The notes beneath the pieces were generated by a model. That model was not told the origin of the DNA. It saw only the letters and a program-made list of their open reading frames with translations, and did no database searches. From an uncultured Lachnospiraceae bacterium (GTDB taxonomy: Bacteria > Bacillota > Clostridia > Lachnospirales > Lachnospiraceae), in the NCBI GenBank assembly GCA_947564645.1, contig CANOCU010000009.1, positions 1-64,000 on the forward strand: a stretch of 64,000 nucleotides of DNA, read 5' to 3'. The first letter of the stretch is position 1. Every line of letters starts with the position of its first letter. The position numbers were made by a program, and so were the translations under genes. Below are positions 1 to 64,000 of the stretch, piece by piece.

Positions 1-2
1 AC

Positions 3-161
3 GATGGCGGAGGGAATATTGTTGACGAATTTGAGTTAGGGGCAGAATATTGGGATTCCGTTGATGACCAGTATGATGAGAACAGTGATTTTACTTATCG
101 TGGCGAAAAAATATCTATGAGAGAGTTTGAAGAATTGAGAGAAGAAATTTTTGGCGGGTAA
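3..161 (+). CDS. Hypothetical protein, C-terminal part only
   Basis: An open frame runs in from the left edge and stops at 159-161, giving about 52 residues. The visible part is very acidic (many Asp and Glu, with DGGGN and SVDDQYDEN stretches) and ends in a Glu-rich helix, MREFEELREEIFGG. I do not recognise a family from this tail. It sits 19 bases before the acetyltransferase start in the same direction, so the two could be co-transcribed. Its start and most of its sequence lie outside the window. Confidence 0.55.
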   Translation, partial: DGGGNIVDEFELGAEYWDSVDDQYDENSDFTYRGEKISMREFEELREEIFGG

Positions 162-180
162 TCGTAAAAATGGAGGAAAA

Positions 181-618
181 ATGAAGATCAGAGAAGCAGT
201 GCCAGAGGAGGCACAAAAGGTTGCGGGTCTGGCCATTCAGATGTGGAGATCACACACAATAGAAGAACTGGAAGCGGAATTTAGCGAGTACATAAGGAAA
301 GAAGGCGGTACTGTTTTTCTTGCCCTGTCGGATGGATGCGCGGTTGGATTTGCACAATGCGGATTAAGGCACGACTATGTAGAAGGCACGGCTTCCAGTC
401 CGGTAGGATATCTGGAGGGGATTTTTGTAGCAGAGGAATATAGAAGGAGAGGATTGGCAAGAGAGCTGATAGAGGCTTGCCAGAAATGGGCAAAGGAACA
501 GGGGTGTACGGAATTTGCCAGTGATTGTGAAGCGGACAATGAAGAGAGCAGAAGATTTCATGTAAAGACGGGATTTGAAGAGGCGAACAGAATTATTTGT
601 TTTACGAAGAAATTATAG
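181..618 (+). CDS. AAC(6')-like GNAT acetyltransferase
   Basis: A GNAT-fold N-acetyltransferase of about 145 residues that resembles chromosomal aminoglycoside 6'-N-acetyltransferases. Seen: the RHDYVEG...SSPVGYLEGIFV block and the acetyl-CoA loop RRRGLAREL, then GC.EFASD and a closing GFEE segment, in the order known from AAC(6')-Iaa-type enzymes. The ATG at 181 follows GGAGGAAAA directly, so I prefer it to the in-frame ATG at 151. The family transfers acetyl groups to aminoglycosides or other amines in the cytoplasm. Whether this one modifies a drug cannot be told from sequence; many chromosomal relatives have unknown natural substrates. Confidence 0.8.
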   Translation: MKIREAVPEEAQKVAGLAIQMWRSHTIEELEAEFSEYIRKEGGTVFLALSDGCAVGFAQCGLRHDYVEGTASSPVGYLEGIFVAEEYRRRGLARELIEACQKWAKEQGCTEFASDCEADNEESRRFHVKTGFEEANRIICFTKKL

Positions 619-696
619 AACCGCTTTAGGAGATGGAAGTTCTCATGAAACAAAGATTGTGAGCAGACTATATTCTGACAGGAAGGAGGCGCCGTC

Positions 697-2031
697 TTGA
701 GCGCGACTGAGTTTTATTTGAATGGGTTCGTAGATTCTTCGGTTGCGCATATCGCGTTGGCGGTCTACCTGTTCGTCATCATGGACGAGAAGAGATTCGG
801 GATGCTGCGAAAGCTGCCTGCGCTGGTGTTATCCCCGGCATTGGCAGTGATGCTTAATCTGCTCCTGTATAAGGCGTTCACGGCATATGTGAAAGTTGAT
901 TATTACGCGACTTCTATCGCGATCGTGCTGCTGTGCACTTTATGGGTGCGATGGGCGTGGCGGGTTGGGTTCTGGCAGGCGCTTGCCGCCGTATGCATGG
1001 CGGGTATGTTCCAGGTGGCGGTGTCCAGTTTGTGCGGGATGTTGTTCAGGATGCCGGCCTCGAATGAAGATATGCAGTTTATGGCGGCGACGGTCATTTA
1101 TTTTACGGTGGCATTATGCTCGGCCGCTCTGCTGCGCTGTTTGCATTTCGGCACATGGTTTCGGCTGCTATTGGAGGAAGACGGCCAGTGGAAGACGGCT
1201 TTGCTCCTGTCTGTGATGGTGGGGGTCATGGAGGTGTTCTGTGATCTGCAGAGGGGGATCCTGCCGGACTATCTGCTCTCATATTACCTGTTGGGTATCG
1301 CGCTTGCAGTCCTGATGGCCACGCTGGTTGTCTACCTGGCCAGGCGTCTGGATGCCGTCCGGAAAATAGAGATGCAGCAGGATGTGATCGCCAGACAGCA
1401 GCTCTATGAGCAGGATCTGGAGTCTATTCGCCGGGAAGTGCGGGCCTTCCGGCACGATTATAAAAATCTGCTGGCCGGGTTGTCGGCTCAGGCAGGGGCG
1501 GGAGAACTGGAGGCGCTGCGGGCCTCTTTGGATGAGCTGGATGCAGGATTTGACAGACGCGTGGGGGAGAAGATCCGGATATCCACCCAGATCGGCAACC
1601 TGCGTATGCCTCAGATGCGCGGCCTTCTGTTATCCAAGATGGCAGCCATGGGAGAGAGGGGCGTGGACTGCCGCCTGGAGGCGATCTATCCCGTGGAGCG
1701 GGTGGGGATGGATTCCTGGGATTATGTGCGCTGTCTGGGTATCCTGTTGGATAACGCCGCCGAGGCAGCTCTGGAGACGGAGACGCCCTGGGTGGAGGTT
1801 GTCCTGCTGGCCCGGGAGAACGGTCTGTCCCTGCGGGTATCCAACCCATATGTGGGGACGATCGACCCGGACAGAATCTGGACGGAGGGTTTTTCCACCA
1901 AGGGGGAAGGCCGGGGATTGGGACTGCCCGGATATCAGCGCATTGTGGCGGCCTGCCCCGGAGCAGCCAGTTCCACCAGTTGGGCGGCAGGGGTGTTTGT
2001 CCAGGAATTGACAGTGGAGGATAGGTCATGA
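697..2031 (+). CDS. GHKL sensor histidine kinase (AgrC/SpoB-like)
   Basis: A membrane sensor of 444 residues. The first ~215 residues hold about six hydrophobic segments and no large outside domain. Then come a linker, the phospho-acceptor box FRHDYKNLL (His253) and a GHKL ATPase domain with LDNAAEAAL (Asn353) and a GEGRGLGL nucleotide lid. The start is TTG at 697, supported by GGAAGGAGG at 681-689. It shares an ATGA overlap with the next gene, so the two make a two-component system. The architecture is that of AgrC-type peptide sensors, but no peptide precursor or AgrB gene is visible nearby, so the signal is unknown. Confidence 0.85.
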   Translation: MSATEFYLNGFVDSSVAHIALAVYLFVIMDEKRFGMLRKLPALVLSPALAVMLNLLLYKAFTAYVKVDYYATSIAIVLLCTLWVRWAWRVGFWQALAAVCMAGMFQVAVSSLCGMLFRMPASNEDMQFMAATVIYFTVALCSAALLRCLHFGTWFRLLLEEDGQWKTALLLSVMVGVMEVFCDLQRGILPDYLLSYYLLGIALAVLMATLVVYLARRLDAVRKIEMQQDVIARQQLYEQDLESIRREVRAFRHDYKNLLAGLSAQAGAGELEALRASLDELDAGFDRRVGEKIRISTQIGNLRMPQMRGLLLSKMAAMGERGVDCRLEAIYPVERVGMDSWDYVRCLGILLDNAAEAALETETPWVEVVLLARENGLSLRVSNPYVGTIDPDRIWTEGFSTKGEGRGLGLPGYQRIVAACPGAASSTSWAAGVFVQELTVEDRS

Positions 2032-2756
2032 TTCAAATTTATCTCTGTGACGACGAGGAGAGTGTCCGGCATCATCTTAGGACCGCTCTGGAGCGGAAGA
2101 TCTGTATGGAGGGCTATGACATGAAGGTGGTTTGCGCCGCGTCCGCCGCACGGGAACTGCTGGAGGCCGTGGAGGACAACAGCCGGAGCATATACTTTCT
2201 GGATGTGGATCTGAAGGACGGGGCGTGGGACGGCTTTACGCTGGGGCGGGAACTGCGCAGACGGGATCCCCACGGCACGCTGGTGTATATCACCAGTTAC
2301 GGCGATCTGGCCTGGAAGACTTTTCAATATCATCTGGAGGCCTTCGACTATATCGTAAAGGAGGGGGAGCAGACCGGACGGGCCGCGGCCCTCTGCCTGG
2401 AGGCGGTACAGGACCGGCTGCTGAACGAACGCCGGGACCCGGCGGAGATATTCTCCCTGCGCGCAGGGGACGAGACACGCCACCTTCCGTTGTCGGAGAT
2501 CCTGTTCTTTGAGACCGCTCCCAAATCTCACCATGTATTCCTCCACACGGCGGACAGCCGTCTGGAATTTGTGGGCAGTCTCAACGAACTGGAGATTGAG
2601 TTGAGCGGCCGCTTTGTCCGGGTACACCGGGCCTATCTGGCAGCCCTGGATAAGATCGAGGCGGTGGACTGGAAGGAAGGACATGTCCGGGTGGGCGGCC
2701 GGACATGTCTGCTGTCCCGGGCCGGTAAGATCCGGTTAAAAAGAGAGCGGGAGTAA
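2028..2756 (+). CDS. LytTR-family response regulator
   Basis: A DNA-binding response regulator of 242 residues. Residues 1-125 are a receiver domain with an acidic pocket at DDEE and a likely phospho-acceptor Asp59 in YFLDVDL. From about residue 140 there is a LytTR DNA-binding domain (FFETAPKSHHVFLHT... followed by RFVRVHRAYLAAL). It overlaps the sensor kinase gene by four bases, so the kinase is its obvious partner. Members of this family bind paired direct repeats upstream of their targets. Neither neighbouring operon has an evident LytTR site that I can point to, so the target genes are unknown. Confidence 0.85.
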   Translation: MIQIYLCDDEESVRHHLRTALERKICMEGYDMKVVCAASAARELLEAVEDNSRSIYFLDVDLKDGAWDGFTLGRELRRRDPHGTLVYITSYGDLAWKTFQYHLEAFDYIVKEGEQTGRAAALCLEAVQDRLLNERRDPAEIFSLRAGDETRHLPLSEILFFETAPKSHHVFLHTADSRLEFVGSLNELEIELSGRFVRVHRAYLAALDKIEAVDWKEGHVRVGGRTCLLSRAGKIRLKRERE

Positions 2757-2812
2757 GGGAAATGTTGCAGATCCGATGCAGGAACCATTCGGCAATGCAG
2801 GCGGATTCTGGT

Positions 2813-4372
2813 TTACCGGTATTTATGGCGGTACTGTGCCGGTGTAACTGAGGTAACTTTACGGAAGGCTGTATTGAAATAGGATACCGAGTTATAGCCC
2901 AGGGCCTGTGCGATCTCATAGATCTTCATATTTGTATTCTTCAGATAGTCCTGGGCCTTACCGATCCGGAAATTATTGATGTAATTTGGTATGCTGACGC
3001 CTACACAGCTGTTGAAGGTCCTGCTCAGGTAGTTTTCGCTGATCTGCAGATCTTCTGCAATTTGTGTGATGCGGAGATCCTCTTTATAGTGCAGCTGAAT
3101 ATAGCGGATCACGTCCTTCGTGATATGATCGGCGTCCGACAATGCATTCAGACAGATGGTATCGTAGAAATCTTCGACAAACTTCTGATGCAGTTCTTCA
3201 TAAGTCTCGAGGCGGGCATATTTGTCGAAGGGAATCTTCAGGTGTTCATTTGCGGCGATCAGCCTGCACATACTTGTGTACAGGGAACGGAATTTATCCG
3301 GATCGGGATATTGGCAGGTATCCATCTGATTGACGGTCTGAAAAATAATATCCAGGTATTCTTTCAGTTTCTGATACTCTTTTCTGATACAATATGAGAT
3401 TGCCCGTTGCTCCACCTGCTCGAAATTATCTTCGGAGATATCTGCAGTCCTCGCATTTTCATAGAAGATGATATTGCGCTTGTTGTAAAAGGAGGAAAGA
3501 AGCGCGGTCTGAGCCTGCCTGCAGGATTTGGACAGACTGCTGTAATCTGTGCAGATACCGCCGACGCCCAGGATTAGCTCTACATTCAGGTATTGTTTTG
3601 CCAGATAGATAAATTTCTGTATGATCGTATTTTGAGTCAGACGAATCTTCTGGGCAGACTGCAATTTAGAGAAATCGGTGAGAAATGCGAACAGGTTGGG
3701 TTCTATCTCACAAAATTCTCCTGCCTGCCCCTGTTCCAGGGAATTTTTGAAAATATTGAGTAAGGAATTTGTCATAAAATCCATGTTTTGATCGGGATAG
3801 CGGGCTGTAATCTGTTCATAATGCTTTATGGAAAAAAGGATACAGCAGCAGTTCTTCTGACTCACTGCAAAATAGTCTGCAAAATTTTCTGTCGTACCGG
3901 TGCCGGATAAGAGACTCCGTAATAGATTCTGTCGATAGAGTATTTTTTGATTCGGATCAAGCGCCGGCGGTTCTGTTCCGTTCCAACGAGAATCATCTTG
4001 TATTTTGGAAGCCTGTTTGTCCAATGCTTCTTTCAGGGAAGCCTGGTCAAGACTGTTCTTTAGCAGATAATCCTGGGCGCCGTTTGTCAGGGCTTCTCTC
4101 ACCAGATTGAACTCGTCATGACAGCTTAGAACGAGAAAGCGGGGCTTTCCGGGAATATCTTTTACTGCTTTCAATACCTCAATTCCATCCATGACCTGCA
4201 TGGAAAGATCCAGAAGAACAATATCGGGATGGTTTGCATTTATAAATGCAAGCGCCTCCCGTCCGTTTCCGGTTTCACCGCAGATCTGATAGCCGGGGAT
4301 ATTCTTGACCAGTTCATTTAATTCGATTCTCATAAGCAGCTCATCGTCAACAATAAGAATGCTGTAAGACAT
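2813..4372 (-). CDS. AraC-type response regulator (YesN-like)
   Basis: The response regulator of glycan module 1, 519 residues. Residues 1-120 are a receiver domain with DDE near the start and phospho-acceptor Asp55 in IVLLDL. The middle ~280 residues are a linker typical of YesN proteins. The last ~100 carry two AraC helix-turn-helix motifs (ITQIAEDLQISENYLSR and IYEIAQALGYNSVSYFN). The start at 4372 is chosen because it begins the receiver domain (MSYSILIVDD) and has GGAG seven bases upstream; a longer in-frame start has no such support. It follows the sensor kinase gene with one base between stop and start. It probably activates the divergent transporter operon starting at 6318. Confidence 0.9.
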   Translation of the reverse strand: MSYSILIVDDELLMRIELNELVKNIPGYQICGETGNGREALAFINANHPDIVLLDLSMQVMDGIEVLKAVKDIPGKPRFLVLSCHDEFNLVREALTNGAQDYLLKNSLDQASLKEALDKQASKIQDDSRWNGTEPPALDPNQKILYRQNLLRSLLSGTGTTENFADYFAVSQKNCCCILFSIKHYEQITARYPDQNMDFMTNSLLNIFKNSLEQGQAGEFCEIEPNLFAFLTDFSKLQSAQKIRLTQNTIIQKFIYLAKQYLNVELILGVGGICTDYSSLSKSCRQAQTALLSSFYNKRNIIFYENARTADISEDNFEQVEQRAISYCIRKEYQKLKEYLDIIFQTVNQMDTCQYPDPDKFRSLYTSMCRLIAANEHLKIPFDKYARLETYEELHQKFVEDFYDTICLNALSDADHITKDVIRYIQLHYKEDLRITQIAEDLQISENYLSRTFNSCVGVSIPNYINNFRIGKAQDYLKNTNMKIYEIAQALGYNSVSYFNTAFRKVTSVTPAQYRHKYR

Positions 4373-4373
4373 A

Positions 4374-6179
4374 TCATGACTCCTTCTTTGATTCAATACA
4401 GGGCAGCTTGTAGGATACGGAGGTATATTCGCCGGGGATGCTCTCGACAAGCAGCCCGAACTCTTTGCCATATAGCAGGCGTATCCGTTGGTGAATATTG
4501 TAAAGACCTATTTGGTCCGAAAGATTTTCGGAGTCTCTGTTCGAAGCGATTCTCTCAAGCTCCTCATCTGTGATTCCAATCCCGTTATCGGTTATGCAGA
4601 TAGAAAGAACAGATCGTACCCGGCTGGCAGTGATCTCCACTCTTTTATCAGATCTTGTATTCTGCGCGAATCCATGCTTGATCGCATTTTCCAGAATGGG
4701 CTGCAGGATAAATTTCGGAACGATGCATTCCTGCAGTTCTTCGGGAATCGTACAGGTGTATTGAAAAGCGCCCATATAGCGGAAATTCATAATTGTCATG
4801 TAGTTGTCTGCAATCTCCATCTCTTCTCTTAAGGTTACGATATTCTGGTCGTTTCGGGCACAATACCGCAGAAAGGAAGTGAATTTGTCGATCATGTCCG
4901 CGACAGGAACGGCGCCCTGCAGTTTGGCCATCACTTTGATTGACTCCAGTGTATTATAGATGAAGTGAGGGCTGATCTGTGACTGCATGGCGAGCAGTTC
5001 GATCTTCATCTTTTCCTTTTCTTCGGCTTTGATCTGAATGATTAGATTTCTTATGTGTTCGATCAGATGATTATATGTCTCAGCCAGTTTTCCGATCTCA
5101 TCGTTGGACATCTTAAAGTCGATGGCACTGTAATTATCACTGTCCTGTGTCTGTGCCATCGCATTTTGCAGGGAAACGACGGGAATGGTTATTTTGCGGA
5201 CGGAAACACGGATCGTTGCCAGAAGCAGGAAGAGCATGATCAGGGTGACCGATGTTATCCCCAGGATATAAACTTTGTTCATCTGAACGAGCTCGGATAA
5301 GGGGGTGATATTGATGATGCGGATTCCGTTGGCGTCGGGCGCGGAAATACTGGCAAAACATAAGGCGCCGTTGTACTTGTGAATGCTTCTGCGCGGTTTG
5401 TCTTCATTTTTCCCACTTTGACTGAGATATATTTTCTGCAGTTGATCGATTTCCGGAGCGGACAGTTTCTCACTGCCGATCATGGTATCCTGCCAGCAGA
5501 TATAATTCCGGCTTTGCTTCGTCTGTCCGTCAGTATCGCAGAACTGCCTAAACTGCTCCATGGAAACATTCAGAAGAAATACGCCCATAAGACGGTTGTT
5601 CTGCAGCGGATTGATGATCGATCTTCCGACGATGATGGTGTCCGGGTGGGAAAGTAGCAGCGGATTTTCCAGAACGATCTGTGTCGTGATCTTTCCGTTA
5701 TTATTGACAATGTTTTTGTAAAAATCATATTCGGTAACGTCTGCGGATGGCGCGATCGTTGCGTCGGCTCTGTAGTAGTGATCGTAGTTCTCAGGAAAAA
5801 GGAACACAGACGAAATGTTGCTGTTCAGATGAAGGAAAGTGATCAGGCGGTCTTCTACCTTCTTATTTGACTGGTATTTCATCAGCACCTCTTTACCCGG
5901 ATACTCGGAATAATCAAGGGAAAGCACGTCCTGGATTTCCGGATCCAGGACGACGTAATTCGTCAGATCTTTCATGGATGCCAGAAAATTATCGATGCCG
6001 GTGAGGATGATCTTATTTTGATAATCCAAAGAATCGGCGGCAGTCCTGATCGTCTGATTTACGATGATCGCCATGGAAATGATCAGAAATACAAACGTAG
6101 GTAAAAAGACTCGCAGTATAATCAGCTTAAAAAACTTGGTTTGAATTGACTGAAATTTATCTTCTTTTCTTGCTCTCAT
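4374..6179 (-). CDS. Sensor histidine kinase (YesM-like)
   Basis: A membrane histidine kinase of 601 residues. One membrane segment lies at about residues 18-41 and another at about 303-325, leaving a ~260-residue extracellular sensor region. A HAMP-like linker follows, then the His_kinase box QSQISPHFIYNT (His405) and a HATPase domain with LQPILENAIKHG (Asn498) and DNGIGI. It is the partner of the AraC-type regulator directly downstream. Kinases of this class sense an extracellular sugar, sometimes through the binding protein, and switch on the neighbouring ABC operon. The gene diverges from the binding-protein gene across about 138 bases. Confidence 0.9.
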   Translation of the reverse strand: MRARKEDKFQSIQTKFFKLIILRVFLPTFVFLIISMAIIVNQTIRTAADSLDYQNKIILTGIDNFLASMKDLTNYVVLDPEIQDVLSLDYSEYPGKEVLMKYQSNKKVEDRLITFLHLNSNISSVFLFPENYDHYYRADATIAPSADVTEYDFYKNIVNNNGKITTQIVLENPLLLSHPDTIIVGRSIINPLQNNRLMGVFLLNVSMEQFRQFCDTDGQTKQSRNYICWQDTMIGSEKLSAPEIDQLQKIYLSQSGKNEDKPRRSIHKYNGALCFASISAPDANGIRIINITPLSELVQMNKVYILGITSVTLIMLFLLLATIRVSVRKITIPVVSLQNAMAQTQDSDNYSAIDFKMSNDEIGKLAETYNHLIEHIRNLIIQIKAEEKEKMKIELLAMQSQISPHFIYNTLESIKVMAKLQGAVPVADMIDKFTSFLRYCARNDQNIVTLREEMEIADNYMTIMNFRYMGAFQYTCTIPEELQECIVPKFILQPILENAIKHGFAQNTRSDKRVEITASRVRSVLSICITDNGIGITDEELERIASNRDSENLSDQIGLYNIHQRIRLLYGKEFGLLVESIPGEYTSVSYKLPCIESKKES

Positions 6180-6317
6180 AGTATTAATTTATAGAAAATG
6201 TGCAAAAAAATCAACAGCAGATCGGAAAAGTTAAAGAAATAGCACAATTTTGGATAGAATATCATAACAGGTCTGATAAAATGGCAACATCAAAAGAAAA
6301 GCAAAAGGAGGAACATT

Positions 6318-7679
6318 ATGCGAAAGAAAAACTTAGCGATACTGTTAACCGCTGCACTTACAGCAGCAGCGATCACCGGTTGTGGTGGCTCGTCCGACAG
6401 CCCTGCTGCACCGGCAAAGGAGGATACACAGGCAGCGGAGGATGCCGGTGGGGATGAGACGGGAGAAGAGACGGATACTACAGCAGAGGACGCATCTGTG
6501 CAGGAGAGCCAGGCAGAGGAAACGTCCGATGGGGATGGCGTGATTATTAAATTCGGCGCGTGGGGATCCGATCATGATAACGCGGCCTTCCTGGAGATGG
6601 CGGAAGGGGTAGCCGATGCGGTTCCGGGCGTAAAGGGTGTTGAACTTGTAACTTATGCAAGTACTTCGGACTTCTGGAATAACCTTCCGTCCCAGGTGGC
6701 TGCAGGTACGGCGCCGGATCTGGTGCTTCCCACCAACGAAAATGTATTCGAGTATATTGACGGCGGACTCTATCAGCCTTTCGATGAAAGTCTGATCGAT
6801 CTGAGTAATATTGATGAGTCGGCTATCAATGTATGGACGGTGGATGGACAGCTATATGGTATTCCGATCGACGCACAGCCTACCTGCCTGCTGTTAAATG
6901 TGGATCTGTTTAAGGAACTGGGTTATACGGAAGCGGATTATCCGAAGACCTGGGATGACGTCCGCAAGATCAGTGAGGCAGTAAGCGACCCGGAGAATAA
7001 CTTCTATGGTATGTGTATCAACGTCACAAGTCTTTTCCATGTGACGCAGATCCTTCAGGGGTTCGGCGGTGACTGGGGGAACGGGGCTTCCATTGACAGC
7101 CCGGAGAATGAAGCGGCGATCCAGTGGGTGATCGATATGTTTAAGGACGGTCTGGCAGTCAATCCCGCGCAGCTCGGAGATGACTGGGACGGGACAACCT
7201 TTGCGACCGGCAAGGCTCTGATGACGACCGGTGGAGTCTGGTATTATGGCCAGATGTCCGCAGCGGCTCCCGACACTGATTATATTGCGCTGCCGATTCC
7301 CTATGCAGAGGAAAAGAAGCATTCTTCTTCCCTGCACTCGGACGCGATTGTAATGCTCTCCAGTTGTCAGTATCCTGACCTGGCGGCCAAGACAGCAGCT
7401 TATATGGCGAGAAATGATGCGCAGACGATCCGGGCAAACGGTACGGGAAGCATTCCTTCCAATCCGGAACTGGCTGAGAGTTATTATGAAGCACACCCTC
7501 AGTTTGCGTCGATCAAGGGAACGGAGAGCTATTCCGTCGCCTTTGGATATCCTGCCCAGACATCACAGTTCGAGACCGATTTTGTCAACGATCTGACTGC
7601 GGTACTGTTCGACTCGACAAACGACACGCCGGCGGCAGAGATTCTTGCAAATCTGGCGCAGAACTATGGAACTAACTGA
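6318..7679 (+). CDS. Sugar ABC transporter substrate-binding lipoprotein
   Basis: An extracellular solute-binding protein (family 1), 453 residues. It begins with a lipoprotein signal peptide; the lipobox AITGC puts the acylated Cys at residue 22. A Ser/Ala/Glu-rich linker (about 25-75) tethers the domain to the membrane. The mature part shows family features such as GTAPDLVLPTNENV, the DGQLYGIPIDAQPT segment and a late TGGVWYYGQM. AAAGGAGG lies just upstream of ATG 6318. It delivers oligosaccharides to the two permeases that follow; no ATPase is encoded here, so a shared MsmX-type ATPase elsewhere is likely. A stem-loop after the gene separates it from the permeases. Confidence 0.92.
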   Translation: MRKKNLAILLTAALTAAAITGCGGSSDSPAAPAKEDTQAAEDAGGDETGEETDTTAEDASVQESQAEETSDGDGVIIKFGAWGSDHDNAAFLEMAEGVADAVPGVKGVELVTYASTSDFWNNLPSQVAAGTAPDLVLPTNENVFEYIDGGLYQPFDESLIDLSNIDESAINVWTVDGQLYGIPIDAQPTCLLLNVDLFKELGYTEADYPKTWDDVRKISEAVSDPENNFYGMCINVTSLFHVTQILQGFGGDWGNGASIDSPENEAAIQWVIDMFKDGLAVNPAQLGDDWDGTTFATGKALMTTGGVWYYGQMSAAAPDTDYIALPIPYAEEKKHSSSLHSDAIVMLSSCQYPDLAAKTAAYMARNDAQTIRANGTGSIPSNPELAESYYEAHPQFASIKGTESYSVAFGYPAQTSQFETDFVNDLTAVLFDSTNDTPAAEILANLAQNYGTN

Positions 7680-7710
7680 GTGTCAGCGGGTATAACTGAT
7701 TGAATGTTGC

Positions 7711-7744
7711 CAGGGGGATGCCTGATACAGCAGGTATCCCCCTG
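7711..7744 (+). other. Intercistronic stem-loop after binding-protein gene
   Basis: CAGGGGGAT at 7711-7719 pairs with ATCCCCCTG at 7736-7744, and the stem continues inward with a G-T and three more pairs. There is no T-run, so it is more likely an mRNA-stabilising or processing stem than a full terminator. It lies between the binding-protein and first permease genes, as in many sugar ABC operons where the binding protein is made in excess. Confidence 0.7.
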
Positions 7745-7819
7745 TGTGACAGTCAGGACAGTAACAGATGTCTGTGCCTGCGCCCAAATTCGCAGGCCGG
7801 GCAGGAATGGGGGATTTTG

Positions 7820-8719
7820 ATGAAGAAGAGAATTTCAAGAAATACAAGGAGCAGATGGATAACGGCATATCTGTTTATTCTCCCGGCATTTCTATTCTGG
7901 CTGATCTGGTTTTTTATGCCGGTGTGTCAGTCGCTGGGACTCAGCTTCTTTGAATATAATTATGCCATGCCCAAGAACAATCATTTTGTCGGTTTTGAAA
8001 ATTACCTTAATTTAATACGAGATACAAAATTTCATCTGGCGATCGGCCATTCCCTGACGGTGGTAGTGATCGCTGTTCCGATCCAGACGATCCTGTCGCT
8101 GGTCATGGCGCTGCTGATCAACAGCAAGTTCAGGGGAAGGGGAATTTTCAGAACGCTGTTTTATGCGCCTTACGTCATCTCCTCTGTAGCAGTAGCGACT
8201 GTTTTTATTTACTTATTTGCGCAGAATCAGCCGGTGACCAGGCTGTTTGCCAGGTTGTTTGGAATGGAGAATATCGCCTGGTCAGTCAGTGTCCGCTATG
8301 CGCTGCCACTGGTCATCATGATGTTTATCTGGCAGCAGGTTGGTTTCTATATGATCATGTACCTGTCCGGTCTGCAGTCCATTCCGACAGAGCTTACGGA
8401 GGTCGCTTCCATCGACGGAGCTACGAGATTTCAGAGCTTCCGTTATATTACATGGCCGCTGCTTTTGCCGACCACCTTTCTGGTCGTGACTTACGGGATC
8501 ATTGCATCGTTCCAGATCTTTGACCAGATATCGGCGGTAGCCGGAACCGGAGCGATCGGTTCTCCGGGTAATGCGTTGAATACGATCATGTCATTTTTCT
8601 ACCTGAATTCATTTCGCTATGGAAACGTAGGCTATGGCAGCTCGGCAGCGGTATTTTTGTTCATTATGATTTGTGTGGCGACAATGGTTCAGAAGAAGTT
8701 TTTGGATAAGGAGGTGTAG
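7820..8719 (+). CDS. CUT1 sugar ABC permease (MalF/UgpA type)
   Basis: Inner-membrane permease subunit of 299 residues with about six membrane helices. The EAA loop that contacts the ATPase is visible at residues 191-215 (ELTEVASIDGATRF followed by FRYITWPLL). I place the start at ATG 7820, which follows GGAATGGGGG and gives a normal cytoplasmic N-terminus (MKKRISRNTR); the 40 residues further upstream in frame are polar and include the stem-loop region. It forms the heterodimeric channel with the next permease, three bases downstream. Confidence 0.92.
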   Translation: MKKRISRNTRSRWITAYLFILPAFLFWLIWFFMPVCQSLGLSFFEYNYAMPKNNHFVGFENYLNLIRDTKFHLAIGHSLTVVVIAVPIQTILSLVMALLINSKFRGRGIFRTLFYAPYVISSVAVATVFIYLFAQNQPVTRLFARLFGMENIAWSVSVRYALPLVIMMFIWQQVGFYMIMYLSGLQSIPTELTEVASIDGATRFQSFRYITWPLLLPTTFLVVTYGIIASFQIFDQISAVAGTGAIGSPGNALNTIMSFFYLNSFRYGNVGYGSSAAVFLFIMICVATMVQKKFLDKEV

Positions 8720-8722
8720 CGG

Positions 8723-9535
8723 ATGAATAAAGTTGTGAAAAAGAGTATATTTTACCTGGTATTGTGCCTGTTTACACTGATCTTCTTATATCCGATCCTC
8801 TATACCTTTTACAATTCCATCGTACCCCTTGGGGATGTGGGAAAGCTGGTGTCCCCCAGCCACTGGACATTGGAGAATTACAACATTCTCTTTACACAAT
8901 ATCCGGTGCTCCAATGGCTTGGCAATACGATCGTGGTTACATTGGCGTGCACGGTTGGACAGCTGATCGTCAACACGATGGCCGGCTATGCCATTGCGAG
9001 ATTTGACTTTCCGGGAAGAAAGATCATATTTAATGTCGTGCTCTGTTCCATGATGGTGCCTTTTCCGTTTATTATCACGCCGATGTATATTAATCTGGCC
9101 AGACTGGGATTGAATGACACCCTGTGGGCGATGGTGATTCCGTTTATGTATAATACACTTTACATTTTCATGGCCAGACAGTTCTTTGTCGGGATGCCTC
9201 AGGAACTTGAGGATGCAGCAAGAGTAGACGGGCTGGGACATGCGGGTACTTTTGTCAGGGTTATGCTGCCCAATTCGAAACCACTGATCACGAGCGTCAT
9301 TATTCTGACGTTTACAGGTACATGGAACTCTTATCTGGCGCCGTCCACTTTTATGGTGACGAAGGAGAAGTTCGTCCTGTCGGTAGGACTTAAGACCGTA
9401 AAGGATTTCCAGTTTGAGAAGATGAATCTGACGCTGGCCGGTGTTGTAGTGCTTTCTTTGCCGATATTGATCATGTTTCTCTGCCTGCAGAAGCAGTTCG
9501 TGGAAGGCGTCGTGACAAGCGGCATTAAAGGGTGA
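8723..9535 (+). CDS. CUT1 sugar ABC permease (MalG/AraQ type)
   Basis: Second permease subunit, 270 residues, six predicted membrane helices. The EAA loop lies at about 161-183 (ELEDAARVDGLGHAG...). The C-terminus KQFVEGVVTSGIKG is the usual ending of MalG-type subunits. AAGGAGG lies just upstream of ATG 8723, and the gap to the preceding permease is three bases, so the pair is surely co-translated. It belongs with the 6318 binding protein; the operon continues into GH43 and GH5 genes. Confidence 0.93.
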   Translation: MNKVVKKSIFYLVLCLFTLIFLYPILYTFYNSIVPLGDVGKLVSPSHWTLENYNILFTQYPVLQWLGNTIVVTLACTVGQLIVNTMAGYAIARFDFPGRKIIFNVVLCSMMVPFPFIITPMYINLARLGLNDTLWAMVIPFMYNTLYIFMARQFFVGMPQELEDAARVDGLGHAGTFVRVMLPNSKPLITSVIILTFTGTWNSYLAPSTFMVTKEKFVLSVGLKTVKDFQFEKMNLTLAGVVVLSLPILIMFLCLQKQFVEGVVTSGIKG

Positions 9536-9578
9536 AAAGAGAATTGTTTCGCGGGCTGAGCGAGAATGGAGGGTTATT

Positions 9579-11078
9579 ATGAGATATACGAATCCGACTG
9601 TAAAAGGAGGATATTCTGATCCCAGTATCTGTAAGGCAGACGGCAGGTACTATATGGTATGCTCTACAGAGAATGTGTTCCCGGGAATCCGTGTGATGGA
9701 GAGCGAGGATCTTATAAATTGGGAACAGATAGGATGGTGCATCACAAGAAGGTCACAGATTGACTTCGCAGAAATGGCTTCCGATGACGGTTTGTTTGCA
9801 CCGACGATCAGATTTCATGAGGGACGCTTTTATGTGGTTTGTACCGACAATACGAAGAACCGTAATTTCTATGTATATACGGATGATCCGCACGGTGAGT
9901 GGTCTGAACCGATCGATCTTCATCAAAGCGGTATCGATCCTTCTCTCTTATTTGAGGATGGTACGTGTTATTTTACCAGTAATGGAAGAGATGAGTATAA
10001 TGTTCCTTGCATTCAGCAAAGCGAGATCAGGATTGAGACAGGAGAGATCATAAATGGCCCGCATATCATCTGGTATGGATCGGGTGGCAGGTTGGTTGAA
10101 GGCCCTCATCTGTATAAGATAGGGGCATATTATTATCTGATCGCGGCGGAGGGCGGTACGGAATACGGACATATGGAGACTTATGCCCGCAGCAGATCAC
10201 CTTTTGGGCCTTTTGATAATTATGCGCATAATCCGGTGCTGACAAACAGAGATCAGGGAGACGATGAAATTCAGGGCACAGGACATGCGGAGCTGATTGA
10301 AGACTACGACGGAAACTGGTGGATGTATTTCCATGGTTTCCGGCAGTTGAAGAAATGGCGGCAATATCATACACTTGGCAGAGAAGGCTTTCTGATGCCG
10401 GTGGTGTGGGACGATACAGGCTGGTTTCACGTTATGAACCAGGGAGTGACGACCGCGGAAGTCGATGTACCCTGGATCGGGAAACAGATCGTGCAGAGAG
10501 GCGCCGTTGATGTTTCCATGAAAGAAGAGGGATGGCATGGCCGTTGGGGATATCTCCGTAATGCGCAGGCGGATAATTACCGGATCAGCACAAACCTGTT
10601 GGAGCTTAGGGGAACGGACGTGACCTTAAACGATGAGGGTTCTCCTACGCTTACTTTTACCTTGCAGGAGGATTTTGAGGCAGTGTTTGAGACGCAGGTA
10701 GAGGTGTTGGAAGGAGAAGCAGGAATTACGGCCTATACAGACGAAAGGCAGCATTATGATATTGCACTTGTCAAAACAGAGGAAGGATATGCTTTTGTGT
10801 GTCATCTGACTGTGGGCGGCGTACATCAGGATTTCCGGATGCCGGCATTAAGTGCAGAAGGAACGCTGCGGATTATTGCGCATAGACATTTTTATGAGCT
10901 GGAGGCGTTATGTAACGGTGAGACTATTCTGCACAGAGAGGCCGAGAGCCGTTTCCTGGCGGCGGAGGTGGCAGGTTATTTTAATGGCGTTATGCTAGGA
11001 GTCTACTGTGTGGAAGAAGATCCGTCTAATCGTGCATTCAATCGATTTACGAAACTAACGATCACATATGACAGGTGA
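9579..11078 (+). CDS. GH43 family glycoside hydrolase (beta-xylosidase/arabinosidase-like)
   Basis: A 499-residue enzyme. The N-terminal ~300 residues are a five-bladed GH43 propeller with all three expected acids: Asp14 in GGYSDPSIC (base), Asp120 in SGIDPSLL (pKa helper) and Glu174 in RLVEGPHLYK (acid). The rest is a beta-sandwich of the GH43 C-terminal type, common in beta-xylosidases. It has no signal peptide, so it acts on imported oligosaccharides in the cytoplasm. The family removes xylose or arabinose from xylan or arabinan fragments; the exact sugar cannot be read from sequence. It lies 43 bases after the permeases in the same operon. Confidence 0.9.
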   Translation: MRYTNPTVKGGYSDPSICKADGRYYMVCSTENVFPGIRVMESEDLINWEQIGWCITRRSQIDFAEMASDDGLFAPTIRFHEGRFYVVCTDNTKNRNFYVYTDDPHGEWSEPIDLHQSGIDPSLLFEDGTCYFTSNGRDEYNVPCIQQSEIRIETGEIINGPHIIWYGSGGRLVEGPHLYKIGAYYYLIAAEGGTEYGHMETYARSRSPFGPFDNYAHNPVLTNRDQGDDEIQGTGHAELIEDYDGNWWMYFHGFRQLKKWRQYHTLGREGFLMPVVWDDTGWFHVMNQGVTTAEVDVPWIGKQIVQRGAVDVSMKEEGWHGRWGYLRNAQADNYRISTNLLELRGTDVTLNDEGSPTLTFTLQEDFEAVFETQVEVLEGEAGITAYTDERQHYDIALVKTEEGYAFVCHLTVGGVHQDFRMPALSAEGTLRIIAHRHFYELEALCNGETILHREAESRFLAAEVAGYFNGVMLGVYCVEEDPSNRAFNRFTKLTITYDR

Positions 11079-11155
11079 ACTGCGAAATGGAAGATGACAT
11101 GATCAAAAATGCTGAATGATACATAGAGATGCTTTATAGATTGGGGGAAATGGTT

Positions 11156-12475
11156 ATGGGAAATTTTATTCAGGCAGTGGGGGATCATTTTGAACTGGGC
11201 GGACAGCCGGTCATGCTTCGCGGATGGGCACTGGGTTCCTGGATGAACCTGGAGCATTTTATGATCGGAATGCCGGGAACAAACTCCATGATCCTGGAAG
11301 CCTTTGCAGAAGTGTATGGAAAGGAACGTGCCGAACGATTTATGGATACTTTGTTGCTGGATATGGTACGGGAGGAAGATATCCGGTATCTGAAAAGCCT
11401 TGGTATCAATACCGTGCGGATCGTATTCGGATATCACTATTTCTGGGATGACGACAATCCCGGTGTTATGCTGCAAAGGGGGTTGGAGCATCTTGACAGG
11501 GTCGTACAGCTTTGTGCCGGGCATGAATTATATTGTATCCTTGATCTGCATTCAACGCCCGGTTCGCAGAATACGGACTGGCATTCCGATAATAACACCG
11601 GTCAGGCGTTGTTCTGGAAATATCGCTGCTTTCAGGATCAGGTTGTGTGGTTTTGGGAGGAATTGTCGGCAAGATATGCCGAGAACCCATGGGTCGCAGG
11701 ATATGACGTGATCAACGAACCGGGATGGGATGTGACGGCAGAACAGATCAACGGTTTTTATGACAGGATCATCAAAGCGATACGGAAAAGGGATAAGAAC
11801 CATATCCTGTTTCTGGAAGGGACGGATTTTGGACGTGATTTTTCCACACTACAGGAGGTATCGGATCCGCAGGTTGCGTATACCGTTCATTTTTATCCGT
11901 TTGTACTGGAAAATGATATTCTGGATCCGAAGCTTGACGATGCAAAGCGAATGGAGATCTTTACGGATATATTTGAGCGGCAGCTGTGTGAGACTGCCCG
12001 TCTGCACAGGCCCGTCTGGTGCGGGGAATCCGGATATGAGATACTGGATGGGATGGAAGATTTCTACGGACTTCTTTTGCAGCATAATATCAGTCTCTGC
12101 GAAAAGAGAGGTGTTTCCTGGAACTTGTGGACTTATAAAGATGCGAGAAGAATGGGAATCGTCATACCGAAGACGGATTCAAAATGGATCAGGCTTCGCC
12201 GACGGATCGAGGCGGACTGGAATCATGACTGGGAACAGAAAGTTTCCATGGAGATTATACATTCGATCGGCGACCGGTATTATAGGCATTTGGATGAGAA
12301 ACTTGCTTACGAACTTGATTTCAGAATCCGTAGTGTGATGCACAGGATTGCGGTGGAGCAGATTCTAAAGCCCGCGCTTAGGGAAATTCCGTGGGAGGAG
12401 ATCATTACTTACCCGGAGAGCTTTCTGTTTGAACAGTGTGACAGACGGGAGAGGGTGATCGAATCGTTATTCTGA
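11156..12475 (+). CDS. GH5 family glycoside hydrolase
   Basis: A 439-residue TIM-barrel glycosidase without signal peptide. The acid/base is Glu188 in GYDVINEPGWD and the nucleophile Glu291 in WCGESGYE. The RGWALGSWMNLEHF opening and YTVHFYPFVLEN are typical of exo-acting GH5 enzymes. The start at 11156 follows GGGGG with eight bases of spacing; an in-frame ATG at 11129 lacks a site. The family covers glucanases, mannanases and glucosidases, so the substrate is open. As the last gene of module 1 it probably works with the GH43 enzyme on imported oligosaccharides. The ~90 C-terminal residues are an unassigned helical extension. Confidence 0.88.
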   Translation: MGNFIQAVGDHFELGGQPVMLRGWALGSWMNLEHFMIGMPGTNSMILEAFAEVYGKERAERFMDTLLLDMVREEDIRYLKSLGINTVRIVFGYHYFWDDDNPGVMLQRGLEHLDRVVQLCAGHELYCILDLHSTPGSQNTDWHSDNNTGQALFWKYRCFQDQVVWFWEELSARYAENPWVAGYDVINEPGWDVTAEQINGFYDRIIKAIRKRDKNHILFLEGTDFGRDFSTLQEVSDPQVAYTVHFYPFVLENDILDPKLDDAKRMEIFTDIFERQLCETARLHRPVWCGESGYEILDGMEDFYGLLLQHNISLCEKRGVSWNLWTYKDARRMGIVIPKTDSKWIRLRRRIEADWNHDWEQKVSMEIIHSIGDRYYRHLDEKLAYELDFRIRSVMHRIAVEQILKPALREIPWEEIITYPESFLFEQCDRRERVIESLF

Positions 12476-12597
12476 GCGGCTTCCGAGCCGTGAATAGCTT
12501 CATGCCCGGGAAATAAAAGATTTGCCTTCTTGTATGGAAAAGGATATGATATAAGTAAAGGTACAACTTATGATAAAGGGCAGGAGGAGAGAAAGAC

Positions 12598-13068
12598 TTG
12601 GAAAAAAAGAAGATAGAAGTGATCCCATATCTTGCATTTCAGGGTAACTGTGAGGAGGCGGTCAATACCTATATTAAGGCATTTGGCGGTGAGATCTATT
12701 ATATGTCCCGCTGGTCGGAGAATACATTTGACCAGACGCCGGATCAGATCGGTAAAGTGATGCATGTGGAGTTTGTGCTGGGCAGTACGCGCATGGCGGC
12801 GGGAGACACCTTTGACGGTGCAGGGGGGAATACGGATATCCGACTGATGATCCATATGGATTCCGAGGAGGAAGCGCTGCATACGATATCTGTCCTTGCG
12901 GAGGGCGGAACCGTACTTGCACCCCTGCAGCCGCACCCGGAGCCGGATGACGACGGCTGCGGTTCTGTCATCAAGGACCGTTTTGGGTATACCTGGATCA
13001 TTACATGTCCCAATCCGGCGAAGCTTCGTGCGGTACAGGCACAGAACCTGTCAGAAACGAGGGACTGA
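12598..13068 (+). CDS. VOC family protein (PhnB/glyoxalase-like)
   Basis: A 156-residue member of the vicinal oxygen chelate superfamily, PhnB-like branch. Seen: the start motif VIPYLAFQGNCEEAVNTYI, GGEIYYMSRW, the HVEFVLGSTRMAAGD repeat and the ending DRFGYTWIITCP. Such proteins fold as paired beta-alpha-beta-beta-beta units; many PhnB-like members have no proven reaction. The start is TTG at 12598 with AGGAGGAG about ten bases upstream. It is followed after one base by a MarR regulator, and the two end at a strong terminator, so they form a two-gene operon. Confidence 0.88.
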   Translation: MEKKKIEVIPYLAFQGNCEEAVNTYIKAFGGEIYYMSRWSENTFDQTPDQIGKVMHVEFVLGSTRMAAGDTFDGAGGNTDIRLMIHMDSEEEALHTISVLAEGGTVLAPLQPHPEPDDDGCGSVIKDRFGYTWIITCPNPAKLRAVQAQNLSETRD

Positions 13069-13069
13069 T

Positions 13070-13510
13070 TTGGAGACCAGGGGCGGATTTTATATTACAC
13101 AGATAAAGCAGCGGCAGGAGAGGATCTTCGAGCGGCTGCTTAAGGAGAACGGGATCGAGATCAGCGGCGGCCAGGGGCGGATCCTGTTTGTGCTATGGAA
13201 AAACAATCCTATGTCGATCAGTGAGATCAGCCGGGAGACTTCTCTTGCGAAAAACACGGTCTCTATCATCGTGGACGGGATGGTGCAGAAGGGAATCCTG
13301 GAACGGAATATCAATCCGGATAACCGCCGTCAGACGATTATATCCCTTACAGAGTATGCGAAGAATCTGCAGGAAAGATACGAACAGGTGTCACAGGAGA
13401 TGAATCATCTCTTCTATCAGGGATTTACGGAAGAGGAACGGGAAATGTTTGAGCAGTATCTGGAGCGTATACTGGATACGCTGGCAAAGATAGAGAATGA
13501 AAGATTCTGA
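13070..13510 (+). CDS. MarR family transcriptional regulator
   Basis: A 146-residue winged-helix regulator. The helix-turn-helix is PMSISEISRETSLAKNTVSIIVDGMVQKGIL and the wing carries ERNINPDNRRQTIISLT, the usual MarR signature with a DxRR element. Long helices at both ends form the dimer interface. The start is TTG at 13070, one base after the VOC stop, preceded by a CGAGGGA site; the longer open frame overlaps the VOC gene and is not MarR-like. It probably regulates its own two-gene operon in response to a small molecule, but the ligand is unknown. Confidence 0.88.
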   Translation: METRGGFYITQIKQRQERIFERLLKENGIEISGGQGRILFVLWKNNPMSISEISRETSLAKNTVSIIVDGMVQKGILERNINPDNRRQTIISLTEYAKNLQERYEQVSQEMNHLFYQGFTEEEREMFEQYLERILDTLAKIENERF

Positions 13511-13525
13511 TCGTGGGATCTGCGA

Positions 13526-13557
13526 CGGGCGGGGAAGTTCCCCGCCCGCAATTTTTT
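13526..13557 (+). terminator. Rho-independent terminator
   Basis: CGGGCGGGG (13526-13534) pairs with CCCCGCCCG (13540-13548) around a five-base loop, followed by CAA and six Ts. It ends the VOC-MarR operon and lies directly against the 3' end of the convergent DUF4132 gene. Confidence 0.92.
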
Positions 13558-13558
13558 C

Positions 13559-16500
13559 TCATTGTATCTGCTGCAGGATCTTCGGATCCTTAATCTTTGT
13601 ATCCTCTGCCAGAAGCAGGATCTTCGACAGAATCTCCGCGGTCTTCGGATCGTCGTCCACGAAAGGCAGGAAGATACGGCCTCTGTGTTGGGAGTGGACA
13701 GGCACGATGAAGAGCATGGCGTTTCCGATCTGATGCACCACGCCGCTGCCGAGGTGGACGGTGTACTGTCCGAGTTTGCCGTCGATGATGGCGTGATTGC
13801 CTTCCAGACGGACATTCTTCGTGCGGAAAAGAGCGAGATTGCAGGCTACGATGGCCCTGCGCATCTCGATGGTGGAGTGGCTTGTCTCCGGATCCACGCC
13901 GCCTGCGTGGGCGACGCTGACTGCCAGATCCACGTCCCGCATGACTTCACTGTAGATGATGTCAGGGATGTCTTTGATCTTAAGGGCGGCACCTGTCTTG
14001 CGGTCTGCAAAGACCACATATTCCAGAGTCGGCGCCTCCACGTCGCTTGGGGTAAACCAGTCTGCCATAGCGTAAATGCGCGCTACGATGTTTTCTTTAT
14101 AGTAGATCTTCTGCAGGCCGTCGTCGTAGTCGGCCACCCAGCGTCGGCTGCGCAGGGCGCCCACCGTCTTCTGGGGCTGGATCTGGTTGCCGGAGAAGAG
14201 CAGGGATTCTTCTTTTTCCAGTTCCTCGTCCAGCTTCACGTACAGTTCCCGGAAGACCTGCTTGAAAGGCTGTTTGATCTGCCTCTCGAAAAGCAGCTTC
14301 TGATATTCGTGCCAGTGGCCGCTTCGGTACAGGTCGAAGGGGTGCGCGATCAGGATGCGGTCTTCCGGATCTACCGGGCAGAGACTGCCGGAGAAGTCTG
14401 CAATGCCGTCCGGGGTGAGGAACCCGAGCGCGGCATCCGCTGTCTGCACGATCAGCCGCTCCGTAATCGGACGGGCTACCGGATTCTGGTACATCTCCAG
14501 GAACTCCCAGACCTCGAAGGCGGTCCGGTCTTCCATGGCCTGCTCCATCATCTGTTTCGTGCGGCTGTACTGCTCTTTAAGCTGCTTGACAACTGCCTGG
14601 AATCGAAGTGTGGTTTCGTCCTTCTTATACCTGGTGGGAACGGATTTCAGGAGTTTGCCGTCCTTGCGGCATTTCAGACTGCTTCTGCCGTTCTCGTCCA
14701 CGTCCACCATCAACTCGATCTCGCCGGTCTTTTGCCAGTCGAAATATTCTGCGGACTGTCTGGCAAGCTGTCCCTCCATTCGCAGCACAAGCCGCGTCAC
14801 ATCCGTAAAGCCGGCGTTGACGCTTAAGTTGCGCAGGGCGATCTCCACGGCCCGGCCTTCACTGGCCCGGCGCTGAGCTCCGAACTGGCGGCTTTCCTTC
14901 TTGTATTTCTGGATAAAACGATAGCGTGCTAACATCTCGGATTCCCGGTCCTTCTTGTGGTCGGACAGGGGCAGCAGGCCCAGGCTCATCAGCAGATCTT
15001 TGTTGCGTTTTGCGTCAATCTCCGTCGTCAATGCCGTGAGATCTACTTTGCCCAGCGCGGCGTCCGCATATTTTCTGGCCCGGCCATGGGCGATGCCGGA
15101 GGAGGAATACTTGGCAGCGTCATAGAGCAGCTTGAAATCTTTCTCCCCAAGCTTCCCGTAAGCCTCGAAGAACCAGTGGATGTCAAATGCGCCGTCCTGC
15201 AGTTCCTCCGGGGAGAGGGGCGTATATTTGGCGATGGTGGACAACACCTGCTCGTCGAACAGTTCACTGGTATGGGCCATGAAATAGTAGCAGGCGCTGG
15301 CGAAACCAGGCAGTGCGAAATATTCCTCCAGCATGGGGATCCACTGCTGGGCGTACATGGCAAGCTCCACGAGCCGTTTTTTCGTGATATCGGTGCCCCG
15401 CAGAGCCTTTCGCAGATCGGCAGCGGTTTCCTCTGGCTTGGGCATGGAGACCTTCAGCAGGTGGCTGAGCACCGTCTTCCGATCGGTATTGTTGGAATAA
15501 TAGCTGTAGCCGCGTTCCAATGGGTCTTTGCCGAGAGCGGTCAGGATGCGGATCATATAGTCGATGCCGTAGATGACCTGGATACTCTTGACCTCGGAGG
15601 AAAAGGGGGTTGGCTGCTCGCCGCGTTTAAGTTCCACCGCGAGCACCACAGGCAGCGTTTCCCGATAGAGCATGTGGGCAAAGTCCATTTCCGGCATATC
15701 TGCGTCCGGTGCATCGAAGCGGTATTTGCCGTCTGCGGGTTTGATCGCATTCAGCCCGAAAAAGGCGTTCAGGGCATGGGGCCTGGCCTTGCGGGAGGTC
15801 ACGGCGCCCTTCTGTTCCACGATGCTGACAGGCTCCAACAGGACGCCCAGACGGAAGAAAGTAAACACTGCCTTATAGAACAGGTCTTTGTCCCAGAGGC
15901 CCCGCACATAGCATTGCACATAGTCGGAAAGCTGTACATAGCCGTTGTTCTGGCTGCTGTAGGCGTAGCGCGGTTTCTCTCTGTTCCTTTGCCCGTTATA
16001 GTACAACTGCAGGCGGAAACGCAGGGCGAAGGAATTCTCCCAGTCTTCTTTGCCGGCCTGATGCATCCACTGATACAGACCGGAGAAGATGGGCAGTTCC
16101 ACGGCGCGGCGGGTGTAAGTCTCGACAACGCCGTTCCAGCGCTTTTCCTGCACGGTAAAAAGGTCGGTGGAGGTATCCAGGACCGTTAACAGCCTGGCGA
16201 TACCGCAGAGGGCGAAAGGCACTGACAGGGATTTCGGGACATACTGCTGAAAGAGCACATTAAGGACCGTAGTCACCTGGGGGCCGTAGGAGAGCCGCAC
16301 ATTCAGATCAGAGAAGGGCGGTTTCTTAAAGAGGCCGCTGCCAAATACCTTCTTATAGAGGGCAGAATGCTTCGTATAGAGATCCTGCTGCGCAAAACAC
16401 TGTCGGTAAAGCTCCAGTTCGAGCATAAGCCCGGGTGTCCTGATCTCCTGCTCGTAAAAAGATTCCCACAGCTTCCGGAAAGGGTAGGCGTCCAACGGTT

Positions 16501-18712
16501 CCGCGTCCGGGTCGTTATGAAGGTAACGGCTGCGCTCCAGTTTGCTGCCAAGCAGCAGGTCTTCGTTCCAGGCCGTGGTGTAAGCCAGTTCCCTGTTGGC
16601 GCCGATCAGGGCATCCAGTTTCTGCATGATACGGATACATGTCTCATCCTTGCAGGTAAAAAGGCGGGACGCGTCGTCGCTTACGGTCACAGACGGCAGG
16701 ATCCAGTCCTTCGTCACATCATACAGTCCGTAGCCCGGCGTGTTCAGAATGTCCTGGGCCTTGCTTTCCGCGCCAAGAAGTTCCTCTAACAGCACTTTTT
16801 CCCTGCCGGTAGGTTCCGGGCCGGGGCACTGTGCGGCGGAGGGATCTGCAAAGGCGCGCAGTGCTGGCAGGATCCGGGCGAAGGAGGAGGCGTCTTCCTT
16901 CTTTAGCTGCAGGGCAAGATCCAGGGCGCCCATATGGCATTCTTCGGATCTTGCGGTAAGCAGTCTGCCGATGCAGGCGGTGAGATCCTTCTTGTCCTGC
17001 TGTTTTAACAGGGCAAGGGTCTGTGCGCGCCCCTTCTTATACTTCAGATTCTCCTCGATGGCCCGATAGTCTTCCGGCGTCAGCTGCATGTCCTCCACCA
17101 GCCGGTGGGCAATGCGGTTGGTGCTCTCCTCCGCGTTGTGCAGAAGTTCGAACAGCGCTTTCCTGCGCGCTTCGGTGGCGGGACGGTAGAGCAGCACCCG
17201 CGCCACGGCTGAGCGGGAGGCGCCGTAATAACCGGTTTCCCCCTGCCCCACCAGAGAGACCAGGCCGGCAGCTTCGTCGAGCAGCGTCTCGTCCTGCAGC
17301 ATCCAGGCGATCAGGCACAGGCGCAGGGCAACGTCGGACTGGCTCATGGTCACCTGGTGCCATGGGAAAATACAGGGCGACAGCGTCAGTCCCTTTTTGG
17401 GGATCCGGTTTAACAGGTTCTTCAGGATATCGTAGAATGCTGCCGCTTCTTCCCTGCTCTGGAAAAAGGTTTCCGGCGATAACGGCTTCGGTTTCCGGAT
17501 CCTGTCGTCCTGCATACGGAAACGGTTGTCCTCTTTGGCAAGTTCATAGAACTGCGAATTTGCCGAGGCCAGAAAGCCCGGCAGGAAACAGGCCGCAAGT
17601 TCCAGATCCTCCGGGTAAGAGCGGAGGACTTCCTTCGCTGCCTGCATCTGCAGTTTGGGATCCTGCAGGGACAGGTTAAAGTAGGAAGCCGTCATTTTCT
17701 GCTGTCTGGTGCCGTCTCTGATCAGGGTGATAACGGCGTTTATGGCATCCTGTGCGTCGTAGAAGCCTTTGGCCCAGAGGGCGCAGCTGATCGCCACGGC
17801 GTCGTCTGAAGCAAGCTGTTCTGACAGAAAATCGTTATCCCGCAGGCACCGTCCCATCATCCGCAGCAGCTTGTCGCTGATCCGGTCTACGCTCTTTTCG
17901 TCGAAAATACCGATCCATGTGCTGACTGCTCGCCTGACGGAAGAGTAGCGGATCAGGTTGTTGTCCTCGATCACGGTAAAAAGGTGCAGAAAGGCTTCCG
18001 GTCGTCCGGCGTCCATGGTCTCGCAGACGGCCTGCCTTGCGCCTTCCTGTAACCTTGCCGCCAGCAGAAATTTCCCCAGATCTTCGTAGAGTTCCTGACA
18101 CTTGCTCTGCACGATCCCCAGGATCATCTCCCGGCTAAGCATAAGCGTGTTATTTTCCCCGAAAAGGATGTCTCTGACGGCCTGCTTCGTCCTGGCGTCA
18201 TGTCGGTCTAATAGCGCGGCCAGAATGCCGGCGTAGGAGAAAGATTCGTTGCGGGCATGATCGTAAAGTTCCGGCGTCAGATTGCCGGTCAGCACGTCCG
18301 CAAGTTCCGCATCGTAGAAATCCAGGCGCGCAAAGGCCCGCAGAAGCTGAATGCTCTGCTCCACGAAAGGAGCGTAGCTAATGGAGCGCAGGCTGCGGCG
18401 GAACCACCCGGCGGTCATCTGGTACTGGTTCATCTGATCCAGCGCGTAGTAGAAATCTTCCTGCCATGCCTTCCGCACGCACACATCCACCAGATTCGGG
18501 AACTGCTTCCGGTACAGCTCGCTTAAGGTCTGATACTTACCGCCGGACAGAAGCTGCCGCATAGAGCTGCACACATCCTGGGGCATGATGTAGCAGGAGA
18601 GCTCCGGCAGCATCTTCTGCTCGCGCTCGGAGAGAAATCTGGCTTTGGTCTTTAGGCCGCGCAGCCATGTTTCGGTTAGTTTTCTTCTGGTTTGGTAGGT
18701 AAATTCTGCCAT
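13559..18712 (-). CDS. DUF4132 domain-containing giant protein
   Basis: A 1717-residue, mostly helical cytoplasmic protein. The C-terminal ~200 residues match the end of DUF4132 proteins (GALRSRRWVADYDDG near residue 1517, then DVDLAVSVAHAGGVDPETS, RRAIVACNLALF and the final HLGSGVVHQIGNAMLFI block). DUF4132 proteins include E. coli YehI; their biochemical function is not established. The start at 18712 (MAEFTYQTRRK) has GGAG upstream and is preferred over an in-frame ATG 51 bases earlier. The small gene upstream (18796-19215) reads the same way and probably forms an operon with it, with two hairpins in between. No AAA or VWA partner gene is present here. Confidence 0.88.
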   Translation of the reverse strand: MAEFTYQTRRKLTETWLRGLKTKARFLSEREQKMLPELSCYIMPQDVCSSMRQLLSGGKYQTLSELYRKQFPNLVDVCVRKAWQEDFYYALDQMNQYQMTAGWFRRSLRSISYAPFVEQSIQLLRAFARLDFYDAELADVLTGNLTPELYDHARNESFSYAGILAALLDRHDARTKQAVRDILFGENNTLMLSREMILGIVQSKCQELYEDLGKFLLAARLQEGARQAVCETMDAGRPEAFLHLFTVIEDNNLIRYSSVRRAVSTWIGIFDEKSVDRISDKLLRMMGRCLRDNDFLSEQLASDDAVAISCALWAKGFYDAQDAINAVITLIRDGTRQQKMTASYFNLSLQDPKLQMQAAKEVLRSYPEDLELAACFLPGFLASANSQFYELAKEDNRFRMQDDRIRKPKPLSPETFFQSREEAAAFYDILKNLLNRIPKKGLTLSPCIFPWHQVTMSQSDVALRLCLIAWMLQDETLLDEAAGLVSLVGQGETGYYGASRSAVARVLLYRPATEARRKALFELLHNAEESTNRIAHRLVEDMQLTPEDYRAIEENLKYKKGRAQTLALLKQQDKKDLTACIGRLLTARSEECHMGALDLALQLKKEDASSFARILPALRAFADPSAAQCPGPEPTGREKVLLEELLGAESKAQDILNTPGYGLYDVTKDWILPSVTVSDDASRLFTCKDETCIRIMQKLDALIGANRELAYTTAWNEDLLLGSKLERSRYLHNDPDAEPLDAYPFRKLWESFYEQEIRTPGLMLELELYRQCFAQQDLYTKHSALYKKVFGSGLFKKPPFSDLNVRLSYGPQVTTVLNVLFQQYVPKSLSVPFALCGIARLLTVLDTSTDLFTVQEKRWNGVVETYTRRAVELPIFSGLYQWMHQAGKEDWENSFALRFRLQLYYNGQRNREKPRYAYSSQNNGYVQLSDYVQCYVRGLWDKDLFYKAVFTFFRLGVLLEPVSIVEQKGAVTSRKARPHALNAFFGLNAIKPADGKYRFDAPDADMPEMDFAHMLYRETLPVVLAVELKRGEQPTPFSSEVKSIQVIYGIDYMIRILTALGKDPLERGYSYYSNNTDRKTVLSHLLKVSMPKPEETAADLRKALRGTDITKKRLVELAMYAQQWIPMLEEYFALPGFASACYYFMAHTSELFDEQVLSTIAKYTPLSPEELQDGAFDIHWFFEAYGKLGEKDFKLLYDAAKYSSSGIAHGRARKYADAALGKVDLTALTTEIDAKRNKDLLMSLGLLPLSDHKKDRESEMLARYRFIQKYKKESRQFGAQRRASEGRAVEIALRNLSVNAGFTDVTRLVLRMEGQLARQSAEYFDWQKTGEIELMVDVDENGRSSLKCRKDGKLLKSVPTRYKKDETTLRFQAVVKQLKEQYSRTKQMMEQAMEDRTAFEVWEFLEMYQNPVARPITERLIVQTADAALGFLTPDGIADFSGSLCPVDPEDRILIAHPFDLYRSGHWHEYQKLLFERQIKQPFKQVFRELYVKLDEELEKEESLLFSGNQIQPQKTVGALRSRRWVADYDDGLQKIYYKENIVARIYAMADWFTPSDVEAPTLEYVVFADRKTGAALKIKDIPDIIYSEVMRDVDLAVSVAHAGGVDPETSHSTIEMRRAIVACNLALFRTKNVRLEGNHAIIDGKLGQYTVHLGSGVVHQIGNAMLFIVPVHSQHRGRIFLPFVDDDPKTAEILSKILLLAEDTKIKDPKILQQIQ

Positions 18713-18748
18713 GTGGGGGACTCCTTTCATGATCTTATGCTTATAAGG

Positions 18749-18793
18749 GAGAATGCGAAGCATTCTCTGAATCGAGCGCGCCGGCGCTCGATT
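18749..18793 (-). other. Two tandem perfect hairpins between co-directional genes
   Basis: Hairpin one: GAGAATGC (18749-18756) and GCATTCTC (18760-18767) with a three-base loop. Hairpin two: AATCGAGCGC (18770-18779) and GCGCTCGATT (18784-18793) with a four-base loop. Both lie between the stop of the 139-residue gene and the start of the DUF4132 gene. A T-run follows the second hairpin only on the plus strand, where no gene ends. On the coding (minus) strand they look like a processing or attenuation site, not a terminator. Confidence 0.7.
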
Positions 18794-18795
18794 TT

Positions 18796-19215
18796 TTAAA
18801 AGCCGGAAAGCATCGTCAGTCTGATAAATGTAAAGACCAGACCGTCAGCCCAGGGGATTGTCTCTTCCAGTGTGGTCAGCTCTTCTTCTCCGGCGAAGAC
18901 GCGGAAGATGCCGTCCTCGAAGCATTGGATGGCATTCTCCAGGGCTTTTTCTTCCACGGCATCCTGCCCGCCCCGCAGCCCTGAAGCGATCTTGCCGCGG
19001 GCAGCCTGATCTGCGATCTCTTCTTTCGTCAGACAGGCGAGGATCTGGCCTACGTCCCTGCGCGCGTTATATTGCCTTACGCCAAGCACCGTCAGGCCGG
19101 TGAGGAGGTCCCGGACGGTTTCCGGTTTCTGATCGAGTTCAAAAGGGACGGGATGTAAGTCTGCGGATTTTTGTTTTCCGGGTTTTTTCATGCGGACCTG
19201 GATCGTAAATGCCAT
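18796..19215 (-). CDS. Hypothetical protein upstream of DUF4132 gene
   Basis: A 139-residue soluble protein that I do not recognise. It opens with a beta strand (MAFTIQVRMKKPGK), has an alpha-helical middle (GQILACLTKEEIADQAARGKI) and ends with FAGEEELTTLEETIPWADG and a hydrophobic tail. There is a good AGGAGG ahead of ATG 19215. It runs into the DUF4132 gene on the same strand, separated by about 83 bases with two hairpins, so it is probably a functional partner of the giant protein. Nothing in the sequence identifies a catalytic site. Confidence 0.7.
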   Translation of the reverse strand: MAFTIQVRMKKPGKQKSADLHPVPFELDQKPETVRDLLTGLTVLGVRQYNARRDVGQILACLTKEEIADQAARGKIASGLRGGQDAVEEKALENAIQCFEDGIFRVFAGEEELTTLEETIPWADGLVFTFIRLTMLSGF

Positions 19216-19332
19216 ATGTGCCTCCTGTTCTTTGATGCTGCGCTATGGATTCCCGCGGGCGGTCAGTCAGACGGATGCGGAGCCAGACATTTGGTGAATG
19301 CTGCGCGGGGCGTTTGGCGACAGCGTACGGGT

Positions 19333-20262
19333 TCAATTACAGTATAAATTACATGATCCATACATCGCAAGTATCTTCCGCGCTTTTTCTTTCATGAGCA
19401 GTCTTGCCTCTACCGGCGCGACGATCTCAACGTATTCGCCAAAGGACAGCAGGTAGAGGAAGGTCCAGTCGCTTAACTGGAATCGGAAGTTTACTTCCAG
19501 CGTGCCGTCTTCCAGTTTCGTGATGTATTTTTCCTGAAATTCGTCGTAGACCTTATACGCGATCTTTTCCGAGAAGTGCAGTTTAAACAGGGGGATATCG
19601 TATTCTTCCTTGTAGGCGGGCGTAAGGGAAAAATCGGCCGGCAGCTGCCGGTCGAACAACTGGTCCGTGATCTGCAGATCCCGGATACGGGACAGCTTGT
19701 AAGTGCGGATCTCTTCCCGGTGCCGGGAGAAGGCGATCAGATACCAGGAATGGGATTTAAAGACCAGCTTTAACGGTTCCACAGTCTGTTTGGTTACGGT
19801 CATCTCCGAATTACAGTAAGTGAATGTGATCACGTATTTGTTGATGACGGCACGCTCCAGAGCCGTCATATGGAGCCGCTCCTTTTCGGGACTTCCCCAA
19901 TAGGAAAAATCGATCTCTAGCCATTCAGACTGCAGCGTGTGGCTGAACAGTCCGGCGACCTTGTTCAGCGTCTTATCTGCGTCAGGATAATTTGACGACT
20001 TTAAGATTTGCAGGGCCTGTATAATATTGCTCTGCTCTTCTTTCGTGAAATAGGATTTGTCCAAAGAGAAGCCCTCCAATAAGGAGAGACCGCCGCGGTA
20101 GCCCTTTTGGGAGATGATGGGGATGCCGGCGATCGAGAGCGTATTGATGTCCCTGTAGATCGTGCGGGTAGAGACTTGAAGTTCCTCCGCCAGCTGCTTT
20201 GCCGTGATATTCTCGTGCCGCAGCAGGAGAAAGATGATCTGGATTAGTCTGTCTATCTGCAT
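19333..20262 (-). CDS. WYL-domain transcriptional regulator (YafY-like)
   Basis: A 309-residue regulator. Residues 1-60 form a DeoR-type winged helix (ITAKQLAEELQVSTRTIYRDINTL), and residues ~130-215 hold a WYL ligand domain with the signature SWYLIAFSRHREEIRTYKLSRI. A WCX-like C-terminal part follows. Proteins of this type repress or activate nearby genes on sensing a ligand, sometimes a nucleic acid or nucleotide. The start at 20262 has a GGAGG site and overlaps the end of the upstream small gene by ten bases, so the three minus-strand genes 20845-19333 form one operon. Confidence 0.88.
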   Translation of the reverse strand: MQIDRLIQIIFLLLRHENITAKQLAEELQVSTRTIYRDINTLSIAGIPIISQKGYRGGLSLLEGFSLDKSYFTKEEQSNIIQALQILKSSNYPDADKTLNKVAGLFSHTLQSEWLEIDFSYWGSPEKERLHMTALERAVINKYVITFTYCNSEMTVTKQTVEPLKLVFKSHSWYLIAFSRHREEIRTYKLSRIRDLQITDQLFDRQLPADFSLTPAYKEEYDIPLFKLHFSEKIAYKVYDEFQEKYITKLEDGTLEVNFRFQLSDWTFLYLLSFGEYVEIVAPVEARLLMKEKARKILAMYGSCNLYCN

Positions 20263-20498
20263 GATGGTCCTCCGTGCGCCTGCCCAAGACCGCGATTTCG
20301 TATCTCACAATCGCTGCACATCTTCTGAGACGGCGTATCGGAATGACACCCCAGGCAATACATATCTTCTGGTGAGAACTGGCAGGTATCGGTGGAATAT
20401 TCCGCGGCCAGTCGTATTTGTTCTTCGGTATTTCCGCCGAGTGAAGCCAGATAAACAGGGCACTTTTCACAGTGCAGTCCGCAATATGCTGTTTCCAT
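20253..20498 (-). CDS. Cys-rich small protein (DUF3795-like)
   Basis: An 81-residue protein with eight Cys in patterns that suggest metal binding: YCGLHCEKCPVY near the start, then CLGC, and a late CSDCEIR. This matches DUF3795 proteins, a common small Cys-rich family of unknown function in anaerobes. The ATG at 20498 overlaps the stop codon of the gene before it, with AGGAGAGG upstream. The gene overlaps the WYL regulator gene at its 3' end, which suggests translational coupling. Confidence 0.75.
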   Translation of the reverse strand: METAYCGLHCEKCPVYLASLGGNTEEQIRLAAEYSTDTCQFSPEDMYCLGCHSDTPSQKMCSDCEIRNRGLGQAHGGPSCR

Positions 20499-20845
20499 CA
20501 AAACACCACCTCTCCTAAATATTTGTCATGGGGAACGACCAGGCACTTTTCGATCGCCTTCCAATAGCTGTCGTAAAGATTTTTCTGCGCCATGCCGTAC
20601 TGTTCTTTCGTATCAAATTCCCAGTAGAGCATGTATTTGACACTTTTGACGATGCGGGTGAGCTTAAGCGGGGGAAGGCCTTCTTTGATCTGCGCCAGAT
20701 CAATGTGATAGCCCCGCCTGACCAGCCGGAGCGTGCGCAATCCCTCCTGCTTTTCCAGCAGCTCTTTTGCAGTCAGCATCAGCGCTTCGAATTCCTCGGT
20801 TTGCTGCGGTTTGACCTGATAGATACAGATTTCGGTAAATGGCAT
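20498..20845 (-). CDS. Dimeric alpha/beta-barrel (antibiotic biosynthesis monooxygenase-like) protein
   Basis: A 115-residue protein with the layout of the dimeric alpha+beta barrel (ABM/EthD-like) fold: a first strand TEICIYQVKPQQTEEFEALM, a helix with LLEKQEGLRTLRLVRR, and a late YWEFDTKEQYGMAQKN helix. Such small proteins can be monooxygenases, haem-degrading enzymes or binding proteins; no catalytic residues single out one of these. AAGGAGG precedes ATG 20845. It is first in the operon that leads into the DUF3795 and WYL genes. Confidence 0.65.
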   Translation of the reverse strand: MPFTEICIYQVKPQQTEEFEALMLTAKELLEKQEGLRTLRLVRRGYHIDLAQIKEGLPPLKLTRIVKSVKYMLYWEFDTKEQYGMAQKNLYDSYWKAIEKCLVVPHDKYLGEVVF

Positions 20846-20995
20846 TGTGGATACCTCCTTCTATTTTGCTGTTTATGATAGTTTAACAGTGGGAATATGA
20901 CATAAGTGTGTCGCATTTTTCTGATTTTGTAAATAGATATTGTAAAGAACGGACGGTTCCATTAAACTTTAAGATATCAAGGGGGGTTATCTGTT

Positions 20996-21298
20996 ATGGA
21001 TACGAAAACAATCAAAGCATATCTTGACGAGGACGGCCGCGTGACCCAGATGCCGTCGAAGAAGAAAAAGAAACTCTTTGTGCTGTCCTATCTGGCAGAC
21101 CGTATTCCGGAGGACCGGGAATATACGGAGCGCGAATTTAACGAAGTGCTAAGCGGGCTGCACACGTTCGGGGACGCGGCCACGCTCCGGCGGGAGATGT
21201 ACGATTACTTCCTGATCGACCGCAAACAGAACGGGAGCCTGTATGCGGTGAAGAAGGACAGGCTTCCGGCGGAAGCGCTAGTTGAGAGATATTGCTGA
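20996..21298 (+). CDS. DUF2087 domain-containing protein
   Basis: A 100-residue protein matching DUF2087: KKKKLFVLSYLADRIPEDREYTE, then a helix with NEVLSGLHTFGDAATLRREMYDYFLIDR, and a short DGSLYAV-like end. Members are often fused to or encoded beside helix-turn-helix regulators or metabolic enzymes and are thought to bind nucleic acid, but their role is not proven. GGGGGG lies upstream of ATG 20996. The next gene, a kinase-like protein, starts 28 bases after its stop. Confidence 0.85.
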   Translation: MDTKTIKAYLDEDGRVTQMPSKKKKKLFVLSYLADRIPEDREYTEREFNEVLSGLHTFGDAATLRREMYDYFLIDRKQNGSLYAVKKDRLPAEALVERYC

Positions 21299-21326
21299 TA
21301 AGACTTGGAGCAGAAAGAAGAACCCT

Positions 21327-22241
21327 ATGGTCACACATGAAATAGATGGAATCAGATTTCAGCTTAAAACCTACCAGGATCTGACATGGTTAAAGAAATA
21401 TGGCACGGTGTTCTCCGTGATCGATGCAACAGGATCAGGGTGTATCTGTTTTGGCGTGGCGGATAAAAATGGCCGTGACAGATATTTTATCAAAATAGCG
21501 GGAGCGGATACGGTGGATGCGGAAATCGCTCCTGCGAAATCAGTGGAGATCCTGAAAGGTGCGGCAGAACTGTACCGGGTGTTAAAGCATTCGTCTTTGG
21601 TGGAATTGCTGGCGCATTATTCTTACCGCGCGTATTATGTTGCGGTGTTTCGCTGGGTGGAAGGAGAATGTCTTTTTGATCATTGGAATTTTGATCAGTA
21701 TAATAAAACACCAGGTTTAGTCAGTCCCGCAGTACGGTTTCATAATCTGCCGGTTGAGAAGAAACTGTCTGCGGCAGAACACATTTTTTCCTTTCTGGAG
21801 ACGGTAGCCGCAAAACGGTACGTGGCGGTGGATTTTTATGACGGAAGCCTGATCTATGATTTCAAGGCAGATCGGATGATGATCTGTGACATTGACTTGT
21901 TTCGGAAACAGCCGGCTTACAATGATATAGGAGAGGGATATTGGGGAAGCAAAAGGATGAAAGCGCCGGAAGAATATGTCCTGGGTGCTGCGATCGATGA
22001 AAGAACGAATGTGTTTACGGCAGGTGCCCTGCTCTTTGGCTTTTTCGGAACTTATACACAGGCAGAGATCGAGGATAGATATCGGTATGGAAGAGTGCTT
22101 CCGTGCAGGATAGAACAGTGGGAACTGAGTAAGGAAGCATATGCTGCGGTGTCAAAGGCGATCAGTCCGGACAGGGAGATGCGGTATCAGACAATGGCAC
22201 AGTTCCGAGGGGCTTTTCTGGAGGCAGTTGGGTGGCAGTAA
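21327..22241 (+). CDS. Protein-kinase-like (Ser/Thr kinase fold) protein
   Basis: A 304-residue soluble protein with a reduced protein-kinase fold. The ATP lysine is probably Lys56 in RYFIKIAGAD. The catalytic loop is probably VAVDFYDGSLIYD (Asp169) and the metal-binding Asp is in MICDIDLF. An APE-like motif (KAPEEYV) precedes DERTNVFTAGALLFGFF, the usual helix-F region. No glycine-rich loop of classic form is seen. The substrate is unknown; it could be a true kinase or an aminoglycoside-kinase-like enzyme. I place the start at ATG 21327, with AGAAG upstream; the longer frame overlaps the DUF2087 gene. Confidence 0.75.
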   Translation: MVTHEIDGIRFQLKTYQDLTWLKKYGTVFSVIDATGSGCICFGVADKNGRDRYFIKIAGADTVDAEIAPAKSVEILKGAAELYRVLKHSSLVELLAHYSYRAYYVAVFRWVEGECLFDHWNFDQYNKTPGLVSPAVRFHNLPVEKKLSAAEHIFSFLETVAAKRYVAVDFYDGSLIYDFKADRMMICDIDLFRKQPAYNDIGEGYWGSKRMKAPEEYVLGAAIDERTNVFTAGALLFGFFGTYTQAEIEDRYRYGRVLPCRIEQWELSKEAYAAVSKAISPDREMRYQTMAQFRGAFLEAVGWQ

Positions 22242-22310
22242 GAGCAGATGTGACCGCGGTGGGCCTTCAGCAACAGGGTTATTTTAGAGGGGATTGGAAA
22301 GGAGTATACT

Positions 22311-23111
22311 TTGCAAAAACTCAATTATTTCATAGAAGGCCTGCAGGGCGCAGGCAAGAGCACTCTGGTACAGAAGCTCTCGGAGCGCCTGTCCGGTTAT
22401 ACCGTATTCCGGGAGGGGGACTATTCCCCTGTGGAGCTGGCATGGTGTGCCTATACGACCAAAGAACAGTATCAAGACATATTGGCGCAGTATCCGTCGC
22501 TGAAGGAAGAGATCCGGGCCAAAACGGTTTCCGAGGGAGAGCGCAGGATCATCTGCTATACACAGATCCTGACAGAGATACCGGATTTTCACAGGAATCT
22601 GGAAAAGCTGGAGATCTACAACGGAAATCTGGACAGGGCATCTTTCGAGGCCGTGGTTCTGGAACGTTTTGGGAAGTGGGACGGTGAAGGACAGATCTTC
22701 GAGTGTTCCATGTTTCAGAATATCATTGAGAACCAGATCCTCTATCTGGGAATGGGCGATGAGGAGATCCTTGCTTTTTACAGAAGACTGGAGAAGCTTT
22801 TGGACGACAGGCCGTATCGGATCCTGTATCTTGATGTGGAGGATATTGCGGGGGCGATCGCTGTGATCCAGAAGGAGCGGTCCGATGATGCGGGGAATGA
22901 GTTGTGGTTTCCGCTGATGCTGCGCTATCTGGAGGAGTCGCCCTACGGGAAAGCGCATGGCCTGCGCGGACTGGAAGGACTGCTGGCGCATTTAGAACAT
23001 CGAAGAGACCTGGAACGCCGGATCATAGAGGAAGTCTTTCGGGAGAAGGCGGTCGTGCTCAGGGCCAAGGAGTATCAGATCACAGAGTCGATGATCACAG
23101 ATCTTGCGTAG
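22311..23111 (+). CDS. P-loop kinase-like protein
   Basis: A 266-residue protein with a Walker A loop right at the start: FIEGLQGAGKSTL (residues 8-20). The following Glu-Gly-Asp (FREGDYSP), the central acidic EVVLERFGKWDG-type segment (seen as EAVVLERFGKWDGEG) and IFECSMFQNIIENQI resemble deoxynucleoside-kinase or thymidylate-kinase relatives. The substrate cannot be fixed. The start is TTG 22311 with AAAGGAG about 11 bases upstream. It lies between the kinase-like protein and a MutT-type NUDIX gene, all in the same direction. Confidence 0.75.
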   Translation: MQKLNYFIEGLQGAGKSTLVQKLSERLSGYTVFREGDYSPVELAWCAYTTKEQYQDILAQYPSLKEEIRAKTVSEGERRIICYTQILTEIPDFHRNLEKLEIYNGNLDRASFEAVVLERFGKWDGEGQIFECSMFQNIIENQILYLGMGDEEILAFYRRLEKLLDDRPYRILYLDVEDIAGAIAVIQKERSDDAGNELWFPLMLRYLEESPYGKAHGLRGLEGLLAHLEHRRDLERRIIEEVFREKAVVLRAKEYQITESMITDLA

Positions 23112-23180
23112 GCGCCTGCCGAAGCCATATACAGAAGCTTTTGCCCAAATTCGCGCGTTAAGCAAGAAGGGAGAATTATT

Positions 23181-23597
23181 ATGAAGACAATACGGGTAGC
23201 GGCGGCGATTATCTGCGACGATATGGAAAATCCCGCGAAGATATTTGCGACAGCCAAGGGATATGGGGAGTTCAAAGGACAGTGGGAGTTTCCCGGAGGC
23301 AAGATCGAGGCAGGAGAATCCTCTGAGGAGACGCTTGTCAGGGAGATCAGGGAAGAACTGGATACGGAGATTGAAGTGGGCGCACTGTTCCATACCATTG
23401 AGTATGACTATCCGGCATTTCATCTTTCCATGGATTGTTTCCTGGCGAAGGTGAAGACGGGCGGCCTGACGCTGAAGGAGGCGGAGGCGGCCAGATGGCT
23501 TACAAGAAGGGAACTGTATGAAGTGCAGTGGCTGCCGGCGGATATTTCGCTGATAGAGGTGTTGGAAAAGAGGATGACTGGCACAGATGCTTTGTAA
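23181..23597 (+). CDS. NUDIX hydrolase (MutT-like)
   Basis: A 138-residue NUDIX enzyme of the MutT/8-oxo-dGTP diphosphatase type. The NUDIX box runs from GGKIEAGES to REIREELD (about residues 39-64) with all metal-binding Glu residues. The GQWEFPGGK lead-in and the following EYDYPAFHLSMDCFLA are typical of MutT, which cleans oxidised purine nucleotides from the pool. GAAGGGAG precedes ATG 23181. After its stop comes the dyad promoter that drives the ADP-ribosyltransferase cassette. Confidence 0.9.
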   Translation: MKTIRVAAAIICDDMENPAKIFATAKGYGEFKGQWEFPGGKIEAGESSEETLVREIREELDTEIEVGALFHTIEYDYPAFHLSMDCFLAKVKTGGLTLKEAEAARWLTRRELYEVQWLPADISLIEVLEKRMTGTDAL

Positions 23598-23601
23598 AAA
23601 G

Positions 23602-23636
23602 TATAGTTAACGGCATTAGAAATTTCGTTTACTATA
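23602..23636 (+). promoter_or_regulatory. Dyad promoter of the ART cassette
   Basis: TTAACG (23607-23612) and TACTAT (23630-23635) are 17 bases apart, a plausible sigma-A promoter. Around it, TATAGTTAACG (23602-23612) is an almost perfect inverted repeat of CGTTTACTATA (23626-23636), with one mismatch. An operator placed over the whole promoter would suit repression by a protein from the cassette. Closely related sequences occur at 43137-43165 and, more degraded, at 28601-28632 and 57529-57551. Confidence 0.65.
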
Positions 23637-23681
23637 AGTACAAAGCAGACAGGCATAGAAGGAACAGGAAGTGAAGTTTGA

Positions 23682-23897
23682 ATGAGTGAGAGAGAGCAGA
23701 TTATCTATATGCAGACCAGACTGATCAGGCTGGCGTCTGAAAAATGGAACCGGCCAATAGACCAGATTGCCAGACTATTTGCAAAGCACGGCGTGTTAAA
23801 GTATATAGAGGAATGTTTTGAAATTTTTCATGTGGAGGGCGATGAAGCGATCTTAGAAGATATTGAGGGATATCTTAGAAACAGAGGGGTAATATGA
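23682..23897 (+). CDS. Small protein of ART cassette (DUF3791-like)
   Basis: A 71-residue protein resembling DUF3791: EREQIIYMQTRLIRLAS, then LFAKHGVLKYIEECFEIFHVEGDEAILEDIEGYL. Small DUF3791-type proteins are commonly encoded next to DUF3990 ADP-ribosyltransferase-like proteins in Clostridia. The stop overlaps the start of the next gene (ATGA), so translation is coupled. By position and size it is a candidate antitoxin, immunity or accessory protein; this is an inference. Confidence 0.75.
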   Translation: MSEREQIIYMQTRLIRLASEKWNRPIDQIARLFAKHGVLKYIEECFEIFHVEGDEAILEDIEGYLRNRGVI

Positions 23898-24463
23898 GAA
23901 TGCAGGAATTGGTAAATGACATGATCTTGTATCACGGAAGTTATTGCGAGGTGCAGACGCCAAGGCTGCAATACTGTGCCAAACATAAAGATTTTGGTCA
24001 GGGATTTTATTTGACCACATCTCGTGATCAGGCTGAAAACTTTGCGCGGATCAGTACCAGAAGGGCGGTTGCTAATGGACATGTTAGCGCAGACAGGCGC
24101 TATGGGTTTATTTCCGTATACAGGCTTCAGTCTGTTGAGGGGCTTTCGATCAGAGTTTACCAGACGGCGGATGCAGAATGGCTTCACTGTGTGGTTGGTC
24201 ACAGGAAAGCGCGATCTTTTCCGGATTTGATCCGGGAACTTGGCGAGATGGATATCATCGGCGGAAAAATTGCCAATGACAATACGAATGCGACGATAAC
24301 GGCATACATGGCAGGTGCATATGGGCAAGTAGGAACATGGCAGGCTGATGATATATGTATCAGCCTATTGCTTCCGGAGCGGTTACAGGATCAATTTTGT
24401 TTTAGAACGAAAGCGGCGCTTAAGCGTCTTGCATTTGTGGAAGGCAGGCAGATATGGCTATAG
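23894..24463 (+). CDS. ADP-ribosyltransferase-like protein (DUF3990)
   Basis: A 189-residue DUF3990 protein with the ADP-ribosyltransferase fold. It opens with ILYHGSYCEVQTP (His14), followed by the DFGQGFYLTTSRDQAENFA block (Tyr39), EWLHCVVGHR and a late DQFCFRTKAALKRLAF (Gln167 in the position expected for the third triad residue). An H-Y-Q-type active site would be compatible with an ART toxin or DNA/protein modifier. Both small genes around it overlap it. I infer an ART toxin with two cognate small proteins; no direct evidence of toxicity is available from sequence. Confidence 0.8.
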   Translation: MRMQELVNDMILYHGSYCEVQTPRLQYCAKHKDFGQGFYLTTSRDQAENFARISTRRAVANGHVSADRRYGFISVYRLQSVEGLSIRVYQTADAEWLHCVVGHRKARSFPDLIRELGEMDIIGGKIANDNTNATITAYMAGAYGQVGTWQADDICISLLLPERLQDQFCFRTKAALKRLAFVEGRQIWL

Positions 24464-24687
24464 AGAAGGTGGTTTCTGAGGAAACAAAAAAGAATGCGAT
24501 TGACTTACTGGTGACTATGGTAGTGGATGAACTGGCTGAAGAGATGAGCGTGCCGCCGGAAGAATTGCTGTCGGAGTTTATTGCGTCCAATACAGGAAAG
24601 CTGCTCTATGACGAGACTTCGAAGTTGTGGTGGAGCGGGCCGTCGGATCTTGCAGAAATGTATAAAAAGGAAATAGCGGGAAATTAA
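24454..24687 (+). CDS. Small protein of ART cassette
   Basis: A 77-residue protein that overlaps the ART gene by ten bases. It starts with a helical, acidic region (MAIEKVVSEETKKNAIDLLVTMVVDELAEEM) and continues with VPPEELLSEFIASNTGKLLYDETSKLWW, ending in GPSDLAEMYKKEIAGN. The C-terminal KLWWSGPSDLAEMY segment recurs in small partners of clostridial ART-like genes as I recall, which is weak evidence. It is the second candidate antitoxin or accessory protein of the cassette. Confidence 0.7.
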   Translation: MAIEKVVSEETKKNAIDLLVTMVVDELAEEMSVPPEELLSEFIASNTGKLLYDETSKLWWSGPSDLAEMYKKEIAGN

Positions 24688-24696
24688 AAAAATATC

Positions 24697-24727
24697 TTGA
24701 CTCCTACGTTACGTAATAGTTTATTGT
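24697..24727 (+). promoter_or_regulatory. MerR-type promoter/operator
   Basis: TTGACT (24697-24702) and TATTGT (24722-24727) are 19 bases apart, the long spacing that MerR regulators correct by twisting the DNA. The spacer carries the dyad TACGTTACGTA, as in promoters of TipA-like regulators. It lies ahead of the MerR gene at 24866 and so is probably autoregulated. Confidence 0.7.
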
Positions 24728-24865
24728 ATACTTACACGGGAAAATACAAAAAAGAAAGCCTATGATTGCAGTCCTGCCTCCCTGCCGTGCCGAGCGTACA
24801 CATGCCATACAGATACGCAGCAAAGCGGCAGGATGCAGACACAGACGCAACAAGGGGAAAGATTC

Positions 24866-25675
24866 ATGGTAAGGATGACAGTAAAGGAAGTAAGTAAATT
24901 GACGGGAGTGAGTATACGCACTCTCCAATATTACGACAAGATCGGACTTTTGCCGCCGACGGGTTATACGGAGTCCGGTTACCGGCTGTATGACGATACG
25001 GCTATGGAAAGGCTGCAGCAGATTTTACTGTTTCGGGAATTGGAATTTCCGCTGAAGGTGATCGGAGAGATTCTGTCCGGACCGGACTTCGACAAGGACA
25101 AGGCGTTGGAACAGCAGATCATGCTGTTGACGCTGAAAAAGGAGCATCTGGAACGGTTGATCGATTTTGCCCGTGGAATACGTTTGACAGGAGGAAGGAC
25201 AATGGATTTTTCAGTATTTGATCAGCAAAAGATCGAGGAATACAAAAGACAGGCAAAGGAGCAGTGGGGCAATACGGCCGAGTACAAGGAGTCGGTTCAA
25301 AAGGCAGCAGGCAGAAGCAGTGAGGAAGAGAAGGCGGTGATGGAGAATTTCATGCAGATTTTTGCTGAATTTGGCAGACACAGGGATGCCTTGCCGGAAT
25401 CTGCCGATGCACAGGAGCTGGTGAAGAAACTGCAGGATTTGGAAAGCAGCGGTATAACATGTAAGAAGGAAATGGGGACTGCCCCGACGGCGCCGGATCT
25501 GACGGCGCTGACGGGGCAGTTTCTATATAGGTACTGTCGACTGATTGCATTAACTATATGGGCATTCAACTACGCAGTCAATGACAAGACAGTGAAAAGA
25601 TGTTATTATAAAACAAATGTAGTAGATATCGTCAATTTTAGTTATGCGAAAAGAATGCGACGGAGGACAAAATGA
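24866..25675 (+). CDS. MerR/TipA-like regulator with damaged C-terminus
   Basis: A MerR regulator of 269 residues as read. The N-terminal DNA-binding domain is intact (MTVKEVSKLTGVSIRTLQYYDKIGLLPP), followed by the coiled dimerisation helix and the start of a TipAS ligand domain (FSVFDQQKIEEYKRQAKEQWGNTAEY and FMQIFAEFGRHRDALPESADAQELVKKLQD). After about residue 192 the TipAS sequence stops and the frame reads through a terminator-like hairpin and a promoter of the next gene, so the last ~75 residues are not real domain sequence. The ligand pocket must be incomplete. ATG 24866 follows GGGGAA. The stop overlaps the XRE gene start. Confidence 0.75.
   Translation: MVRMTVKEVSKLTGVSIRTLQYYDKIGLLPPTGYTESGYRLYDDTAMERLQQILLFRELEFPLKVIGEILSGPDFDKDKALEQQIMLLTLKKEHLERLIDFARGIRLTGGRTMDFSVFDQQKIEEYKRQAKEQWGNTAEYKESVQKAAGRSSEEEKAVMENFMQIFAEFGRHRDALPESADAQELVKKLQDLESSGITCKKEMGTAPTAPDLTALTGQFLYRYCRLIALTIWAFNYAVNDKTVKRCYYKTNVVDIVNFSYAKRMRRRTK
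25478..25524 (+). terminator. Terminator-like hairpin inside the MerR reading frame
   Basis: ACTGCCCCG (25478-25486) pairs with CGGGGCAGT (25512-25520) followed by TTTCT. It lies in the tail of the MerR open frame, where the TipAS domain should be, which suggests that this DNA was originally intergenic. Confidence 0.6.
25581..25609 (+). promoter_or_regulatory. Probable promoter of the XRE gene
   Basis: ATGACA (25581-25586) and TATTAT (25604-25609) are exactly 17 bases apart. The site lies 63 bases before the XRE start at 25672 but still within the MerR open frame, further support for the frame being a read-through. Confidence 0.6.
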
Positions 25676-26094
25676 GACGCAGACCGGAATATGACAGAAG
25701 AATGATCGGAGAGAACCTTCGGAGATGCCGTCAGCGGAGGAACTTGTCCGTTGAGCAGGTCAGGGAATATCTTAACATAGGTTCCCTTCAGGCGATCTAT
25801 AAGTGGGAAGAAGGTAAGAGTTATCCGCAGACCGATACGATGTTTGCGTTGATGGAATTGTATGAGATTGAACTGCGGGATTTATTGGATTGTTCCAGGA
25901 CAACGGATTTCGTAGATGAAGGAGAGACTGGCCCTGAGAATATACCGCAGATTACCCTGTGTTGTACGTTAGGTACGGTCGGCGGGTTTTTGACGATTGA
26001 AAAGGAAGGTGTTGGAAAACGGCGAAGGATATATACGGAGTTGATACACTATATGTCTAATGGTCATCACCAGATGGTGGGAGGCGTAACATAG
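25672..26094 (+). CDS. XRE family helix-turn-helix protein
   Basis: A 140-residue protein with an HTH in residues 10-65: MIGENLRRCRQRRNLSVEQVREYL, then GSLQAIYKWEEGKSYPQTDTMFALMELYEI. The C-terminal ~60 residues (after DLLDC) are unassigned and contain a Cys-rich ITLCCTLGTVGGF segment. Its ATG overlaps the MerR stop, but it probably has its own promoter at 25581. A PIN-like gene follows 26 bases downstream. Confidence 0.75.
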   Translation: MRRRPEYDRRMIGENLRRCRQRRNLSVEQVREYLNIGSLQAIYKWEEGKSYPQTDTMFALMELYEIELRDLLDCSRTTDFVDEGETGPENIPQITLCCTLGTVGGFLTIEKEGVGKRRRIYTELIHYMSNGHHQMVGGVT

Positions 26095-26120
26095 TCAGAT
26101 GATAGTCAGGGAGTGGCCGG

Positions 26121-26774
26121 ATGTTGTTTCTGATCGATTATGAGAATGTGGGAAACGCAGGCATGAGAGGATGCAGTCTTTTGAATGCGCAGGATCATGT
26201 GATCGTTTTTTACAGTGATGCCAGTAAGAATATGGAGCGTGGAAGTCTGGAGGAGATCAGCGCTTCGGAGTGTACCTTTGAAGTCTGTAAGCTTTGCAAG
26301 GCAGGGAAGAATGCCCTGGACTTTTATATTGCATCCAGACTGGGGGAGATGATCGGCGGCGGTTATATGGGAAGTGTGGTGATCGTCAGCAGAGACAGCG
26401 GATTTCAGGCGGTTCGGGATTACTGGAACGTGAGGGCGCCACATAAGAGGAAGGTATTGCTGCAGCCGTGTATTGAGGACGGTGTTATAAGCGGCAATAA
26501 GGACAGTGAGCTTGTGAAGGAATTGAAGCGAAGGCATGAGAACCTTGCCATTGGAGATTATTATTCTGTCTGGTCGAAAAGAAGAAAGACGAAGGAAATT
26601 CTACAGAAGCTGTTTGCCGGCACGGAGTATGAGGATAAGACCGACGCGATCTTTTGTCTGTTGGAGGGTAAGAAGAAACATCCGAGAGAAATTTACCTGG
26701 GCAGTCTGCATTTATTCGGACGCAAGGATGGGCTGGCGATCTACAACAGGATCAAAGCATGTGACAAGCTGTGA
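26121..26774 (+). CDS. PIN-like domain protein
   Basis: A 217-residue protein with a PIN/NYN-like N-terminal domain: LFLIDYENVGNAGMRG (Asp6, Glu8), GKNALDFYIASRLGEMI (Asp67) and VVIVSRDSGFQAVRDYW (Asp92). These acids are spaced as in metal-dependent PIN nucleases. The C-terminal half is a helical part with a Lys/Arg-rich stretch (WSKRRKTKEILQKL). The family is common in Firmicutes as a stand-alone RNase-like protein of unknown target. ATG 26121 has GGGAG upstream. It ends in a terminator. Confidence 0.8.
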   Translation: MLFLIDYENVGNAGMRGCSLLNAQDHVIVFYSDASKNMERGSLEEISASECTFEVCKLCKAGKNALDFYIASRLGEMIGGGYMGSVVIVSRDSGFQAVRDYWNVRAPHKRKVLLQPCIEDGVISGNKDSELVKELKRRHENLAIGDYYSVWSKRRKTKEILQKLFAGTEYEDKTDAIFCLLEGKKKHPREIYLGSLHLFGRKDGLAIYNRIKACDKL

Positions 26775-26784
26775 ACAATATATT

Positions 26785-26825
26785 AGCAGGGGGATTCCGT
26801 ATATGGAGTGCCATCTGCTTTTTTT
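26785..26825 (+). terminator. Probable terminator after PIN-like gene
   Basis: AGCAG (26785-26789) can pair with CTGCT (26815-26819), with further pairing inside (ATGG with CCAT), followed by a run of six Ts to 26825. The stem is moderate. The 185 bases from here to the NUDIX gene hold nothing else I can support. Confidence 0.5.
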
Positions 26826-27010
26826 AGGCATTAACGTATGAATTGAAGGAGTGTACGAACAAAAATGCATCTGTGCATTTATGAGTCAATATGATAAAAT
26901 AGACACGGATAAAACAGGATGCAGAAGGATTACAAGAACGTGAACAAAAGAAACATCAAATGTAATAATGAAATGAGAAGATGAGAGAGCGAAACGCTAA
27001 GGAGACATAT

Positions 27011-27541
27011 ATGAGCCAATGTATCAGAGAACTGACACTGAATTTAGGAGACGACACAGAAGAAGGGAGCGTTTATAAGCGGCTTGCCGCCAGAGGGATC
27101 ATCCGGAGGAATGATAAATATCTGGCAATCTACGGCAAATACGGCGACTATAAATTTCCGGGAGGCGGAAGGGAAGCAGGAGAGGAACTGGCGGATACCC
27201 TGATTCGGGAAGTACAGGAAGAAACAGGCTGCAGGGTAATACCGGAAAGCATCGGAGATTATATACTTGTACATGAGAGGCGAAAAGGCAATCCGGAAGA
27301 CTGGCTGGAGATGGATTCCTGGTACTATTTTTGTGATGTGGAAGAAGCGATGTATGAGCGTAGTCTGGACGATTATGAGAGGGAGTACGGGTACCGGATG
27401 GTCTGGTCGACTTTGGAGGAGATGATTCGTAAGAACGAGGCGGCCGACGCGGAGAAGACACCCTGGAGTGTGCGGGAGGCGATGGTCATGCGGGAACTGG
27501 CCAGGATAGAAGAGAGGGACCTATTTAAATCTGGCAGGTGA
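27011..27541 (+). CDS. NUDIX hydrolase
   Basis: A 176-residue NUDIX enzyme. The NUDIX box at residues 51-76 (GGGREAGEE ... REVQEETG) is complete. A 35-residue N-terminal part (ELTLNLGDDTEEGSVYKRLAARGII) precedes the box, and the middle region YILVHERRKGNPEDWLEMDSWYYFC suggests a nucleotide or nucleotide-sugar substrate, but the exact one is not readable. The start at 27011 has AAGGAG six bases upstream and is preferred over the in-frame ATG at 26981. A degraded acetyltransferase tail follows directly. Confidence 0.88.
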   Translation: MSQCIRELTLNLGDDTEEGSVYKRLAARGIIRRNDKYLAIYGKYGDYKFPGGGREAGEELADTLIREVQEETGCRVIPESIGDYILVHERRKGNPEDWLEMDSWYYFCDVEEAMYERSLDDYEREYGYRMVWSTLEEMIRKNEAADAEKTPWSVREAMVMRELARIEERDLFKSGR

Positions 27542-27542
27542 G

Positions 27543-27689
27543 GAGGCACAGCATTTCTACCGTAAGAATCATTATGTGGATGCGGGGGTACTGCTGTTAC
27601 CGGGTGAGCCTCTGGAGATTATTTTTATCAAGGAAATCGCGCTGAACGTATCAGCGTCATGCAGCTTGAATAGCGAAGGGAGAGAATAG
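27543..27689 (+). pseudogene. Remnant of a GNAT acetyltransferase C-terminus
   Basis: Directly after the NUDIX stop the frame at 27543 reads EAQHFYRKNHYVDAG, then LLLPGEPLEIIFIKEI, and stops at 27687-27689. This is the usual ending of a GNAT acetyltransferase (a FYRK-Y-AG acetyl-CoA helix followed by the last strands). No N-terminal part and no start codon exist. It lies 1 base before the nitrilase ATG. I read it as a deletion remnant. Confidence 0.65.
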
Positions 27690-27690
27690 G

Positions 27691-28569
27691 ATGAAGGATA
27701 TCAGAGTGGCTTTTCTGCAGATCGCGCCGACAGGCTCAGCAGACGGCAATCTGGAAAAGGGCAGGACATACTGCAGGATGGCGAGGGAACAGGGGGCGGA
27801 TATCGCGCTTTTTCCGGAGATGTGGAGCAGCGGGTATCGGATTCCGGAAGACATGGAAGAGCTGAGAGCGCTGGCCGTTTCCCGGAACAGTGACTTTGTG
27901 ACAGCATTTCAGACACTGGCGAAGGAACTGCAGATGGCCATCGGCATTACCTATCTGCAAGCATGGGAGCCGCAGCCCCGGAATACGATCACTTTGTTCG
28001 ACCGGCATGGGAAGGAAGCTTACACATATGCCAAGGTGCATACCTGTGATTTCGGGGATGAGTGCAGGCTTACCGCGGGCGACGACTTCTATGTGGCCGA
28101 TCTGGATACGGAGAAGGGAACAGTCAGGGTGGGCAGTATGATCTGCTATGACCGGGAATTTCCGGAGAGCGCCAGAATCCTGATGCTAAAAGGGGCGGAG
28201 CTGCTGCTGGTGCCCAATGCCTGTCCGATGGAGATCAACCGTATTTCCCAGCTGCGGGGCAGAGCCTATGAGAATATGGTCGGAATCGCTACGGTGAACT
28301 ATCCGGAGCAGCAGCCGGATTGCAACGGGCATTCGACGGCATTTGACGGGATTGCGTATAGGCCGCAGGAGTCAGGCTCACGGGATACCCTGTTCATGGA
28401 AGCCGACGGTTCGGAGGGCATCTTTATGGCGGATTTTCCGATCGACGAGATCCGGGATTACAGGAGCCGGGAAGTGCATGGGAATGCCTATCGCCATCCG
28501 CATAAGTATGGACTGCTTGTAGCACAGGAGATCCGGGAACCTTTTATCCGGAAAGATTACAGGCGGTAA
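27691..28569 (+). CDS. Carbon-nitrogen hydrolase (nitrilase superfamily)
   Basis: A 292-residue cytoplasmic amidase-type enzyme. The catalytic triad is visible: Glu43 in ALFPEMWSSGY, Lys115 in YAKVHTCDFG and Cys152 in MICYDREFPES. The superfamily cleaves amide bonds of small molecules (for example omega-amides, beta-ureidopropionate or N-carbamoyl compounds); substrate choice is not determined by these motifs. The start at 27691 follows GGGAG. It stands alone, with a repeat-like element after it. Confidence 0.9.
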   Translation: MKDIRVAFLQIAPTGSADGNLEKGRTYCRMAREQGADIALFPEMWSSGYRIPEDMEELRALAVSRNSDFVTAFQTLAKELQMAIGITYLQAWEPQPRNTITLFDRHGKEAYTYAKVHTCDFGDECRLTAGDDFYVADLDTEKGTVRVGSMICYDREFPESARILMLKGAELLLVPNACPMEINRISQLRGRAYENMVGIATVNYPEQQPDCNGHSTAFDGIAYRPQESGSRDTLFMEADGSEGIFMADFPIDEIRDYRSREVHGNAYRHPHKYGLLVAQEIREPFIRKDYRR

Positions 28570-28600
28570 GATAGTATGCATTTGGATGGGAAGGATCTGT

Positions 28601-28632
28601 TGCTAACCGTATTAAAAATTTTGTTTGCGATA
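28601..28632 (+). repeat. Degraded copy of the promoter-like element
   Basis: TGCTAACCG at 28601, then TATTAAAAAT and TTTGTTTGCGATA to 28632, aligns with the ART-cassette promoter at 24 of 32 positions. The -10 region (TGCGAT) is poor. It lies about 135 bases before the CPBP gene and may be a decayed or differently used copy. Confidence 0.45.
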
Positions 28633-28765
28633 TGTGACAGTGAGGAACAGGTTCGCATTATTACGAACGAAAAGAAAGTGATAAAAAAGCGACAAAAAAG
28701 CAATGAAGAAAAGATATAAAGAGACAAGAAAGCGAAAAGAAAGTGATAAGAAAAGGGGAAGTCAT

Positions 28766-29713
28766 ATGGATTTGCAATTAGAGAGACCGGAAGCAGTCAT
28801 AAAGGCGCAGGAAAAGCAGAAGGGTATGAACTGGTTTCTGGAGATTCTGGTATTTGTTCTGTTATTTTTTGTCTGTGCGTTTGCGCAGATCATCATTACC
28901 CTTCCGGGGGAACTGATGCTGATCTCCAACAATGTGAATTATCAGATGTCCGCGGCAGCCGGGGATCTGGACGGGATGGCCGAGGCGGCGCGCCTGATCG
29001 GAAATTCCGACCTGTATATGGTACTGGCATTGGTTTCAACCGTGGCGATGACGGCCGTCACCCTGTTATTCTGCCGGCTGATCCAGAAGCGGAAGCCGGA
29101 TACGCTGGGATTTGTGAGAAAGGGAGGCGGCAGAGAATACCTGATCGGGCTGGCGGCCGGATTTGCAGCCTTCACGGCGGCGGTACTGCTCTGCGTACTG
29201 ACGGGGGCGATCAGGATCGAAGGGATCTCGGAGACCTTTGGTGTAGGTATGTTCCTGCTTTTTCTGGCTGGCTATATGATACAGGGTATGGGAGAGGAAG
29301 TGCTCTGCCGCGGCTATCTCATGGTGTCTATCGGCAGACGGTATCCGATGTGGGTGGCCGTTTTTTCCAACGCGTTTATTTTTGCGGCGCTGCATCTGTT
29401 CAATAACGGGATCAGCGTACTGGCATTTCTGAATCTGACTCTGTTTGGTGTGTTCGCGTCGCTTTATTTTATCAAAAGAGGCAGCATCTGGGGCATCGGC
29501 GCCTTCCACAGCATCTGGAATCTGGTGCAGGGGAATTTCTGGGGGCTGAGCGTCAGCGGCGGCACGACGCAGTGTTCTGTCTTCAAAAGCGCCGTGACGG
29601 AAGGAAGGGATATCCTGAACGGCGGCGCATTCGGACCGGAGGGCGGGCTTGCGGTGACGGTGGTGCTGCTTGCAGGCCTCCTGGTGCTGCTCCGGAAAAA
29701 GAGGGCCGTTTAA
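28766..29713 (+). CDS. CPBP family intramembrane metalloprotease
   Basis: A 315-residue membrane protein with about seven to eight hydrophobic segments. The CPBP (Abi/Rce1-like) active-site motifs are present: EEVLCRGYLM (Glu177, Glu178, Arg182), FAALHLFNN (His210) and GAFHSIWN (His248). Such proteases process prenylated or other small peptides, or serve as immunity proteins for bacteriocins; neither partner is visible nearby. The start at 28766 has GGGGAAG upstream; the Lys/Arg-rich extension before it is unlikely to be translated. The M32 carboxypeptidase gene runs towards it. Confidence 0.88.
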   Translation: MDLQLERPEAVIKAQEKQKGMNWFLEILVFVLLFFVCAFAQIIITLPGELMLISNNVNYQMSAAAGDLDGMAEAARLIGNSDLYMVLALVSTVAMTAVTLLFCRLIQKRKPDTLGFVRKGGGREYLIGLAAGFAAFTAAVLLCVLTGAIRIEGISETFGVGMFLLFLAGYMIQGMGEEVLCRGYLMVSIGRRYPMWVAVFSNAFIFAALHLFNNGISVLAFLNLTLFGVFASLYFIKRGSIWGIGAFHSIWNLVQGNFWGLSVSGGTTQCSVFKSAVTEGRDILNGGAFGPEGGLAVTVVLLAGLLVLLRKKRAV

Positions 29714-29759
29714 AGATATCCTTCCATTGAGAAATGTCACTTTTGAGAGATGTTACTTT

Positions 29760-31259
29760 TTAAATTTGGTAGAGTTTCGTATATTTCTTTTTAAAATAGC
29801 GGATGAGCGGTTCGGCGGAGATTTCCTTGCCGCAGACTGCCATGATAGCGTCTTTCGGCTTGCGAGTACTGCCATACCGGTGGATCTTCCTGTTCAGCCA
29901 TGCGGTGATCTCTCCAATCTTTCCGCTTTTTAGCAGTTCATCCACGTCTCCTAACTCTTCCTGGAGCGTGTCAAGCAGCATTCCGTCGTAGATACTGCCC
30001 AGCAGATAAGAAGGGAAATAACCGAAGCCGCCGTCTGACCAGTGCATATCCTGTAGGATGCCTTCGGCATCGTTTGCGGGTGTGATCAGCAGATATTCCT
30101 GCATTTTCCGGTTCCAGAGTGCAGGCAGGTCGTTTACCGGCACATGGTCGCGAAAGATGGCCTTCTCCATCTCATAGCGCAGGATGATATGGAAGCAGTA
30201 GGTCACTTCGTCCGCATTCACCCGGATAAAGCTGTTCTTCACATGATTGATCTCCCGGTAGAAATCATCCAACGATATTGCCTGAAAAGGCGGCAGCAGT
30301 TCCCCCAGGGTGTCGTAAACAGGCAGCCAGAAGTTGTAATTTCGTCCCAGGATATTCTCATAGAACCGGGACTGGCTCTCGTGCAGGCCCATATAGCGGC
30401 AGCTGCCGGCCACGGTGTTGTCATATTCCGGGTTAACGTTCTGTTCGAAGATGGCATGACCGCCCTCGTGGATGGCGGAGAAGATGGCGCTTATCGGATC
30501 ATGCTCATAATAGTGGTTGGTCAGCCGTACATCTTTGGAGGAAAAATTCAAGGTAAAAGGATGCTCCGACTCACCGACACTGCCGGCGTCTTTGCGGAAG
30601 CCGATGTAATCGAGCAGCATATCCTGCACACTCTTTTGGCCGTTTGTGTCGAAACAGCCTTTGAACGCCTGATTCTCCGGTTTCTGTCTTAAGAGGATTT
30701 CTTTTACAAAGGGGATCAGCTCCTTTTTCAGGTCTTCAAACAGACCGTCTATGGTGGCTGAATCCATGCCTTCCTCGTATTGGTCAAGGAGGGCGTCGTA
30801 GACTTCCATGCCCGGATCGGTATAACCGGTTATCTCGACTGTCAGGTCGATCATTTTCTGCAGATAAGGGGCAAACAGACTAAAGTCGGATTTCTCTTTG
30901 GCCTCCACCCAGACATTGCCGGCCTCGGCCTGCGTCTGCACGAAGGCTGCATACACATCCGCCGGAATCCGTTTGTCCCGGTCGAAATCGCGCTTCATGC
31001 GCGTGACGATGAATTTCCAGGTATCCGTGAGGGCATCAAATTCTTCGGGTTTGGCAAGCCCGGCGAGCATTTCTCCCAGCTTCTCGGAGGTAGACAGGGC
31101 GAAAGCCTCTGTGGAAAAATGGGTCAGCGCCTCCACATGTCCGGCCTGGCCCAGTTTCGGTGCGCCTGTCTTCATGTCCCAGTACAGCAGTGTGGTCACA
31201 TGTTCGTACTGGTTCATTTTACTTAGATAGTCTTGAAATTCTTCCAATAATTTACTCAT
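29760..31259 (-). CDS. M32 carboxypeptidase (thermostable carboxypeptidase 1 type)
   Basis: A 499-residue cytoplasmic metallocarboxypeptidase. The zinc site is HEGGH (264-268), with the second Glu in GLHESQSRFYEN (Glu294). The conserved DVRLTNHYYEHDP and the closing WNRKMQEYLLITP and DGGFGYFPSYLLG blocks are typical for M32. It trims C-terminal residues from peptides. GAAAGGAG precedes ATG 31259, and the gene diverges from the helicase-nuclease gene. Confidence 0.93.
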   Translation of the reverse strand: MSKLLEEFQDYLSKMNQYEHVTTLLYWDMKTGAPKLGQAGHVEALTHFSTEAFALSTSEKLGEMLAGLAKPEEFDALTDTWKFIVTRMKRDFDRDKRIPADVYAAFVQTQAEAGNVWVEAKEKSDFSLFAPYLQKMIDLTVEITGYTDPGMEVYDALLDQYEEGMDSATIDGLFEDLKKELIPFVKEILLRQKPENQAFKGCFDTNGQKSVQDMLLDYIGFRKDAGSVGESEHPFTLNFSSKDVRLTNHYYEHDPISAIFSAIHEGGHAIFEQNVNPEYDNTVAGSCRYMGLHESQSRFYENILGRNYNFWLPVYDTLGELLPPFQAISLDDFYREINHVKNSFIRVNADEVTYCFHIILRYEMEKAIFRDHVPVNDLPALWNRKMQEYLLITPANDAEGILQDMHWSDGGFGYFPSYLLGSIYDGMLLDTLQEELGDVDELLKSGKIGEITAWLNRKIHRYGSTRKPKDAIMAVCGKEISAEPLIRYFKKKYTKLYQI

Positions 31260-31346
31260 AATGGCTCCTTTCTTCGGTCGCTTACATCATGTTCTCATAA
31301 CGACTTACGGCTTCGAAAATTATATCACATTTTCCGTGATCTGTGG

Positions 31347-31371
31347 TAGAATGTACAGGACAAACGTTTGT
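31347..31371 (+). promoter_or_regulatory. -10 box and palindromic operator ahead of helicase-nuclease gene
   Basis: TAGAAT (31347-31352) is followed eight bases later by the 12-bp palindrome ACAAACGTTTGT (31360-31371), which would cover the transcription start. No good -35 box is seen. The placement suits a repressor or an autoregulating WYL-type sensor. Confidence 0.45.
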
Positions 31372-31407
31372 TTCTATTTTGGAAAGTTGGGGGCAGATGA
31401 TTCCTTG

Positions 31408-31470
31408 CATGGGAATATGTGTTAAATGTCCTCTTTTCATGGAAATATGTGTCAGAGGCGATATGGAGGT
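31408..31470 (+). repeat. Leader element with repeated CATGGRAATATGTGTYA motif
   Basis: CATGGGAATATGTGTTA at 31408-31424 is repeated at 31438-31454 as CATGGAAATATGTGTCA, exactly 30 bases on. The second copy runs into ATATGGAGGTGCA, which holds the ribosome-binding site. A matching block occurs at 48655-48690 before an ABC-2 permease gene, ending with ACATGGAGGTGCA. I know no family for it; it may be an RNA or protein-bound leader. Confidence 0.6.
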
Positions 31471-31476
31471 GCAAGA

Positions 31477-34400
31477 TTGAAAATGAGAAGTCATTTTCAT
31501 TACGTTTTGTGCCTGAGCGAAGCGAAAGGAATGGATATAAGTATGAATGCGGTTTCCCGGGATATTTTCCGTGCGGTCCATGAGGGAAAATGGATGAGCA
31601 TCGAATATCATAACAGAGAAGACCAGATCACAAAATACTGGATCGGTATCCGGGATCTGGATGTGCGCAGCCGTACGCTTTCCGTGGACGGGCTTCATCT
31701 GGGGAAATATACGGTGGAGTCCTATGACCGGATCCGGATCGATGCGATCCTGTCTTCCAAGATCATAGAGGGTTCTTACTGTTCGGTCAATGAAGAGCTG
31801 GTTCGGGATATTTATTTAAATCCGCACAAATACAACACTCTGTTTGACAATACGGCCAATTTGAAGATCCTGGGGTATCTGGAGCTGTGCAACCGCCTTG
31901 ACGCCGTGCCCTATAAGTCGGATTTCAGTCTGGTGCGCTATCTGGATCATGACACGATCAGGGGAGAATTGTACCAGCTGAGTTCGGAGCAGTTCCGGGA
32001 GATCGTGAAACATTTCCAGTATCAGTCGGAGTCGGAGAAGCGCGAGGACGGCAGGCTGCAGATCAAACAGCTGGCAATGAATGTCCTGAGCATTCATATG
32101 ACGAAGGGGCTGTATGTGCTGGCTTATCGTAAGCTGCATCTGGATGTAAAGCAGCGGGCTTTGAAGCCGGAAGAAGAGATCACGATCTGTACGGAGTTTG
32201 CGGTCAGGGAGGAGAGAGGCGGTCGCCTAAGTGACTGCGGGGAAGATGGCAGCTGCCGGAAGAACAGCCGGGGAGATCATGGGGCCGGGGCTGCGGGTTG
32301 GCGTCCCGCGGAGGTTTTGACGAAGCAGAGCATCCGCCGGTTTCTGGATGGGGATGAGTACGAACTGCTTTCCGATTTTGAGGCCAATCAGGAGCGGATC
32401 AAAGACTGCATTATGAGACGGATGCCCCGGGGCAGCTGCAACGTGGACGATATGCCGTATATCATTGGCCTGGAAGCGGATATCGCCCTGGATCTTCATA
32501 AGGAGTACCAGGCGGTTATGAAGCTGCATCAGAAGAAGGAAGCGCCGGTGCCGATCCGGGCTTTTTTCGGGGATCTGCTGGAGCGGCCGAGACGGACGGC
32601 GGCCTATCCGATCGCCCTGATCAACCGGAACATCAATATGGATCAGCTGCTGGCAATTCACAACGCCATGAAATATCCGGTGGCCTATATACAGGGGCCG
32701 CCCGGCACGGGGAAGACAAATACGATCATCAACACCATCGTGACGGCCTTTTTCAATGAGCGCACGGTGCTGTTTGCATCCTACAACAACCATCCGATCA
32801 ACGGTGTCTGCGAGAAGCTTTCCACGCTGGAATATAACGGGAAGACGATTCCCTTCCCGATCCTGCGGTTGGGTAATCAGGAGAAGGTGCGGGAGGCGCT
32901 TTCGACGATCAGACGGCTCTACGCGGATGTGCAGAACGTGAAAGTATTCGAGGACACTCTGGATCGCAATAAGGACGACCGGAAGAGGCGGGCCAGGCGT
33001 CTGTCGGATGTGCTGCGCCGGTATGAGGAGTTGCTGGATCTGCGGGAGCGGGAGGAGACGATCGACCGGGTACTGGAGTATGAGGAGAAAAAAGGCGTCC
33101 TGCTGCAGACGATGGCCTTCGAGCAGGACTTAAAGGTCAGGCAGCGCGGGCAGATCAGCAGGAAGATCGAGGCCACGGGAGAGGTCTCGGAGGCGGAGGC
33201 GCTTTCCCTTCTGGATGATAATATCGAAGATCTGAAAAAGTACCTTTACTATATCTCGGCAGGCTATATCAAGAAGATCGGGCTTAAGAGAAACGACGAT
33301 CTGCGGGAGATCCTGGAGATGGAGGAGGACGGGAAGCAGTTGGAGGCTTTCACGAAGTACCTGGGGAAAAAGGAGAATATCGAGAAGCTTCTAAAAATCT
33401 TCCCGATCATTGCCACAACCTGTATCTCGGCCCACCGCCTCGGGGAGCCGGAGCCGATGTTCGATATGGTGATCATGGACGAGGCCAGTCAGTGCAATAT
33501 CGCGGTATCGTTGGTGCCGATCCTGCGGGGGCAGAGCCTGATGCTGGTGGGAGACCCGCAGCAGCTCAATCCGGTGATCCTGCTGGATGAATTGACCAAT
33601 GATAAATTGAAGAAGCGCTATATGGTGTCCGATGAATATGATTACCGGAAAAACTCCATTTATAAGACGTATCTTGCCTGTGATGCGGTCAGCGACGAGA
33701 CGCTTCTGCATAATCATTACCGGTGCCATAAGAATATCATCGGTTTCAACAACCGCAAGTATTATAATTCCAGGCTCAGTATCCTGTCGCAGAGCAGGGA
33801 GGAACAGCCTCTGGTCTATATGGATATGCAGGACACTTTCGCGGATCTTAAGAATACGGCCCCGGCGGAAGCCAGTGAGATCGCCAGATATGCCGCGGCG
33901 AACCCGGATCGGAATATCGGTGTCATCACGCCCTTTGTCAATCAGAAGAAGCTGATCGAGGAGGCGTTGGCGCGGGCGAAGGTGGACAACGTGACTTGTG
34001 GGACGGTTCACGCCTTTCAGGGAGATGAGAAGGACGTCATCCTTTTTTCCACGGCGATCACGGAGCAGACCCAGGCGGGTACCTACGAGTGGCTGAAAAA
34101 TAACAAGGAACTGATCAACGTGGCCACATCGCGGGCCAGGGACAAGCTGATCGTCCTCTCCAGCCGGAAACACTTAGAGCGGCTGCATCAGAAGGAGGGG
34201 GAGGATGACCTGTATGAACTGGCGCAGTATGTGTGGACTAACGGCGCTTCTACGGTGACGCCCAAGCAGGCGGCTTCCCGTGCGCTGGGGGTCAAGCCTT
34301 TCAGCAGCGCCACGGAGGAAGCCTTTCTGGAGAATCTGAATCATGCGTTGGGGAATCTCTTTTTGACCCAGAGCCGTTACACAGTCCATAAGGAGGTAGC

Positions 34401-34689
34401 TATTGCGCATGTCTTTCAGGAAAACGAGAATTGCAACGACCTTTTCTATAACGGACGGTTTGATTTCGTGGTGTACGAGAAGCATGGGACGAGGGAACTG
34501 CCGATCCTGGCCATTGAGCTGGACGGCAAGGAGCATTTTGAGGACGAGGTGGTGCGAAATCGTGACCGGAAGAAGAAGGCGATCTGCGACGAGCATGACC
34601 TGCAGTTGATCCGGGTGGAGAACTCCTACGCCAGGAGGTATCAGCATATCAAAGAGATTCTGATCAATTTCTTCCAGGTTGCGCATTGA
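31477..34689 (+). CDS. WYL-like/SF1 helicase/DUF2726 nuclease fusion protein
   Basis: A 1070-residue protein. Residues ~30-90 look like a WYL sensor domain (GKWMSIEYHNREDQITKYW, then DGLHLGKYTVESYDRI). An SF1 UPF1-like helicase follows: GPPGTGKTN at 407-414, MDEASQC near 668, VGDPQQLNPV, CGTVHAFQGDEKD and NVATSRARDKL. The last ~110 residues are a DUF2726 PD-(D/E)XK-like nuclease (YNGRFDFVVYEK and ILAIELDGKEHFED). Such fusions suggest DNA repair or phage defence. I use TTG 31477 with GGAGGT; ATG 31531 or 31543 are possible and lack a well-placed site. Confidence 0.85.
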   Translation: MKMRSHFHYVLCLSEAKGMDISMNAVSRDIFRAVHEGKWMSIEYHNREDQITKYWIGIRDLDVRSRTLSVDGLHLGKYTVESYDRIRIDAILSSKIIEGSYCSVNEELVRDIYLNPHKYNTLFDNTANLKILGYLELCNRLDAVPYKSDFSLVRYLDHDTIRGELYQLSSEQFREIVKHFQYQSESEKREDGRLQIKQLAMNVLSIHMTKGLYVLAYRKLHLDVKQRALKPEEEITICTEFAVREERGGRLSDCGEDGSCRKNSRGDHGAGAAGWRPAEVLTKQSIRRFLDGDEYELLSDFEANQERIKDCIMRRMPRGSCNVDDMPYIIGLEADIALDLHKEYQAVMKLHQKKEAPVPIRAFFGDLLERPRRTAAYPIALINRNINMDQLLAIHNAMKYPVAYIQGPPGTGKTNTIINTIVTAFFNERTVLFASYNNHPINGVCEKLSTLEYNGKTIPFPILRLGNQEKVREALSTIRRLYADVQNVKVFEDTLDRNKDDRKRRARRLSDVLRRYEELLDLREREETIDRVLEYEEKKGVLLQTMAFEQDLKVRQRGQISRKIEATGEVSEAEALSLLDDNIEDLKKYLYYISAGYIKKIGLKRNDDLREILEMEEDGKQLEAFTKYLGKKENIEKLLKIFPIIATTCISAHRLGEPEPMFDMVIMDEASQCNIAVSLVPILRGQSLMLVGDPQQLNPVILLDELTNDKLKKRYMVSDEYDYRKNSIYKTYLACDAVSDETLLHNHYRCHKNIIGFNNRKYYNSRLSILSQSREEQPLVYMDMQDTFADLKNTAPAEASEIARYAAANPDRNIGVITPFVNQKKLIEEALARAKVDNVTCGTVHAFQGDEKDVILFSTAITEQTQAGTYEWLKNNKELINVATSRARDKLIVLSSRKHLERLHQKEGEDDLYELAQYVWTNGASTVTPKQAASRALGVKPFSSATEEAFLENLNHALGNLFLTQSRYTVHKEVAIAHVFQENENCNDLFYNGRFDFVVYEKHGTRELPILAIELDGKEHFEDEVVRNRDRKKKAICDEHDLQLIRVENSYARRYQHIKEILINFFQVAH

Positions 34690-34701
34690 TCTCATGGACA
34701 G

Positions 34702-34730
34702 CAGGCAGGAAATCACGGATTTCCTGCCTG
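34702..34730 (+). other. Stem-loop between convergent genes
   Basis: CAGGCAGGAAATC (34702-34714) pairs perfectly with GATTTCCTGCCTG (34718-34730) around a three-base loop. No T-run follows on either strand. It lies between the ends of the helicase-nuclease and Rpn genes and probably protects or ends both transcripts. Confidence 0.6.
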
Positions 34731-34760
34731 TAGTTATACCGTATACGAGACGATTGGCTG

Positions 34761-35855
34761 TCAGAGCCCGGACAGATCTAATCCCTGCCTTTCCAGGAGC
34801 TGCTGCAGCCTGGAAAGTTTGTCGGTTAATTCTTTGACTTCATCGGCGAGGGCGTTATTTTGGCTGGTTAATGAGTTGTTTTCATCAGCCAATGAGCTAT
34901 TTTGATCGGCCAATGAGTTGTTCTTATCGGCAAGCGCACTGATCTCATCGGTCAGTGTATTATTCTGATCGGTTAATATATTCCGCTCCTCAAGCAGCGC
35001 TTTGGCCTTCCGGATCAGCGCCTCATTTTCAGCCGTCTGTTTCTCTATTAGATATTGAATATCCCGCTGCGTACGGTAGTAATCCTCCCGCGCTTCGCAT
35101 TCCATGCGGATGCGCTCTTCCTGTGTAAGCTGATATACGGTTCCTGCGGCTTTGCAGATTGCTTCGTTTTTCTGTGCAAGCATATTGACCTCCTCCCAGG
35201 TAGTGGCTTTGAAGAAACCTGCCCAACAGTCAAGCTGATGGGAGCGGTCTTCTTCTGTGGCAAGATCTATCTGAGTTAAGTCTAACACGGAAAGACGTAG
35301 TTTGTCACTATATAATGAATGATTTTTAACATTTAACAGCTGATAAGTGGCATAAAATTCGGGATGCTCAGCGAACAGGGTATAGTTGAGCAGGCCGATC
35401 TGGACAACGGGTCTGGCATCCAGGTAATTCCGGCCAGCCTGGAGATGGTCAAAACTTCTGCAAAGATAACTCAGGGAACGTTCCACCCAGTTATGCTGAT
35501 TGATCACCTGGAGTTCCAGATTGATAATGACGAGATCGTTCAGGCTGACTCTGACATCCAGGATAAAAGTCTTGTCGGTGAAGGACGTGCCAAGTTCAAT
35601 GGGATTGGTAATCTCCACAGTGTGAATTTCTTCTGCAGAAAGGTGCAGGAGAGAACAGATCAGACCCTTCAGCACATGATTGTTTTGCTGTAAGAGGGCA
35701 CGGAAAAGATAGTCGTTGGTCATGGGAATGACAAGCGGGCCGGAGGTGGGAAATGGCAGAAGAATGTCAGTATCTGCAGAGTCAGACGGCACGGATGACG
35801 GAACAGAGTTGTTTTGCGTGAGAGTAGTTTGATCGGATAATTTGATGTGTTTCAT
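34761..35855 (-). CDS. Rpn family PD-(D/E)XK nuclease-like protein
   Basis: A 364-residue Rpn/transposase_31-type protein. The nuclease part is residues ~40-260: MTNDYLFRALLQQNNHVLKGLI, then TFILDVRVSLNDLVIINLELQV (Asp and Glu-x-Gln of the active site), SYLCRSFDHLQAG and HQLDCWAGFFKATTWEEVNML. Family members promote recombination or are degenerate transposase relatives. Residues 294-349 form a coiled coil of eight heptads beginning with Leu (LADQNNS-type), encoded by 21-base DNA repeats. The start at 35855 has AAAGGA upstream. A truncated second copy lies at 57771-58301. Confidence 0.85.
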   Translation of the reverse strand: MKHIKLSDQTTLTQNNSVPSSVPSDSADTDILLPFPTSGPLVIPMTNDYLFRALLQQNNHVLKGLICSLLHLSAEEIHTVEITNPIELGTSFTDKTFILDVRVSLNDLVIINLELQVINQHNWVERSLSYLCRSFDHLQAGRNYLDARPVVQIGLLNYTLFAEHPEFYATYQLLNVKNHSLYSDKLRLSVLDLTQIDLATEEDRSHQLDCWAGFFKATTWEEVNMLAQKNEAICKAAGTVYQLTQEERIRMECEAREDYYRTQRDIQYLIEKQTAENEALIRKAKALLEERNILTDQNNTLTDEISALADKNNSLADQNSSLADENNSLTSQNNALADEVKELTDKLSRLQQLLERQGLDLSGL

Positions 35856-36118
35856 AGAAATGTCCTTTCTTTTGTTCAGATGCGTTCGGAGATGCTGTGT
35901 GCCGGCTCCGAAATGAATGAAGTTGCGATAGATTATATAGATTTTATAAAAAAGATTGAAAGAATTGTACAACTCTTTTAAAATAGGTTATAGCATGAGA
36001 ATGGAACAAAAGCAACAGTATCAGAAGGATCAGACTGTAGAAAAATCGGGGCTGTTTCTCCGGAACAAAAAATACAGGATACAATATGTTGTATGAGAAA
36101 GTTTCTTTTTTACAGAAA

Positions 36119-36145
36119 GCACAATATGATGTATTGTGCAATTTT
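36119..36145 (+). promoter_or_regulatory. Dyad in the 388-base gap before the AraC gene
   Basis: GCACAATA (36119-36126) is a perfect inverted repeat of TATTGTGC (36132-36139), followed by AATTTT. It may be an operator or a short terminator. The gap 35856-36243 is AT-rich; apart from this dyad I see no gene or RNA in it. Confidence 0.45.
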
Positions 36146-36243
36146 ACATCTGTAATTTGAATTTATGGATAATGGGTGAGAAATATGGCTCATGGCATCC
36201 CTGGCTAAGTGAATGGAACGGATAGAAGGGAGGGACCCACAGC

Positions 36244-37158
36244 ATGGAAAACGCATTCGTACTGGAATTATCCGAATCAAAATTTAAGGATCTGTTTGTC
36301 TGTTTCTGCGGCTATGCCCAGTGCGAGCCGCTGCACAGCTTCGGTCCGGCAGTGCGGCCGAATTATCTGCTTCATTACATCATAGACGGGAGGGGCTGTT
36401 ATCAGGTAGGAGATCACAGGTATTATCTGGAGGCCGGAGAGGGGTTTCTGATCGAGCCGGATGTGCTGACTTTCTATCAGGCGGACCAGAAGGAACCATG
36501 GAGTTACCTGTGGATCGGCTTTGCGGGTCGGCGGGCCGGAGAGTATCTGGAGGATCTGGGACTAAACGGCGGACAGTTGACTTTCCGCACGAAGCAGGGA
36601 CGGGAATTAAAGCGGCTGATCCTGCAGATGATGAAATGTTCGGACGGTTCGCTTACGAGTCAGTACAGGCTGCAGAGCCTGCTGTACGCTTTCTTTGCGG
36701 CGTTGGCAGGGGACAGGCAGGAAGCCGGGGAGGCGGTGCAGTCGCAGGAGAATTTCTATGTGGAACGCGCCATTGGTTACATACGGAACCATTATGCGTC
36801 GCAGATCAAGGTGACGGACATCGCCAACTATCTGTGTGTTAACCGCAGCTATCTGTATAAGCTTTTTCAGAATAGTCTGCAGATGTCTCCGCAGGAGTTT
36901 CTGACACGTTTTCGGCTTTCCCGGGCGAAGGAACTTCTTACGACGACGCAGTTATCGGTTGAGAATGTGGCGTTTTCCTGCGGCTACCAGGATGCGCTTG
37001 TTTTTTCCAAAGCTTTTAAAAGAAATACGGGATGCATTCCGACGGCATACCGCACGGAGCACTGGAGGGCTACGCGCAGACATTATGAGGAAAACAGGGA
37101 ACTTCTGGAGGAACTGATGCAGGAGGATTCTCTGCGAAAACTGCAGGTAAGAGGTTGA
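36244..37158 (+). CDS. AraC family regulator of the alpha-galactoside module
   Basis: A 304-residue AraC regulator. Residues ~20-165 are a cupin sugar-sensing domain (RPNYLLHYIIDGRGCYQVGDH and EPWSYLWIGFAG). The C-terminal ~100 residues carry two HTH motifs (VTDIANYLCVNRSYLYKLF and VENVAFSCGYQDALVFSKAFK). A similar layout occurs in regulators of raffinose/melibiose genes. AGGGAGGGA precedes ATG 36244. It reads in the same direction as the GPH symporter and GH36 genes, which have their own promoter region at 37251. Confidence 0.9.
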   Translation: MENAFVLELSESKFKDLFVCFCGYAQCEPLHSFGPAVRPNYLLHYIIDGRGCYQVGDHRYYLEAGEGFLIEPDVLTFYQADQKEPWSYLWIGFAGRRAGEYLEDLGLNGGQLTFRTKQGRELKRLILQMMKCSDGSLTSQYRLQSLLYAFFAALAGDRQEAGEAVQSQENFYVERAIGYIRNHYASQIKVTDIANYLCVNRSYLYKLFQNSLQMSPQEFLTRFRLSRAKELLTTTQLSVENVAFSCGYQDALVFSKAFKRNTGCIPTAYRTEHWRATRRHYEENRELLEELMQEDSLRKLQVRG

Positions 37159-37250
37159 TCTGAAATGGTGCAGGGTGGCAAAATGATGATAATATAGAAA
37201 TATGAAACATTTTAACTGTCAGTGGAAACAAAAGCTTCTCCCATTCTTTC

Positions 37251-37289
37251 GACATGTTCTACTATAATAAAGACATGTTGAGAGACATG
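37251..37289 (+). promoter_or_regulatory. Promoter of the GPH/GH36 operon with GACATG repeats
   Basis: TATAAT (37263-37268) has only a poor match (CCCATT) at the -35 place, as expected for an activator-dependent promoter. GACATGTT occurs at 37251-37258 and 37272-37279, exactly 21 bases apart, and GACATG again at 37284-37289. The first copy lies inside the promoter spacer, so binding there could act on RNA polymerase directly. The neighbouring AraC protein is the obvious candidate. Confidence 0.5.
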
Positions 37290-37341
37290 CGCGCAGAAGT
37301 CTCACTTAATATTAATATATCAAAAACTGGAGGATATTAAG

Positions 37342-38742
37342 ATGAGTAAACTGACACCAACTAATGCAGCACCGCAGTACAAACATGTATCTGCCCGTGA
37401 AAAATATTGTTTCGGAATCGGCGCGATCGGCAAGGATGCCATCGTGAATCTGGTCGGCGCCTTTCTGATGCTGTATTTTACGGACACTTTATATCTGGCG
37501 CCCGCTTTTGTCGGCGTATTGTTCTTCGTAGCGCGTATCTGGGACGCTGTCAATGATCCCATGATGGGGATGATCGTGGACAACACCCGCTCCCGTTACG
37601 GAAAGTTCCGGATCTGGCTCGTGGTCGGCACCCTGCTCAACTCGGTGGTCTTCGTGCTTCTGTTTCACAGCTTTCATCTGCAGGGGACGGCGCTCTATGC
37701 TTACGTGTCCGTCATGTACATACTGTACGGCATGACTTACACGATCATGGACGTGCCTTACTGGTCATGGCTGCCGAATCTGACCAACGATCCGAGAGAA
37801 CGGGAGAAGGTATCGGTGATTCCAAGATTCTTTGCCAGCCTGGCGGGCTTCTCGGTAGCGACTTTCGGCCTCTATGTGATCCATGGCCTGAACAGAGCGG
37901 CAGGGAAGGAAAATTTATATGATGAGCACGGTTATACCGTATTTGCGATCATCATTGCAGTCATCTTTATCGTTACCATTGGCATTACCGTCTGCAATGT
38001 CAAAGAGGAATCGACACTCGGCAGCAAGGCAACCAAAACAAACCTGAAACAGGCCTTTAAAATTATTGTGCAGAATGACCAGCTTCTGGCTTTTATCGGA
38101 TTGTTGCTCACTTTTAACCTTTGCACGCAGATTGCAAAAAGCTTCGCGGTGTATTACTTCAAAAATGTCTGCGGGAACGAATACTTATATTCCATCTTCG
38201 GATTTGCCATTATTGCCGAGATGGTTGGGCTGGTCTGCTTTCCGAAGATCGCGTCGAAGATCAGCCGTGAAAGGGTATACTTTCTGGCCTGCTTCCTGCC
38301 GATCTTAGGATTCATCCTGTTAGGCGCATTCGGTTTTATTGCGCCCCGGAGCGCAGTTTTTGTGGTGATCAGTTGTGCGTTTATTTTCTTCGGTTCCGGC
38401 CTGTCTCTGGGTGTCACCACGTGCTGTATGGCGGACGTGATCGATTACGGTGAAGTAAAATTCGGTGTCAGGAACGAGAGCGTGACCTGTTCCGCCCAGA
38501 CATTCCTGATGAAAGCGGCAACGGCAGCGGCAGGCGGCCTGTCCGGTGTGGGTCTGCAGATCGTAGGATACAACGCAAAGCTGGAAACGCAGTCGTCCGG
38601 TACGATCCTGGGAATTCGCGTTATGATGATCATTGTTCCGATCATACTCGGCGCGCTCAGTTATTATATCTATAACCGTTACTATATCCTTAAGGGGGAA
38701 AAGATGGCTGAGATTACCGGGAAGCTGAATCAGCTACATTAA
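37342..38742 (+). CDS. GPH family sugar:cation symporter (MelB-like)
   Basis: A 466-residue membrane carrier with twelve helices. Seen: REKYCFGIGAIGKDAIVNLVGAF at the start, then RIWDAVNDPMMGMIVDNTRSRYGKFR, the conserved loop after helix 2 that contains cation-site Asp residues, and DYGEVKFGVRNESV late in the protein, all MelB/XylP signatures. It imports a glycoside with Na+ or H+; the adjacent GH36 enzyme points to melibiose or raffinose-type alpha-galactosides. GGAGG lies upstream of ATG 37342. There is no PTS IIA domain at the C-terminus. Confidence 0.92.
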   Translation: MSKLTPTNAAPQYKHVSAREKYCFGIGAIGKDAIVNLVGAFLMLYFTDTLYLAPAFVGVLFFVARIWDAVNDPMMGMIVDNTRSRYGKFRIWLVVGTLLNSVVFVLLFHSFHLQGTALYAYVSVMYILYGMTYTIMDVPYWSWLPNLTNDPREREKVSVIPRFFASLAGFSVATFGLYVIHGLNRAAGKENLYDEHGYTVFAIIIAVIFIVTIGITVCNVKEESTLGSKATKTNLKQAFKIIVQNDQLLAFIGLLLTFNLCTQIAKSFAVYYFKNVCGNEYLYSIFGFAIIAEMVGLVCFPKIASKISRERVYFLACFLPILGFILLGAFGFIAPRSAVFVVISCAFIFFGSGLSLGVTTCCMADVIDYGEVKFGVRNESVTCSAQTFLMKAATAAAGGLSGVGLQIVGYNAKLETQSSGTILGIRVMMIIVPIILGALSYYIYNRYYILKGEKMAEITGKLNQLH

Positions 38743-38758
38743 ACTGCTTTTACGCACT

Positions 38759-38794
38759 CGTGGATATTGCAGGCACAGCCTGCAGTTATCCACG
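38759..38794 (+). other. Intercistronic stem-loop
   Basis: CGTGGATA (38759-38766) pairs with TATCCACG (38787-38794) and TGCAGGC (38768-38774) with GCCTGCA (38778-38784), leaving a three-base loop and a small internal bulge. It lies between the symporter and GH36 genes. There is no T-run, so read-through into GH36 is likely. Confidence 0.65.
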
Positions 38795-38825
38795 GCGAGG
38801 CAAATAAAAACTACGGAGGGCATCC

Positions 38826-41054
38826 ATGAATATCGTATATCACGACAACACCAAGACATTTCATCTGTACAACGACAGCATCAGCTACATCATGACGATT
38901 ATGAGAAACGGCCATCTGGGGCAGCTTTATTTCGGGAAGCGGATCCGGGATAAGGAGGATTTCTCTTATTTCCTGGAAACCTGCGAGCGTCCCATGACCT
39001 CCTATCTCTATGAAAACGACAGAACCTTTTCGCTGGAGCATATCCGTCAGGAATATCCGGTGTTCGGCACTACGGATTATCGGCAGCCGGCGGTGGAGGT
39101 GCGGCAGGAGAACGGCAGCCGGATCTCCGAGTTTCGCTATAAGGGACATGAGATCACGGCCGGAAAACCCGTACTGCCGGGCCTGCCGGCGACCTATACG
39201 GAGACTGACGAGGAGGCGATGACACTGACCGTCACGTTGGAAGATGCGGTGACGAAAGTGCAGGCAGAACTGCTCTATACGATCTTTGTCAGGGGCGGTG
39301 TTCTGGCCCGCAGCGTGCGGTTTCATAACGGTGGGACGCAGACCGTACGGCTTGGCCGCGCCATGAGCCTGTGTCTGGATCTGCCGGACAGGGAGTACGT
39401 GTGGCAGCAGCTATCCGGCTGTTGGGCCAGAGAGTGTCACATCCACACCCGCAATCTGGAACCGGGCATCACCGCCATCGGCAGCATGCGGGGTAATTCT
39501 TCTCATGAGCACAATCCCTTCCTTGTGCTGCGGCGGCCGCATACCGACGAACGGCAGGGAGAAGCGATCGGATTTTCCCTTATCTACAGCGGCAATTTCA
39601 GAATGCAGGCGGAGGTTGACGCCCACGACACGCTGCGGGTGATGGCAGGAATCGATCCGGAGACTTTTGAGTGGAAGCTGGAGAGCGGAGAGATTTTTCA
39701 GACGCCGGAAGCCGTCATGGTCTACACCGACCGGGGCTTAAACCATATGAGCCAGACCTTCCACAAGCTGTATCAGAGGCGGCTGGCAAGAGGCTATTGG
39801 CGCGACCGGGTACGGCCGGTCCTGAACAACAACTGGGAAGCGACTTACTTTGATTTTACGGAAAGCAAACTGGTGGAGATCGCGGCCAGGGCGAAGGCGT
39901 GCGGCGTGGAACTTTTCGTTCTCGACGACGGGTGGTTTGGTGCAAGGAGCAGCGACAGGGCCGGCCTGGGTGACTGGAAGGCCAATCGTGACCGGCTGCC
40001 GAACGGCATTACCGGGCTGGCGGAGCGGATAGAGGCTATGGGGATGCGGTTCGGCCTCTGGTTCGAGCCGGAAATGACCAATAAGGATTCGGATTTCTAT
40101 CGGGCACACCCGGACTGGATCCTGGCCACGCCGGAGCGCAGCCAGTCCCATGGCAGATATCAGTATGTGCTGGATTTTTCCAGAAAAGAGGTGGTGGATG
40201 CCATTTACAAGCAGATGGCGGAAATCTTAAGAGAGGCGAGGATTTCTTACATCAAGTGGGATATGAACCGCAGCATCACGGAATGTTATTCGGCCGGGTG
40301 GCCTGCGGACCGGCAGGGTGAGATTTATCACCGGTATATTCTGGGAGTCTACGACCTCTATGAACGGTTGACGACGGAATTTCCACAGGTGCTCTTTGAA
40401 TCCTGCTCCAGCGGCGGCGGGCGCTTCGACCCGGGTATGCTTTACTATGCGCCTCAGGGCTGGGTCAGTGACGACAGTGACGCTATAGAGCGGTTGAAGA
40501 TCCAGTACGGCACGTCTCTGTGCTACCCCGTCAGCAGTATGGGAACCCATGTGTCCGTCACGCCCAACCATCAGGTATTTCGTAACACCCCGCTGCACAC
40601 GCGGGCCAATGTGGCCTATTTCGGCACTTTCGGCTATGAACTGGATCTGAATAAGCTGACGGCGGAGGAAAATGAAGAGGTAAAAGAGCAGATCGCGTTT
40701 ATGAAGAAGTACAGACAGGTTCTGCAGTATGGCACATTTTACCGGCTGAAAAGCCCTTTCGAGGGCAACGAGACTGCCTGGATGGTGGTGAGCGAAGATC
40801 AGAAGACCGCCCTGGTGGGCTGGTACCGGGTGCTCAACCGGGTCAACGACCGCTACACGAGAGTACGGCTGGAAGGCTTACATCCGTCTTACCGCTACCG
40901 GAATGTGTACAGCGGCACCAGCCATTACGGAGACGAGTTGATGAATGCGGGGCTGATCACCAGCGACGAAACCGCGGGCCAGGTGCCGTCCGGGGTGGAG
41001 CCTTATACGGATTTTGAATCCAGGATCTATGTATTGGAGGTGGAGGAATCTTGA
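38826..41054 (+). CDS. GH36 alpha-galactosidase
   Basis: A 742-residue cytoplasmic enzyme with all three GH36 parts: an N-terminal beta-supersandwich (to about 325), a TIM barrel and a C-terminal sheet. The nucleophile is Asp479 in YIKWDMNRS and the acid/base lies in the SDDSDA motif at 548-553. The substrate loops LDDGWFG, WFEPEMTN and ESCSSGGGRFD are complete. It removes alpha-1,6-galactose from melibiose or raffinose-type sugars brought in by the GPH symporter. No signal peptide. GGAGG precedes ATG 38826. Its stop overlaps the next gene's TTG start. Confidence 0.95.
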   Translation: MNIVYHDNTKTFHLYNDSISYIMTIMRNGHLGQLYFGKRIRDKEDFSYFLETCERPMTSYLYENDRTFSLEHIRQEYPVFGTTDYRQPAVEVRQENGSRISEFRYKGHEITAGKPVLPGLPATYTETDEEAMTLTVTLEDAVTKVQAELLYTIFVRGGVLARSVRFHNGGTQTVRLGRAMSLCLDLPDREYVWQQLSGCWARECHIHTRNLEPGITAIGSMRGNSSHEHNPFLVLRRPHTDERQGEAIGFSLIYSGNFRMQAEVDAHDTLRVMAGIDPETFEWKLESGEIFQTPEAVMVYTDRGLNHMSQTFHKLYQRRLARGYWRDRVRPVLNNNWEATYFDFTESKLVEIAARAKACGVELFVLDDGWFGARSSDRAGLGDWKANRDRLPNGITGLAERIEAMGMRFGLWFEPEMTNKDSDFYRAHPDWILATPERSQSHGRYQYVLDFSRKEVVDAIYKQMAEILREARISYIKWDMNRSITECYSAGWPADRQGEIYHRYILGVYDLYERLTTEFPQVLFESCSSGGGRFDPGMLYYAPQGWVSDDSDAIERLKIQYGTSLCYPVSSMGTHVSVTPNHQVFRNTPLHTRANVAYFGTFGYELDLNKLTAEENEEVKEQIAFMKKYRQVLQYGTFYRLKSPFEGNETAWMVVSEDQKTALVGWYRVLNRVNDRYTRVRLEGLHPSYRYRNVYSGTSHYGDELMNAGLITSDETAGQVPSGVEPYTDFESRIYVLEVEES

Positions 41055-41710
41055 AACAAGAAGGAAAAGAAAGAAAGAAATACTCGCCCTGGAATCTTCT
41101 GCTGATGCTGGTGGGCATCCTGCTGATCGGTATGTGTGTCGCGACCTATCGGATGAGCGGCTTTGGAGTGGATCCATTCTCCTGCATGAATCTGGGCATC
41201 AGCGGTTTTCTGCGGATGTCCTTCGGCACCTGGCAGTTAATCATCAATGCCGTGATCCTGGTCATCGTATGGTTCACGGTAAGGCAGTACATTGGATTAG
41301 GAACCGTAGTCAATATGGTATGCGTGGGATATACGGCGGATTTTCTGTGCTGGATCTTCTTAGAGCAGATCGGCCTGCAGGTGACTATGCCGTTACGCAT
41401 TTTGTTTCTGATCCTGGGCACGCTGTTTGCCTCTCTCGGCTGCGCCTGCTATATGATCGCCAATATGGGAATTGCGCCCTATGACAGTGTGGCCTTTATC
41501 ATCACGAAGTATACGCACGAGAAGATCCCCTTCCGTTTCGCCAGGGTGGTGTCGGATTTGACGGTTGTCGTGATCGGCATCGTGTTCTGCCTGATGGCGC
41601 ATAACAGCATCTGGGAGATCGTGGGACTGGGTACGATCGTGAATGCCTGTCTGAACGGGCCGCTGATCCAGTTCTTCCGGGACCGGATCGAGGCGCTGTT
41701 AAAAATATAG
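41051..41710 (+). CDS. YczE/YitT-like membrane protein
   Basis: A 219-residue membrane protein with five to six hydrophobic segments. It starts with a Lys-rich tail, then LLMLVGILLIGMCVATYRMSG, FGVDPFSCMNLG, the conserved GTVVNMVCVGYTADF and MIANMGIAPYDSVAFII. These are signatures of the YczE/YyaS family, whose role (integral membrane, perhaps small-molecule transport) is unknown. The start is TTG 41051, overlapping the GH36 stop, with GGAGG about five bases upstream. So it belongs to the alpha-galactoside operon by transcription. Confidence 0.82.
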   Translation: MKQEGKERKKYSPWNLLLMLVGILLIGMCVATYRMSGFGVDPFSCMNLGISGFLRMSFGTWQLIINAVILVIVWFTVRQYIGLGTVVNMVCVGYTADFLCWIFLEQIGLQVTMPLRILFLILGTLFASLGCACYMIANMGIAPYDSVAFIITKYTHEKIPFRFARVVSDLTVVVIGIVFCLMAHNSIWEIVGLGTIVNACLNGPLIQFFRDRIEALLKI

Positions 41711-41757
41711 AAGCTGCTATGCATGGAGCAGAAGCTGAAAGGAGGAGGATAAAATTC

Positions 41758-42252
41758 ATGGAGATCAGGCAGATCAGGCAGGAGGATGACAGAATGGCGA
41801 TCAGCCATATTTATGAAGAGAGTTGGAAATTTGCGTATCGGAATATCGTTCCGCAAAGCTATCTTGACAGCATACCTGTGGGTGCGTGGGCGTCCTGTCT
41901 GGACCAGGAGGGCGCGCATACGCTTGTGATGGTTGAGGACGGCGCCTTCGTTGGCACCTCCAGTTTTGGCAGGTCCCGATTTGCCGAGTTTAAGGAGTTC
42001 GGCGAGATCATCTCGATCTACCTTCTGCCTGAGTATATAGGAAAAGGATATGGCGGACCGTTACTTGACGCTGTTGTGGATAAGTTAGGAAAGCTTGGCT
42101 TTCGCGATATATTTTTGAGAGTGCTGGAGGAGAACACAAGAGCCAGAAGATTCTATGAGAAAGCGGGGTTTTTCCCAAGCGGCGTCTGGTGGGATGATAC
42201 GATAGGGGGAAAAGAACTGCGGGAACTGCAGTACTGCCGGAACATCTTATAG
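41758..42252 (+). CDS. GNAT acetyltransferase
   Basis: A 164-residue GNAT protein. The acetyl-CoA region is YLLPEYIGKGYGGPLLDAVVD, and the end carries RVLEENTRARRFYEKAGFFPSG. The N-terminal part (MAISHIYEESWKFAYRNIVPQSYLDS) is typical of the PhnO/YjgM-like GNATs that acetylate small amines. ATG 41758 has GGAGGAGG ten bases upstream; the longer frame is not supported. It ends two bases from the convergent membrane-protein gene. The substrate is unknown. Confidence 0.88.
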   Translation: MEIRQIRQEDDRMAISHIYEESWKFAYRNIVPQSYLDSIPVGAWASCLDQEGAHTLVMVEDGAFVGTSSFGRSRFAEFKEFGEIISIYLLPEYIGKGYGGPLLDAVVDKLGKLGFRDIFLRVLEENTRARRFYEKAGFFPSGVWWDDTIGGKELRELQYCRNIL

Positions 42253-42253
42253 A

Positions 42254-42967
42254 TCATAATGAATTCCAGTACAGGACAAAGATCAGAACGCATCCCCAGG
42301 CATTCCCCGTAAGCTTACGGGTGATCAGCATCCCGTAGATCAGAAACATGGTGCAGAGCATTTCGGCGACCGCATCCGGAGTCACGCCGATCACACCGTG
42401 AATCACGATACATAAGACGGCGCAGGCGAAAGCGCCTGCGTCCCACAGTCTGCTGTTGGAGGGATAGCGTTCGCTGATTTTATCGCCGATCACGACATAG
42501 TTAAAGCCTTCGAAAAATCCCCAGCAGACAGACGTAATGAGCATACCGAGAACATTATACGGGAAACCGCTTGCGATCACTTCCGACGTCGTATGGACGT
42601 CGGAGAAGGGGAACCATGCGTGGATGTTTCCCGCAAAATAGTTATACAGAAAGTCAGGAACGCAGCAAAATGCGCTGAGGGCCAGAGTAAGAGGAATATT
42701 TTTGCGGGTCAGTCCATGACTGACAAAGCTTTCTTTTCTGATGATGGAAACGATCGTTATGCCAAGTCCGGCGAGCCCGAACTGAAAAAGTACGCCTATA
42801 AAAAGAACGCGCAGTACGATATTGACGGAAGAGTCGGATACAATTTCATTTATGGTCTTGCCCCAGACGCTGTAAATGGTCAGAACAAGAACTGACACGG
42901 CAGCTATGATCCATAAATCTGTGTCAAGCTGTCTTTTGCGTTTCTTTGTCAACATGGTTGCGTTCAT
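42254..42967 (-). CDS. Hypothetical multi-pass membrane protein
   Basis: A 237-residue protein with about six to seven hydrophobic segments and a Lys/Arg-rich N-terminus (TKKRKRQLD), so it faces the cytoplasm at its N-terminus. The segment WGFFEGFNYVVIGDKI and a later IVIHGVIGV faintly recall CPBP proteases, but the EExxxR motif is missing, so I do not assign it. It has its own promoter at 43137-43165, a member of the conserved promoter family of this window. GGAG is 13 bases upstream of ATG 42967; ATG 42955 is an alternative. Confidence 0.65.
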   Translation of the reverse strand: MNATMLTKKRKRQLDTDLWIIAAVSVLVLTIYSVWGKTINEIVSDSSVNIVLRVLFIGVLFQFGLAGLGITIVSIIRKESFVSHGLTRKNIPLTLALSAFCCVPDFLYNYFAGNIHAWFPFSDVHTTSEVIASGFPYNVLGMLITSVCWGFFEGFNYVVIGDKISERYPSNSRLWDAGAFACAVLCIVIHGVIGVTPDAVAEMLCTMFLIYGMLITRKLTGNAWGCVLIFVLYWNSL

Positions 42968-43136
42968 TTATGCTTGGAACTCCTTTCCGCGATTGTTTCA
43001 TGAAGTCGTTTATCCAGGTCCTATCACGGTGAAGATAACCCTGATGTATTTGCGTATTCCGCATTTCATTATAAGGCATTTACGAACGATCTACAATACC
43101 GGGTTTCTTTACAGTATCCCAAACTGTGTTACAATG

Positions 43137-43165
43137 ATAATAAGCGGTATTTCTAATGTCGTTAA
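43137..43165 (-). promoter_or_regulatory. Promoter of the membrane-protein gene (shared element)
   Basis: On the minus strand, TTAACG (43165-43160) and TATTAT (43142-43137) are exactly 17 bases apart. The spacer begins with ACATTAGAAAT and agrees with the ART-cassette spacer at 14 of 17 positions, far more than sigma-A promoters require. It lies about 170 bases before the start at 42967. Confidence 0.65.
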
Positions 43166-43229
43166 CTGCCAAACAGCTATAGAATAGAACATACTGGAAA
43201 ACAAAGATTTGAAAAAGGATGAATCTGAG

Positions 43230-44438
43230 ATGATAAGAGACAATATTATTCCCCTTCCAAAAGAACAGTGGAAGGGCGCGGTCATACCGATGCGTTATAC
43301 GACGGAGGAGTATTATGATGTGGATCTGCAAAAGGCGGCGGACGGATATGATATTGCCATGCGCAGGAAAAGATTTGATACGCCCGTGACACATTTTCCG
43401 GAGGAGTACGATTTTCCGGATAAGCTGTATCAGGAGCATTGGGAAAAAGCCTACGCGTGGGGAATCGTGGAAGAAAAAGACGGGCGGCAGGAACTGCTTG
43501 CCTGTATCGAGACGTGCCCGGAGGAGTGGAGTAATCGTCTGATGGTCACGGAATTGTGGGTCCATGAGAAAATAAGAAGACAGGGCGTCGGCCATGCGCT
43601 GATGGCGGTGGCGAAAGAGCAGGCAGTTTTGGAGCACCGTCGGGCGATTATTTTGGAGACGCAGTCCTGTAACGTGGGCGCGATCGCTTTTTACCAGCAG
43701 GAAGGGTTTGTGCCGATCGGATTCGATACATGCTGTTACAGCAACCGGGATGTGGAGAGAAAAGAAGTGCGGATTAACATGGGCTTTTTCCTGCGGCGGA
43801 GACAGGGAATGACAGAGGATCTTGTGATCCGCAGGGAGGAACCTGACGACTATCATCAGACGGAACAGATGACGTTAAGAGCCTTTTGGAATAAGTATCG
43901 TATGGGGTGCAACGAGCATTTCCTGGTGCATAAGATGCGGCAAAGCAATGGATACCTGCCCGAATTGTCCAGAGTGGCGGTTGCCGGTGATGAGATCGTG
44001 GGAGCGATCTTCTACTGCAAGGCCTGGCTGAAACGTGACGCGGGTACGTCGAAAGAGCAGGTCAAGGAGATTTTGGCGTTCGGGCCGCTCTGCGTGGCGC
44101 CGGAGTGGCAGGGCTGCGGCGTGGGCGGACGGCTGCTGGAGGAGACATTCGCGCTGGCGAGGGAAGCGGGATATGAGGGGATTGTGATCTTTGGCGAACC
44201 GGATTATTACCCACGGCATGGATTGCAGACCTGCGATCACTTCGGCATTACGACGGCGGACGGGAAGAACTTTGACGCGTTTATGGGAATAGAACTGGTG
44301 GAAGGCGGGCTTGCGTCGTTTGGCGGGAAGTTTTATGAGTCTGAGATCTTCGAGGATCTGCCTGAGGCGGAGAACGAGACGTTTACAAGACAATTTGACG
44401 CGCCGGACAAGAGGAAGTTCCCCGGACAGTGGGACTGA
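43230..44438 (+). CDS. Tandem GNAT acetyltransferase fusion
   Basis: A 402-residue protein with two GNAT domains. The first (to about 195) has the acetyl-CoA region LWVHEKIRRQGVGHALM and the IAFYQQEGFVPIGF end. The second (from about 205) has GPLCVAPEWQGCGVGGRLL and IVIFGEPDYYPRHGL, a YhbS-type predicted acetyltransferase. I use ATG 43230, which has AAAGGA ten bases upstream, not the TTG at 43209. Two-domain GNATs often have one active and one regulatory or structural domain; the substrate is unknown. It is unlinked to the genes on either side. Confidence 0.85.
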   Translation: MIRDNIIPLPKEQWKGAVIPMRYTTEEYYDVDLQKAADGYDIAMRRKRFDTPVTHFPEEYDFPDKLYQEHWEKAYAWGIVEEKDGRQELLACIETCPEEWSNRLMVTELWVHEKIRRQGVGHALMAVAKEQAVLEHRRAIILETQSCNVGAIAFYQQEGFVPIGFDTCCYSNRDVERKEVRINMGFFLRRRQGMTEDLVIRREEPDDYHQTEQMTLRAFWNKYRMGCNEHFLVHKMRQSNGYLPELSRVAVAGDEIVGAIFYCKAWLKRDAGTSKEQVKEILAFGPLCVAPEWQGCGVGGRLLEETFALAREAGYEGIVIFGEPDYYPRHGLQTCDHFGITTADGKNFDAFMGIELVEGGLASFGGKFYESEIFEDLPEAENETFTRQFDAPDKRKFPGQWD

Positions 44439-44477
44439 GAACTTTCGGAGAGCAGCGGATTTATACAGTATAGTAGC

Positions 44478-44957
44478 TTATGAATCGTTGTCTGCAAAGT
44501 AGAGATTTACCATGGCAACGATCTGCCGCTGCATTTCCTCGACCGTTTCGATCCGGATTCTTCCCATCGTCCGCCACAGCGTCTCGAAATCTATGTCGGG
44601 AAACAGACTTTTCAAGGCTCGATTTGTTTCCGGGGATGCGCCCATCAAGGCAATCGCCAGGGCGTTGTCATCAAGTGGTTCCAATACTTCTTTTAATACG
44701 TGTTCCTCTATTGTTTCTATTTGCTCAAAATCAGTTATTTTTTGCGGGGGAATTTGCGGTTCCAGTATATCATTTATCGTAATGCCGTACAGTTTGGAGA
44801 GCGATAGCAGTACATCCAGATCCGGGACTGTCGTTCCGGTTTCCCATTTGGAGACGGCCTGCCGGGACAGGCTTAATTTCCGGGCCAGATCTTCCTGCGT
44901 ATAGTGGTGGCTTTTGCGTAAAAATTGTAAATAGCCTGCGATCATTTTTGTATTCAT
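44478..44957 (-). CDS. XRE family regulator
   Basis: A 159-residue protein. Residues 6-65 are a Cro/C1-type HTH (LRKSHHYTQEDLARKLSLSRQ, then AVSKWETGTTVPDLDVLLSLSKLYGI). The C-terminal ~90 residues (KITDFEQIETIEEHVLKEVL and ETVEEMQRQIVAM) are helical and unassigned. ATG 44957 has AAGGAG upstream; the longer frame is not supported. Such regulators often control a neighbouring transporter or toxin, but the next genes read away from it. Confidence 0.85.
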   Translation of the reverse strand: MNTKMIAGYLQFLRKSHHYTQEDLARKLSLSRQAVSKWETGTTVPDLDVLLSLSKLYGITINDILEPQIPPQKITDFEQIETIEEHVLKEVLEPLDDNALAIALMGASPETNRALKSLFPDIDFETLWRTMGRIRIETVEEMQRQIVAMVNLYFADNDS

Positions 44958-45144
44958 GAGAATTACACTCCTTGTATGATGTATAATAACTGTAAGATAT
45001 ATGTGCGGATAAATCAAGAACCTGGCAGGCGCAAAAAAGCAACCGGCAGAAGAGACTGATTCCGTGTTAATGGCCGCCTGCAACCGGCGGTTGACAGATT
45101 GGCAGGAAGAAATGGTGGAAGTGCAACCGCGCTGAGTTGTATGC

Positions 45145-45163
45145 TATAACAAACGATATAACA
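45145..45163 (-). repeat. Half-element TATAAC-AAACGATATAACA
   Basis: TATAACAAACGATATAACA at 45145-45163, read on the minus strand, agrees at about 16 of 19 positions with the elements at 57613-57632 and 61257-61276. It lies 28 bases before the XRE gene start at 45192 and may be an operator. Confidence 0.45.
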
Positions 45164-45191
45164 CCATCAAAAAACAAGGAGGCGCCGGTTT

Positions 45192-45815
45192 ATGACAATA
45201 GCGGACAGAATACAATCGTTAAGAAAAGCCAGAGGAATATCGCAGGAGGAACTCGCGGATCAGATTGGAGTTTCCAGGCAGGCGGTATCCAAATGGGAGA
45301 GTGAGCAGAGCAGTCCTGACCTGGAAAAGATCATTTTGTTAAGCGATTATTTTGAGGTGACGACGGATTATCTGTTGAAAGGAATCGAATCGAAAGCGGA
45401 GAACAGGGAGAAGGACAGACAGGATGCCAGAATTTATGCGGCAGGCGGCACTGCGGTCAATGGGATTGGGCTGGTAACGGCGGTGATGACCTGGGTGGAG
45501 GAGCGGTCGTCTGGTTCTGTCGCCATTGGATTTATCTTTTTTGCCATTGGCTGTCTGGTTTATATGATAGGACAGTTTGTGGGAGAACAGAAAGCGCCCG
45601 CAAGGAAATGGTTCCTGCTGATCAATGCGTGGATCCTTCTGTTGATCCCCGTTTCCTGTATTTCCAATTTTGTACAGGGCATGATCGGCGGGCATTGGTG
45701 GACGCTTAGTCCGATACCGCAATGGTCTCAGTCTTTTGCCGCGCTTGGTGTGTCCTGGCTGTGCTATGTGGGGATTTGCGTTCTCATAGATGTGATTGTG
45801 GCTATCTTCATATAA
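45192..45815 (+). CDS. XRE family regulator with membrane domain
   Basis: A 207-residue protein. Residues 4-65 are an HTH (IQSLRKARGISQEELADQIG, AVSKWESEQSSPDLEKI). After a charged linker come four hydrophobic segments (from GGTAVNGIGLVTAVMTWVEE onward), so the DNA-binding domain is tethered to the membrane. Such proteins are common in Firmicutes; their signal is unknown. AAGGAGG precedes ATG 45192. A half-element of the repeat family (45145) sits at the upstream promoter region. Confidence 0.85.
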   Translation: MTIADRIQSLRKARGISQEELADQIGVSRQAVSKWESEQSSPDLEKIILLSDYFEVTTDYLLKGIESKAENREKDRQDARIYAAGGTAVNGIGLVTAVMTWVEERSSGSVAIGFIFFAIGCLVYMIGQFVGEQKAPARKWFLLINAWILLLIPVSCISNFVQGMIGGHWWTLSPIPQWSQSFAALGVSWLCYVGICVLIDVIVAIFI

Positions 45816-45917
45816 GAAAAGAAGGGACGGAGACAGTGATCACGCTTTTTCACAGGGATAAGGAAGCATGAATGCGTACGGATGGGAAAAGAACGGCGGT
45901 ACTGCAGGAGGAAAAGG

Positions 45918-46817
45918 ATGCGAAGGATTTATAATGATCTGGATATCAGTTTCAGCGTGGAGGGGGTGTCGGTACATGCCCTGAATATCGTATTTGAACG
46001 GTTTACCCGTACGATTCCGCCGCATACGCATGGCAGCGGCTGTTATGAGATCCACTATATTCCTTTTGGGAACGGACGGCTAAAGGCGGAGGGACAGTAC
46101 TATGATGTCACGCCCAATACGTTGTTTGTTACGGGGCCGCAGATCGAACATGCGCAGATCCCGCTGCCGGAAGATCCCATGCAGGAATATTGTGTCTATT
46201 TTAAGATCGGCAGAACGGACAGGATGCGGGGAAAAGCCGCCCTCATGGAGACCTTTACCGGTACGGCTTTCTGGTATGGGCAGGATACGCAGGGGCTCCA
46301 TCTGCTCATGCGCAGGCTGTTTGCGGAACTGGAAGGTCACTATATCGGGTATCAGGAACAAGTCAGGCTGCTTCTCGCACAGCTGATTCTGTCTACCGTC
46401 CGTAATTATCAGCAGAAGCAGCTTTCCAGAACGGCCTTCGCACCCAATAATCTGACGGATTCGAAATCGGTCATTATTGAAGAATCGTTTCTCTATGAAT
46501 ATCGCGCGCTTACTCTGGATGCACTGGCGAAGCGGTTACGGTTAAGTCCCCGACAGACCCAGCGTCTGTTGATGGAACATTATGGGAAGTCTTTCCAGCA
46601 GAAGAAAAAGGAATCCAGGATGGCGGCGGCAGCGATCCTGCTGACGGACACGGATCGGAGCATAGCTTCGATTGCCGAAGAACTGGGGTATTCTTCGGCG
46701 GAACACTTTTCTTCCGCTTTCCGGAATTATTATCAGACAAGCCCGGGAACGTATCGGAAGAAACCGGTCACCAGGCCGGATGGGAGAAAATACCATGATC
46801 AATGCACAGAATCTTAG
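45918..46817 (+). CDS. AraC family regulator of the ABC-2 exporter operon
   Basis: A 299-residue AraC regulator. A cupin-like N-terminal part (IPPHTHGSGCYEIHYIPFG) precedes two HTH motifs (LTLDALAKRLRLSPRQTQRLL and IASIAEELGYSSAEHFSSAFR). ATG 45918 has AGGAGG five bases upstream. Its last 23 bases overlap the ATPase gene, so the regulator is translated with the exporter; autoregulation or regulation of the whole operon is likely. The inducer is unknown. Confidence 0.88.
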   Translation: MRRIYNDLDISFSVEGVSVHALNIVFERFTRTIPPHTHGSGCYEIHYIPFGNGRLKAEGQYYDVTPNTLFVTGPQIEHAQIPLPEDPMQEYCVYFKIGRTDRMRGKAALMETFTGTAFWYGQDTQGLHLLMRRLFAELEGHYIGYQEQVRLLLAQLILSTVRNYQQKQLSRTAFAPNNLTDSKSVIIEESFLYEYRALTLDALAKRLRLSPRQTQRLLMEHYGKSFQQKKKESRMAAAAILLTDTDRSIASIAEELGYSSAEHFSSAFRNYYQTSPGTYRKKPVTRPDGRKYHDQCTES

Positions 46818-47775
46818 CAAGGTATACAGGATCAACGTCAAGAAATCCGGCTTAAAAGGCGCTCTTGGAAATCTGTTCCATGCGGAATGGGTGGAGAAGG
46901 TGGCTGTGGAAGACCTGTCTTTTCAGATGAAAGAGGGCAGCGCCCTGGCCTGTATCGGGGAGAACGGCGCCGGGAAATCGACGCTGATCAAGATGATGAT
47001 CGGGATACTCACGCCCACTGCGGGGCAGATCCGGGTCTTCGGGGAGGAACCCCGCAAGGCAGGGAACAGCTATCTGAGAAGGATCGGTGTGGTGTTCGGG
47101 CAGAAGACCAATCTCTGGACGGATATCCCGGTGATCGAGAGTTATCAGGCGGTAAAGACATTGTACAAGCTGGATGAAAAGATCTTTCGTCAAAATTATG
47201 ACAGGGTGGTGGAACTTTTGGAACTGCAGCCGTTACTGTCCGTTCCGGCCAGAAAGCTGTCGCTGGGACAGCGGATGCGGGCGGATATCGGCATGGTGTT
47301 CCTGCACAGCCCGGAGCTTTTGTTTCTGGATGAGCCGACGATCGGGCTGGATATCAATGTGAAGCATACGATCAGAACTTTTCTGCGGCAGATGAACCAG
47401 GAGACGGGGACCGGTATCTTTCTCACCAGCCACGATCTGGACGACATCGACGAGATTTGTGACGATGCGATCGTCCTCTCCGGCGGCAGGCTGATCTATG
47501 ACGGTACGCTGGAGCAGTTGAAGCACCGGTTCGTGCAGGATAAGATGATCCAGGTGGTGGGAAGGCAGGAGGGAGATATCCAAAGCCTTCTTCCGCTTTC
47601 CAGGATCAGCGTGGAAGGCCGGGTGTGGAAGATCGTGTACCCGGTCAGGGAGTATTCTTCGGCCGAGGTACTAGCGGCAGTGTCGGGCTGCTTTGCGATC
47701 GAGGATATCACCATCGGGGAGCCTGATATTGACGAGGTGGTCTCCCGGATCTTTGCAGGGGAGGGGATGCCATGA
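46795..47775 (+). CDS. ABC-2 exporter ATPase (COG4586-like)
   Basis: A 326-residue ABC ATPase. Walker A is GENGAGKST (55-63), the signature LSLGQRMRADIG and Walker B LLFLDEPTIGLD, followed by SHDLDDIDEICDDAIVL. A C-terminal ~80-residue extension is typical of this family. It overlaps the AraC gene and its stop overlaps the next permease start, so all are co-translated. It pairs with two permeases of the ABC2_membrane_6 type; the exported substrate is unknown. The start is ATG 46795, with GGGAG upstream. Confidence 0.9.
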   Translation: MINAQNLSKVYRINVKKSGLKGALGNLFHAEWVEKVAVEDLSFQMKEGSALACIGENGAGKSTLIKMMIGILTPTAGQIRVFGEEPRKAGNSYLRRIGVVFGQKTNLWTDIPVIESYQAVKTLYKLDEKIFRQNYDRVVELLELQPLLSVPARKLSLGQRMRADIGMVFLHSPELLFLDEPTIGLDINVKHTIRTFLRQMNQETGTGIFLTSHDLDDIDEICDDAIVLSGGRLIYDGTLEQLKHRFVQDKMIQVVGRQEGDIQSLLPLSRISVEGRVWKIVYPVREYSSAEVLAAVSGCFAIEDITIGEPDIDEVVSRIFAGEGMP

Positions 47776-48569
47776 GAACTTTCTGGAAGCTTACGGCAAT
47801 CTCCATACAGGGCCAGCTGTATTACAGGACCAGCTTCTTCATCAACCTGTTAACGCCCCTGGCGCTGCTTGGAGGGCAGTATCTGCTGTGGGCGGCGCTC
47901 TATGAGCAGCAAGGCGGCGCAGCTATCGGCGGGATGGAGCGGCGGGAGATGTTTGCCTACATCCTGTTTGCCTTTGCCATGAGCAATCTGCTTAACTGGG
48001 CGGGAGAGAACAGGCTTTCCCGGGAGATCAAGACCGGGCAGGTAGCGGCCAGGTGTGTACGTCCGGCGGCTTTTCTGACGCAGTATCTGGCAGAAATGAC
48101 AGGGGCCCTTTTTTTGCAGGGAATAGTCAATCTGCTAGTGGTTTTGGCCGGATTTCTGTGTTTTGGCAGATATATGACAGTTCCGTCAGTTTCTGCGCTG
48201 CCGGCCTTTATCCTGTGTCTGGTCCTTGCGGTGGCGCTGCGGCTTATGATGATCGATGTTTTCAGCCTGCTCTGTTTTTTTACGACGGGCTATCTGGGGA
48301 TTTCCTGGACGCGGGCGGCGCTGTTTGATTTTTTCTCCGGCGCCATGATCCCGGTGGTGTTGTTTCCGGGCTGGTTGAAAGCCGTGGCCTGCTATACGCC
48401 TTTTCCGTATATGCTGCAGGCGCCGGTGGCGGTGCTTCTGGGACAGGATACACTGGTCGGACTGCCGGCAGTGTATGGACTGCAGACAGTCTGGATCTTG
48501 ATCTTTCTTGGACTTCACGGCCTGATCTACGGCCTGGCGCGCAGAAATCTGACGATCGCGGGAGGGTGA
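47772..48569 (+). CDS. ABC-2 exporter permease (ABC2_membrane_6-like)
   Basis: A 265-residue membrane protein with about six helices. It opens with FWKLTAISIQGQLYYRTSFFINLLTPLALL, followed by FAMSNLLNWAGENRLSREIKTGQVAARCVRPA, a typical region for this permease family in which the helical end faces the ATPase. It overlaps the ATPase stop by four bases. Partner permease follows at 48693. Such three-gene exporters are often found near drug or lantibiotic defence genes, but no substrate can be named here. Confidence 0.88.
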   Translation: MRTFWKLTAISIQGQLYYRTSFFINLLTPLALLGGQYLLWAALYEQQGGAAIGGMERREMFAYILFAFAMSNLLNWAGENRLSREIKTGQVAARCVRPAAFLTQYLAEMTGALFLQGIVNLLVVLAGFLCFGRYMTVPSVSALPAFILCLVLAVALRLMMIDVFSLLCFFTTGYLGISWTRAALFDFFSGAMIPVVLFPGWLKAVACYTPFPYMLQAPVAVLLGQDTLVGLPAVYGLQTVWILIFLGLHGLIYGLARRNLTIAGG

Positions 48570-48654
48570 AGGTCCGTGCATTCGGGGATAGGGCAGGCAC
48601 GGCCCGTACGGAGGTAAGTGTGAAAAGAGAACATCTATGGCAACAGTTCAGTGC

Positions 48655-48690
48655 CATGGGAATTTGTGTCGGGAAGACATGGAGGTGCAT
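48655..48690 (+). repeat. Second copy of the CATGG leader element
   Basis: CATGGGAATTTGTGTCG at 48655-48671, then a G/A-rich spacer and ACATGGAGGTGCA, lies directly before ATG 48693. It matches the leader ahead of the helicase-nuclease gene (31438-31473) over about 35 bases. It holds the ribosome-binding site, so it may act in translation control. Confidence 0.55.
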
Positions 48691-48692
48691 AG

Positions 48693-49472
48693 ATGATCAG
48701 GATTTTTCTAAGTATGAAAGCTCAGTATATTAAGACGGAGATGGAGTACAGCGCTAATTTCTGGATGATGTTACTTTCCGGCGTGCTCACCCGGTTGGTG
48801 AGTATGGCGGCGCCTTTTGTAATCTACAGCAATCTTCCCGACATTGCCGGATGGAAGAGAGACGAAATCTATCTGATCCTGGCTTTTCTTTTTATTGCGG
48901 AAGGACTGTGCAGCGTTTTGTTTGAAGGGATCTGGCAGATGCCGGCCATGGTGTTTGACGGTAAATTTGACTGTATTCTGTCCCGGCCCGTTTCGCCCCT
49001 GTTTCAGGTAATGTCCTATGGAATGGGACTGCAGGGGATCAGCGTCTTTCTGGTGGGTGCGGTCAGTCTGCCGGTATTCCTGAAAAGACTGGGCTTATTT
49101 CAGCCGCAGGGCGTGGTATTAAGCCTGTTCTTTGTCCTGTGCGGGACGTTACTGTGTATGTCGATCTATTTGATGGGGAACTGCGTGGTCTTCTGGTTTG
49201 ACGCCGGCGGCAGGACGACGATTCCCTATACGCTGTCGCAGGTAGGGCAGTATGCCAGATATCCGCTGGAGATCTACCCGGATATCATGCGGTTTCTGCT
49301 GCTGTTCCTGGTGCCCTACGGCTTTATCTGCGTCGTGCCGGTGGAGATCCTGCGGGGCAGCGCTTCCCTCATATGGGACTTTGGCGTGGCGGGAATAAGC
49401 GTCGGTTTCTTCCTGTTGGCGCGGGCCGTGTTCTACAGGGGCATCCGGCATTATGAGAGCGTGGGGATGTGA
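48693..49472 (+). CDS. ABC-2 exporter permease (ABC2_membrane_6-like), second subunit
   Basis: A 259-residue membrane protein with about six helices. The region LFEGIWQMPAMVFDGKFDCILSRPVSPLFQ matches the partner's position of REIKTGQVAARCVRPA, which shows the pair are related. It is the last gene of the AraC-ATPase-permease-permease operon, set off from the first permease by 123 bases that hold the leader element. GGAGG precedes ATG 48693. Its last 22 bases overlap the convergent response-regulator gene. Confidence 0.88.
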   Translation: MIRIFLSMKAQYIKTEMEYSANFWMMLLSGVLTRLVSMAAPFVIYSNLPDIAGWKRDEIYLILAFLFIAEGLCSVLFEGIWQMPAMVFDGKFDCILSRPVSPLFQVMSYGMGLQGISVFLVGAVSLPVFLKRLGLFQPQGVVLSLFFVLCGTLLCMSIYLMGNCVVFWFDAGGRTTIPYTLSQVGQYARYPLEIYPDIMRFLLLFLVPYGFICVVPVEILRGSASLIWDFGVAGISVGFFLLARAVFYRGIRHYESVGM

Positions 49473-51067
49473 GAGCTGTTGATATAATCCCGGGGAGAGA
49501 TTCCCGTCATCTTCTTGAAAACGCGGCTGAAATAGAAGGCGCTCTCAAAGCCGAGGAGGTCGGAGATCTCATAGATCTTCAGATCGCCGTCGCGCATCAT
49601 CTTCTTGGCTTCTTCCACCTTGCGCTGGTTGATGTAGTCCGAGAAGCCGATCTCATTGTATTTGGAGAAAAGAACGCTTAAGTAATTGGGGCTGATATTG
49701 AACGCCTCCGCCACCTTATTTAAGGTCAGCTTCTCCCGCACATGTTCGCTGATATACCGCTTGACATTGACTACGATATGATTCTTGTAATCTTTGTTCT
49801 GGGCGGCAAAATCAGCGCACAGCCCGTCCCGAAGGACGCGGAGCCATTCCAGGATCTGGGGGACGGTGCTTAGTTCATACAGGCAGCGGTAGCCGTTGCT
49901 CCTGTCCCGGAAGATCTCCGAGACGATCTGCTCGCCGTTCGTTAAGAGGGACAGGGAGAGATAGAGAATGTTCCCGGCGGCGTCCAGCGCCTGTACATAG
50001 TGAGTCTGCTGGGCATCAAACAATTCTATGATAGAAGTAAAAATGTCATACAGCGCTTTTTCGTCAAACTCGTCATAAGCCTTTCGAATATCGTTCCGGA
50101 ACAGGGAGAAATTAAATACGTTTTTCAGCGGGGCGTTGTCCGTCACATCTTCCAGGAAAAGAATGGGCGTATCCGCGTTCGCTCTGGAGAAAATCTGTCT
50201 GGCGTCCTGGTAAGATACGGATACCTGATACAGTGTACTCACCGGGGCGCCGACGCTGGCGTGGATTGTCACGCTGTAGTAGTTAAACAACATAACTGAC
50301 ACTTGTGTCAATGTTTCCAGGATCATATTCCTGTAATCTTTCCGGGAATCCTCCGACAGAAAGAAGATCACGCAGAAATGCCTGGTGTCCAGAGAAAGGA
50401 CATGGCAGGCGCAGTGCTTGGAGATCAGTTCTCTTGCCACCTGCAGGCTGCTGGCGTACAGGTTGATCTGCATATCTGACGACATATGTGTCAGTTTCTC
50501 GCTTTTGATCTCTATGTAGCCGGCCACGTAGGCCGGATAATCGATACGAATTTTCAGATTCCGGGCCTGCGTGTGAAACTGGCCCTCCGATTCAAACAGA
50601 TTGAAGATCAGCCGGGTATAAAACTGTTCCTTCATCAGATAGAGGCTGTTATAGGAATCCGACGGCTGTCCCATGGATTTCTGCAATTCGGCCACTTTGG
50701 CGAGCGCCTGCCTGAGCGCCTGGGTCAGCACTTCCGGCGTCAATTCCAGCTTGATCAGATAGTTGACGACCTGATAGGCGAGGGCTTCCTTGACAAACTG
50801 GAATTCTTCATAGCTGGTCAGGATGATAAAGACCGGCAGTTCCCGCCCCTCTTCATGGCATTTTCTCGCCAGTTCCAGACCGCTCATAACGGGCATTTTG
50901 ATATCGGTTATGACGATCTCGGGCTGATGTTCGCAGATCAGCTCATAGGCAGCCGAGCCGTTGGCTACGGTGCCCACAATGCTGATGCCCAGTTCTTCCC
51001 AGTTTACCATGGATTTGATGCCGGCCTGCACGAGCGGTTCGTCGTCCGCGATTATCAGTTTGATCAT
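49451..51067 (-). CDS. AraC-type response regulator (YesN-like)
   Basis: The response regulator of glycan module 3, 538 residues. The receiver domain has Asp55 in IVITDIKMP. A long linker leads to the C-terminal AraC HTH pair (LTLNKVAEAFNISPNYLSVLF and IYEISDLLGFESAFYFSRVFK). The start is ATG 51067 (MIKLIIADDE); the longer frame reads into the kinase gene. The sensor kinase gene ends 40 bases upstream. It most likely controls the divergent binding-protein operon beginning at 53245. Confidence 0.9.
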   Translation of the reverse strand: MIKLIIADDEPLVQAGIKSMVNWEELGISIVGTVANGSAAYELICEHQPEIVITDIKMPVMSGLELARKCHEEGRELPVFIILTSYEEFQFVKEALAYQVVNYLIKLELTPEVLTQALRQALAKVAELQKSMGQPSDSYNSLYLMKEQFYTRLIFNLFESEGQFHTQARNLKIRIDYPAYVAGYIEIKSEKLTHMSSDMQINLYASSLQVARELISKHCACHVLSLDTRHFCVIFFLSEDSRKDYRNMILETLTQVSVMLFNYYSVTIHASVGAPVSTLYQVSVSYQDARQIFSRANADTPILFLEDVTDNAPLKNVFNFSLFRNDIRKAYDEFDEKALYDIFTSIIELFDAQQTHYVQALDAAGNILYLSLSLLTNGEQIVSEIFRDRSNGYRCLYELSTVPQILEWLRVLRDGLCADFAAQNKDYKNHIVVNVKRYISEHVREKLTLNKVAEAFNISPNYLSVLFSKYNEIGFSDYINQRKVEEAKKMMRDGDLKIYEISDLLGFESAFYFSRVFKKMTGISPRDYINSSHIPTLS

Positions 51068-51107
51068 AATGTTTCTCCATTTCTGCGCTTTTTGCGCATA
51101 TTGGGGT

Positions 51108-52964
51108 TTATCTGTTGGGCAGCAGGATGGAAACCGTTGTAAAGCGGCCCTCCTCGCTGGAGATCGTAAGACCGTAGCGGTCCCCGAATTCATACTGCAG
51201 CCGTTTGTGCACGTTGCTTAGGCCGATCTCCTTAAAGAAGGAAGAGGAGGCGGGCGCTTCCGAGTCCAGAAGATGTGCTGCCAGGTCAGCCCTGATCCCC
51301 ACGCCGTCGTCGGTGACGTCAATGTGAATGTCCCCGTCAGGATCCGCATAGAGATGGATCCGGATCTTCCCGGTGGTTCCCTTCGGTTCAATTCCGTGGA
51401 AAATAGCGTTCTCCACAAGAGGCTGCAGGGTGAACTTTAAGATCCGGCAGGTCAGCAGCGAGTCGTCGTCAATCTGGCAGTCCAGACTGATCGTGCCGCC
51501 GTACCGGTATTGCTGAATGGTAAAATAATCGTTGATCAGCGACAACTCATGTTCAATGGTGACAAGACTGCTGGCGCCCTTGGAGATATCCTTTAACAGG
51601 CGGAAAAGGGACACCGTCATCTGCGCGATCCCCGGGGCGTTCTGGGTAGTGGCCATCCACTTGATGGAGTTTAAGGTATTGTAAAGAAAATGCGGGTTGA
51701 TCTGGCTCTGCAGCATCCGGTATTCATAGTCCCTTTTCTGGCGTTCGTCCTCCAACTGCCGCTGCATCAACTGCAGGACATTCTCCGACAGATCGTTGAT
51801 GGTCTTGCCGATCTCCCCCAGTTCATGCTCCCATTCGGTGGAGGGATCTCTGGAAAAGTCCCCCTCCTCGATACGCCGGATCCTTGCCTGAAGCTGCTTG
51901 ACCGGAGCGTCCACCGTTCTGGAAAGGAAACGGAACAGGATCAGTCCGATCGCGCTGGAGGCGGCGAGGATGGCAAGCATGATGATAAAAAAGGTCCTGT
52001 AGATATTCTGCGACAACTGGCGCGTATCGATATATTCGGTGATATACCAGTTGGAAGTCTGGAGCGGCTTGCGGATCATAAAAAAGGATTCCCCGGTTCC
52101 GGGACTTGCGTCTGCCGTGTCTGCGTTCCCACGGCTGCGGACCTTTCTGACGACGGTTCCGCTGCCAAGGCCGACGGCGGACAGGCTGCGCACCGTATCA
52201 TAGGCGTCGTCGGAGAGGGTCAGGGACTGATCCGTGATCCGGTAAGTATAATCGTTGATCGTGATATAGAGCCGGCCCTCTGTCTGCGGCTGCAGGTCGT
52301 GCACGGGCCCTGTTATGACAGAAAGCGATATCTCCGTGAAGATGCACCCGATCTCGTCCGCATTGTAGGGATGGGAGATACCATGTACGATCGGGATCAT
52401 GGGAATCTCCTTCGTCGTAAAAAAGGGATCTGTCATGACGCCGGTGGGCGTTTCTTCCATATGATCACGTAGAAAATCATAATAAGGCAGCGCTTTGATG
52501 GCGTCGGAGGAGACGGAGATGGAGGAATAGGGCGACTCCACGATCTGAATGATGTCTTTTCTCCTGTTGCCCATAATGACCATGCGGATCAGGTCGTTGG
52601 GCAGGGAGGAATTGGAGGCGTAGCCTTCCATTGCGAAATCATGGGCCTCCCGTCTGATCCGGTTACCGGCGGACGGCGTCTCAAGGGCAAAATTCCTGAT
52701 CTTGCTACTGCGTCTGCAGGAATCCACGAAAGCTTTGACATCATTAATATTTGAATCGATGGAAGAACACAGAAAGGAAAGCTGCGTATCCGCCGTCTGG
52801 ATCAGATTCTGCTGCAGGTTGTAGGAGATCAGAAAATAGCTGATAAAGGTGATGATGATGCTGATCAGAAGGATCAGGGAGATCGTGATCAGCAGGATCC
52901 GCCCGCGGATGCTGGAAAAGGTCTTATGCAGTTTCTTCTTTATTAAAGCGGTCCGGTCTTTCAT
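51108..52964 (-). CDS. Sensor histidine kinase (YesM-like)
   Basis: A 618-residue sensor. Membrane segments lie at about 23-45 and 323-346, enclosing a ~275-residue extracellular sensor domain. HAMP (about 350-405) follows, then the phospho-acceptor box QSQINPHFLYNT (His425), LQPLVENAIFHG (Asn519) and DDGVGI (552-557). It is the partner of the AraC-type regulator and is the sensor for the glycan served by module 3. Compared with the module 1 kinase, the sensor part is not similar in sequence, which suggests a different ligand. Confidence 0.9.
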   Translation of the reverse strand: MKDRTALIKKKLHKTFSSIRGRILLITISLILLISIIITFISYFLISYNLQQNLIQTADTQLSFLCSSIDSNINDVKAFVDSCRRSSKIRNFALETPSAGNRIRREAHDFAMEGYASNSSLPNDLIRMVIMGNRRKDIIQIVESPYSSISVSSDAIKALPYYDFLRDHMEETPTGVMTDPFFTTKEIPMIPIVHGISHPYNADEIGCIFTEISLSVITGPVHDLQPQTEGRLYITINDYTYRITDQSLTLSDDAYDTVRSLSAVGLGSGTVVRKVRSRGNADTADASPGTGESFFMIRKPLQTSNWYITEYIDTRQLSQNIYRTFFIIMLAILAASSAIGLILFRFLSRTVDAPVKQLQARIRRIEEGDFSRDPSTEWEHELGEIGKTINDLSENVLQLMQRQLEDERQKRDYEYRMLQSQINPHFLYNTLNSIKWMATTQNAPGIAQMTVSLFRLLKDISKGASSLVTIEHELSLINDYFTIQQYRYGGTISLDCQIDDDSLLTCRILKFTLQPLVENAIFHGIEPKGTTGKIRIHLYADPDGDIHIDVTDDGVGIRADLAAHLLDSEAPASSSFFKEIGLSNVHKRLQYEFGDRYGLTISSEEGRFTTVSILLPNR

Positions 52965-53170
52965 GGCAGCCCCTTTTCCTCTCTTGTTTGTAGCCTATTG
53001 TAGCATAAGGTGGGGAAGGGTAAAAGCGGATAAGGTCAAAATTCTGAAAGTGAAATAAATAGTGCATTTTATTCAAAAATAAGATATCTTTTTAGAGAAG
53101 CGGTTCTCAAGAGGAAGAAATTGTGTATTAAATGAATAGAAAATCTATGGAAAGACGTGCAGCGGACCGC

Positions 53171-53197
53171 TATACTTAAATCGTTCCTGACAGGAAC
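53171..53197 (+). promoter_or_regulatory. -10 box and dyad before the module 3 binding-protein gene
   Basis: TATACT (53171-53176) is followed by the perfect dyad GTTCCTG-A-CAGGAAC (53183-53197), which would cover the transcription start. The -35 region is weak, as expected for a response-regulator-dependent promoter. The dyad could also be an RNA hairpin in the leader. Confidence 0.45.
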
Positions 53198-53244
53198 AGG
53201 AAAAAAGACAGCATAATCTAAAATAAAAAGGGAGGATAAAAGGA

Positions 53245-54651
53245 ATGAAAAGAAAACTTGTAAGCGCCGTTTTATCGACGGCAATGATCGCCGGACTGTT
53301 AGCGGGATGCGGCGGTAACGCAGATACCGGTGCGGCGGATGCGGCTCCGGCCGGGGACGCGGCACAGGAGGAAGCGGTTGCGGCGGATGACAATGCTGCG
53401 GAAGAAGAGACAACTCCGGCGGAGGATACGGCGGACGAAGCGGCATCAGGCGAAGCGGTGACTTTGAAATGGGCGATCTGGGACAAGGATATTACGCCTT
53501 ATTGGAACGCGATCAAGGAAAACTATGAGGCGGCCAATTCCAATGTGACGATCGAGATGACGGACTTAGGTTCCACAGACTACATGACGGTTCTCGCGAC
53601 AGAGTTGTCGGGCAGCGGTTCCGATTTCGACGTGGTTACGATCAAGGATGTGCCGGGCTACGCGACGCTGGTATCCAAGAATACGCTGGAGCCTCTTGAC
53701 AGCTATATCTCCGAGGCGGGTATTGATCTGGCTCAGTATGGCGGCGTTGACAAGCAGGTTACCGTGGACGGAAGTCTCTACGAACTGCCTTTCAGAAATG
53801 ACTTCTGGGTAGTCTTTTATAACAAGGATCTGTTTGACGCGGCAGGCGTGGAATACCCGACCAACGATATGACCTTCGACGAATATGATGCGTTGGCAAG
53901 ACAGCTTACCGATACCACCTTTGGTTCTCAGGTCTATGGCGCCCACTATCATACCTGGAGAAGCGCGGTGCAGTTGTTCGGCGTACTGGACGGCAAGCAT
54001 TCCATCCTGGACGGCGAATATGATTTCTTCAAGCCCTACTATGAGATGGTACTGAACGAGGAGAAGGATCAGGTCTGCAGAAACTATGCTGACTTAAGTG
54101 CGGAAGGCCTGCATTACTCCGCGGCATTCTCCGGCGGCGACGTGGCCATGATGAATATGGGTTCCTGGTTTATCTCCACCATGATCGCAAGCCTTGAGAG
54201 CGGCGAGTACGATTCCTCTCTGTGCGGCAACTGGGGGATCGTGAAGTATCCGCACGCCGACGGCGTGGAGGCAGGTTCTACCCTTGGCACGATCACGGGT
54301 CTGGCAGTGACCAGCGTATCCGAGAACAAGGATGCGGCATTTGATTTCGTCGAGTGGGTTTCCGGTGCGGAAGGCGCTAAGGTTATGGCAGAGACAGGTA
54401 ACTTTCCGGCGCTTATGAACGACGAAGTGGCAGGGATCATCTCCGGTCTGGAAGGATTCCCGACAGACGACGCCAGCAAGGAAGCGCTGAATGTATCCAA
54501 CCTGTACCTCGAGGTTCCTTACGCCGAGAACGTATCCGCGATCAACGATATTCTGGATACTTATCACAAATCGATCATGAACCAGGAGATCACGATCGAC
54601 GAGGGTATCGCGTCAATGAATGAGGAAGTAGGAAAGATTCTGGCAGAGTAA
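53245..54651 (+). CDS. Sugar ABC transporter substrate-binding lipoprotein
   Basis: A 468-residue family 1 binding protein. Lipobox LLAGC with acylated Cys22 follows a short hydrophobic segment. An acidic, Ala/Glu-rich linker (about 25-70) precedes the binding domain with LKWAIWDKD, GSDFDVVTIKDVPGYATL and the AMMNMGSWFISTM segment. GGGAGG lies 13 bases upstream of ATG 53245. It delivers the sugar to the permeases that follow, and no ATPase gene is linked. It differs from the module 1 protein, so the substrates differ. Confidence 0.92.
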   Translation: MKRKLVSAVLSTAMIAGLLAGCGGNADTGAADAAPAGDAAQEEAVAADDNAAEEETTPAEDTADEAASGEAVTLKWAIWDKDITPYWNAIKENYEAANSNVTIEMTDLGSTDYMTVLATELSGSGSDFDVVTIKDVPGYATLVSKNTLEPLDSYISEAGIDLAQYGGVDKQVTVDGSLYELPFRNDFWVVFYNKDLFDAAGVEYPTNDMTFDEYDALARQLTDTTFGSQVYGAHYHTWRSAVQLFGVLDGKHSILDGEYDFFKPYYEMVLNEEKDQVCRNYADLSAEGLHYSAAFSGGDVAMMNMGSWFISTMIASLESGEYDSSLCGNWGIVKYPHADGVEAGSTLGTITGLAVTSVSENKDAAFDFVEWVSGAEGAKVMAETGNFPALMNDEVAGIISGLEGFPTDDASKEALNVSNLYLEVPYAENVSAINDILDTYHKSIMNQEITIDEGIASMNEEVGKILAE

Positions 54652-54717
54652 TATACTGAGCGTCAGGTATATGACAGATGCGCACAGCCGCAGAAGGAAT
54701 TTGCGGATTTATAGGGG

Positions 54718-54761
54718 ACCGGCATGAAACACTTAAAGGAAACAACGTGCATCATGCCGGT
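54718..54761 (+). other. Stem-loop between binding-protein and permease genes
   Basis: ACCGGCATGA (54718-54727) pairs with TCATGCCGGT (54752-54761), with CTATTT following. It lies between the binding-protein stop and the first permease start. The same layout exists in module 1 (7711-7744). A partial terminator or stabilising stem is likely. Confidence 0.65.
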
Positions 54762-54809
54762 TCTATTTACTCTATAGGAAATGGCGACAGAAAGGGGCGG
54801 GGTTTGGGC

Positions 54810-55782
54810 ATGGACGGAAAGAAACAGACCAAAGTGGAAAAAATGGAAGTACAGTCAGCCGAACTGATGCAGAAGATCCGTGTGGAATCTGATCAGAAGG
54901 AAAAACAGAAGCTGATTGCACAACGGGAAAGAATACAGAGAAAAGTGACTGCGCTCAGGAATGATCGTGTAGTCAGCCGGGAAACGAAGCGGGATATGGT
55001 GGCATACTCTTTTATCGCGCCGAACTTTATCGGATTTGCGGTATTTACGCTGGTACCGATCGCGTTTGCGTTTGCGCTGGCCTTTATGAACTGGGACGGC
55101 AGCAACGAGATCACCTTTGTGGGACTGCAGAATTTTGCGAAGCTGCCGCAGGATACCTTCTTTGTGGCGGCGCTTAAGAATACGATCGTATACGTGATCG
55201 GGACGGTGCCGCTCACCATGATCGCCTCGCTGGCGCTGGCGATCGTTCTGAATCAGAAGATCGTGGCCAGAGGGTTTTTCCGGACGGTGGCTTTTTTCCC
55301 TTATGTGGCTTCTCTGGTGGCGATCACGGCCGTGTGGAGTATGATCTTCCACCCTTCCAAGGGACCGATCAACTACATTCTCTACTCGGTATTCGGCGTG
55401 CCGCAGGAGAATCTGCCCAAGTGGTTCAGCGGTAATCTGGTTCTGCTGACACTGATCCTGTTTAGTGTCTGGAAATACATGGGCTATTATATGGTCATCT
55501 ACCTGGCCGGACTGCAGGGCATCTCCGCGGAACTTTACGAGGCGGGCAGCCTGGACGGGGCGGGCACCTGGCAGAAGTTTAAATACATCACGTGGCCGCA
55601 GCTTCGTTCCACGACATTCTTCGTGGTGGTTATGCTGACGATCAACTGCTTTAAGGTTTATGACATAGGCGTTTAACTATTGGGATCTGGGATATTCCAG
55701 CGCGATCGCCATGGTATTGTTCCTGATGGTGCTGGTGATCACATTGATCCAGTTCCGTTATGAGAAGAATCTGGACGCGTGA
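54810..55782 (+). pseudogene. CUT1 sugar permease, frame broken
   Basis: The first permease gene of module 3. A 60-residue charged N-terminal extension precedes five membrane helices with the EAA loop ELYEAGSLDGAGTWQKFKYI. At 55665-55670 the frame ends early (FKVYDIGV, stop 55674-55676). The rest of the protein, NYWDLGYSSAIAMVLF and an ending FRYEKNLDA (stop 55780-55782), continues in the +1 frame. About 20 residues of the loop between the last two helices are missing, so this is a deletion plus frameshift, not just one base. The channel would not work unless frameshifting or a sequencing error repairs the frame. Confidence 0.75.
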
Positions 55783-55825
55783 CAGGAACAGGGAAACTAT
55801 AAAATGGTAGAGAGGAGAAGCCATC

Positions 55826-56692
55826 ATGAGTAATACAGCAGAAAAGACAAAATACAGATCCAAGCATAAGAGCGAAATCGCCGGGAAGGTAGCCATCTAT
55901 CTCATCCTGCTTCTGATCACGGCAGCCATGGTCGTGCCCTTTTTGTGGATGCTTTCCGCGTCGATCAAGTCCAACAGGGAGGTTTTCCTGATGGATCCCT
56001 TCGAGTGGATCCCGAAGGAGCCCAAATGGGATAACTACATTAAGATATGGACGAAGATACCGCTCTTAAAATTCGTGCAGAACACCGTATTTCTGACGAT
56101 CGTAGTGACGTGTCTGCAGCTGGTGACATCCAGCTTTGCGGCCTATTCCTTCGCAAAACTGGAATTCAAACACAAAAACGCGCTGTTTATGGCGTATATC
56201 GCGACCATCGCCATGCCCTGGCAGGTGTACATGGTGCCGCAGTTCATTATGATGCGCGCCATGGGATTAAACGACAGGCTGCTTGCCATGATTTGTCTGC
56301 AGGCGTTCTCGGCCTTCGGCGTGTTCCTGATGAAACAGTTCTATGAGGGCATTCCCAGTGAACTGTGCGAGGCGGCCAGGATCGACGGCATGAGCGAGTA
56401 CAGGATCTACGCGAAGATCATGCTGCCGCTCTCGAAACCGGCGCTGTCCACGCTGACGATCTTTACGTTCGTGAACACCTGGAACGACTATTTAGGGCCC
56501 CTCATTTATTTGAAGACCGAGACGAAGAAGACGATCCAGTTGGGACTGAAAATGTTTATCGGCCAGTATTCCGCGGAGTATGGTCTGATCATGGCAGGCT
56601 CGGTGGTATCGCTGATCCCGGTTATTATCGTGTTCCTGTGCCTGCAGAAGTATTTCGTGGAGGGCGTGGCTTCTACGGGATTAAAAGGGTAG
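55826..56692 (+). CDS. CUT1 sugar ABC permease (MalG type)
   Basis: The second permease of module 3, 288 residues, six helices, intact. The EAA loop is ELCEAARIDGMSEYRIYAKIMLP and the end KYFVEGVASTGLKG is the MalG-type tail. AGAGAGGAG lies upstream of ATG 55826. Because its partner permease gene is frame-broken, this gene may be without a working partner, unless the paralogous permease of module 1 or another one substitutes. Confidence 0.93.
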   Translation: MSNTAEKTKYRSKHKSEIAGKVAIYLILLLITAAMVVPFLWMLSASIKSNREVFLMDPFEWIPKEPKWDNYIKIWTKIPLLKFVQNTVFLTIVVTCLQLVTSSFAAYSFAKLEFKHKNALFMAYIATIAMPWQVYMVPQFIMMRAMGLNDRLLAMICLQAFSAFGVFLMKQFYEGIPSELCEAARIDGMSEYRIYAKIMLPLSKPALSTLTIFTFVNTWNDYLGPLIYLKTETKKTIQLGLKMFIGQYSAEYGLIMAGSVVSLIPVIIVFLCLQKYFVEGVASTGLKG

Positions 56693-56790
56693 GAAAGGCG
56701 CACCGGTTTCATGAAATGACGGCGGAATCAGAAGAGGGACATGATCCGTAAGATGGAATGCGTCTGAAAACAAGCGGAAGAGGTATGCAT

Positions 56791-57405
56791 ATGGCAAGAC
56801 TATTTGACTTTGATAATCCGGTGTGGAAATTGATGGGGCGGGTGGCGGATCTGTTCTTTCTCACAATCCTGTGGGCGGTCTGCAGCCTCCCGGTGGTGAC
56901 GGCCGGCGCGTCCACAACCGCCCTGTATTATGTGGCGCTGAAGATGGCGAAGAATCATGAGGGCTATCTGGCGAAAGCTTTTTTCAGAAGTTTTCGGGAA
57001 AATTTCGTGCTGTCCACGGTAGTCTGGATGGTCATGGCCGGACTCGGCGGCCTGCTCGCGGCGGGCGGCCTGGCGGTGAGCCGTATGCCCGTAGAGCAGT
57101 CGGCGTTCTTCCTCTGCGCGTTGGTGGTTTTTGCAATTCTGTATCTGATGACGCTGACCATGCTCTTTCCGCTGGCGGCCAGGCTGGATACGGGCGCGGG
57201 GAGCCTGTTTCTGATGGCGTTTATGACGGCGGTGAAACATTTTTCCTGGGTACTTTTGATGACAGTGCTGTCACTTTGTGTGGCGGCGCTGGGAATCTTT
57301 GTTTTCTGGCCGGTGCTTTTCGTGGGCGCCGGCGGGATTGCGTGGGTACACGGCTTGATATTGGAACATATGATCTTCCCGAAGTACGGATGGGAGGAGA
57401 AGTGA
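56791..57405 (+). CDS. YesL family membrane protein (DUF624)
   Basis: A 204-residue membrane protein with about five helices. MARLFDFDNPVWKLMGRVADL, ILWAVCSLPVVTAGASTTALYY and the late GGIAWVHGLILEHMIF are YesL/DUF624 signatures. YesL genes are found with YesMN and sugar ABC operons in Bacillus and Clostridia; the role is unknown but clearly linked to carbohydrate uptake. The start at 56791 has GGAAGAGG seven bases upstream. It is the last gene before a hairpin at 57438. Confidence 0.85.
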   Translation: MARLFDFDNPVWKLMGRVADLFFLTILWAVCSLPVVTAGASTTALYYVALKMAKNHEGYLAKAFFRSFRENFVLSTVVWMVMAGLGGLLAAGGLAVSRMPVEQSAFFLCALVVFAILYLMTLTMLFPLAARLDTGAGSLFLMAFMTAVKHFSWVLLMTVLSLCVAALGIFVFWPVLFVGAGGIAWVHGLILEHMIFPKYGWEEK

Positions 57406-57437
57406 GAGCCTGTGACGAGGGTGATAAGGGGATTCAT

Positions 57438-57503
57438 ATAGAAAGCGGGGCGCTGCGCCGGGCCTTGGGCCGATCATACAGCGTCCTTTTTGGTGCTTTC
57501 TAT
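57438..57503 (+). terminator. Long imperfect hairpin after YesL
   Basis: ATAGAAAGC (57438-57446) pairs with GCTTTCTAT (57495-57503) and GCGCTG inside pairs with CAGCGT-like bases. A CCTTTTTGG stretch lies on the right arm. It probably ends the ABC-YesL operon, though it lacks a T-run directly after the stem. Confidence 0.5.
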
Positions 57504-57528
57504 GGTTGAAAGTAATGCGGAATTCTTT

Positions 57529-57632
57529 TATAGTTAATGATATTAGAAATGTTGCTTTTGGCCCTGCAGAAGTTTCCGTATATGGTTTTGGCAGGAGCCG
57601 GAAGCAGACATTTGTTATGTCGTTTACGATAA
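57529..57632 (+). repeat. Pair of promoter-family half-elements in inverted orientation
   Basis: TATAGTTAATGATATTAGAAAT (in part) at 57529 and TTATGTCGTTTACGATAAG ending at 57632 face each other across about 65 bases. The first matches the ART promoter's left half, the second its right half. The arrangement is that of terminal inverted repeats. No gene lies in the stretch 57406-57681. Confidence 0.45.
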
Positions 57633-57681
57633 GATAGATTATATCAGGAAAGGTTCAGTCAGGGATATTGCAGAGGCAGAT

Positions 57682-57776
57682 ATGAAAAAGAAAACAGCCA
57701 TCTATTTGCTGCTGGGGAGTCTGTCAGTTTTACTTTAACGGCCTGCGCTGCCTGGCCCGAAAATAAGACATTATAA
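57682..57776 (+). pseudogene. Remnant of a lipoprotein gene start
   Basis: From ATG 57682 the frame reads MKKKTAIYLLLGSLSVLL and stops at 57736-57738. Shifting frame by one base just there gives TACAAWPENK and a stop at 57776. Together this is a lipoprotein signal peptide with lipobox LTAC and ten more residues, broken by a one-base shift. The mature protein is gone. It runs into the end of the inverted Rpn remnant, which marks a deletion scar. Confidence 0.5.
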
Positions 57777-58301
57777 GATTTCGGTTGGATGATAGCCCTT
57801 TTCCATGGCCCATGTTTCAAGCCTGGTAAGTTTAGCCGCCAAGGTTTCATTTTCTGAGGTTAGGGTTTCAATTTTAGCCGCCCGTTCGTCCAGCATATCC
57901 AGAATGCCGCGCTGGGTGCGGTAGAAATCTTCACGGGCTTCGCATTCCATACGGATCTGCTCTTCTTTCGTGAGTTGATATACGGTGGCAGCGGCTTCTT
58001 TGAGAATTTTATTATCGCGAGTAAGCATATTAAGTTCCTCCCAGGTAGTGGCTTTGAAGAATCTGGCCCAACAGTCAAGTTGATGGGATTTGTTTTCTAC
58101 AGTTGCGAGATCGATACATGTTAAGTCTAACACAGAGAGGCGAAGCTTGTCACTATATAACGTGTGATTCTTAACATTTAAAAGCTGATATGTAGCATAA
58201 AATTCCGGCTGGCCAGGAAAGAGACAGAAGTTCAGGAGCCCGATCTGTATGACGGGCCTGACAGCGGAGTATTTTTCACCGGCCGGCAGGTTGTCAAAGA
58301 A
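57771..58301 (-). pseudogene. 5'-truncated Rpn family gene
   Basis: An open frame on the minus strand from 58301 to the stop at 57771-57773 encodes the C-terminal two thirds of an Rpn protein: FFDNLPAGEKYSAVRPVIQIG, FYATYQLLNVKNHTLYSDKLR, HQLDCWARFFKATTWEELNML and RMECEAREDFYRTQR. It aligns with the intact gene at 34761-35855 from about residue 135 onward. The nuclease active-site region and the start codon are missing, with a stop codon at the edge. The long heptad region is reduced to a short one. Confidence 0.8.
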
Positions 58302-58378
58302 TCATATATTGTGCATCTTGATGAAAGCAACGAACTATAATACTATAACAGATCAGGAAAAAACAGGAGGACACAAAT

Positions 58379-58489
58379 ATGACCACGAGAGAAAAATGGC
58401 TGGCACAGATGCTGAAAACAGCAGATCCGGCGATTCGGGACCTGGCGCCGTAGCTGGAACTGGAAGAAGGAATCTTAAAACAGCTATAG
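58379..58489 (+). pseudogene. Short ORF interrupted by an in-frame TAG
   Basis: After AGGAGG, ATG 58379 opens MTTREKWLAQMLKTADPAIR and ends in DLAP with TAG at 58451-58453. The same frame continues with LELEEGILKQL and a second TAG (58487-58489). A good ribosome-binding site and codon use suggest a real small protein of about 36 residues broken by a stop, or a leader peptide of 24 residues ahead of the GH88 gene. The stretch 58302-58562 holds nothing else. Confidence 0.4.
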
Positions 58490-58562
58490 AAAAAAGAAAG
58501 GCTTATTGGTACAATAAGAAACAAGAATATCAGAGACTGCAAAGACAAGGGGGAAGATCAAT

Positions 58563-59702
58563 ATGCAGGATTTTTTAAAGGAAAAGGACAGAGAGTGGCT
58601 GCAGGAAGTATTCGGGAAGCTGGATCGGAAGGTACTGCGGGAATGTGAGCGCCTGGGGGACAGGATCCCTTATATACCGGAGAACGGCAGGTATCTTGAG
58701 GACTGGGGCGAAAAGGATATCGCCTGGTGGACGAACGGTTTCTGGGGCGGGCTTCTCTGGCAGATGTATCATGCCACGGACAGATCGGAGTACCGCAAAA
58801 GCGCCGAGAAGGTGGAAGAGAGGCTGGACCGTTCGCTGGAAGAGTACGAGAATCTGTATCATGATGTGGGATTCATGTGGATGCATACGGCGGTGGCCGA
58901 CTATCGGCTTACGGGCAGTCGTAAATCTTATGTCAGAGGGCAGCATGCGGCTAATCTGCTGGCAGGACGGTTTAATGTGCTGGGTAATTATATCCGCGCA
59001 TGGAATGAAGACAAGGCAGGTTGGATGATCGTGGACTGCCTGATGAACCTGTCGCTTCTGTATTGGGCTTCGGAGCAGACAGGCGATCCACGTTTCGCGG
59101 CGATCGCGAAGCGGCATGCGGATACGGCTATGGAGAAGGTTCTGCGGCCGGACGGTTCCTGTAATCATATCGCGATCTTAGATCCGGAGACGGGAGCAGT
59201 GGAAGAACTGCCCGGGGGCCAGGGATACGGGGAGGGCTCGTCCTGGTCCAGAGGACAGGCATGGGCTGTCTACGGTTTTGCAATCAGTTATGCCCATACG
59301 AAGGAGCAGAAATACCTGGACGCGGCGAAGCGGGTGGCGCATTATTTTATTGCCAACGCTGCGGTGCACGATTTCCTGCCGCTGTGTGATTTTCGCGCGC
59401 CGGCGGAGCCTCTTTATTATGATGCCACGGCAGGCGCCTGTGCGGTGTGCGGCCTGTTGGAGATTGCTGCTCACGTGACGGAACTGGAAAAGCCGCTCTA
59501 TGAGCAGGCGGCGCTGCGGATGCTGCGCGCCATGGAAGAGAAGTTCTGCAATTGGAATGAGGAAGAGGACGGGATCCTGGGGATGGGTAAGGTGGCTTAT
59601 CACGAACAGGGCGACCGGCAGCAGGTGTCGATTATTTACGGGGATTATTTCTTTGCCGAGGCCGTACTGCGGCTGATGAAGAAGGATTTCTTTATCTGGT
59701 AA
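58563..59702 (+). CDS. GH88-type unsaturated uronyl hydrolase
   Basis: A 379-residue cytoplasmic (alpha/alpha)6-barrel enzyme. The two catalytic acids of the family match Asp101 in HDVGFMWMHTAVADY and Asp158 in MIVDCLMNLSLLYWAS. GEGSSWSRGQAWAVYGFAISY is the family's other landmark. GH88 enzymes hydrate and release the unsaturated uronic acid left at the end of lyase products of glycosaminoglycans or similar polysaccharides; a GH105 role is less likely. GGGGGAAG lies upstream of ATG 58563. It heads a glycosidase cluster with GH27 and DUF2264. Confidence 0.88.
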   Translation: MQDFLKEKDREWLQEVFGKLDRKVLRECERLGDRIPYIPENGRYLEDWGEKDIAWWTNGFWGGLLWQMYHATDRSEYRKSAEKVEERLDRSLEEYENLYHDVGFMWMHTAVADYRLTGSRKSYVRGQHAANLLAGRFNVLGNYIRAWNEDKAGWMIVDCLMNLSLLYWASEQTGDPRFAAIAKRHADTAMEKVLRPDGSCNHIAILDPETGAVEELPGGQGYGEGSSWSRGQAWAVYGFAISYAHTKEQKYLDAAKRVAHYFIANAAVHDFLPLCDFRAPAEPLYYDATAGACAVCGLLEIAAHVTELEKPLYEQAALRMLRAMEEKFCNWNEEEDGILGMGKVAYHEQGDRQQVSIIYGDYFFAEAVLRLMKKDFFIW

Positions 59703-59729
59703 TCCTGGAAAAAGAAAGCGAGGATGAGA

Positions 59730-60899
59730 ATGATGACAGCAGGACAGACAGGTTTTTGCCCGCCTATGGGGTGGAATTCGTGGAATACTTTTACATGGGA
59801 TATTAACGAAGATTTGATCAGACAGGTGGCGGACGTATTCGTCGCGGAAGGGTACAGGGACGCAGGGTATGAATATATCGTGATCGACGACTGCTGGAGT
59901 CTGAAAGAGCGCGACGCCAAGGGCAATCTGGTGGCGGATCCGGAGAAATTCCCCGGCGGCATGAAGGCGCTTGCGGATTACATACATGACAAAGGGTTGA
60001 AATTCGGTATGTATTCCTGCGCGGGCACTCATACTTGCGCCGGTTATCCGGGCAGCTTCGAGCATGAGTTCGAGGACGCGAGACAGTTTGCCGAGTGGGG
60101 TGTCGATTATCTGAAGTACGATTATTGCTATAAGCCGCGCACAATGGATGGGGAACTGCTGTATCGCCGGATGGCGCTGGCGCTTCGCAATTCCGGGCGG
60201 GACATCCTCTTTTCGGCCTGCAACTGGGGCGAGGACAATGTGCATGGCTGGATCCGTTCCGCGGGGGCGCACATGTACCGTTCTACCGGCGACATTCAGG
60301 ATAACTGGGAATCCATCAAGAAGATCGCGCTCTCCCAGATTGACAAGATGAGTTATACCGGCAGTTTCTGTCACAACGATATGGATATGCTGGTGGTGGG
60401 GATGCATGGCGGCAGCAACAATGATTTTATCGGGAAGATCGGCGGATGCACGGATGCGGAATACAGGACGCACTTTGCGCTGTGGTGCATGATGGGGTCG
60501 CCGTTGATGATCGGCTGCGACGTGCGGGAGGCAGACGAGGCGACGAAGGCTGTGCTGTTGAATCCGGATCTGATCCGGATCAGCCAGGATCCCGAGTCCA
60601 GAGGCAGCTATGTGGTCAATCCGGAACCGCAGTGGCTGGGCAACAGCGGATGCTTCGTGCTGGTCAGGGTTCTGTCGGACGGAGAACTGGCGATCGGTTT
60701 CTTTAATCTGGGCGAGGGACGACGGGAAATCCCGCTGCAGTTCTGGGATCTAGGCATTACTTATGGCTGTGGAGCGGCGCTTTCGCTTTATGACTGCTTT
60801 GGGCAAAAGGAACTGGGCAGCTTCCGGGAGCGGTTCGCAGCCACCGTGGAGTCCCATGACTGCCTGATCCTGCGGGGAAGGCTGCAGTATGACGGATGA
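59730..60899 (+). CDS. GH27 alpha-galactosidase-like glycoside hydrolase
   Basis: A 389-residue TIM-barrel enzyme without signal peptide. PPMGWNSWNTF opens the domain, IVIDDCWSLKERDAKGN follows, the nucleophile is Asp131 in YLKYDYCY, and the acid/base Asp188 in YRSTGDIQDNW. The C-terminal beta domain is present. The family contains alpha-galactosidases and alpha-N-acetylgalactosaminidases; the substrate loop is not decisive. The start is uncertain among ATG 59724, 59730 and 59733; 59730 sits best behind GCGAGG. Its 3' end overlaps the repeat protein gene. Confidence 0.9.
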   Translation: MMTAGQTGFCPPMGWNSWNTFTWDINEDLIRQVADVFVAEGYRDAGYEYIVIDDCWSLKERDAKGNLVADPEKFPGGMKALADYIHDKGLKFGMYSCAGTHTCAGYPGSFEHEFEDARQFAEWGVDYLKYDYCYKPRTMDGELLYRRMALALRNSGRDILFSACNWGEDNVHGWIRSAGAHMYRSTGDIQDNWESIKKIALSQIDKMSYTGSFCHNDMDMLVVGMHGGSNNDFIGKIGGCTDAEYRTHFALWCMMGSPLMIGCDVREADEATKAVLLNPDLIRISQDPESRGSYVVNPEPQWLGNSGCFVLVRVLSDGELAIGFFNLGEGRREIPLQFWDLGITYGCGAALSLYDCFGQKELGSFRERFAATVESHDCLILRGRLQYDG

Positions 60900-61050
60900 C
60901 GGCAAAAGGTGCAGCACGATGGATGACGGCAAAGGCTGCAGCATGACGGATGATGGCAAAGGCGGCGGCATGATGAATGACGGCAAAAGGTGCAGCATGA
61001 CGGATGACAGCAAAGGCTGTGGCATGATGAATGATGGCAAAAGCGGCAGC
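60889..61050 (+). repeat. Six tandem 27-base repeats
   Basis: Six units of exactly 27 bases beginning with ATGAYGGATGAYGGC-like sequence, coding nine residues each. Unit length is a multiple of three, so the copy number can vary without changing the frame, which fits slippage-driven expansion. Confidence 0.85.
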
Positions 61051-61254
61051 GGGCGTGACAGCAGTCTGTGTTATCAGTGCGCCGCGCCGCTTAGCTGGGA
61101 CGACCAGGGTATTTACCGGAAGATGGTCAGCCGCAATGCCAGGGAGTTTCTCTGCATGGACTGCCTGGCGGCGGCGCTTGGCTGCAGACGGCTGGATCTG
61201 GAAGAGAGGGTGCGGTACTATCGGGAATCCGGGAACTGCACGCTGTTCCGGTGA
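60889..61254 (+). CDS. Zinc-ribbon-like small protein with six N-terminal repeats
   Basis: A 121-residue protein. Residues 1-54 are six nine-residue repeats (MTDDGKRCS, TMDDGKGCS and so on), each coded by 27 bases. Residues 60-121 are a small conserved domain with CYQC and CMDC pairs 30 residues apart, probably a metal site, ending in a GNCTLFR tail. From memory, relatives of this domain are short stand-alone proteins near clostridial glycan genes, without repeats. It overlaps the GH27 stop by 11 bases, so it is co-translated. Function unknown. Confidence 0.7.
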   Translation: MTDDGKRCSTMDDGKGCSMTDDGKGGGMMNDGKRCSMTDDSKGCGMMNDGKSGSGRDSSLCYQCAAPLSWDDQGIYRKMVSRNAREFLCMDCLAAALGCRRLDLEERVRYYRESGNCTLFR

Positions 61255-61256
61255 GG

Positions 61257-61276
61257 TATAGTAAACGACATAACAG
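61257..61276 (-). repeat. Half-element TATAGTAAACGACATAACAG
   Basis: TATAGTAAACGACATAACAG at 61257-61276, read on the minus strand, matches the right half at 57613-57632 at 18 of 20 positions. It lies between the repeat protein and DUF2264 genes. Confidence 0.45.
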
Positions 61277-61327
61277 GGCTGTGGAAGGCTGAATCGTAAC
61301 TTGATGAGCAGAAATGGTATCATTTGT

Positions 61328-61379
61328 TTGACTGTGAAAAGTTAAATTGATAAAATAACAGTAATTGAAACCGGTTACA
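61328..61379 (+). promoter_or_regulatory. Promoter and LacI/CcpA-type operator of the DUF2264 gene
   Basis: TTGACT (61328-61333) and TAAAAT (61351-61356) have 17-base spacing. At 61365-61379, TTGAAACCGGTTACA matches the cre consensus WTGNAANCGNWNNCW exactly and is a near-perfect dyad centred on CCGG. It covers the transcription start. A LacI-family repressor or CcpA is the natural candidate, giving this gene its own control beyond the YesMN pair. Confidence 0.7.
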
Positions 61380-61396
61380 TATTGGAGGATAATAGG

Positions 61397-63499
61397 ATGG
61401 TATTTCAAGTAGAAGATCCGGATTACACGTTAAGTCCCTATACGGGAATGACAAGAAAGCACTGGCTGGCGGCAGGGCGCTACCTGTTGGAAGGGGTATT
61501 CGGCAACATCCCGGGCATAGAAGACCCGGTTGTCATGCCGCGGAAGGAGACGAAGGTGACTTATCCGCATCTGGATGCGCCGAAGGAGCGGCAGGAGATT
61601 GAACGCAAAGCCGAAATCTTCGAAGGACTGACGCGTTCGTTCTTTATCGCGTCGGTTATGATCCGGAACGAACCGGATATCGAAGTTTGCGGCATCAGGC
61701 TGCGCGACTATTATAAGAAACATATCCTGCGGGCCTGCACGAAGGGGGATGCCGTGTATGTGGGCAACTATGAGGACATGCAGGCGAGTAACGGATATGA
61801 GGATCCTTTTCGGGCCTATCAGCAGACGGTGGAAAGCTGCGCGCTGGTGATCGGCCTGCATGCGTGCCGGGAACAGATTTGGGCAGAATACACACAGGAA
61901 GAGAAGGACACGGTGGCGGCGCTGCTCTCCAGCTTCGGGCACGCCAATACGGTGCCGCAGAACTGGCGGTTTTTCAATATGCTGGATCTGGCCTTTCTGC
62001 ATCAGGAGGGTTATGAGATCGACAGGGAGATCATGGTGGACCATGCCCAGGCAGTCCTAAGCTATACGGTGGGAGACGGATGGTATCGGGACGGCCAAAG
62101 CTTTGATTATTATTCCTGTTGGGCATTCAATCTCTATGCCCCGATCTGGAACGAGTGGTACGGCTATGAGAACGAGCCTTATCTGGCGCGGCGTTTCGAG
62201 GAGAATTCCAATCAACTGATGCGGACCTATCCGGACTTCTTTGACCGGGACGGCTATACGAATATGTGGGGCCGAAGCTGTATTTACCGGCATGCGGCGA
62301 CCGCGCCTCTGTGCGCCAACTTTTTCCTGCATGATCCGGCGGCGGATCCCGGACTCGCAAGGCGGGTGGCGTCCGGTTCCCTGCTGCAGTTTCTGACCAG
62401 AGACGACTTCCTGTATCAGGGCGTGCCGACGCTTGGGTTCTACGGACAGTTTACGCCGTTGGTACAGGGGTATTCCTGTGCGGAATCTCCGCTGTGGCTT
62501 GGTAAAGCGTTCCTGTGCCTGGAACTGCCGGCTGAGCATCCTTTCTGGACGGCCGTGGAGAACAACGGGACGTGGGAGAGGCTGGGGGCGGAGGAAGTAA
62601 AGGAGACGGTACTGCCCGGGCCGGCGCTCTGTTTTACGAACCATGCGGCTAACGGAGAGACGATCCTTAGAAGCGGCAAGGTGTTCAAGACGGCGCAGGA
62701 TATTCACAGCATTTGGAATTACGGCAAGCTGAATTATAATACGAAATACCCGTGGGAGTCTACACCGGCCCCGTCCTGCGAATCGCAGCAGTATCTGCTG
62801 TTTGAGAACGGCGCCGAAGAGCCTTTACGGGGAAACATGACCTTCTGGTGCGGGGAGCGGGACGGTGTTCTCTACCGCAGACAGTTTTTCAACGGGAATC
62901 TGGAGACGGAACAGCACTGGTTCCAGGCCATTAATCTGGCGGATTTCCCGGTGGCCAGGGGAATCCTGCGCGTGGATAAGCTGCGGTTAGTTAAGCGCCC
63001 CGTGAGGATGACATTGGGTTCCTATGGATTCCCGGACAATCCCGGTGCGGACGGCAGGGCGACGGAGATCATACGGAAAGAGCAGACACTGCCGGATGGC
63101 AGCAGGGCGCAGGCGGTCATTCTGATCGGCTACGATCACCGGGGCGTACAGCGGCAGATGGCCATGACCTGTTACCGGGGCTGGGAGGAGATGGATGTGA
63201 TACACAGCAGCGGGACCAATCCGGATTCGGAGCATTCCCTTGTGATCAGCGCGTCCATGCAGAGCCGGAAACAGTATGACGGCGCGGAACCGTATCTGTT
63301 GATCTCCCAGGTTATCACGGCGGAATTTCCCGAGGGGGACGTGTCGGGCTGTGCCTTTTCGGAGGAAGAACTGTTCCCGATCCGGGAAATCGTCTATGAG
63401 GATACCTATCAGGTCGGCGCTTACGGTACGGTGGCGGTGCGCTTAAAGAACGGGGAAGAGAAGAAGATAAACTTTGAAGGAATCGAAGCTGCCTTTTAA
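61397..63499 (+). CDS. DUF2264 family protein
   Basis: A 700-residue cytoplasmic protein. The N-terminal ~370 residues are an (alpha/alpha) barrel with RKHWLAAGRYLLEGVFGNI, PQNWRFFNMLDLAFL, YRDGQSFDYYSCWAFNLYAPIW and the MWGRSCIYRHAATAP motif, typical of DUF2264. The C-terminal ~320 residues are beta-rich. Some DUF2264 proteins have, I believe, been placed in GH154, which includes beta-glucuronidases; this fits a module with GH88. The start at 61397 has GGAGG eight bases upstream, preferred over an in-frame TTG at 61382. Regulated by its own operator site. Confidence 0.85.
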   Translation: MVFQVEDPDYTLSPYTGMTRKHWLAAGRYLLEGVFGNIPGIEDPVVMPRKETKVTYPHLDAPKERQEIERKAEIFEGLTRSFFIASVMIRNEPDIEVCGIRLRDYYKKHILRACTKGDAVYVGNYEDMQASNGYEDPFRAYQQTVESCALVIGLHACREQIWAEYTQEEKDTVAALLSSFGHANTVPQNWRFFNMLDLAFLHQEGYEIDREIMVDHAQAVLSYTVGDGWYRDGQSFDYYSCWAFNLYAPIWNEWYGYENEPYLARRFEENSNQLMRTYPDFFDRDGYTNMWGRSCIYRHAATAPLCANFFLHDPAADPGLARRVASGSLLQFLTRDDFLYQGVPTLGFYGQFTPLVQGYSCAESPLWLGKAFLCLELPAEHPFWTAVENNGTWERLGAEEVKETVLPGPALCFTNHAANGETILRSGKVFKTAQDIHSIWNYGKLNYNTKYPWESTPAPSCESQQYLLFENGAEEPLRGNMTFWCGERDGVLYRRQFFNGNLETEQHWFQAINLADFPVARGILRVDKLRLVKRPVRMTLGSYGFPDNPGADGRATEIIRKEQTLPDGSRAQAVILIGYDHRGVQRQMAMTCYRGWEEMDVIHSSGTNPDSEHSLVISASMQSRKQYDGAEPYLLISQVITAEFPEGDVSGCAFSEEELFPIREIVYEDTYQVGAYGTVAVRLKNGEEKKINFEGIEAAF

Positions 63500-63596
63500 C
63501 GGGCAGCTTTTTCGTAGAAAATTACTTTTCATAGGGAAACATGCGTTGTACAATAATAGAAGTAAGAAAATAATGGCAGCGCGGAGACAGTTATTT

Positions 63597-63938
63597 ATGT
63601 ATCATTTTACAGTAATGCATCAAAATGAACAGGTCGCCAGGGTGTGGATTTCGGATGATCACCTGGCAGTCAGAATCGATAAGCTTGTTCCGGACTCCAT
63701 AATTCAGCCCTTTGGAGGAAATGATCTGTCGATCAATCGTGTTTATAATTTTCTTAAAAGCAGTTGCTATGAGGACGGACGGGAAGATCTGCAGGAAATT
63801 CTACGACAGGCGGGGTTGCACGATAATAATCCATGGGAGTGGAATCGGATCACGCACGGCGTTACCTGGGAAGATGATCTGTGGATCAGATTTGAAGGGG
63901 AAGAAATGAACTGGGAGGATGTCAGATGGAGAAGATAG
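63597..63938 (+). CDS. HipA-N-like small protein
   Basis: A 113-residue protein. It begins with YHFTVMHQNEQVARVWI, and ends with NRITHGVTWEDDLWIRFEGEEMNWEDVRW, matching the N-terminal part of HipA-like proteins in Clostridia (VMHxxxPVA and DxWIxFExxxxxWEDV). The middle RVYNFLKSSCYEDGREDLQEIL is family-like. It overlaps the next gene by 12 bases. HipA kinases are toxins or stress kinases; here the N-terminal domain is a separate protein. Start ATG 63597 is chosen by family alignment; GGAG is 12 bases upstream. Confidence 0.65.
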   Translation: MYHFTVMHQNEQVARVWISDDHLAVRIDKLVPDSIIQPFGGNDLSINRVYNFLKSSCYEDGREDLQEILRQAGLHDNNPWEWNRITHGVTWEDDLWIRFEGEEMNWEDVRWRR

Positions 63939-64000
63939 CGGATGATGCGTTATCTCCGGAAGCGATGGTCATGGTATCCGGAAGCAGCATAGGAACACAG
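63927..64000 (+). CDS. HipA-like kinase, first 24 residues
   Basis: An open frame from ATG 63927, overlapping the HipA-N-like gene, runs off the right edge: MEKIADDALSPEAMVMVSGS and SIGTQ. The GSSIGTQ segment resembles the start of the kinase part of HipA-like proteins, where it continues with a NKFYRDG-type motif. Only about 24 residues are visible, so the call rests on the neighbour as much as on the sequence. Confidence 0.45.

What the first reader, a model, noticed from the sequence alone, without database searches (positions are those of the whole stretch)
23602..24687. Three-gene ADP-ribosyltransferase cassette under a dyad promoter
A DUF3990 protein with an ART-like layout (His14, Tyr39, Gln167) is overlapped on both sides by small genes: a DUF3791-like protein before it (ATGA overlap) and a 77-residue protein after it (10-base overlap). 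The promoter is an almost perfect inverted repeat that covers both -35 and -10 boxes. The layout is what one expects of a toxin held by one or two antitoxins that also repress the promoter. Whether the toxin is real and which small protein counters it is not known to me.
Basis: partly seen in the sequence, partly recalled or inferred. Interest (0 to 1): 0.8.

Follow-up and report, generated by a model that had tools for sequence, protein, structure and literature searches.

The report
ADP-ribosyltransferase toxin with split antitoxin
Three tiny overlapping bacterial genes look like a mobile toxin-antitoxin cassette whose enzyme resembles PARP-type ADP-ribosyltransferases and whose antidote seems to come as two small, probably related proteins; the proposed promoter switch turns out to be a common genomic repeat.

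Summary
The three overlapping genes are real: DUF3791 (A), DUF3990 (T) and a 77-residue protein (C). T models at pLDDT 94 with a PARP-like ART fold; His14, Tyr39 and Gln167 are nearly invariant in 165 aligned rows. A-T-C stand in that order in 79 of 80 fetched close relatives (the exception is cut by a contig end). The triad moves as a ~1.02-kb cassette, and a same-genus genome has the site without it. PADLOC already catalogues it, untested, as phage-defence candidate PDC-M13. New here: profile evidence, uneven in strength, joins it to PDC-M10 (ART plus one protein resembling A and C fused) and PDC-M42 (ART plus an A-like protein, with either an XRE HTH or a NADAR gene beside it). Best reading: an ART toxin held by a split antitoxin, probably for defence or addiction; a guanine base as target is analogy only. 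Toxicity, neutralisation and phage defence are untested.

The parts
23682..23897 (+). A: DUF3791 protein, 71 aa, candidate antitoxin half 1
   Evidence: PF12668 E 5.7e-17; PADLOC PDC-M13C 1.2e-10 and PDC-M13A 1.3e-8; His50 invariant in 73 aligned rows; fused to DUF3990 in 4 loci of the 200-genome lists
23894..24463 (+). T: DUF3990 protein of ADP-ribosyltransferase fold, 189 aa, candidate toxin (start may be 23900)
   Evidence: PF13151 E 8.7e-35; PADLOC PDC-M13A 3.3e-35; AlphaFold2 pLDDT 94.0, pTM 0.89; Foldseek top hits PARP catalytic domains, best E 5.3e-4; His14-Tyr39-Gln167
24454..24687 (+). C: 77-aa acidic four-helix protein (pI 4.3), candidate antitoxin half 2, probable distant paralogue of A
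   Evidence: PADLOC PDC-M13B 1.9e-9 and PDC-M13C 1.1e-7; model pLDDT 90.3, no significant PDB neighbour; hhalign A_all vs C_all 79.7%, E 1.5e-5, but 12% and 18% with window-type rows only
23602..23636 (.). 35-bp palindromic repeat, one of many dispersed genomic copies; not a triad-specific operator
23578..24687 (+). segment between the matched flanks that is absent from the NUDIX-MerR junction of same-genus genome G200 (114 bp of other sequence between the match edges there)
   Evidence: locus L192

Best explanation
A tripartite toxin-antitoxin cassette. T is an ADP-ribosyltransferase of the H-Y-[E/D/Q] type (fold and residues shown by model and alignment; NAD use inferred). A and C, two small and probably paralogous proteins made from the same overlapping gene set, together act as a split antitoxin that binds and silences T (inferred). 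Loss of A or C, for example during phage infection or after loss of the cassette, frees T, which would ADP-ribosylate an essential target and stop growth (inferred). The likeliest target class is a nucleic-acid base such as guanine, because homologous ARTs in PDC-M42-type operons travel with NADAR, a family reported to remove guanine ADP-ribose; for the window's own subfamily, which lacks NADAR, this is analogy. The cassette spreads horizontally as a unit (shown) and probably serves anti-phage defence or addiction (inferred).
For: ART fold and residues. A-T-C order in 79 of 80 fetched relatives, which are the best 80 of 515 by similarity to T; the exception is cut by a contig end. Other orders in other genomes: T-C-A (7 loci read; the middle gene of one, L091, was recognised only by PADLOC), A-T-A' (4 read) and A::T fusion followed by C (4 read). 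In 9 loci of the 200-genome search the third gene itself matches PF12668, 6 of them above cut-off. M10B: N part to A 73% (A_all), C part to C 31%; PADLOC C-type model 04444 in 8 of 31 members and A-type model 04446 in 7 of 31, at E up to 0.05. M42B: A-like 68% with T-C-A rows; 18 of 25 aligned members carry an HTH region. 8 of 43 NADAR matches lie within 600 bp downstream of a listed DUF3990 match on the same strand (searches compared by hand); 5 intact ART-antitoxin-NADAR operons read; that NADAR is PADLOC PDC-M42C. Cassette exchange: 87.6-87.7% identity over 1022 bp, ends at the triad's edges, flanks unaligned. Site without the triad in G200. Two decayed DUF3990 genes in the own genome, one beside an intact M10B-type partner. 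DUF3990 is the C-terminal domain of a Serratia T6SS Rhs protein with a predicted immunity gene downstream (PMC4524185, passage).
Against: No toxicity, binding or phage data for any member were found. No complex model was made and A was not modelled. Profile results are uneven over the 23 pairings run: A-C falls to 12% (and 18%) with window-type rows only; A_tca and A_win against M10B score 4% and 3%, the former no better than its decoys (4-8%); C_tca against M10B 0.6%; A_all against M42B 3%; no C-type match in M42B. NADAR is absent from the window and, at threshold, from its genome. Decay is not strictly toxin-first: the C40 partner is broken too, and of the four NADAR loci with a partner but no whole ART, L174 keeps only part of the partner and L178 has a broken NADAR. 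Nine fetched ARTs have no recognised partner. Among 130 neighbours of close relatives no PADLOC family recurs more than 3 times in the 25 of 260 families shown, with no background. Foldseek TM-scores are low (0.35-0.46 over the query).
Confidence: 0.72

Rival explanations
1. CmdTAC-like division of labour: one small protein is the antitoxin that also folds T, the other is a chaperone or sensor that protects the antitoxin and reports infection.
For: CmdT has an H-Y-[E,D,Q] triad and needs both CmdA (folding, neutralisation) and CmdC (stabilising CmdA) (PMC11618068, section 6 read). T likewise has two constant partners in its close relatives.
Against: CmdC is a SecB homologue; nothing SecB-like appeared for A or C in Pfam or PADLOC, nor for C in the fold search (A not modelled). 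A and C look like paralogues with the wide profiles and M10B looks like both fused, which fits two parts of one binder better than antitoxin plus chaperone.
Confidence: 0.2
2. One of the two small proteins is the whole antitoxin and the other is a regulator or passenger.
For: A can be fused to T. M42B shows only an A-like match by hhalign.
Against: A gene matching C follows in all 4 A::T fusion loci read and in 80 of 80 fetched close relatives; no DNA-binding domain was recognised in either.
Confidence: 0.2
3. Not a toxin: a metabolic or regulatory mono-ADP-ribosyltransferase with two activator subunits.
For: No toxicity test exists; ARTs can act as regulators (established knowledge, recalled).
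Against: Cassette-like transfer, a site without it, decayed ARTs beside a whole partner (C2), XRE-HTH and NADAR partners in relatives, distant homologues on 68 of 72,556 plasmids.
Confidence: 0.1
4. One reading: the dyad is an operator of this operon bound by A or C.
For: An inverted repeat is present just upstream of A.
Against: The repeat is dispersed in many copies and is not the best inverted repeat upstream of A in any of the 29 nearest loci.
Confidence: 0.03

Closest known systems
PADLOC PDC-M13 (phage-defence candidate, untested)
   Same: All three proteins match PDC-M13 A/B/C models.
   Different: Only a computational candidate: the term is in one paper found, as an abundance count of 3324 in rumen genomes (PMC13356809, passage). 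Mechanism, split antitoxin and links to PDC-M10 and PDC-M42 were not found in print by the searches.
PADLOC PDC-M10 and PDC-M42
   Same: Homologous DUF3990 ART; partner proteins resembling A and C.
   Different: M10: one partner of about 150 aa (A-C type). M42: A-like partner with XRE HTH (18 of 25 aligned) or without it and then beside NADAR (7 of 25); the two additions did not occur in one locus in this sample. NADAR is M42C.
CmdTAC
   Same: ART of H-Y-[E,D,Q] type with two partner proteins (PMC11618068, abstract, section 6 and passages).
   Different: CmdC is a SecB-like chaperone; none recognised here.
DarT-NADAR and YarT-YbiA ART-NADAR pairs
   Same: ART toxin paired with NADAR, as in the M42-type relatives (PMC11125620, passages).
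   Different: The window system has no NADAR; T is DUF3990, not DarT; homology to YarT not tested.
Xre-RES toxin-antitoxin (9r35)
   Same: ART-like toxin with XRE antitoxin; rank 44 in Foldseek; part of the M42B family also carries an XRE-type HTH.
   Different: Weak structural match (E 0.03); relation of its antitoxin to A or C not tested.
HipBST tripartite toxin-antitoxin
   Same: Precedent for a module spread over three genes with split parts (PMC9325769, cut abstract in the listing).
   Different: There, as I recall the rest, the HipA toxin kinase is split; here the antitoxin appears split.

Membership tests
ART superfamily, H-Y-[E/D/Q] type | ART fold | tested here: met
   pLDDT 94; PARP domains as the 5 Foldseek hits at E<=0.001, best 5.3e-4, probability 0.99; TM-scores modest
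ART superfamily, H-Y-[E/D/Q] type | His, Tyr and Glu/Asp/Gln at the catalytic positions | tested here: met
   H14 in strand 11-16, Y39 in strand 38-41, Q167 in strand 164-170; conservation; no residue-by-residue superposition was made
ART superfamily, H-Y-[E/D/Q] type | NAD binding and transferase activity | not testable with these tools
   needs biochemistry
PADLOC PDC-M13 | matches to the three component models in one operon | tested here: met
   A 1.2e-10, T 3.3e-35, C 1.9e-9; PADLOC's own system rule was not run
PADLOC PDC-M13 | protection against phage | not testable with these tools
   no published test found
Type II toxin-antitoxin | small overlapping operon of toxin and partner(s) conserved as a unit | tested here: met
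Type II toxin-antitoxin | toxin harmful alone, protein antitoxin neutralises it by binding | not testable with these tools
   only indirect evidence
Type II toxin-antitoxin | antitoxin autoregulates through an operator | tested here: inconclusive
   the dyad is a dispersed repeat; no HTH recognised in A or C, but A was not modelled; 4 of 29 relatives have other inverted repeats
CmdTAC | SecB-like chaperone | tested here: not met
   no such match for A or C in Pfam or PADLOC, none for C by fold
DarTG / ART-NADAR | macrodomain or NADAR hydrolase in the operon | tested here: not met
   A and C match neither; no PF08719 match in G000; NADAR present in PDC-M42-type relatives

The most novel reading that the evidence does not exclude
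PDC-M13, PDC-M10 and PDC-M42 are one superfamily of anti-phage ART systems in which a two-module antitoxin clamp (A-type plus C-type domains) is variously split, permuted, fused to itself, fused to the toxin or fused to an XRE repressor, with NADAR added where the modification is made reversible; the toxin marks guanine in RNA or DNA, and the split form in the window lets two separate sensors each hold part of the lock.
Probability: 0.3. Interest if true: 0.75.

Novelty: new variant of a known kind. Interest (0 to 1): 0.55.

Why it matters
PDC-M13 was listed among the highly abundant defence systems counted in rumen genomes (3324 occurrences, PMC13356809, passage), yet no mechanism was found in print by my searches. 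Linking it to PDC-M10 and PDC-M42, and through NADAR to guanine ADP-ribosylation, gives two Pfam families of unknown function (DUF3990, DUF3791) and an unnamed third family a testable mechanism, and suggests that the antitoxin is the part that evolution keeps splitting and fusing.

Tried and rejected
Dyad as autoregulatory operator: rejected as triad-specific; it is a dispersed repeat and the nearest relatives do not share it. Strong defence-island setting for the window subfamily: not shown (130 neighbours chosen by script from 68 loci, the list trimmed from its end so that nothing after L062 was scanned; 25 of 260 families shown; no background). Viral contigs: no relatives by a method that finds close relatives, with T or with the A::T fusion as query. 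Solved structures by sequence: none for T or C, one non-significant hit for A (E 1.1). C-type match in M42B: not detected. PHROGs and NCBIfam: nothing informative. NUDIX gene next door as an eraser: it belongs to the flank, present at the triad-free G200 site. A complex model of T with A and C was not possible with the structure tool; I considered reading T and C of a relative as one chain through the stop between them and did not do it.

Full report
Observation. The three genes overlap as described. A is DUF3791, T is DUF3990, C has no Pfam family above cut-off. PADLOC models of the candidate system PDC-M13 match all three: A 1.2e-10, T 3.3e-35, C 1.9e-9. So the cassette was already catalogued as a computational phage-defence candidate. 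In the held papers 'PDC-M13' occurs in one, as an abundance count (3324; PMC13356809, passage read); 'PDC-M10' and 'PDC-M42' in none; 'DUF3990' in four, two of which I read in passages; 'DUF3791' in one (listing only).

T is an ART-fold protein. AlphaFold2 on 67 aligned sequences gave pLDDT 94.0 and pTM 0.89. Foldseek against the PDB returned PARP catalytic domains first (E 5.3e-4, probability 0.99; TM-score over the query only 0.35-0.46 in the 50 rows shown); an Xre-RES toxin-antitoxin complex appears at rank 44. In 165 aligned T sequences from the subfamilies fetched (five places present twice) His14 is kept in 162 of 163, Tyr39 in 163 of 164 and Gln167 in 165 of 165 rows with a letter. The three sit in strands 11-16, 38-41 and 164-170. 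Pfam places DUF3990 in the ART clan (PMC7955679, passage).

The triad is a unit. One scan of genome contigs with T found 515 relatives, of which the tool kept the best 80. In these 80 plus the window, A, T and C stand in that order on one strand in 80 of 81; L085 lacks A because its contig begins inside T. Record titles include Lachnospiraceae, Treponema, Fibrobacter, Bacteroidales, Ligilactobacillus, Holdemanella and Adlercreutzia. The Ligilactobacillus ruminis copy matches four near-identical copies from Blautia luti, Clostridium fessum, Holdemanella and Fusicatenibacter at 87.6-87.7% over 1022 bp that begin and end at the edges of the triad, the flanks not aligning at E 1e-10; those four share a block of at least 8.8 kb at 99.97-100% (shared contamination of assemblies was not tested). 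Same-genus genome G200 has the NUDIX gene and the MerR gene of the window flanks side by side, with 114 bp of other sequence between the match edges in place of the triad. Distant homologues (all under 60% identity) lie on 68 of 72,556 plasmids, 28 of them predicted conjugative, and in 5 of 50,697 phage records.

The wider family shows how the parts belong together. In 200 genomes of the same family, DUF3990 was found in 113 and DUF3791 in 59. Of 99 DUF3791 matches 61 lie near a listed DUF3990 and 38 do not. Reading 15 of these loci showed four A::T fusions followed by C, seven T-C-A orders (in L091 the middle gene is recognised by PADLOC only) and four A-T-A' orders in which the third gene itself is DUF3791-like. 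Of the 98 without separate DUF3791 I fetched 60 (40 of 59 short-type, 20 of 39 long-type): 31 are followed by an M10B-type protein, 20 by an M42B-type protein, 9 are unassigned (the script's own tally of 33, 22 and 25 also counts the 20 loci, five of them the same places).

Profile comparisons (23 pairings, reversed alignments as decoys; I quote the best and the worst). A_all against C_all: 79.7%, E 1.5e-5, 70 columns, decoys 0.6% or less; with window-type rows only 12% or 18%. M10B: N part to A_all 73% (decoys 0.6-1.4%), but A_win 3% and A_tca 4% (decoys 4-8%); C part to C_all 31% and C_win 27%, C_tca 0.6%. Independently, PADLOC C-type model 04444 hits 8 of 31 M10B members (best 1.8e-6) and A-type model 04446 hits 7 of 31 (best 2.5e-4), at E up to 0.05. 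M42B: about columns 99-152 to A_tca 68% (decoys 0.3% or less), 3% to A_all, no match to C; 18 of 25 aligned members extend into an HTH region (Pfam HTH_3 1.2e-9 and 1.4e-8 for the two scanned). I conclude that PDC-M13, M10 and M42 share the ART and, with moderate support, an antitoxin built from A/C-type modules; for M42B the C part is not shown.

NADAR. PF08719 gave 43 matches in 38 of the same 200 genomes. Comparing the lists by hand, 8 of the 43 lie within 600 bp downstream of a listed DUF3990 match on the same strand; by my own arithmetic (not a call) far less than one is expected. Five loci read in full are ART - M42B-like (138-141 aa) - NADAR with overlapping or nearly touching genes, and the three A::T fusions L087-L089 are followed by C and a NADAR gene. 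The M42-type NADAR is PADLOC PDC-M42C (8.5e-86). The seven NADAR-linked partners aligned have no HTH, and no HTH-bearing locus had a NADAR neighbour in the list. NADARs remove guanine ADP-ribose and act as antitoxins of DarT and of YarT (PMC11125620 passages; PMC11833690 abstract). In L168 the operon lies between HsdM- and HsdS-like fragments; an HsdM-like gene follows in L092 and an HsdS-like fragment in L103. For the window's subfamily the guanine idea is analogy: no NADAR match is in its genome at threshold.

Signs of toxicity, all indirect. The own genome has two more DUF3990 matches. Both lack the middle of the ART; the C2 copy stands next to an M10B-type partner that covers nearly the whole profile, while the C40 partner is itself broken. 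Among 15 further NADAR loci fetched (L172-L186), four keep an M42B-type protein without a whole ART: L173 (ART split over two frames), L175 (only its first residues left, by eye), L178 (no ART found; its NADAR also broken) and L174 (no ART found; partner partial). DUF3990 is also the C-terminal domain of Rhs5 of a Serratia type VI system, with a small predicted immunity gene downstream (PMC4524185, passage).

C and A. C models as four helices (pLDDT 90.3) without a significant PDB neighbour (best E 3.1, some of these weak hits being HTH domains); it is acidic (window pI 4.3; mean of 80 sequences 4.7), whereas window T is basic (pI 8.6; mean of 81 7.2) and A lies between (5.3; mean 5.8). A was not modelled.

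The promoter claim fails as stated. The dyad 23602-23636 is one of many copies of a 35-bp palindrome: 58 forward and 57 reverse matches at up to three mismatches, 16 perfect in the specified bases with the window copy included, control 0. In 29 rows (28 distinct sites) the conserved block is sharply bounded, includes the loop, and 24 of 29 lie outside ORFs of 120 aa or more. In the 29 nearest loci the best inverted repeat upstream of A is another one; in four of them it was not reached in 20 shuffles, so other operators remain possible there.

Judgement. CmdTAC offers the nearest tested logic (PMC11618068, section 6), but its SecB-like chaperone has no recognised counterpart here. Phage defence is plausible, not shown: among 130 neighbouring proteins of close relatives (68 loci selected, list cut after L062) the PADLOC families shown, such as DpdF, type I specificity subunits and PDC-S05, recur two or three times each.

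Noticed in passing
window 23602-23636; other copies in G000 and G208: A 35-bp palindromic repeat, loop included, dispersed through this genome (58 forward and 57 reverse matches at up to 3 mismatches, many sites counted twice) and present in same-genus G208; mostly between genes in the copies sampled; REP-like, not identified further.
   Followed up: partly
L005 (G000:C2) 4825-5612 and L004 (G000:C40) 5179-5950: Two decayed PDC-M10-type loci in the own genome: ART with the middle missing, partner intact in C2 and broken in C40.
   Followed up: yes
L005 5791-6478: Beside the C2 remnant, two small genes that look like an MNT/HEPN toxin-antitoxin pair (recognised by eye, not tested).
   Followed up: no
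L167-L171: ART - M42B-like - NADAR operons; in L168 between HsdM- and HsdS-like fragments of a type I restriction locus.
   Followed up: partly
L071 5549-6238: C protein fused to a flavin-reductase-like domain (PF01613, E 1.1e-9).
   Followed up: partly
window 26121-26774: PIN7-domain protein (PF18475, E 1.1e-22), after an XRE-like regulator at 25672-26094.
   Followed up: no
window 24833-25675: MerR gene whose TipAS domain is matched only over 81 of 117 positions; the tail of the ORF may be altered.
   Followed up: no
window 24681-24741: Block of 39-62 bp before the MerR gene, 82-94% identical in G200, G207 and another own contig (C120): perhaps a conserved MerR-type promoter.
   Followed up: no
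L035, L037, L038, L040: A block of at least 8.8 kb, 99.97-100% identical, in Blautia luti, Clostridium fessum, Holdemanella biformis and Fusicatenibacter records: a recently moved element carrying the triad, or shared contamination.
   Followed up: no
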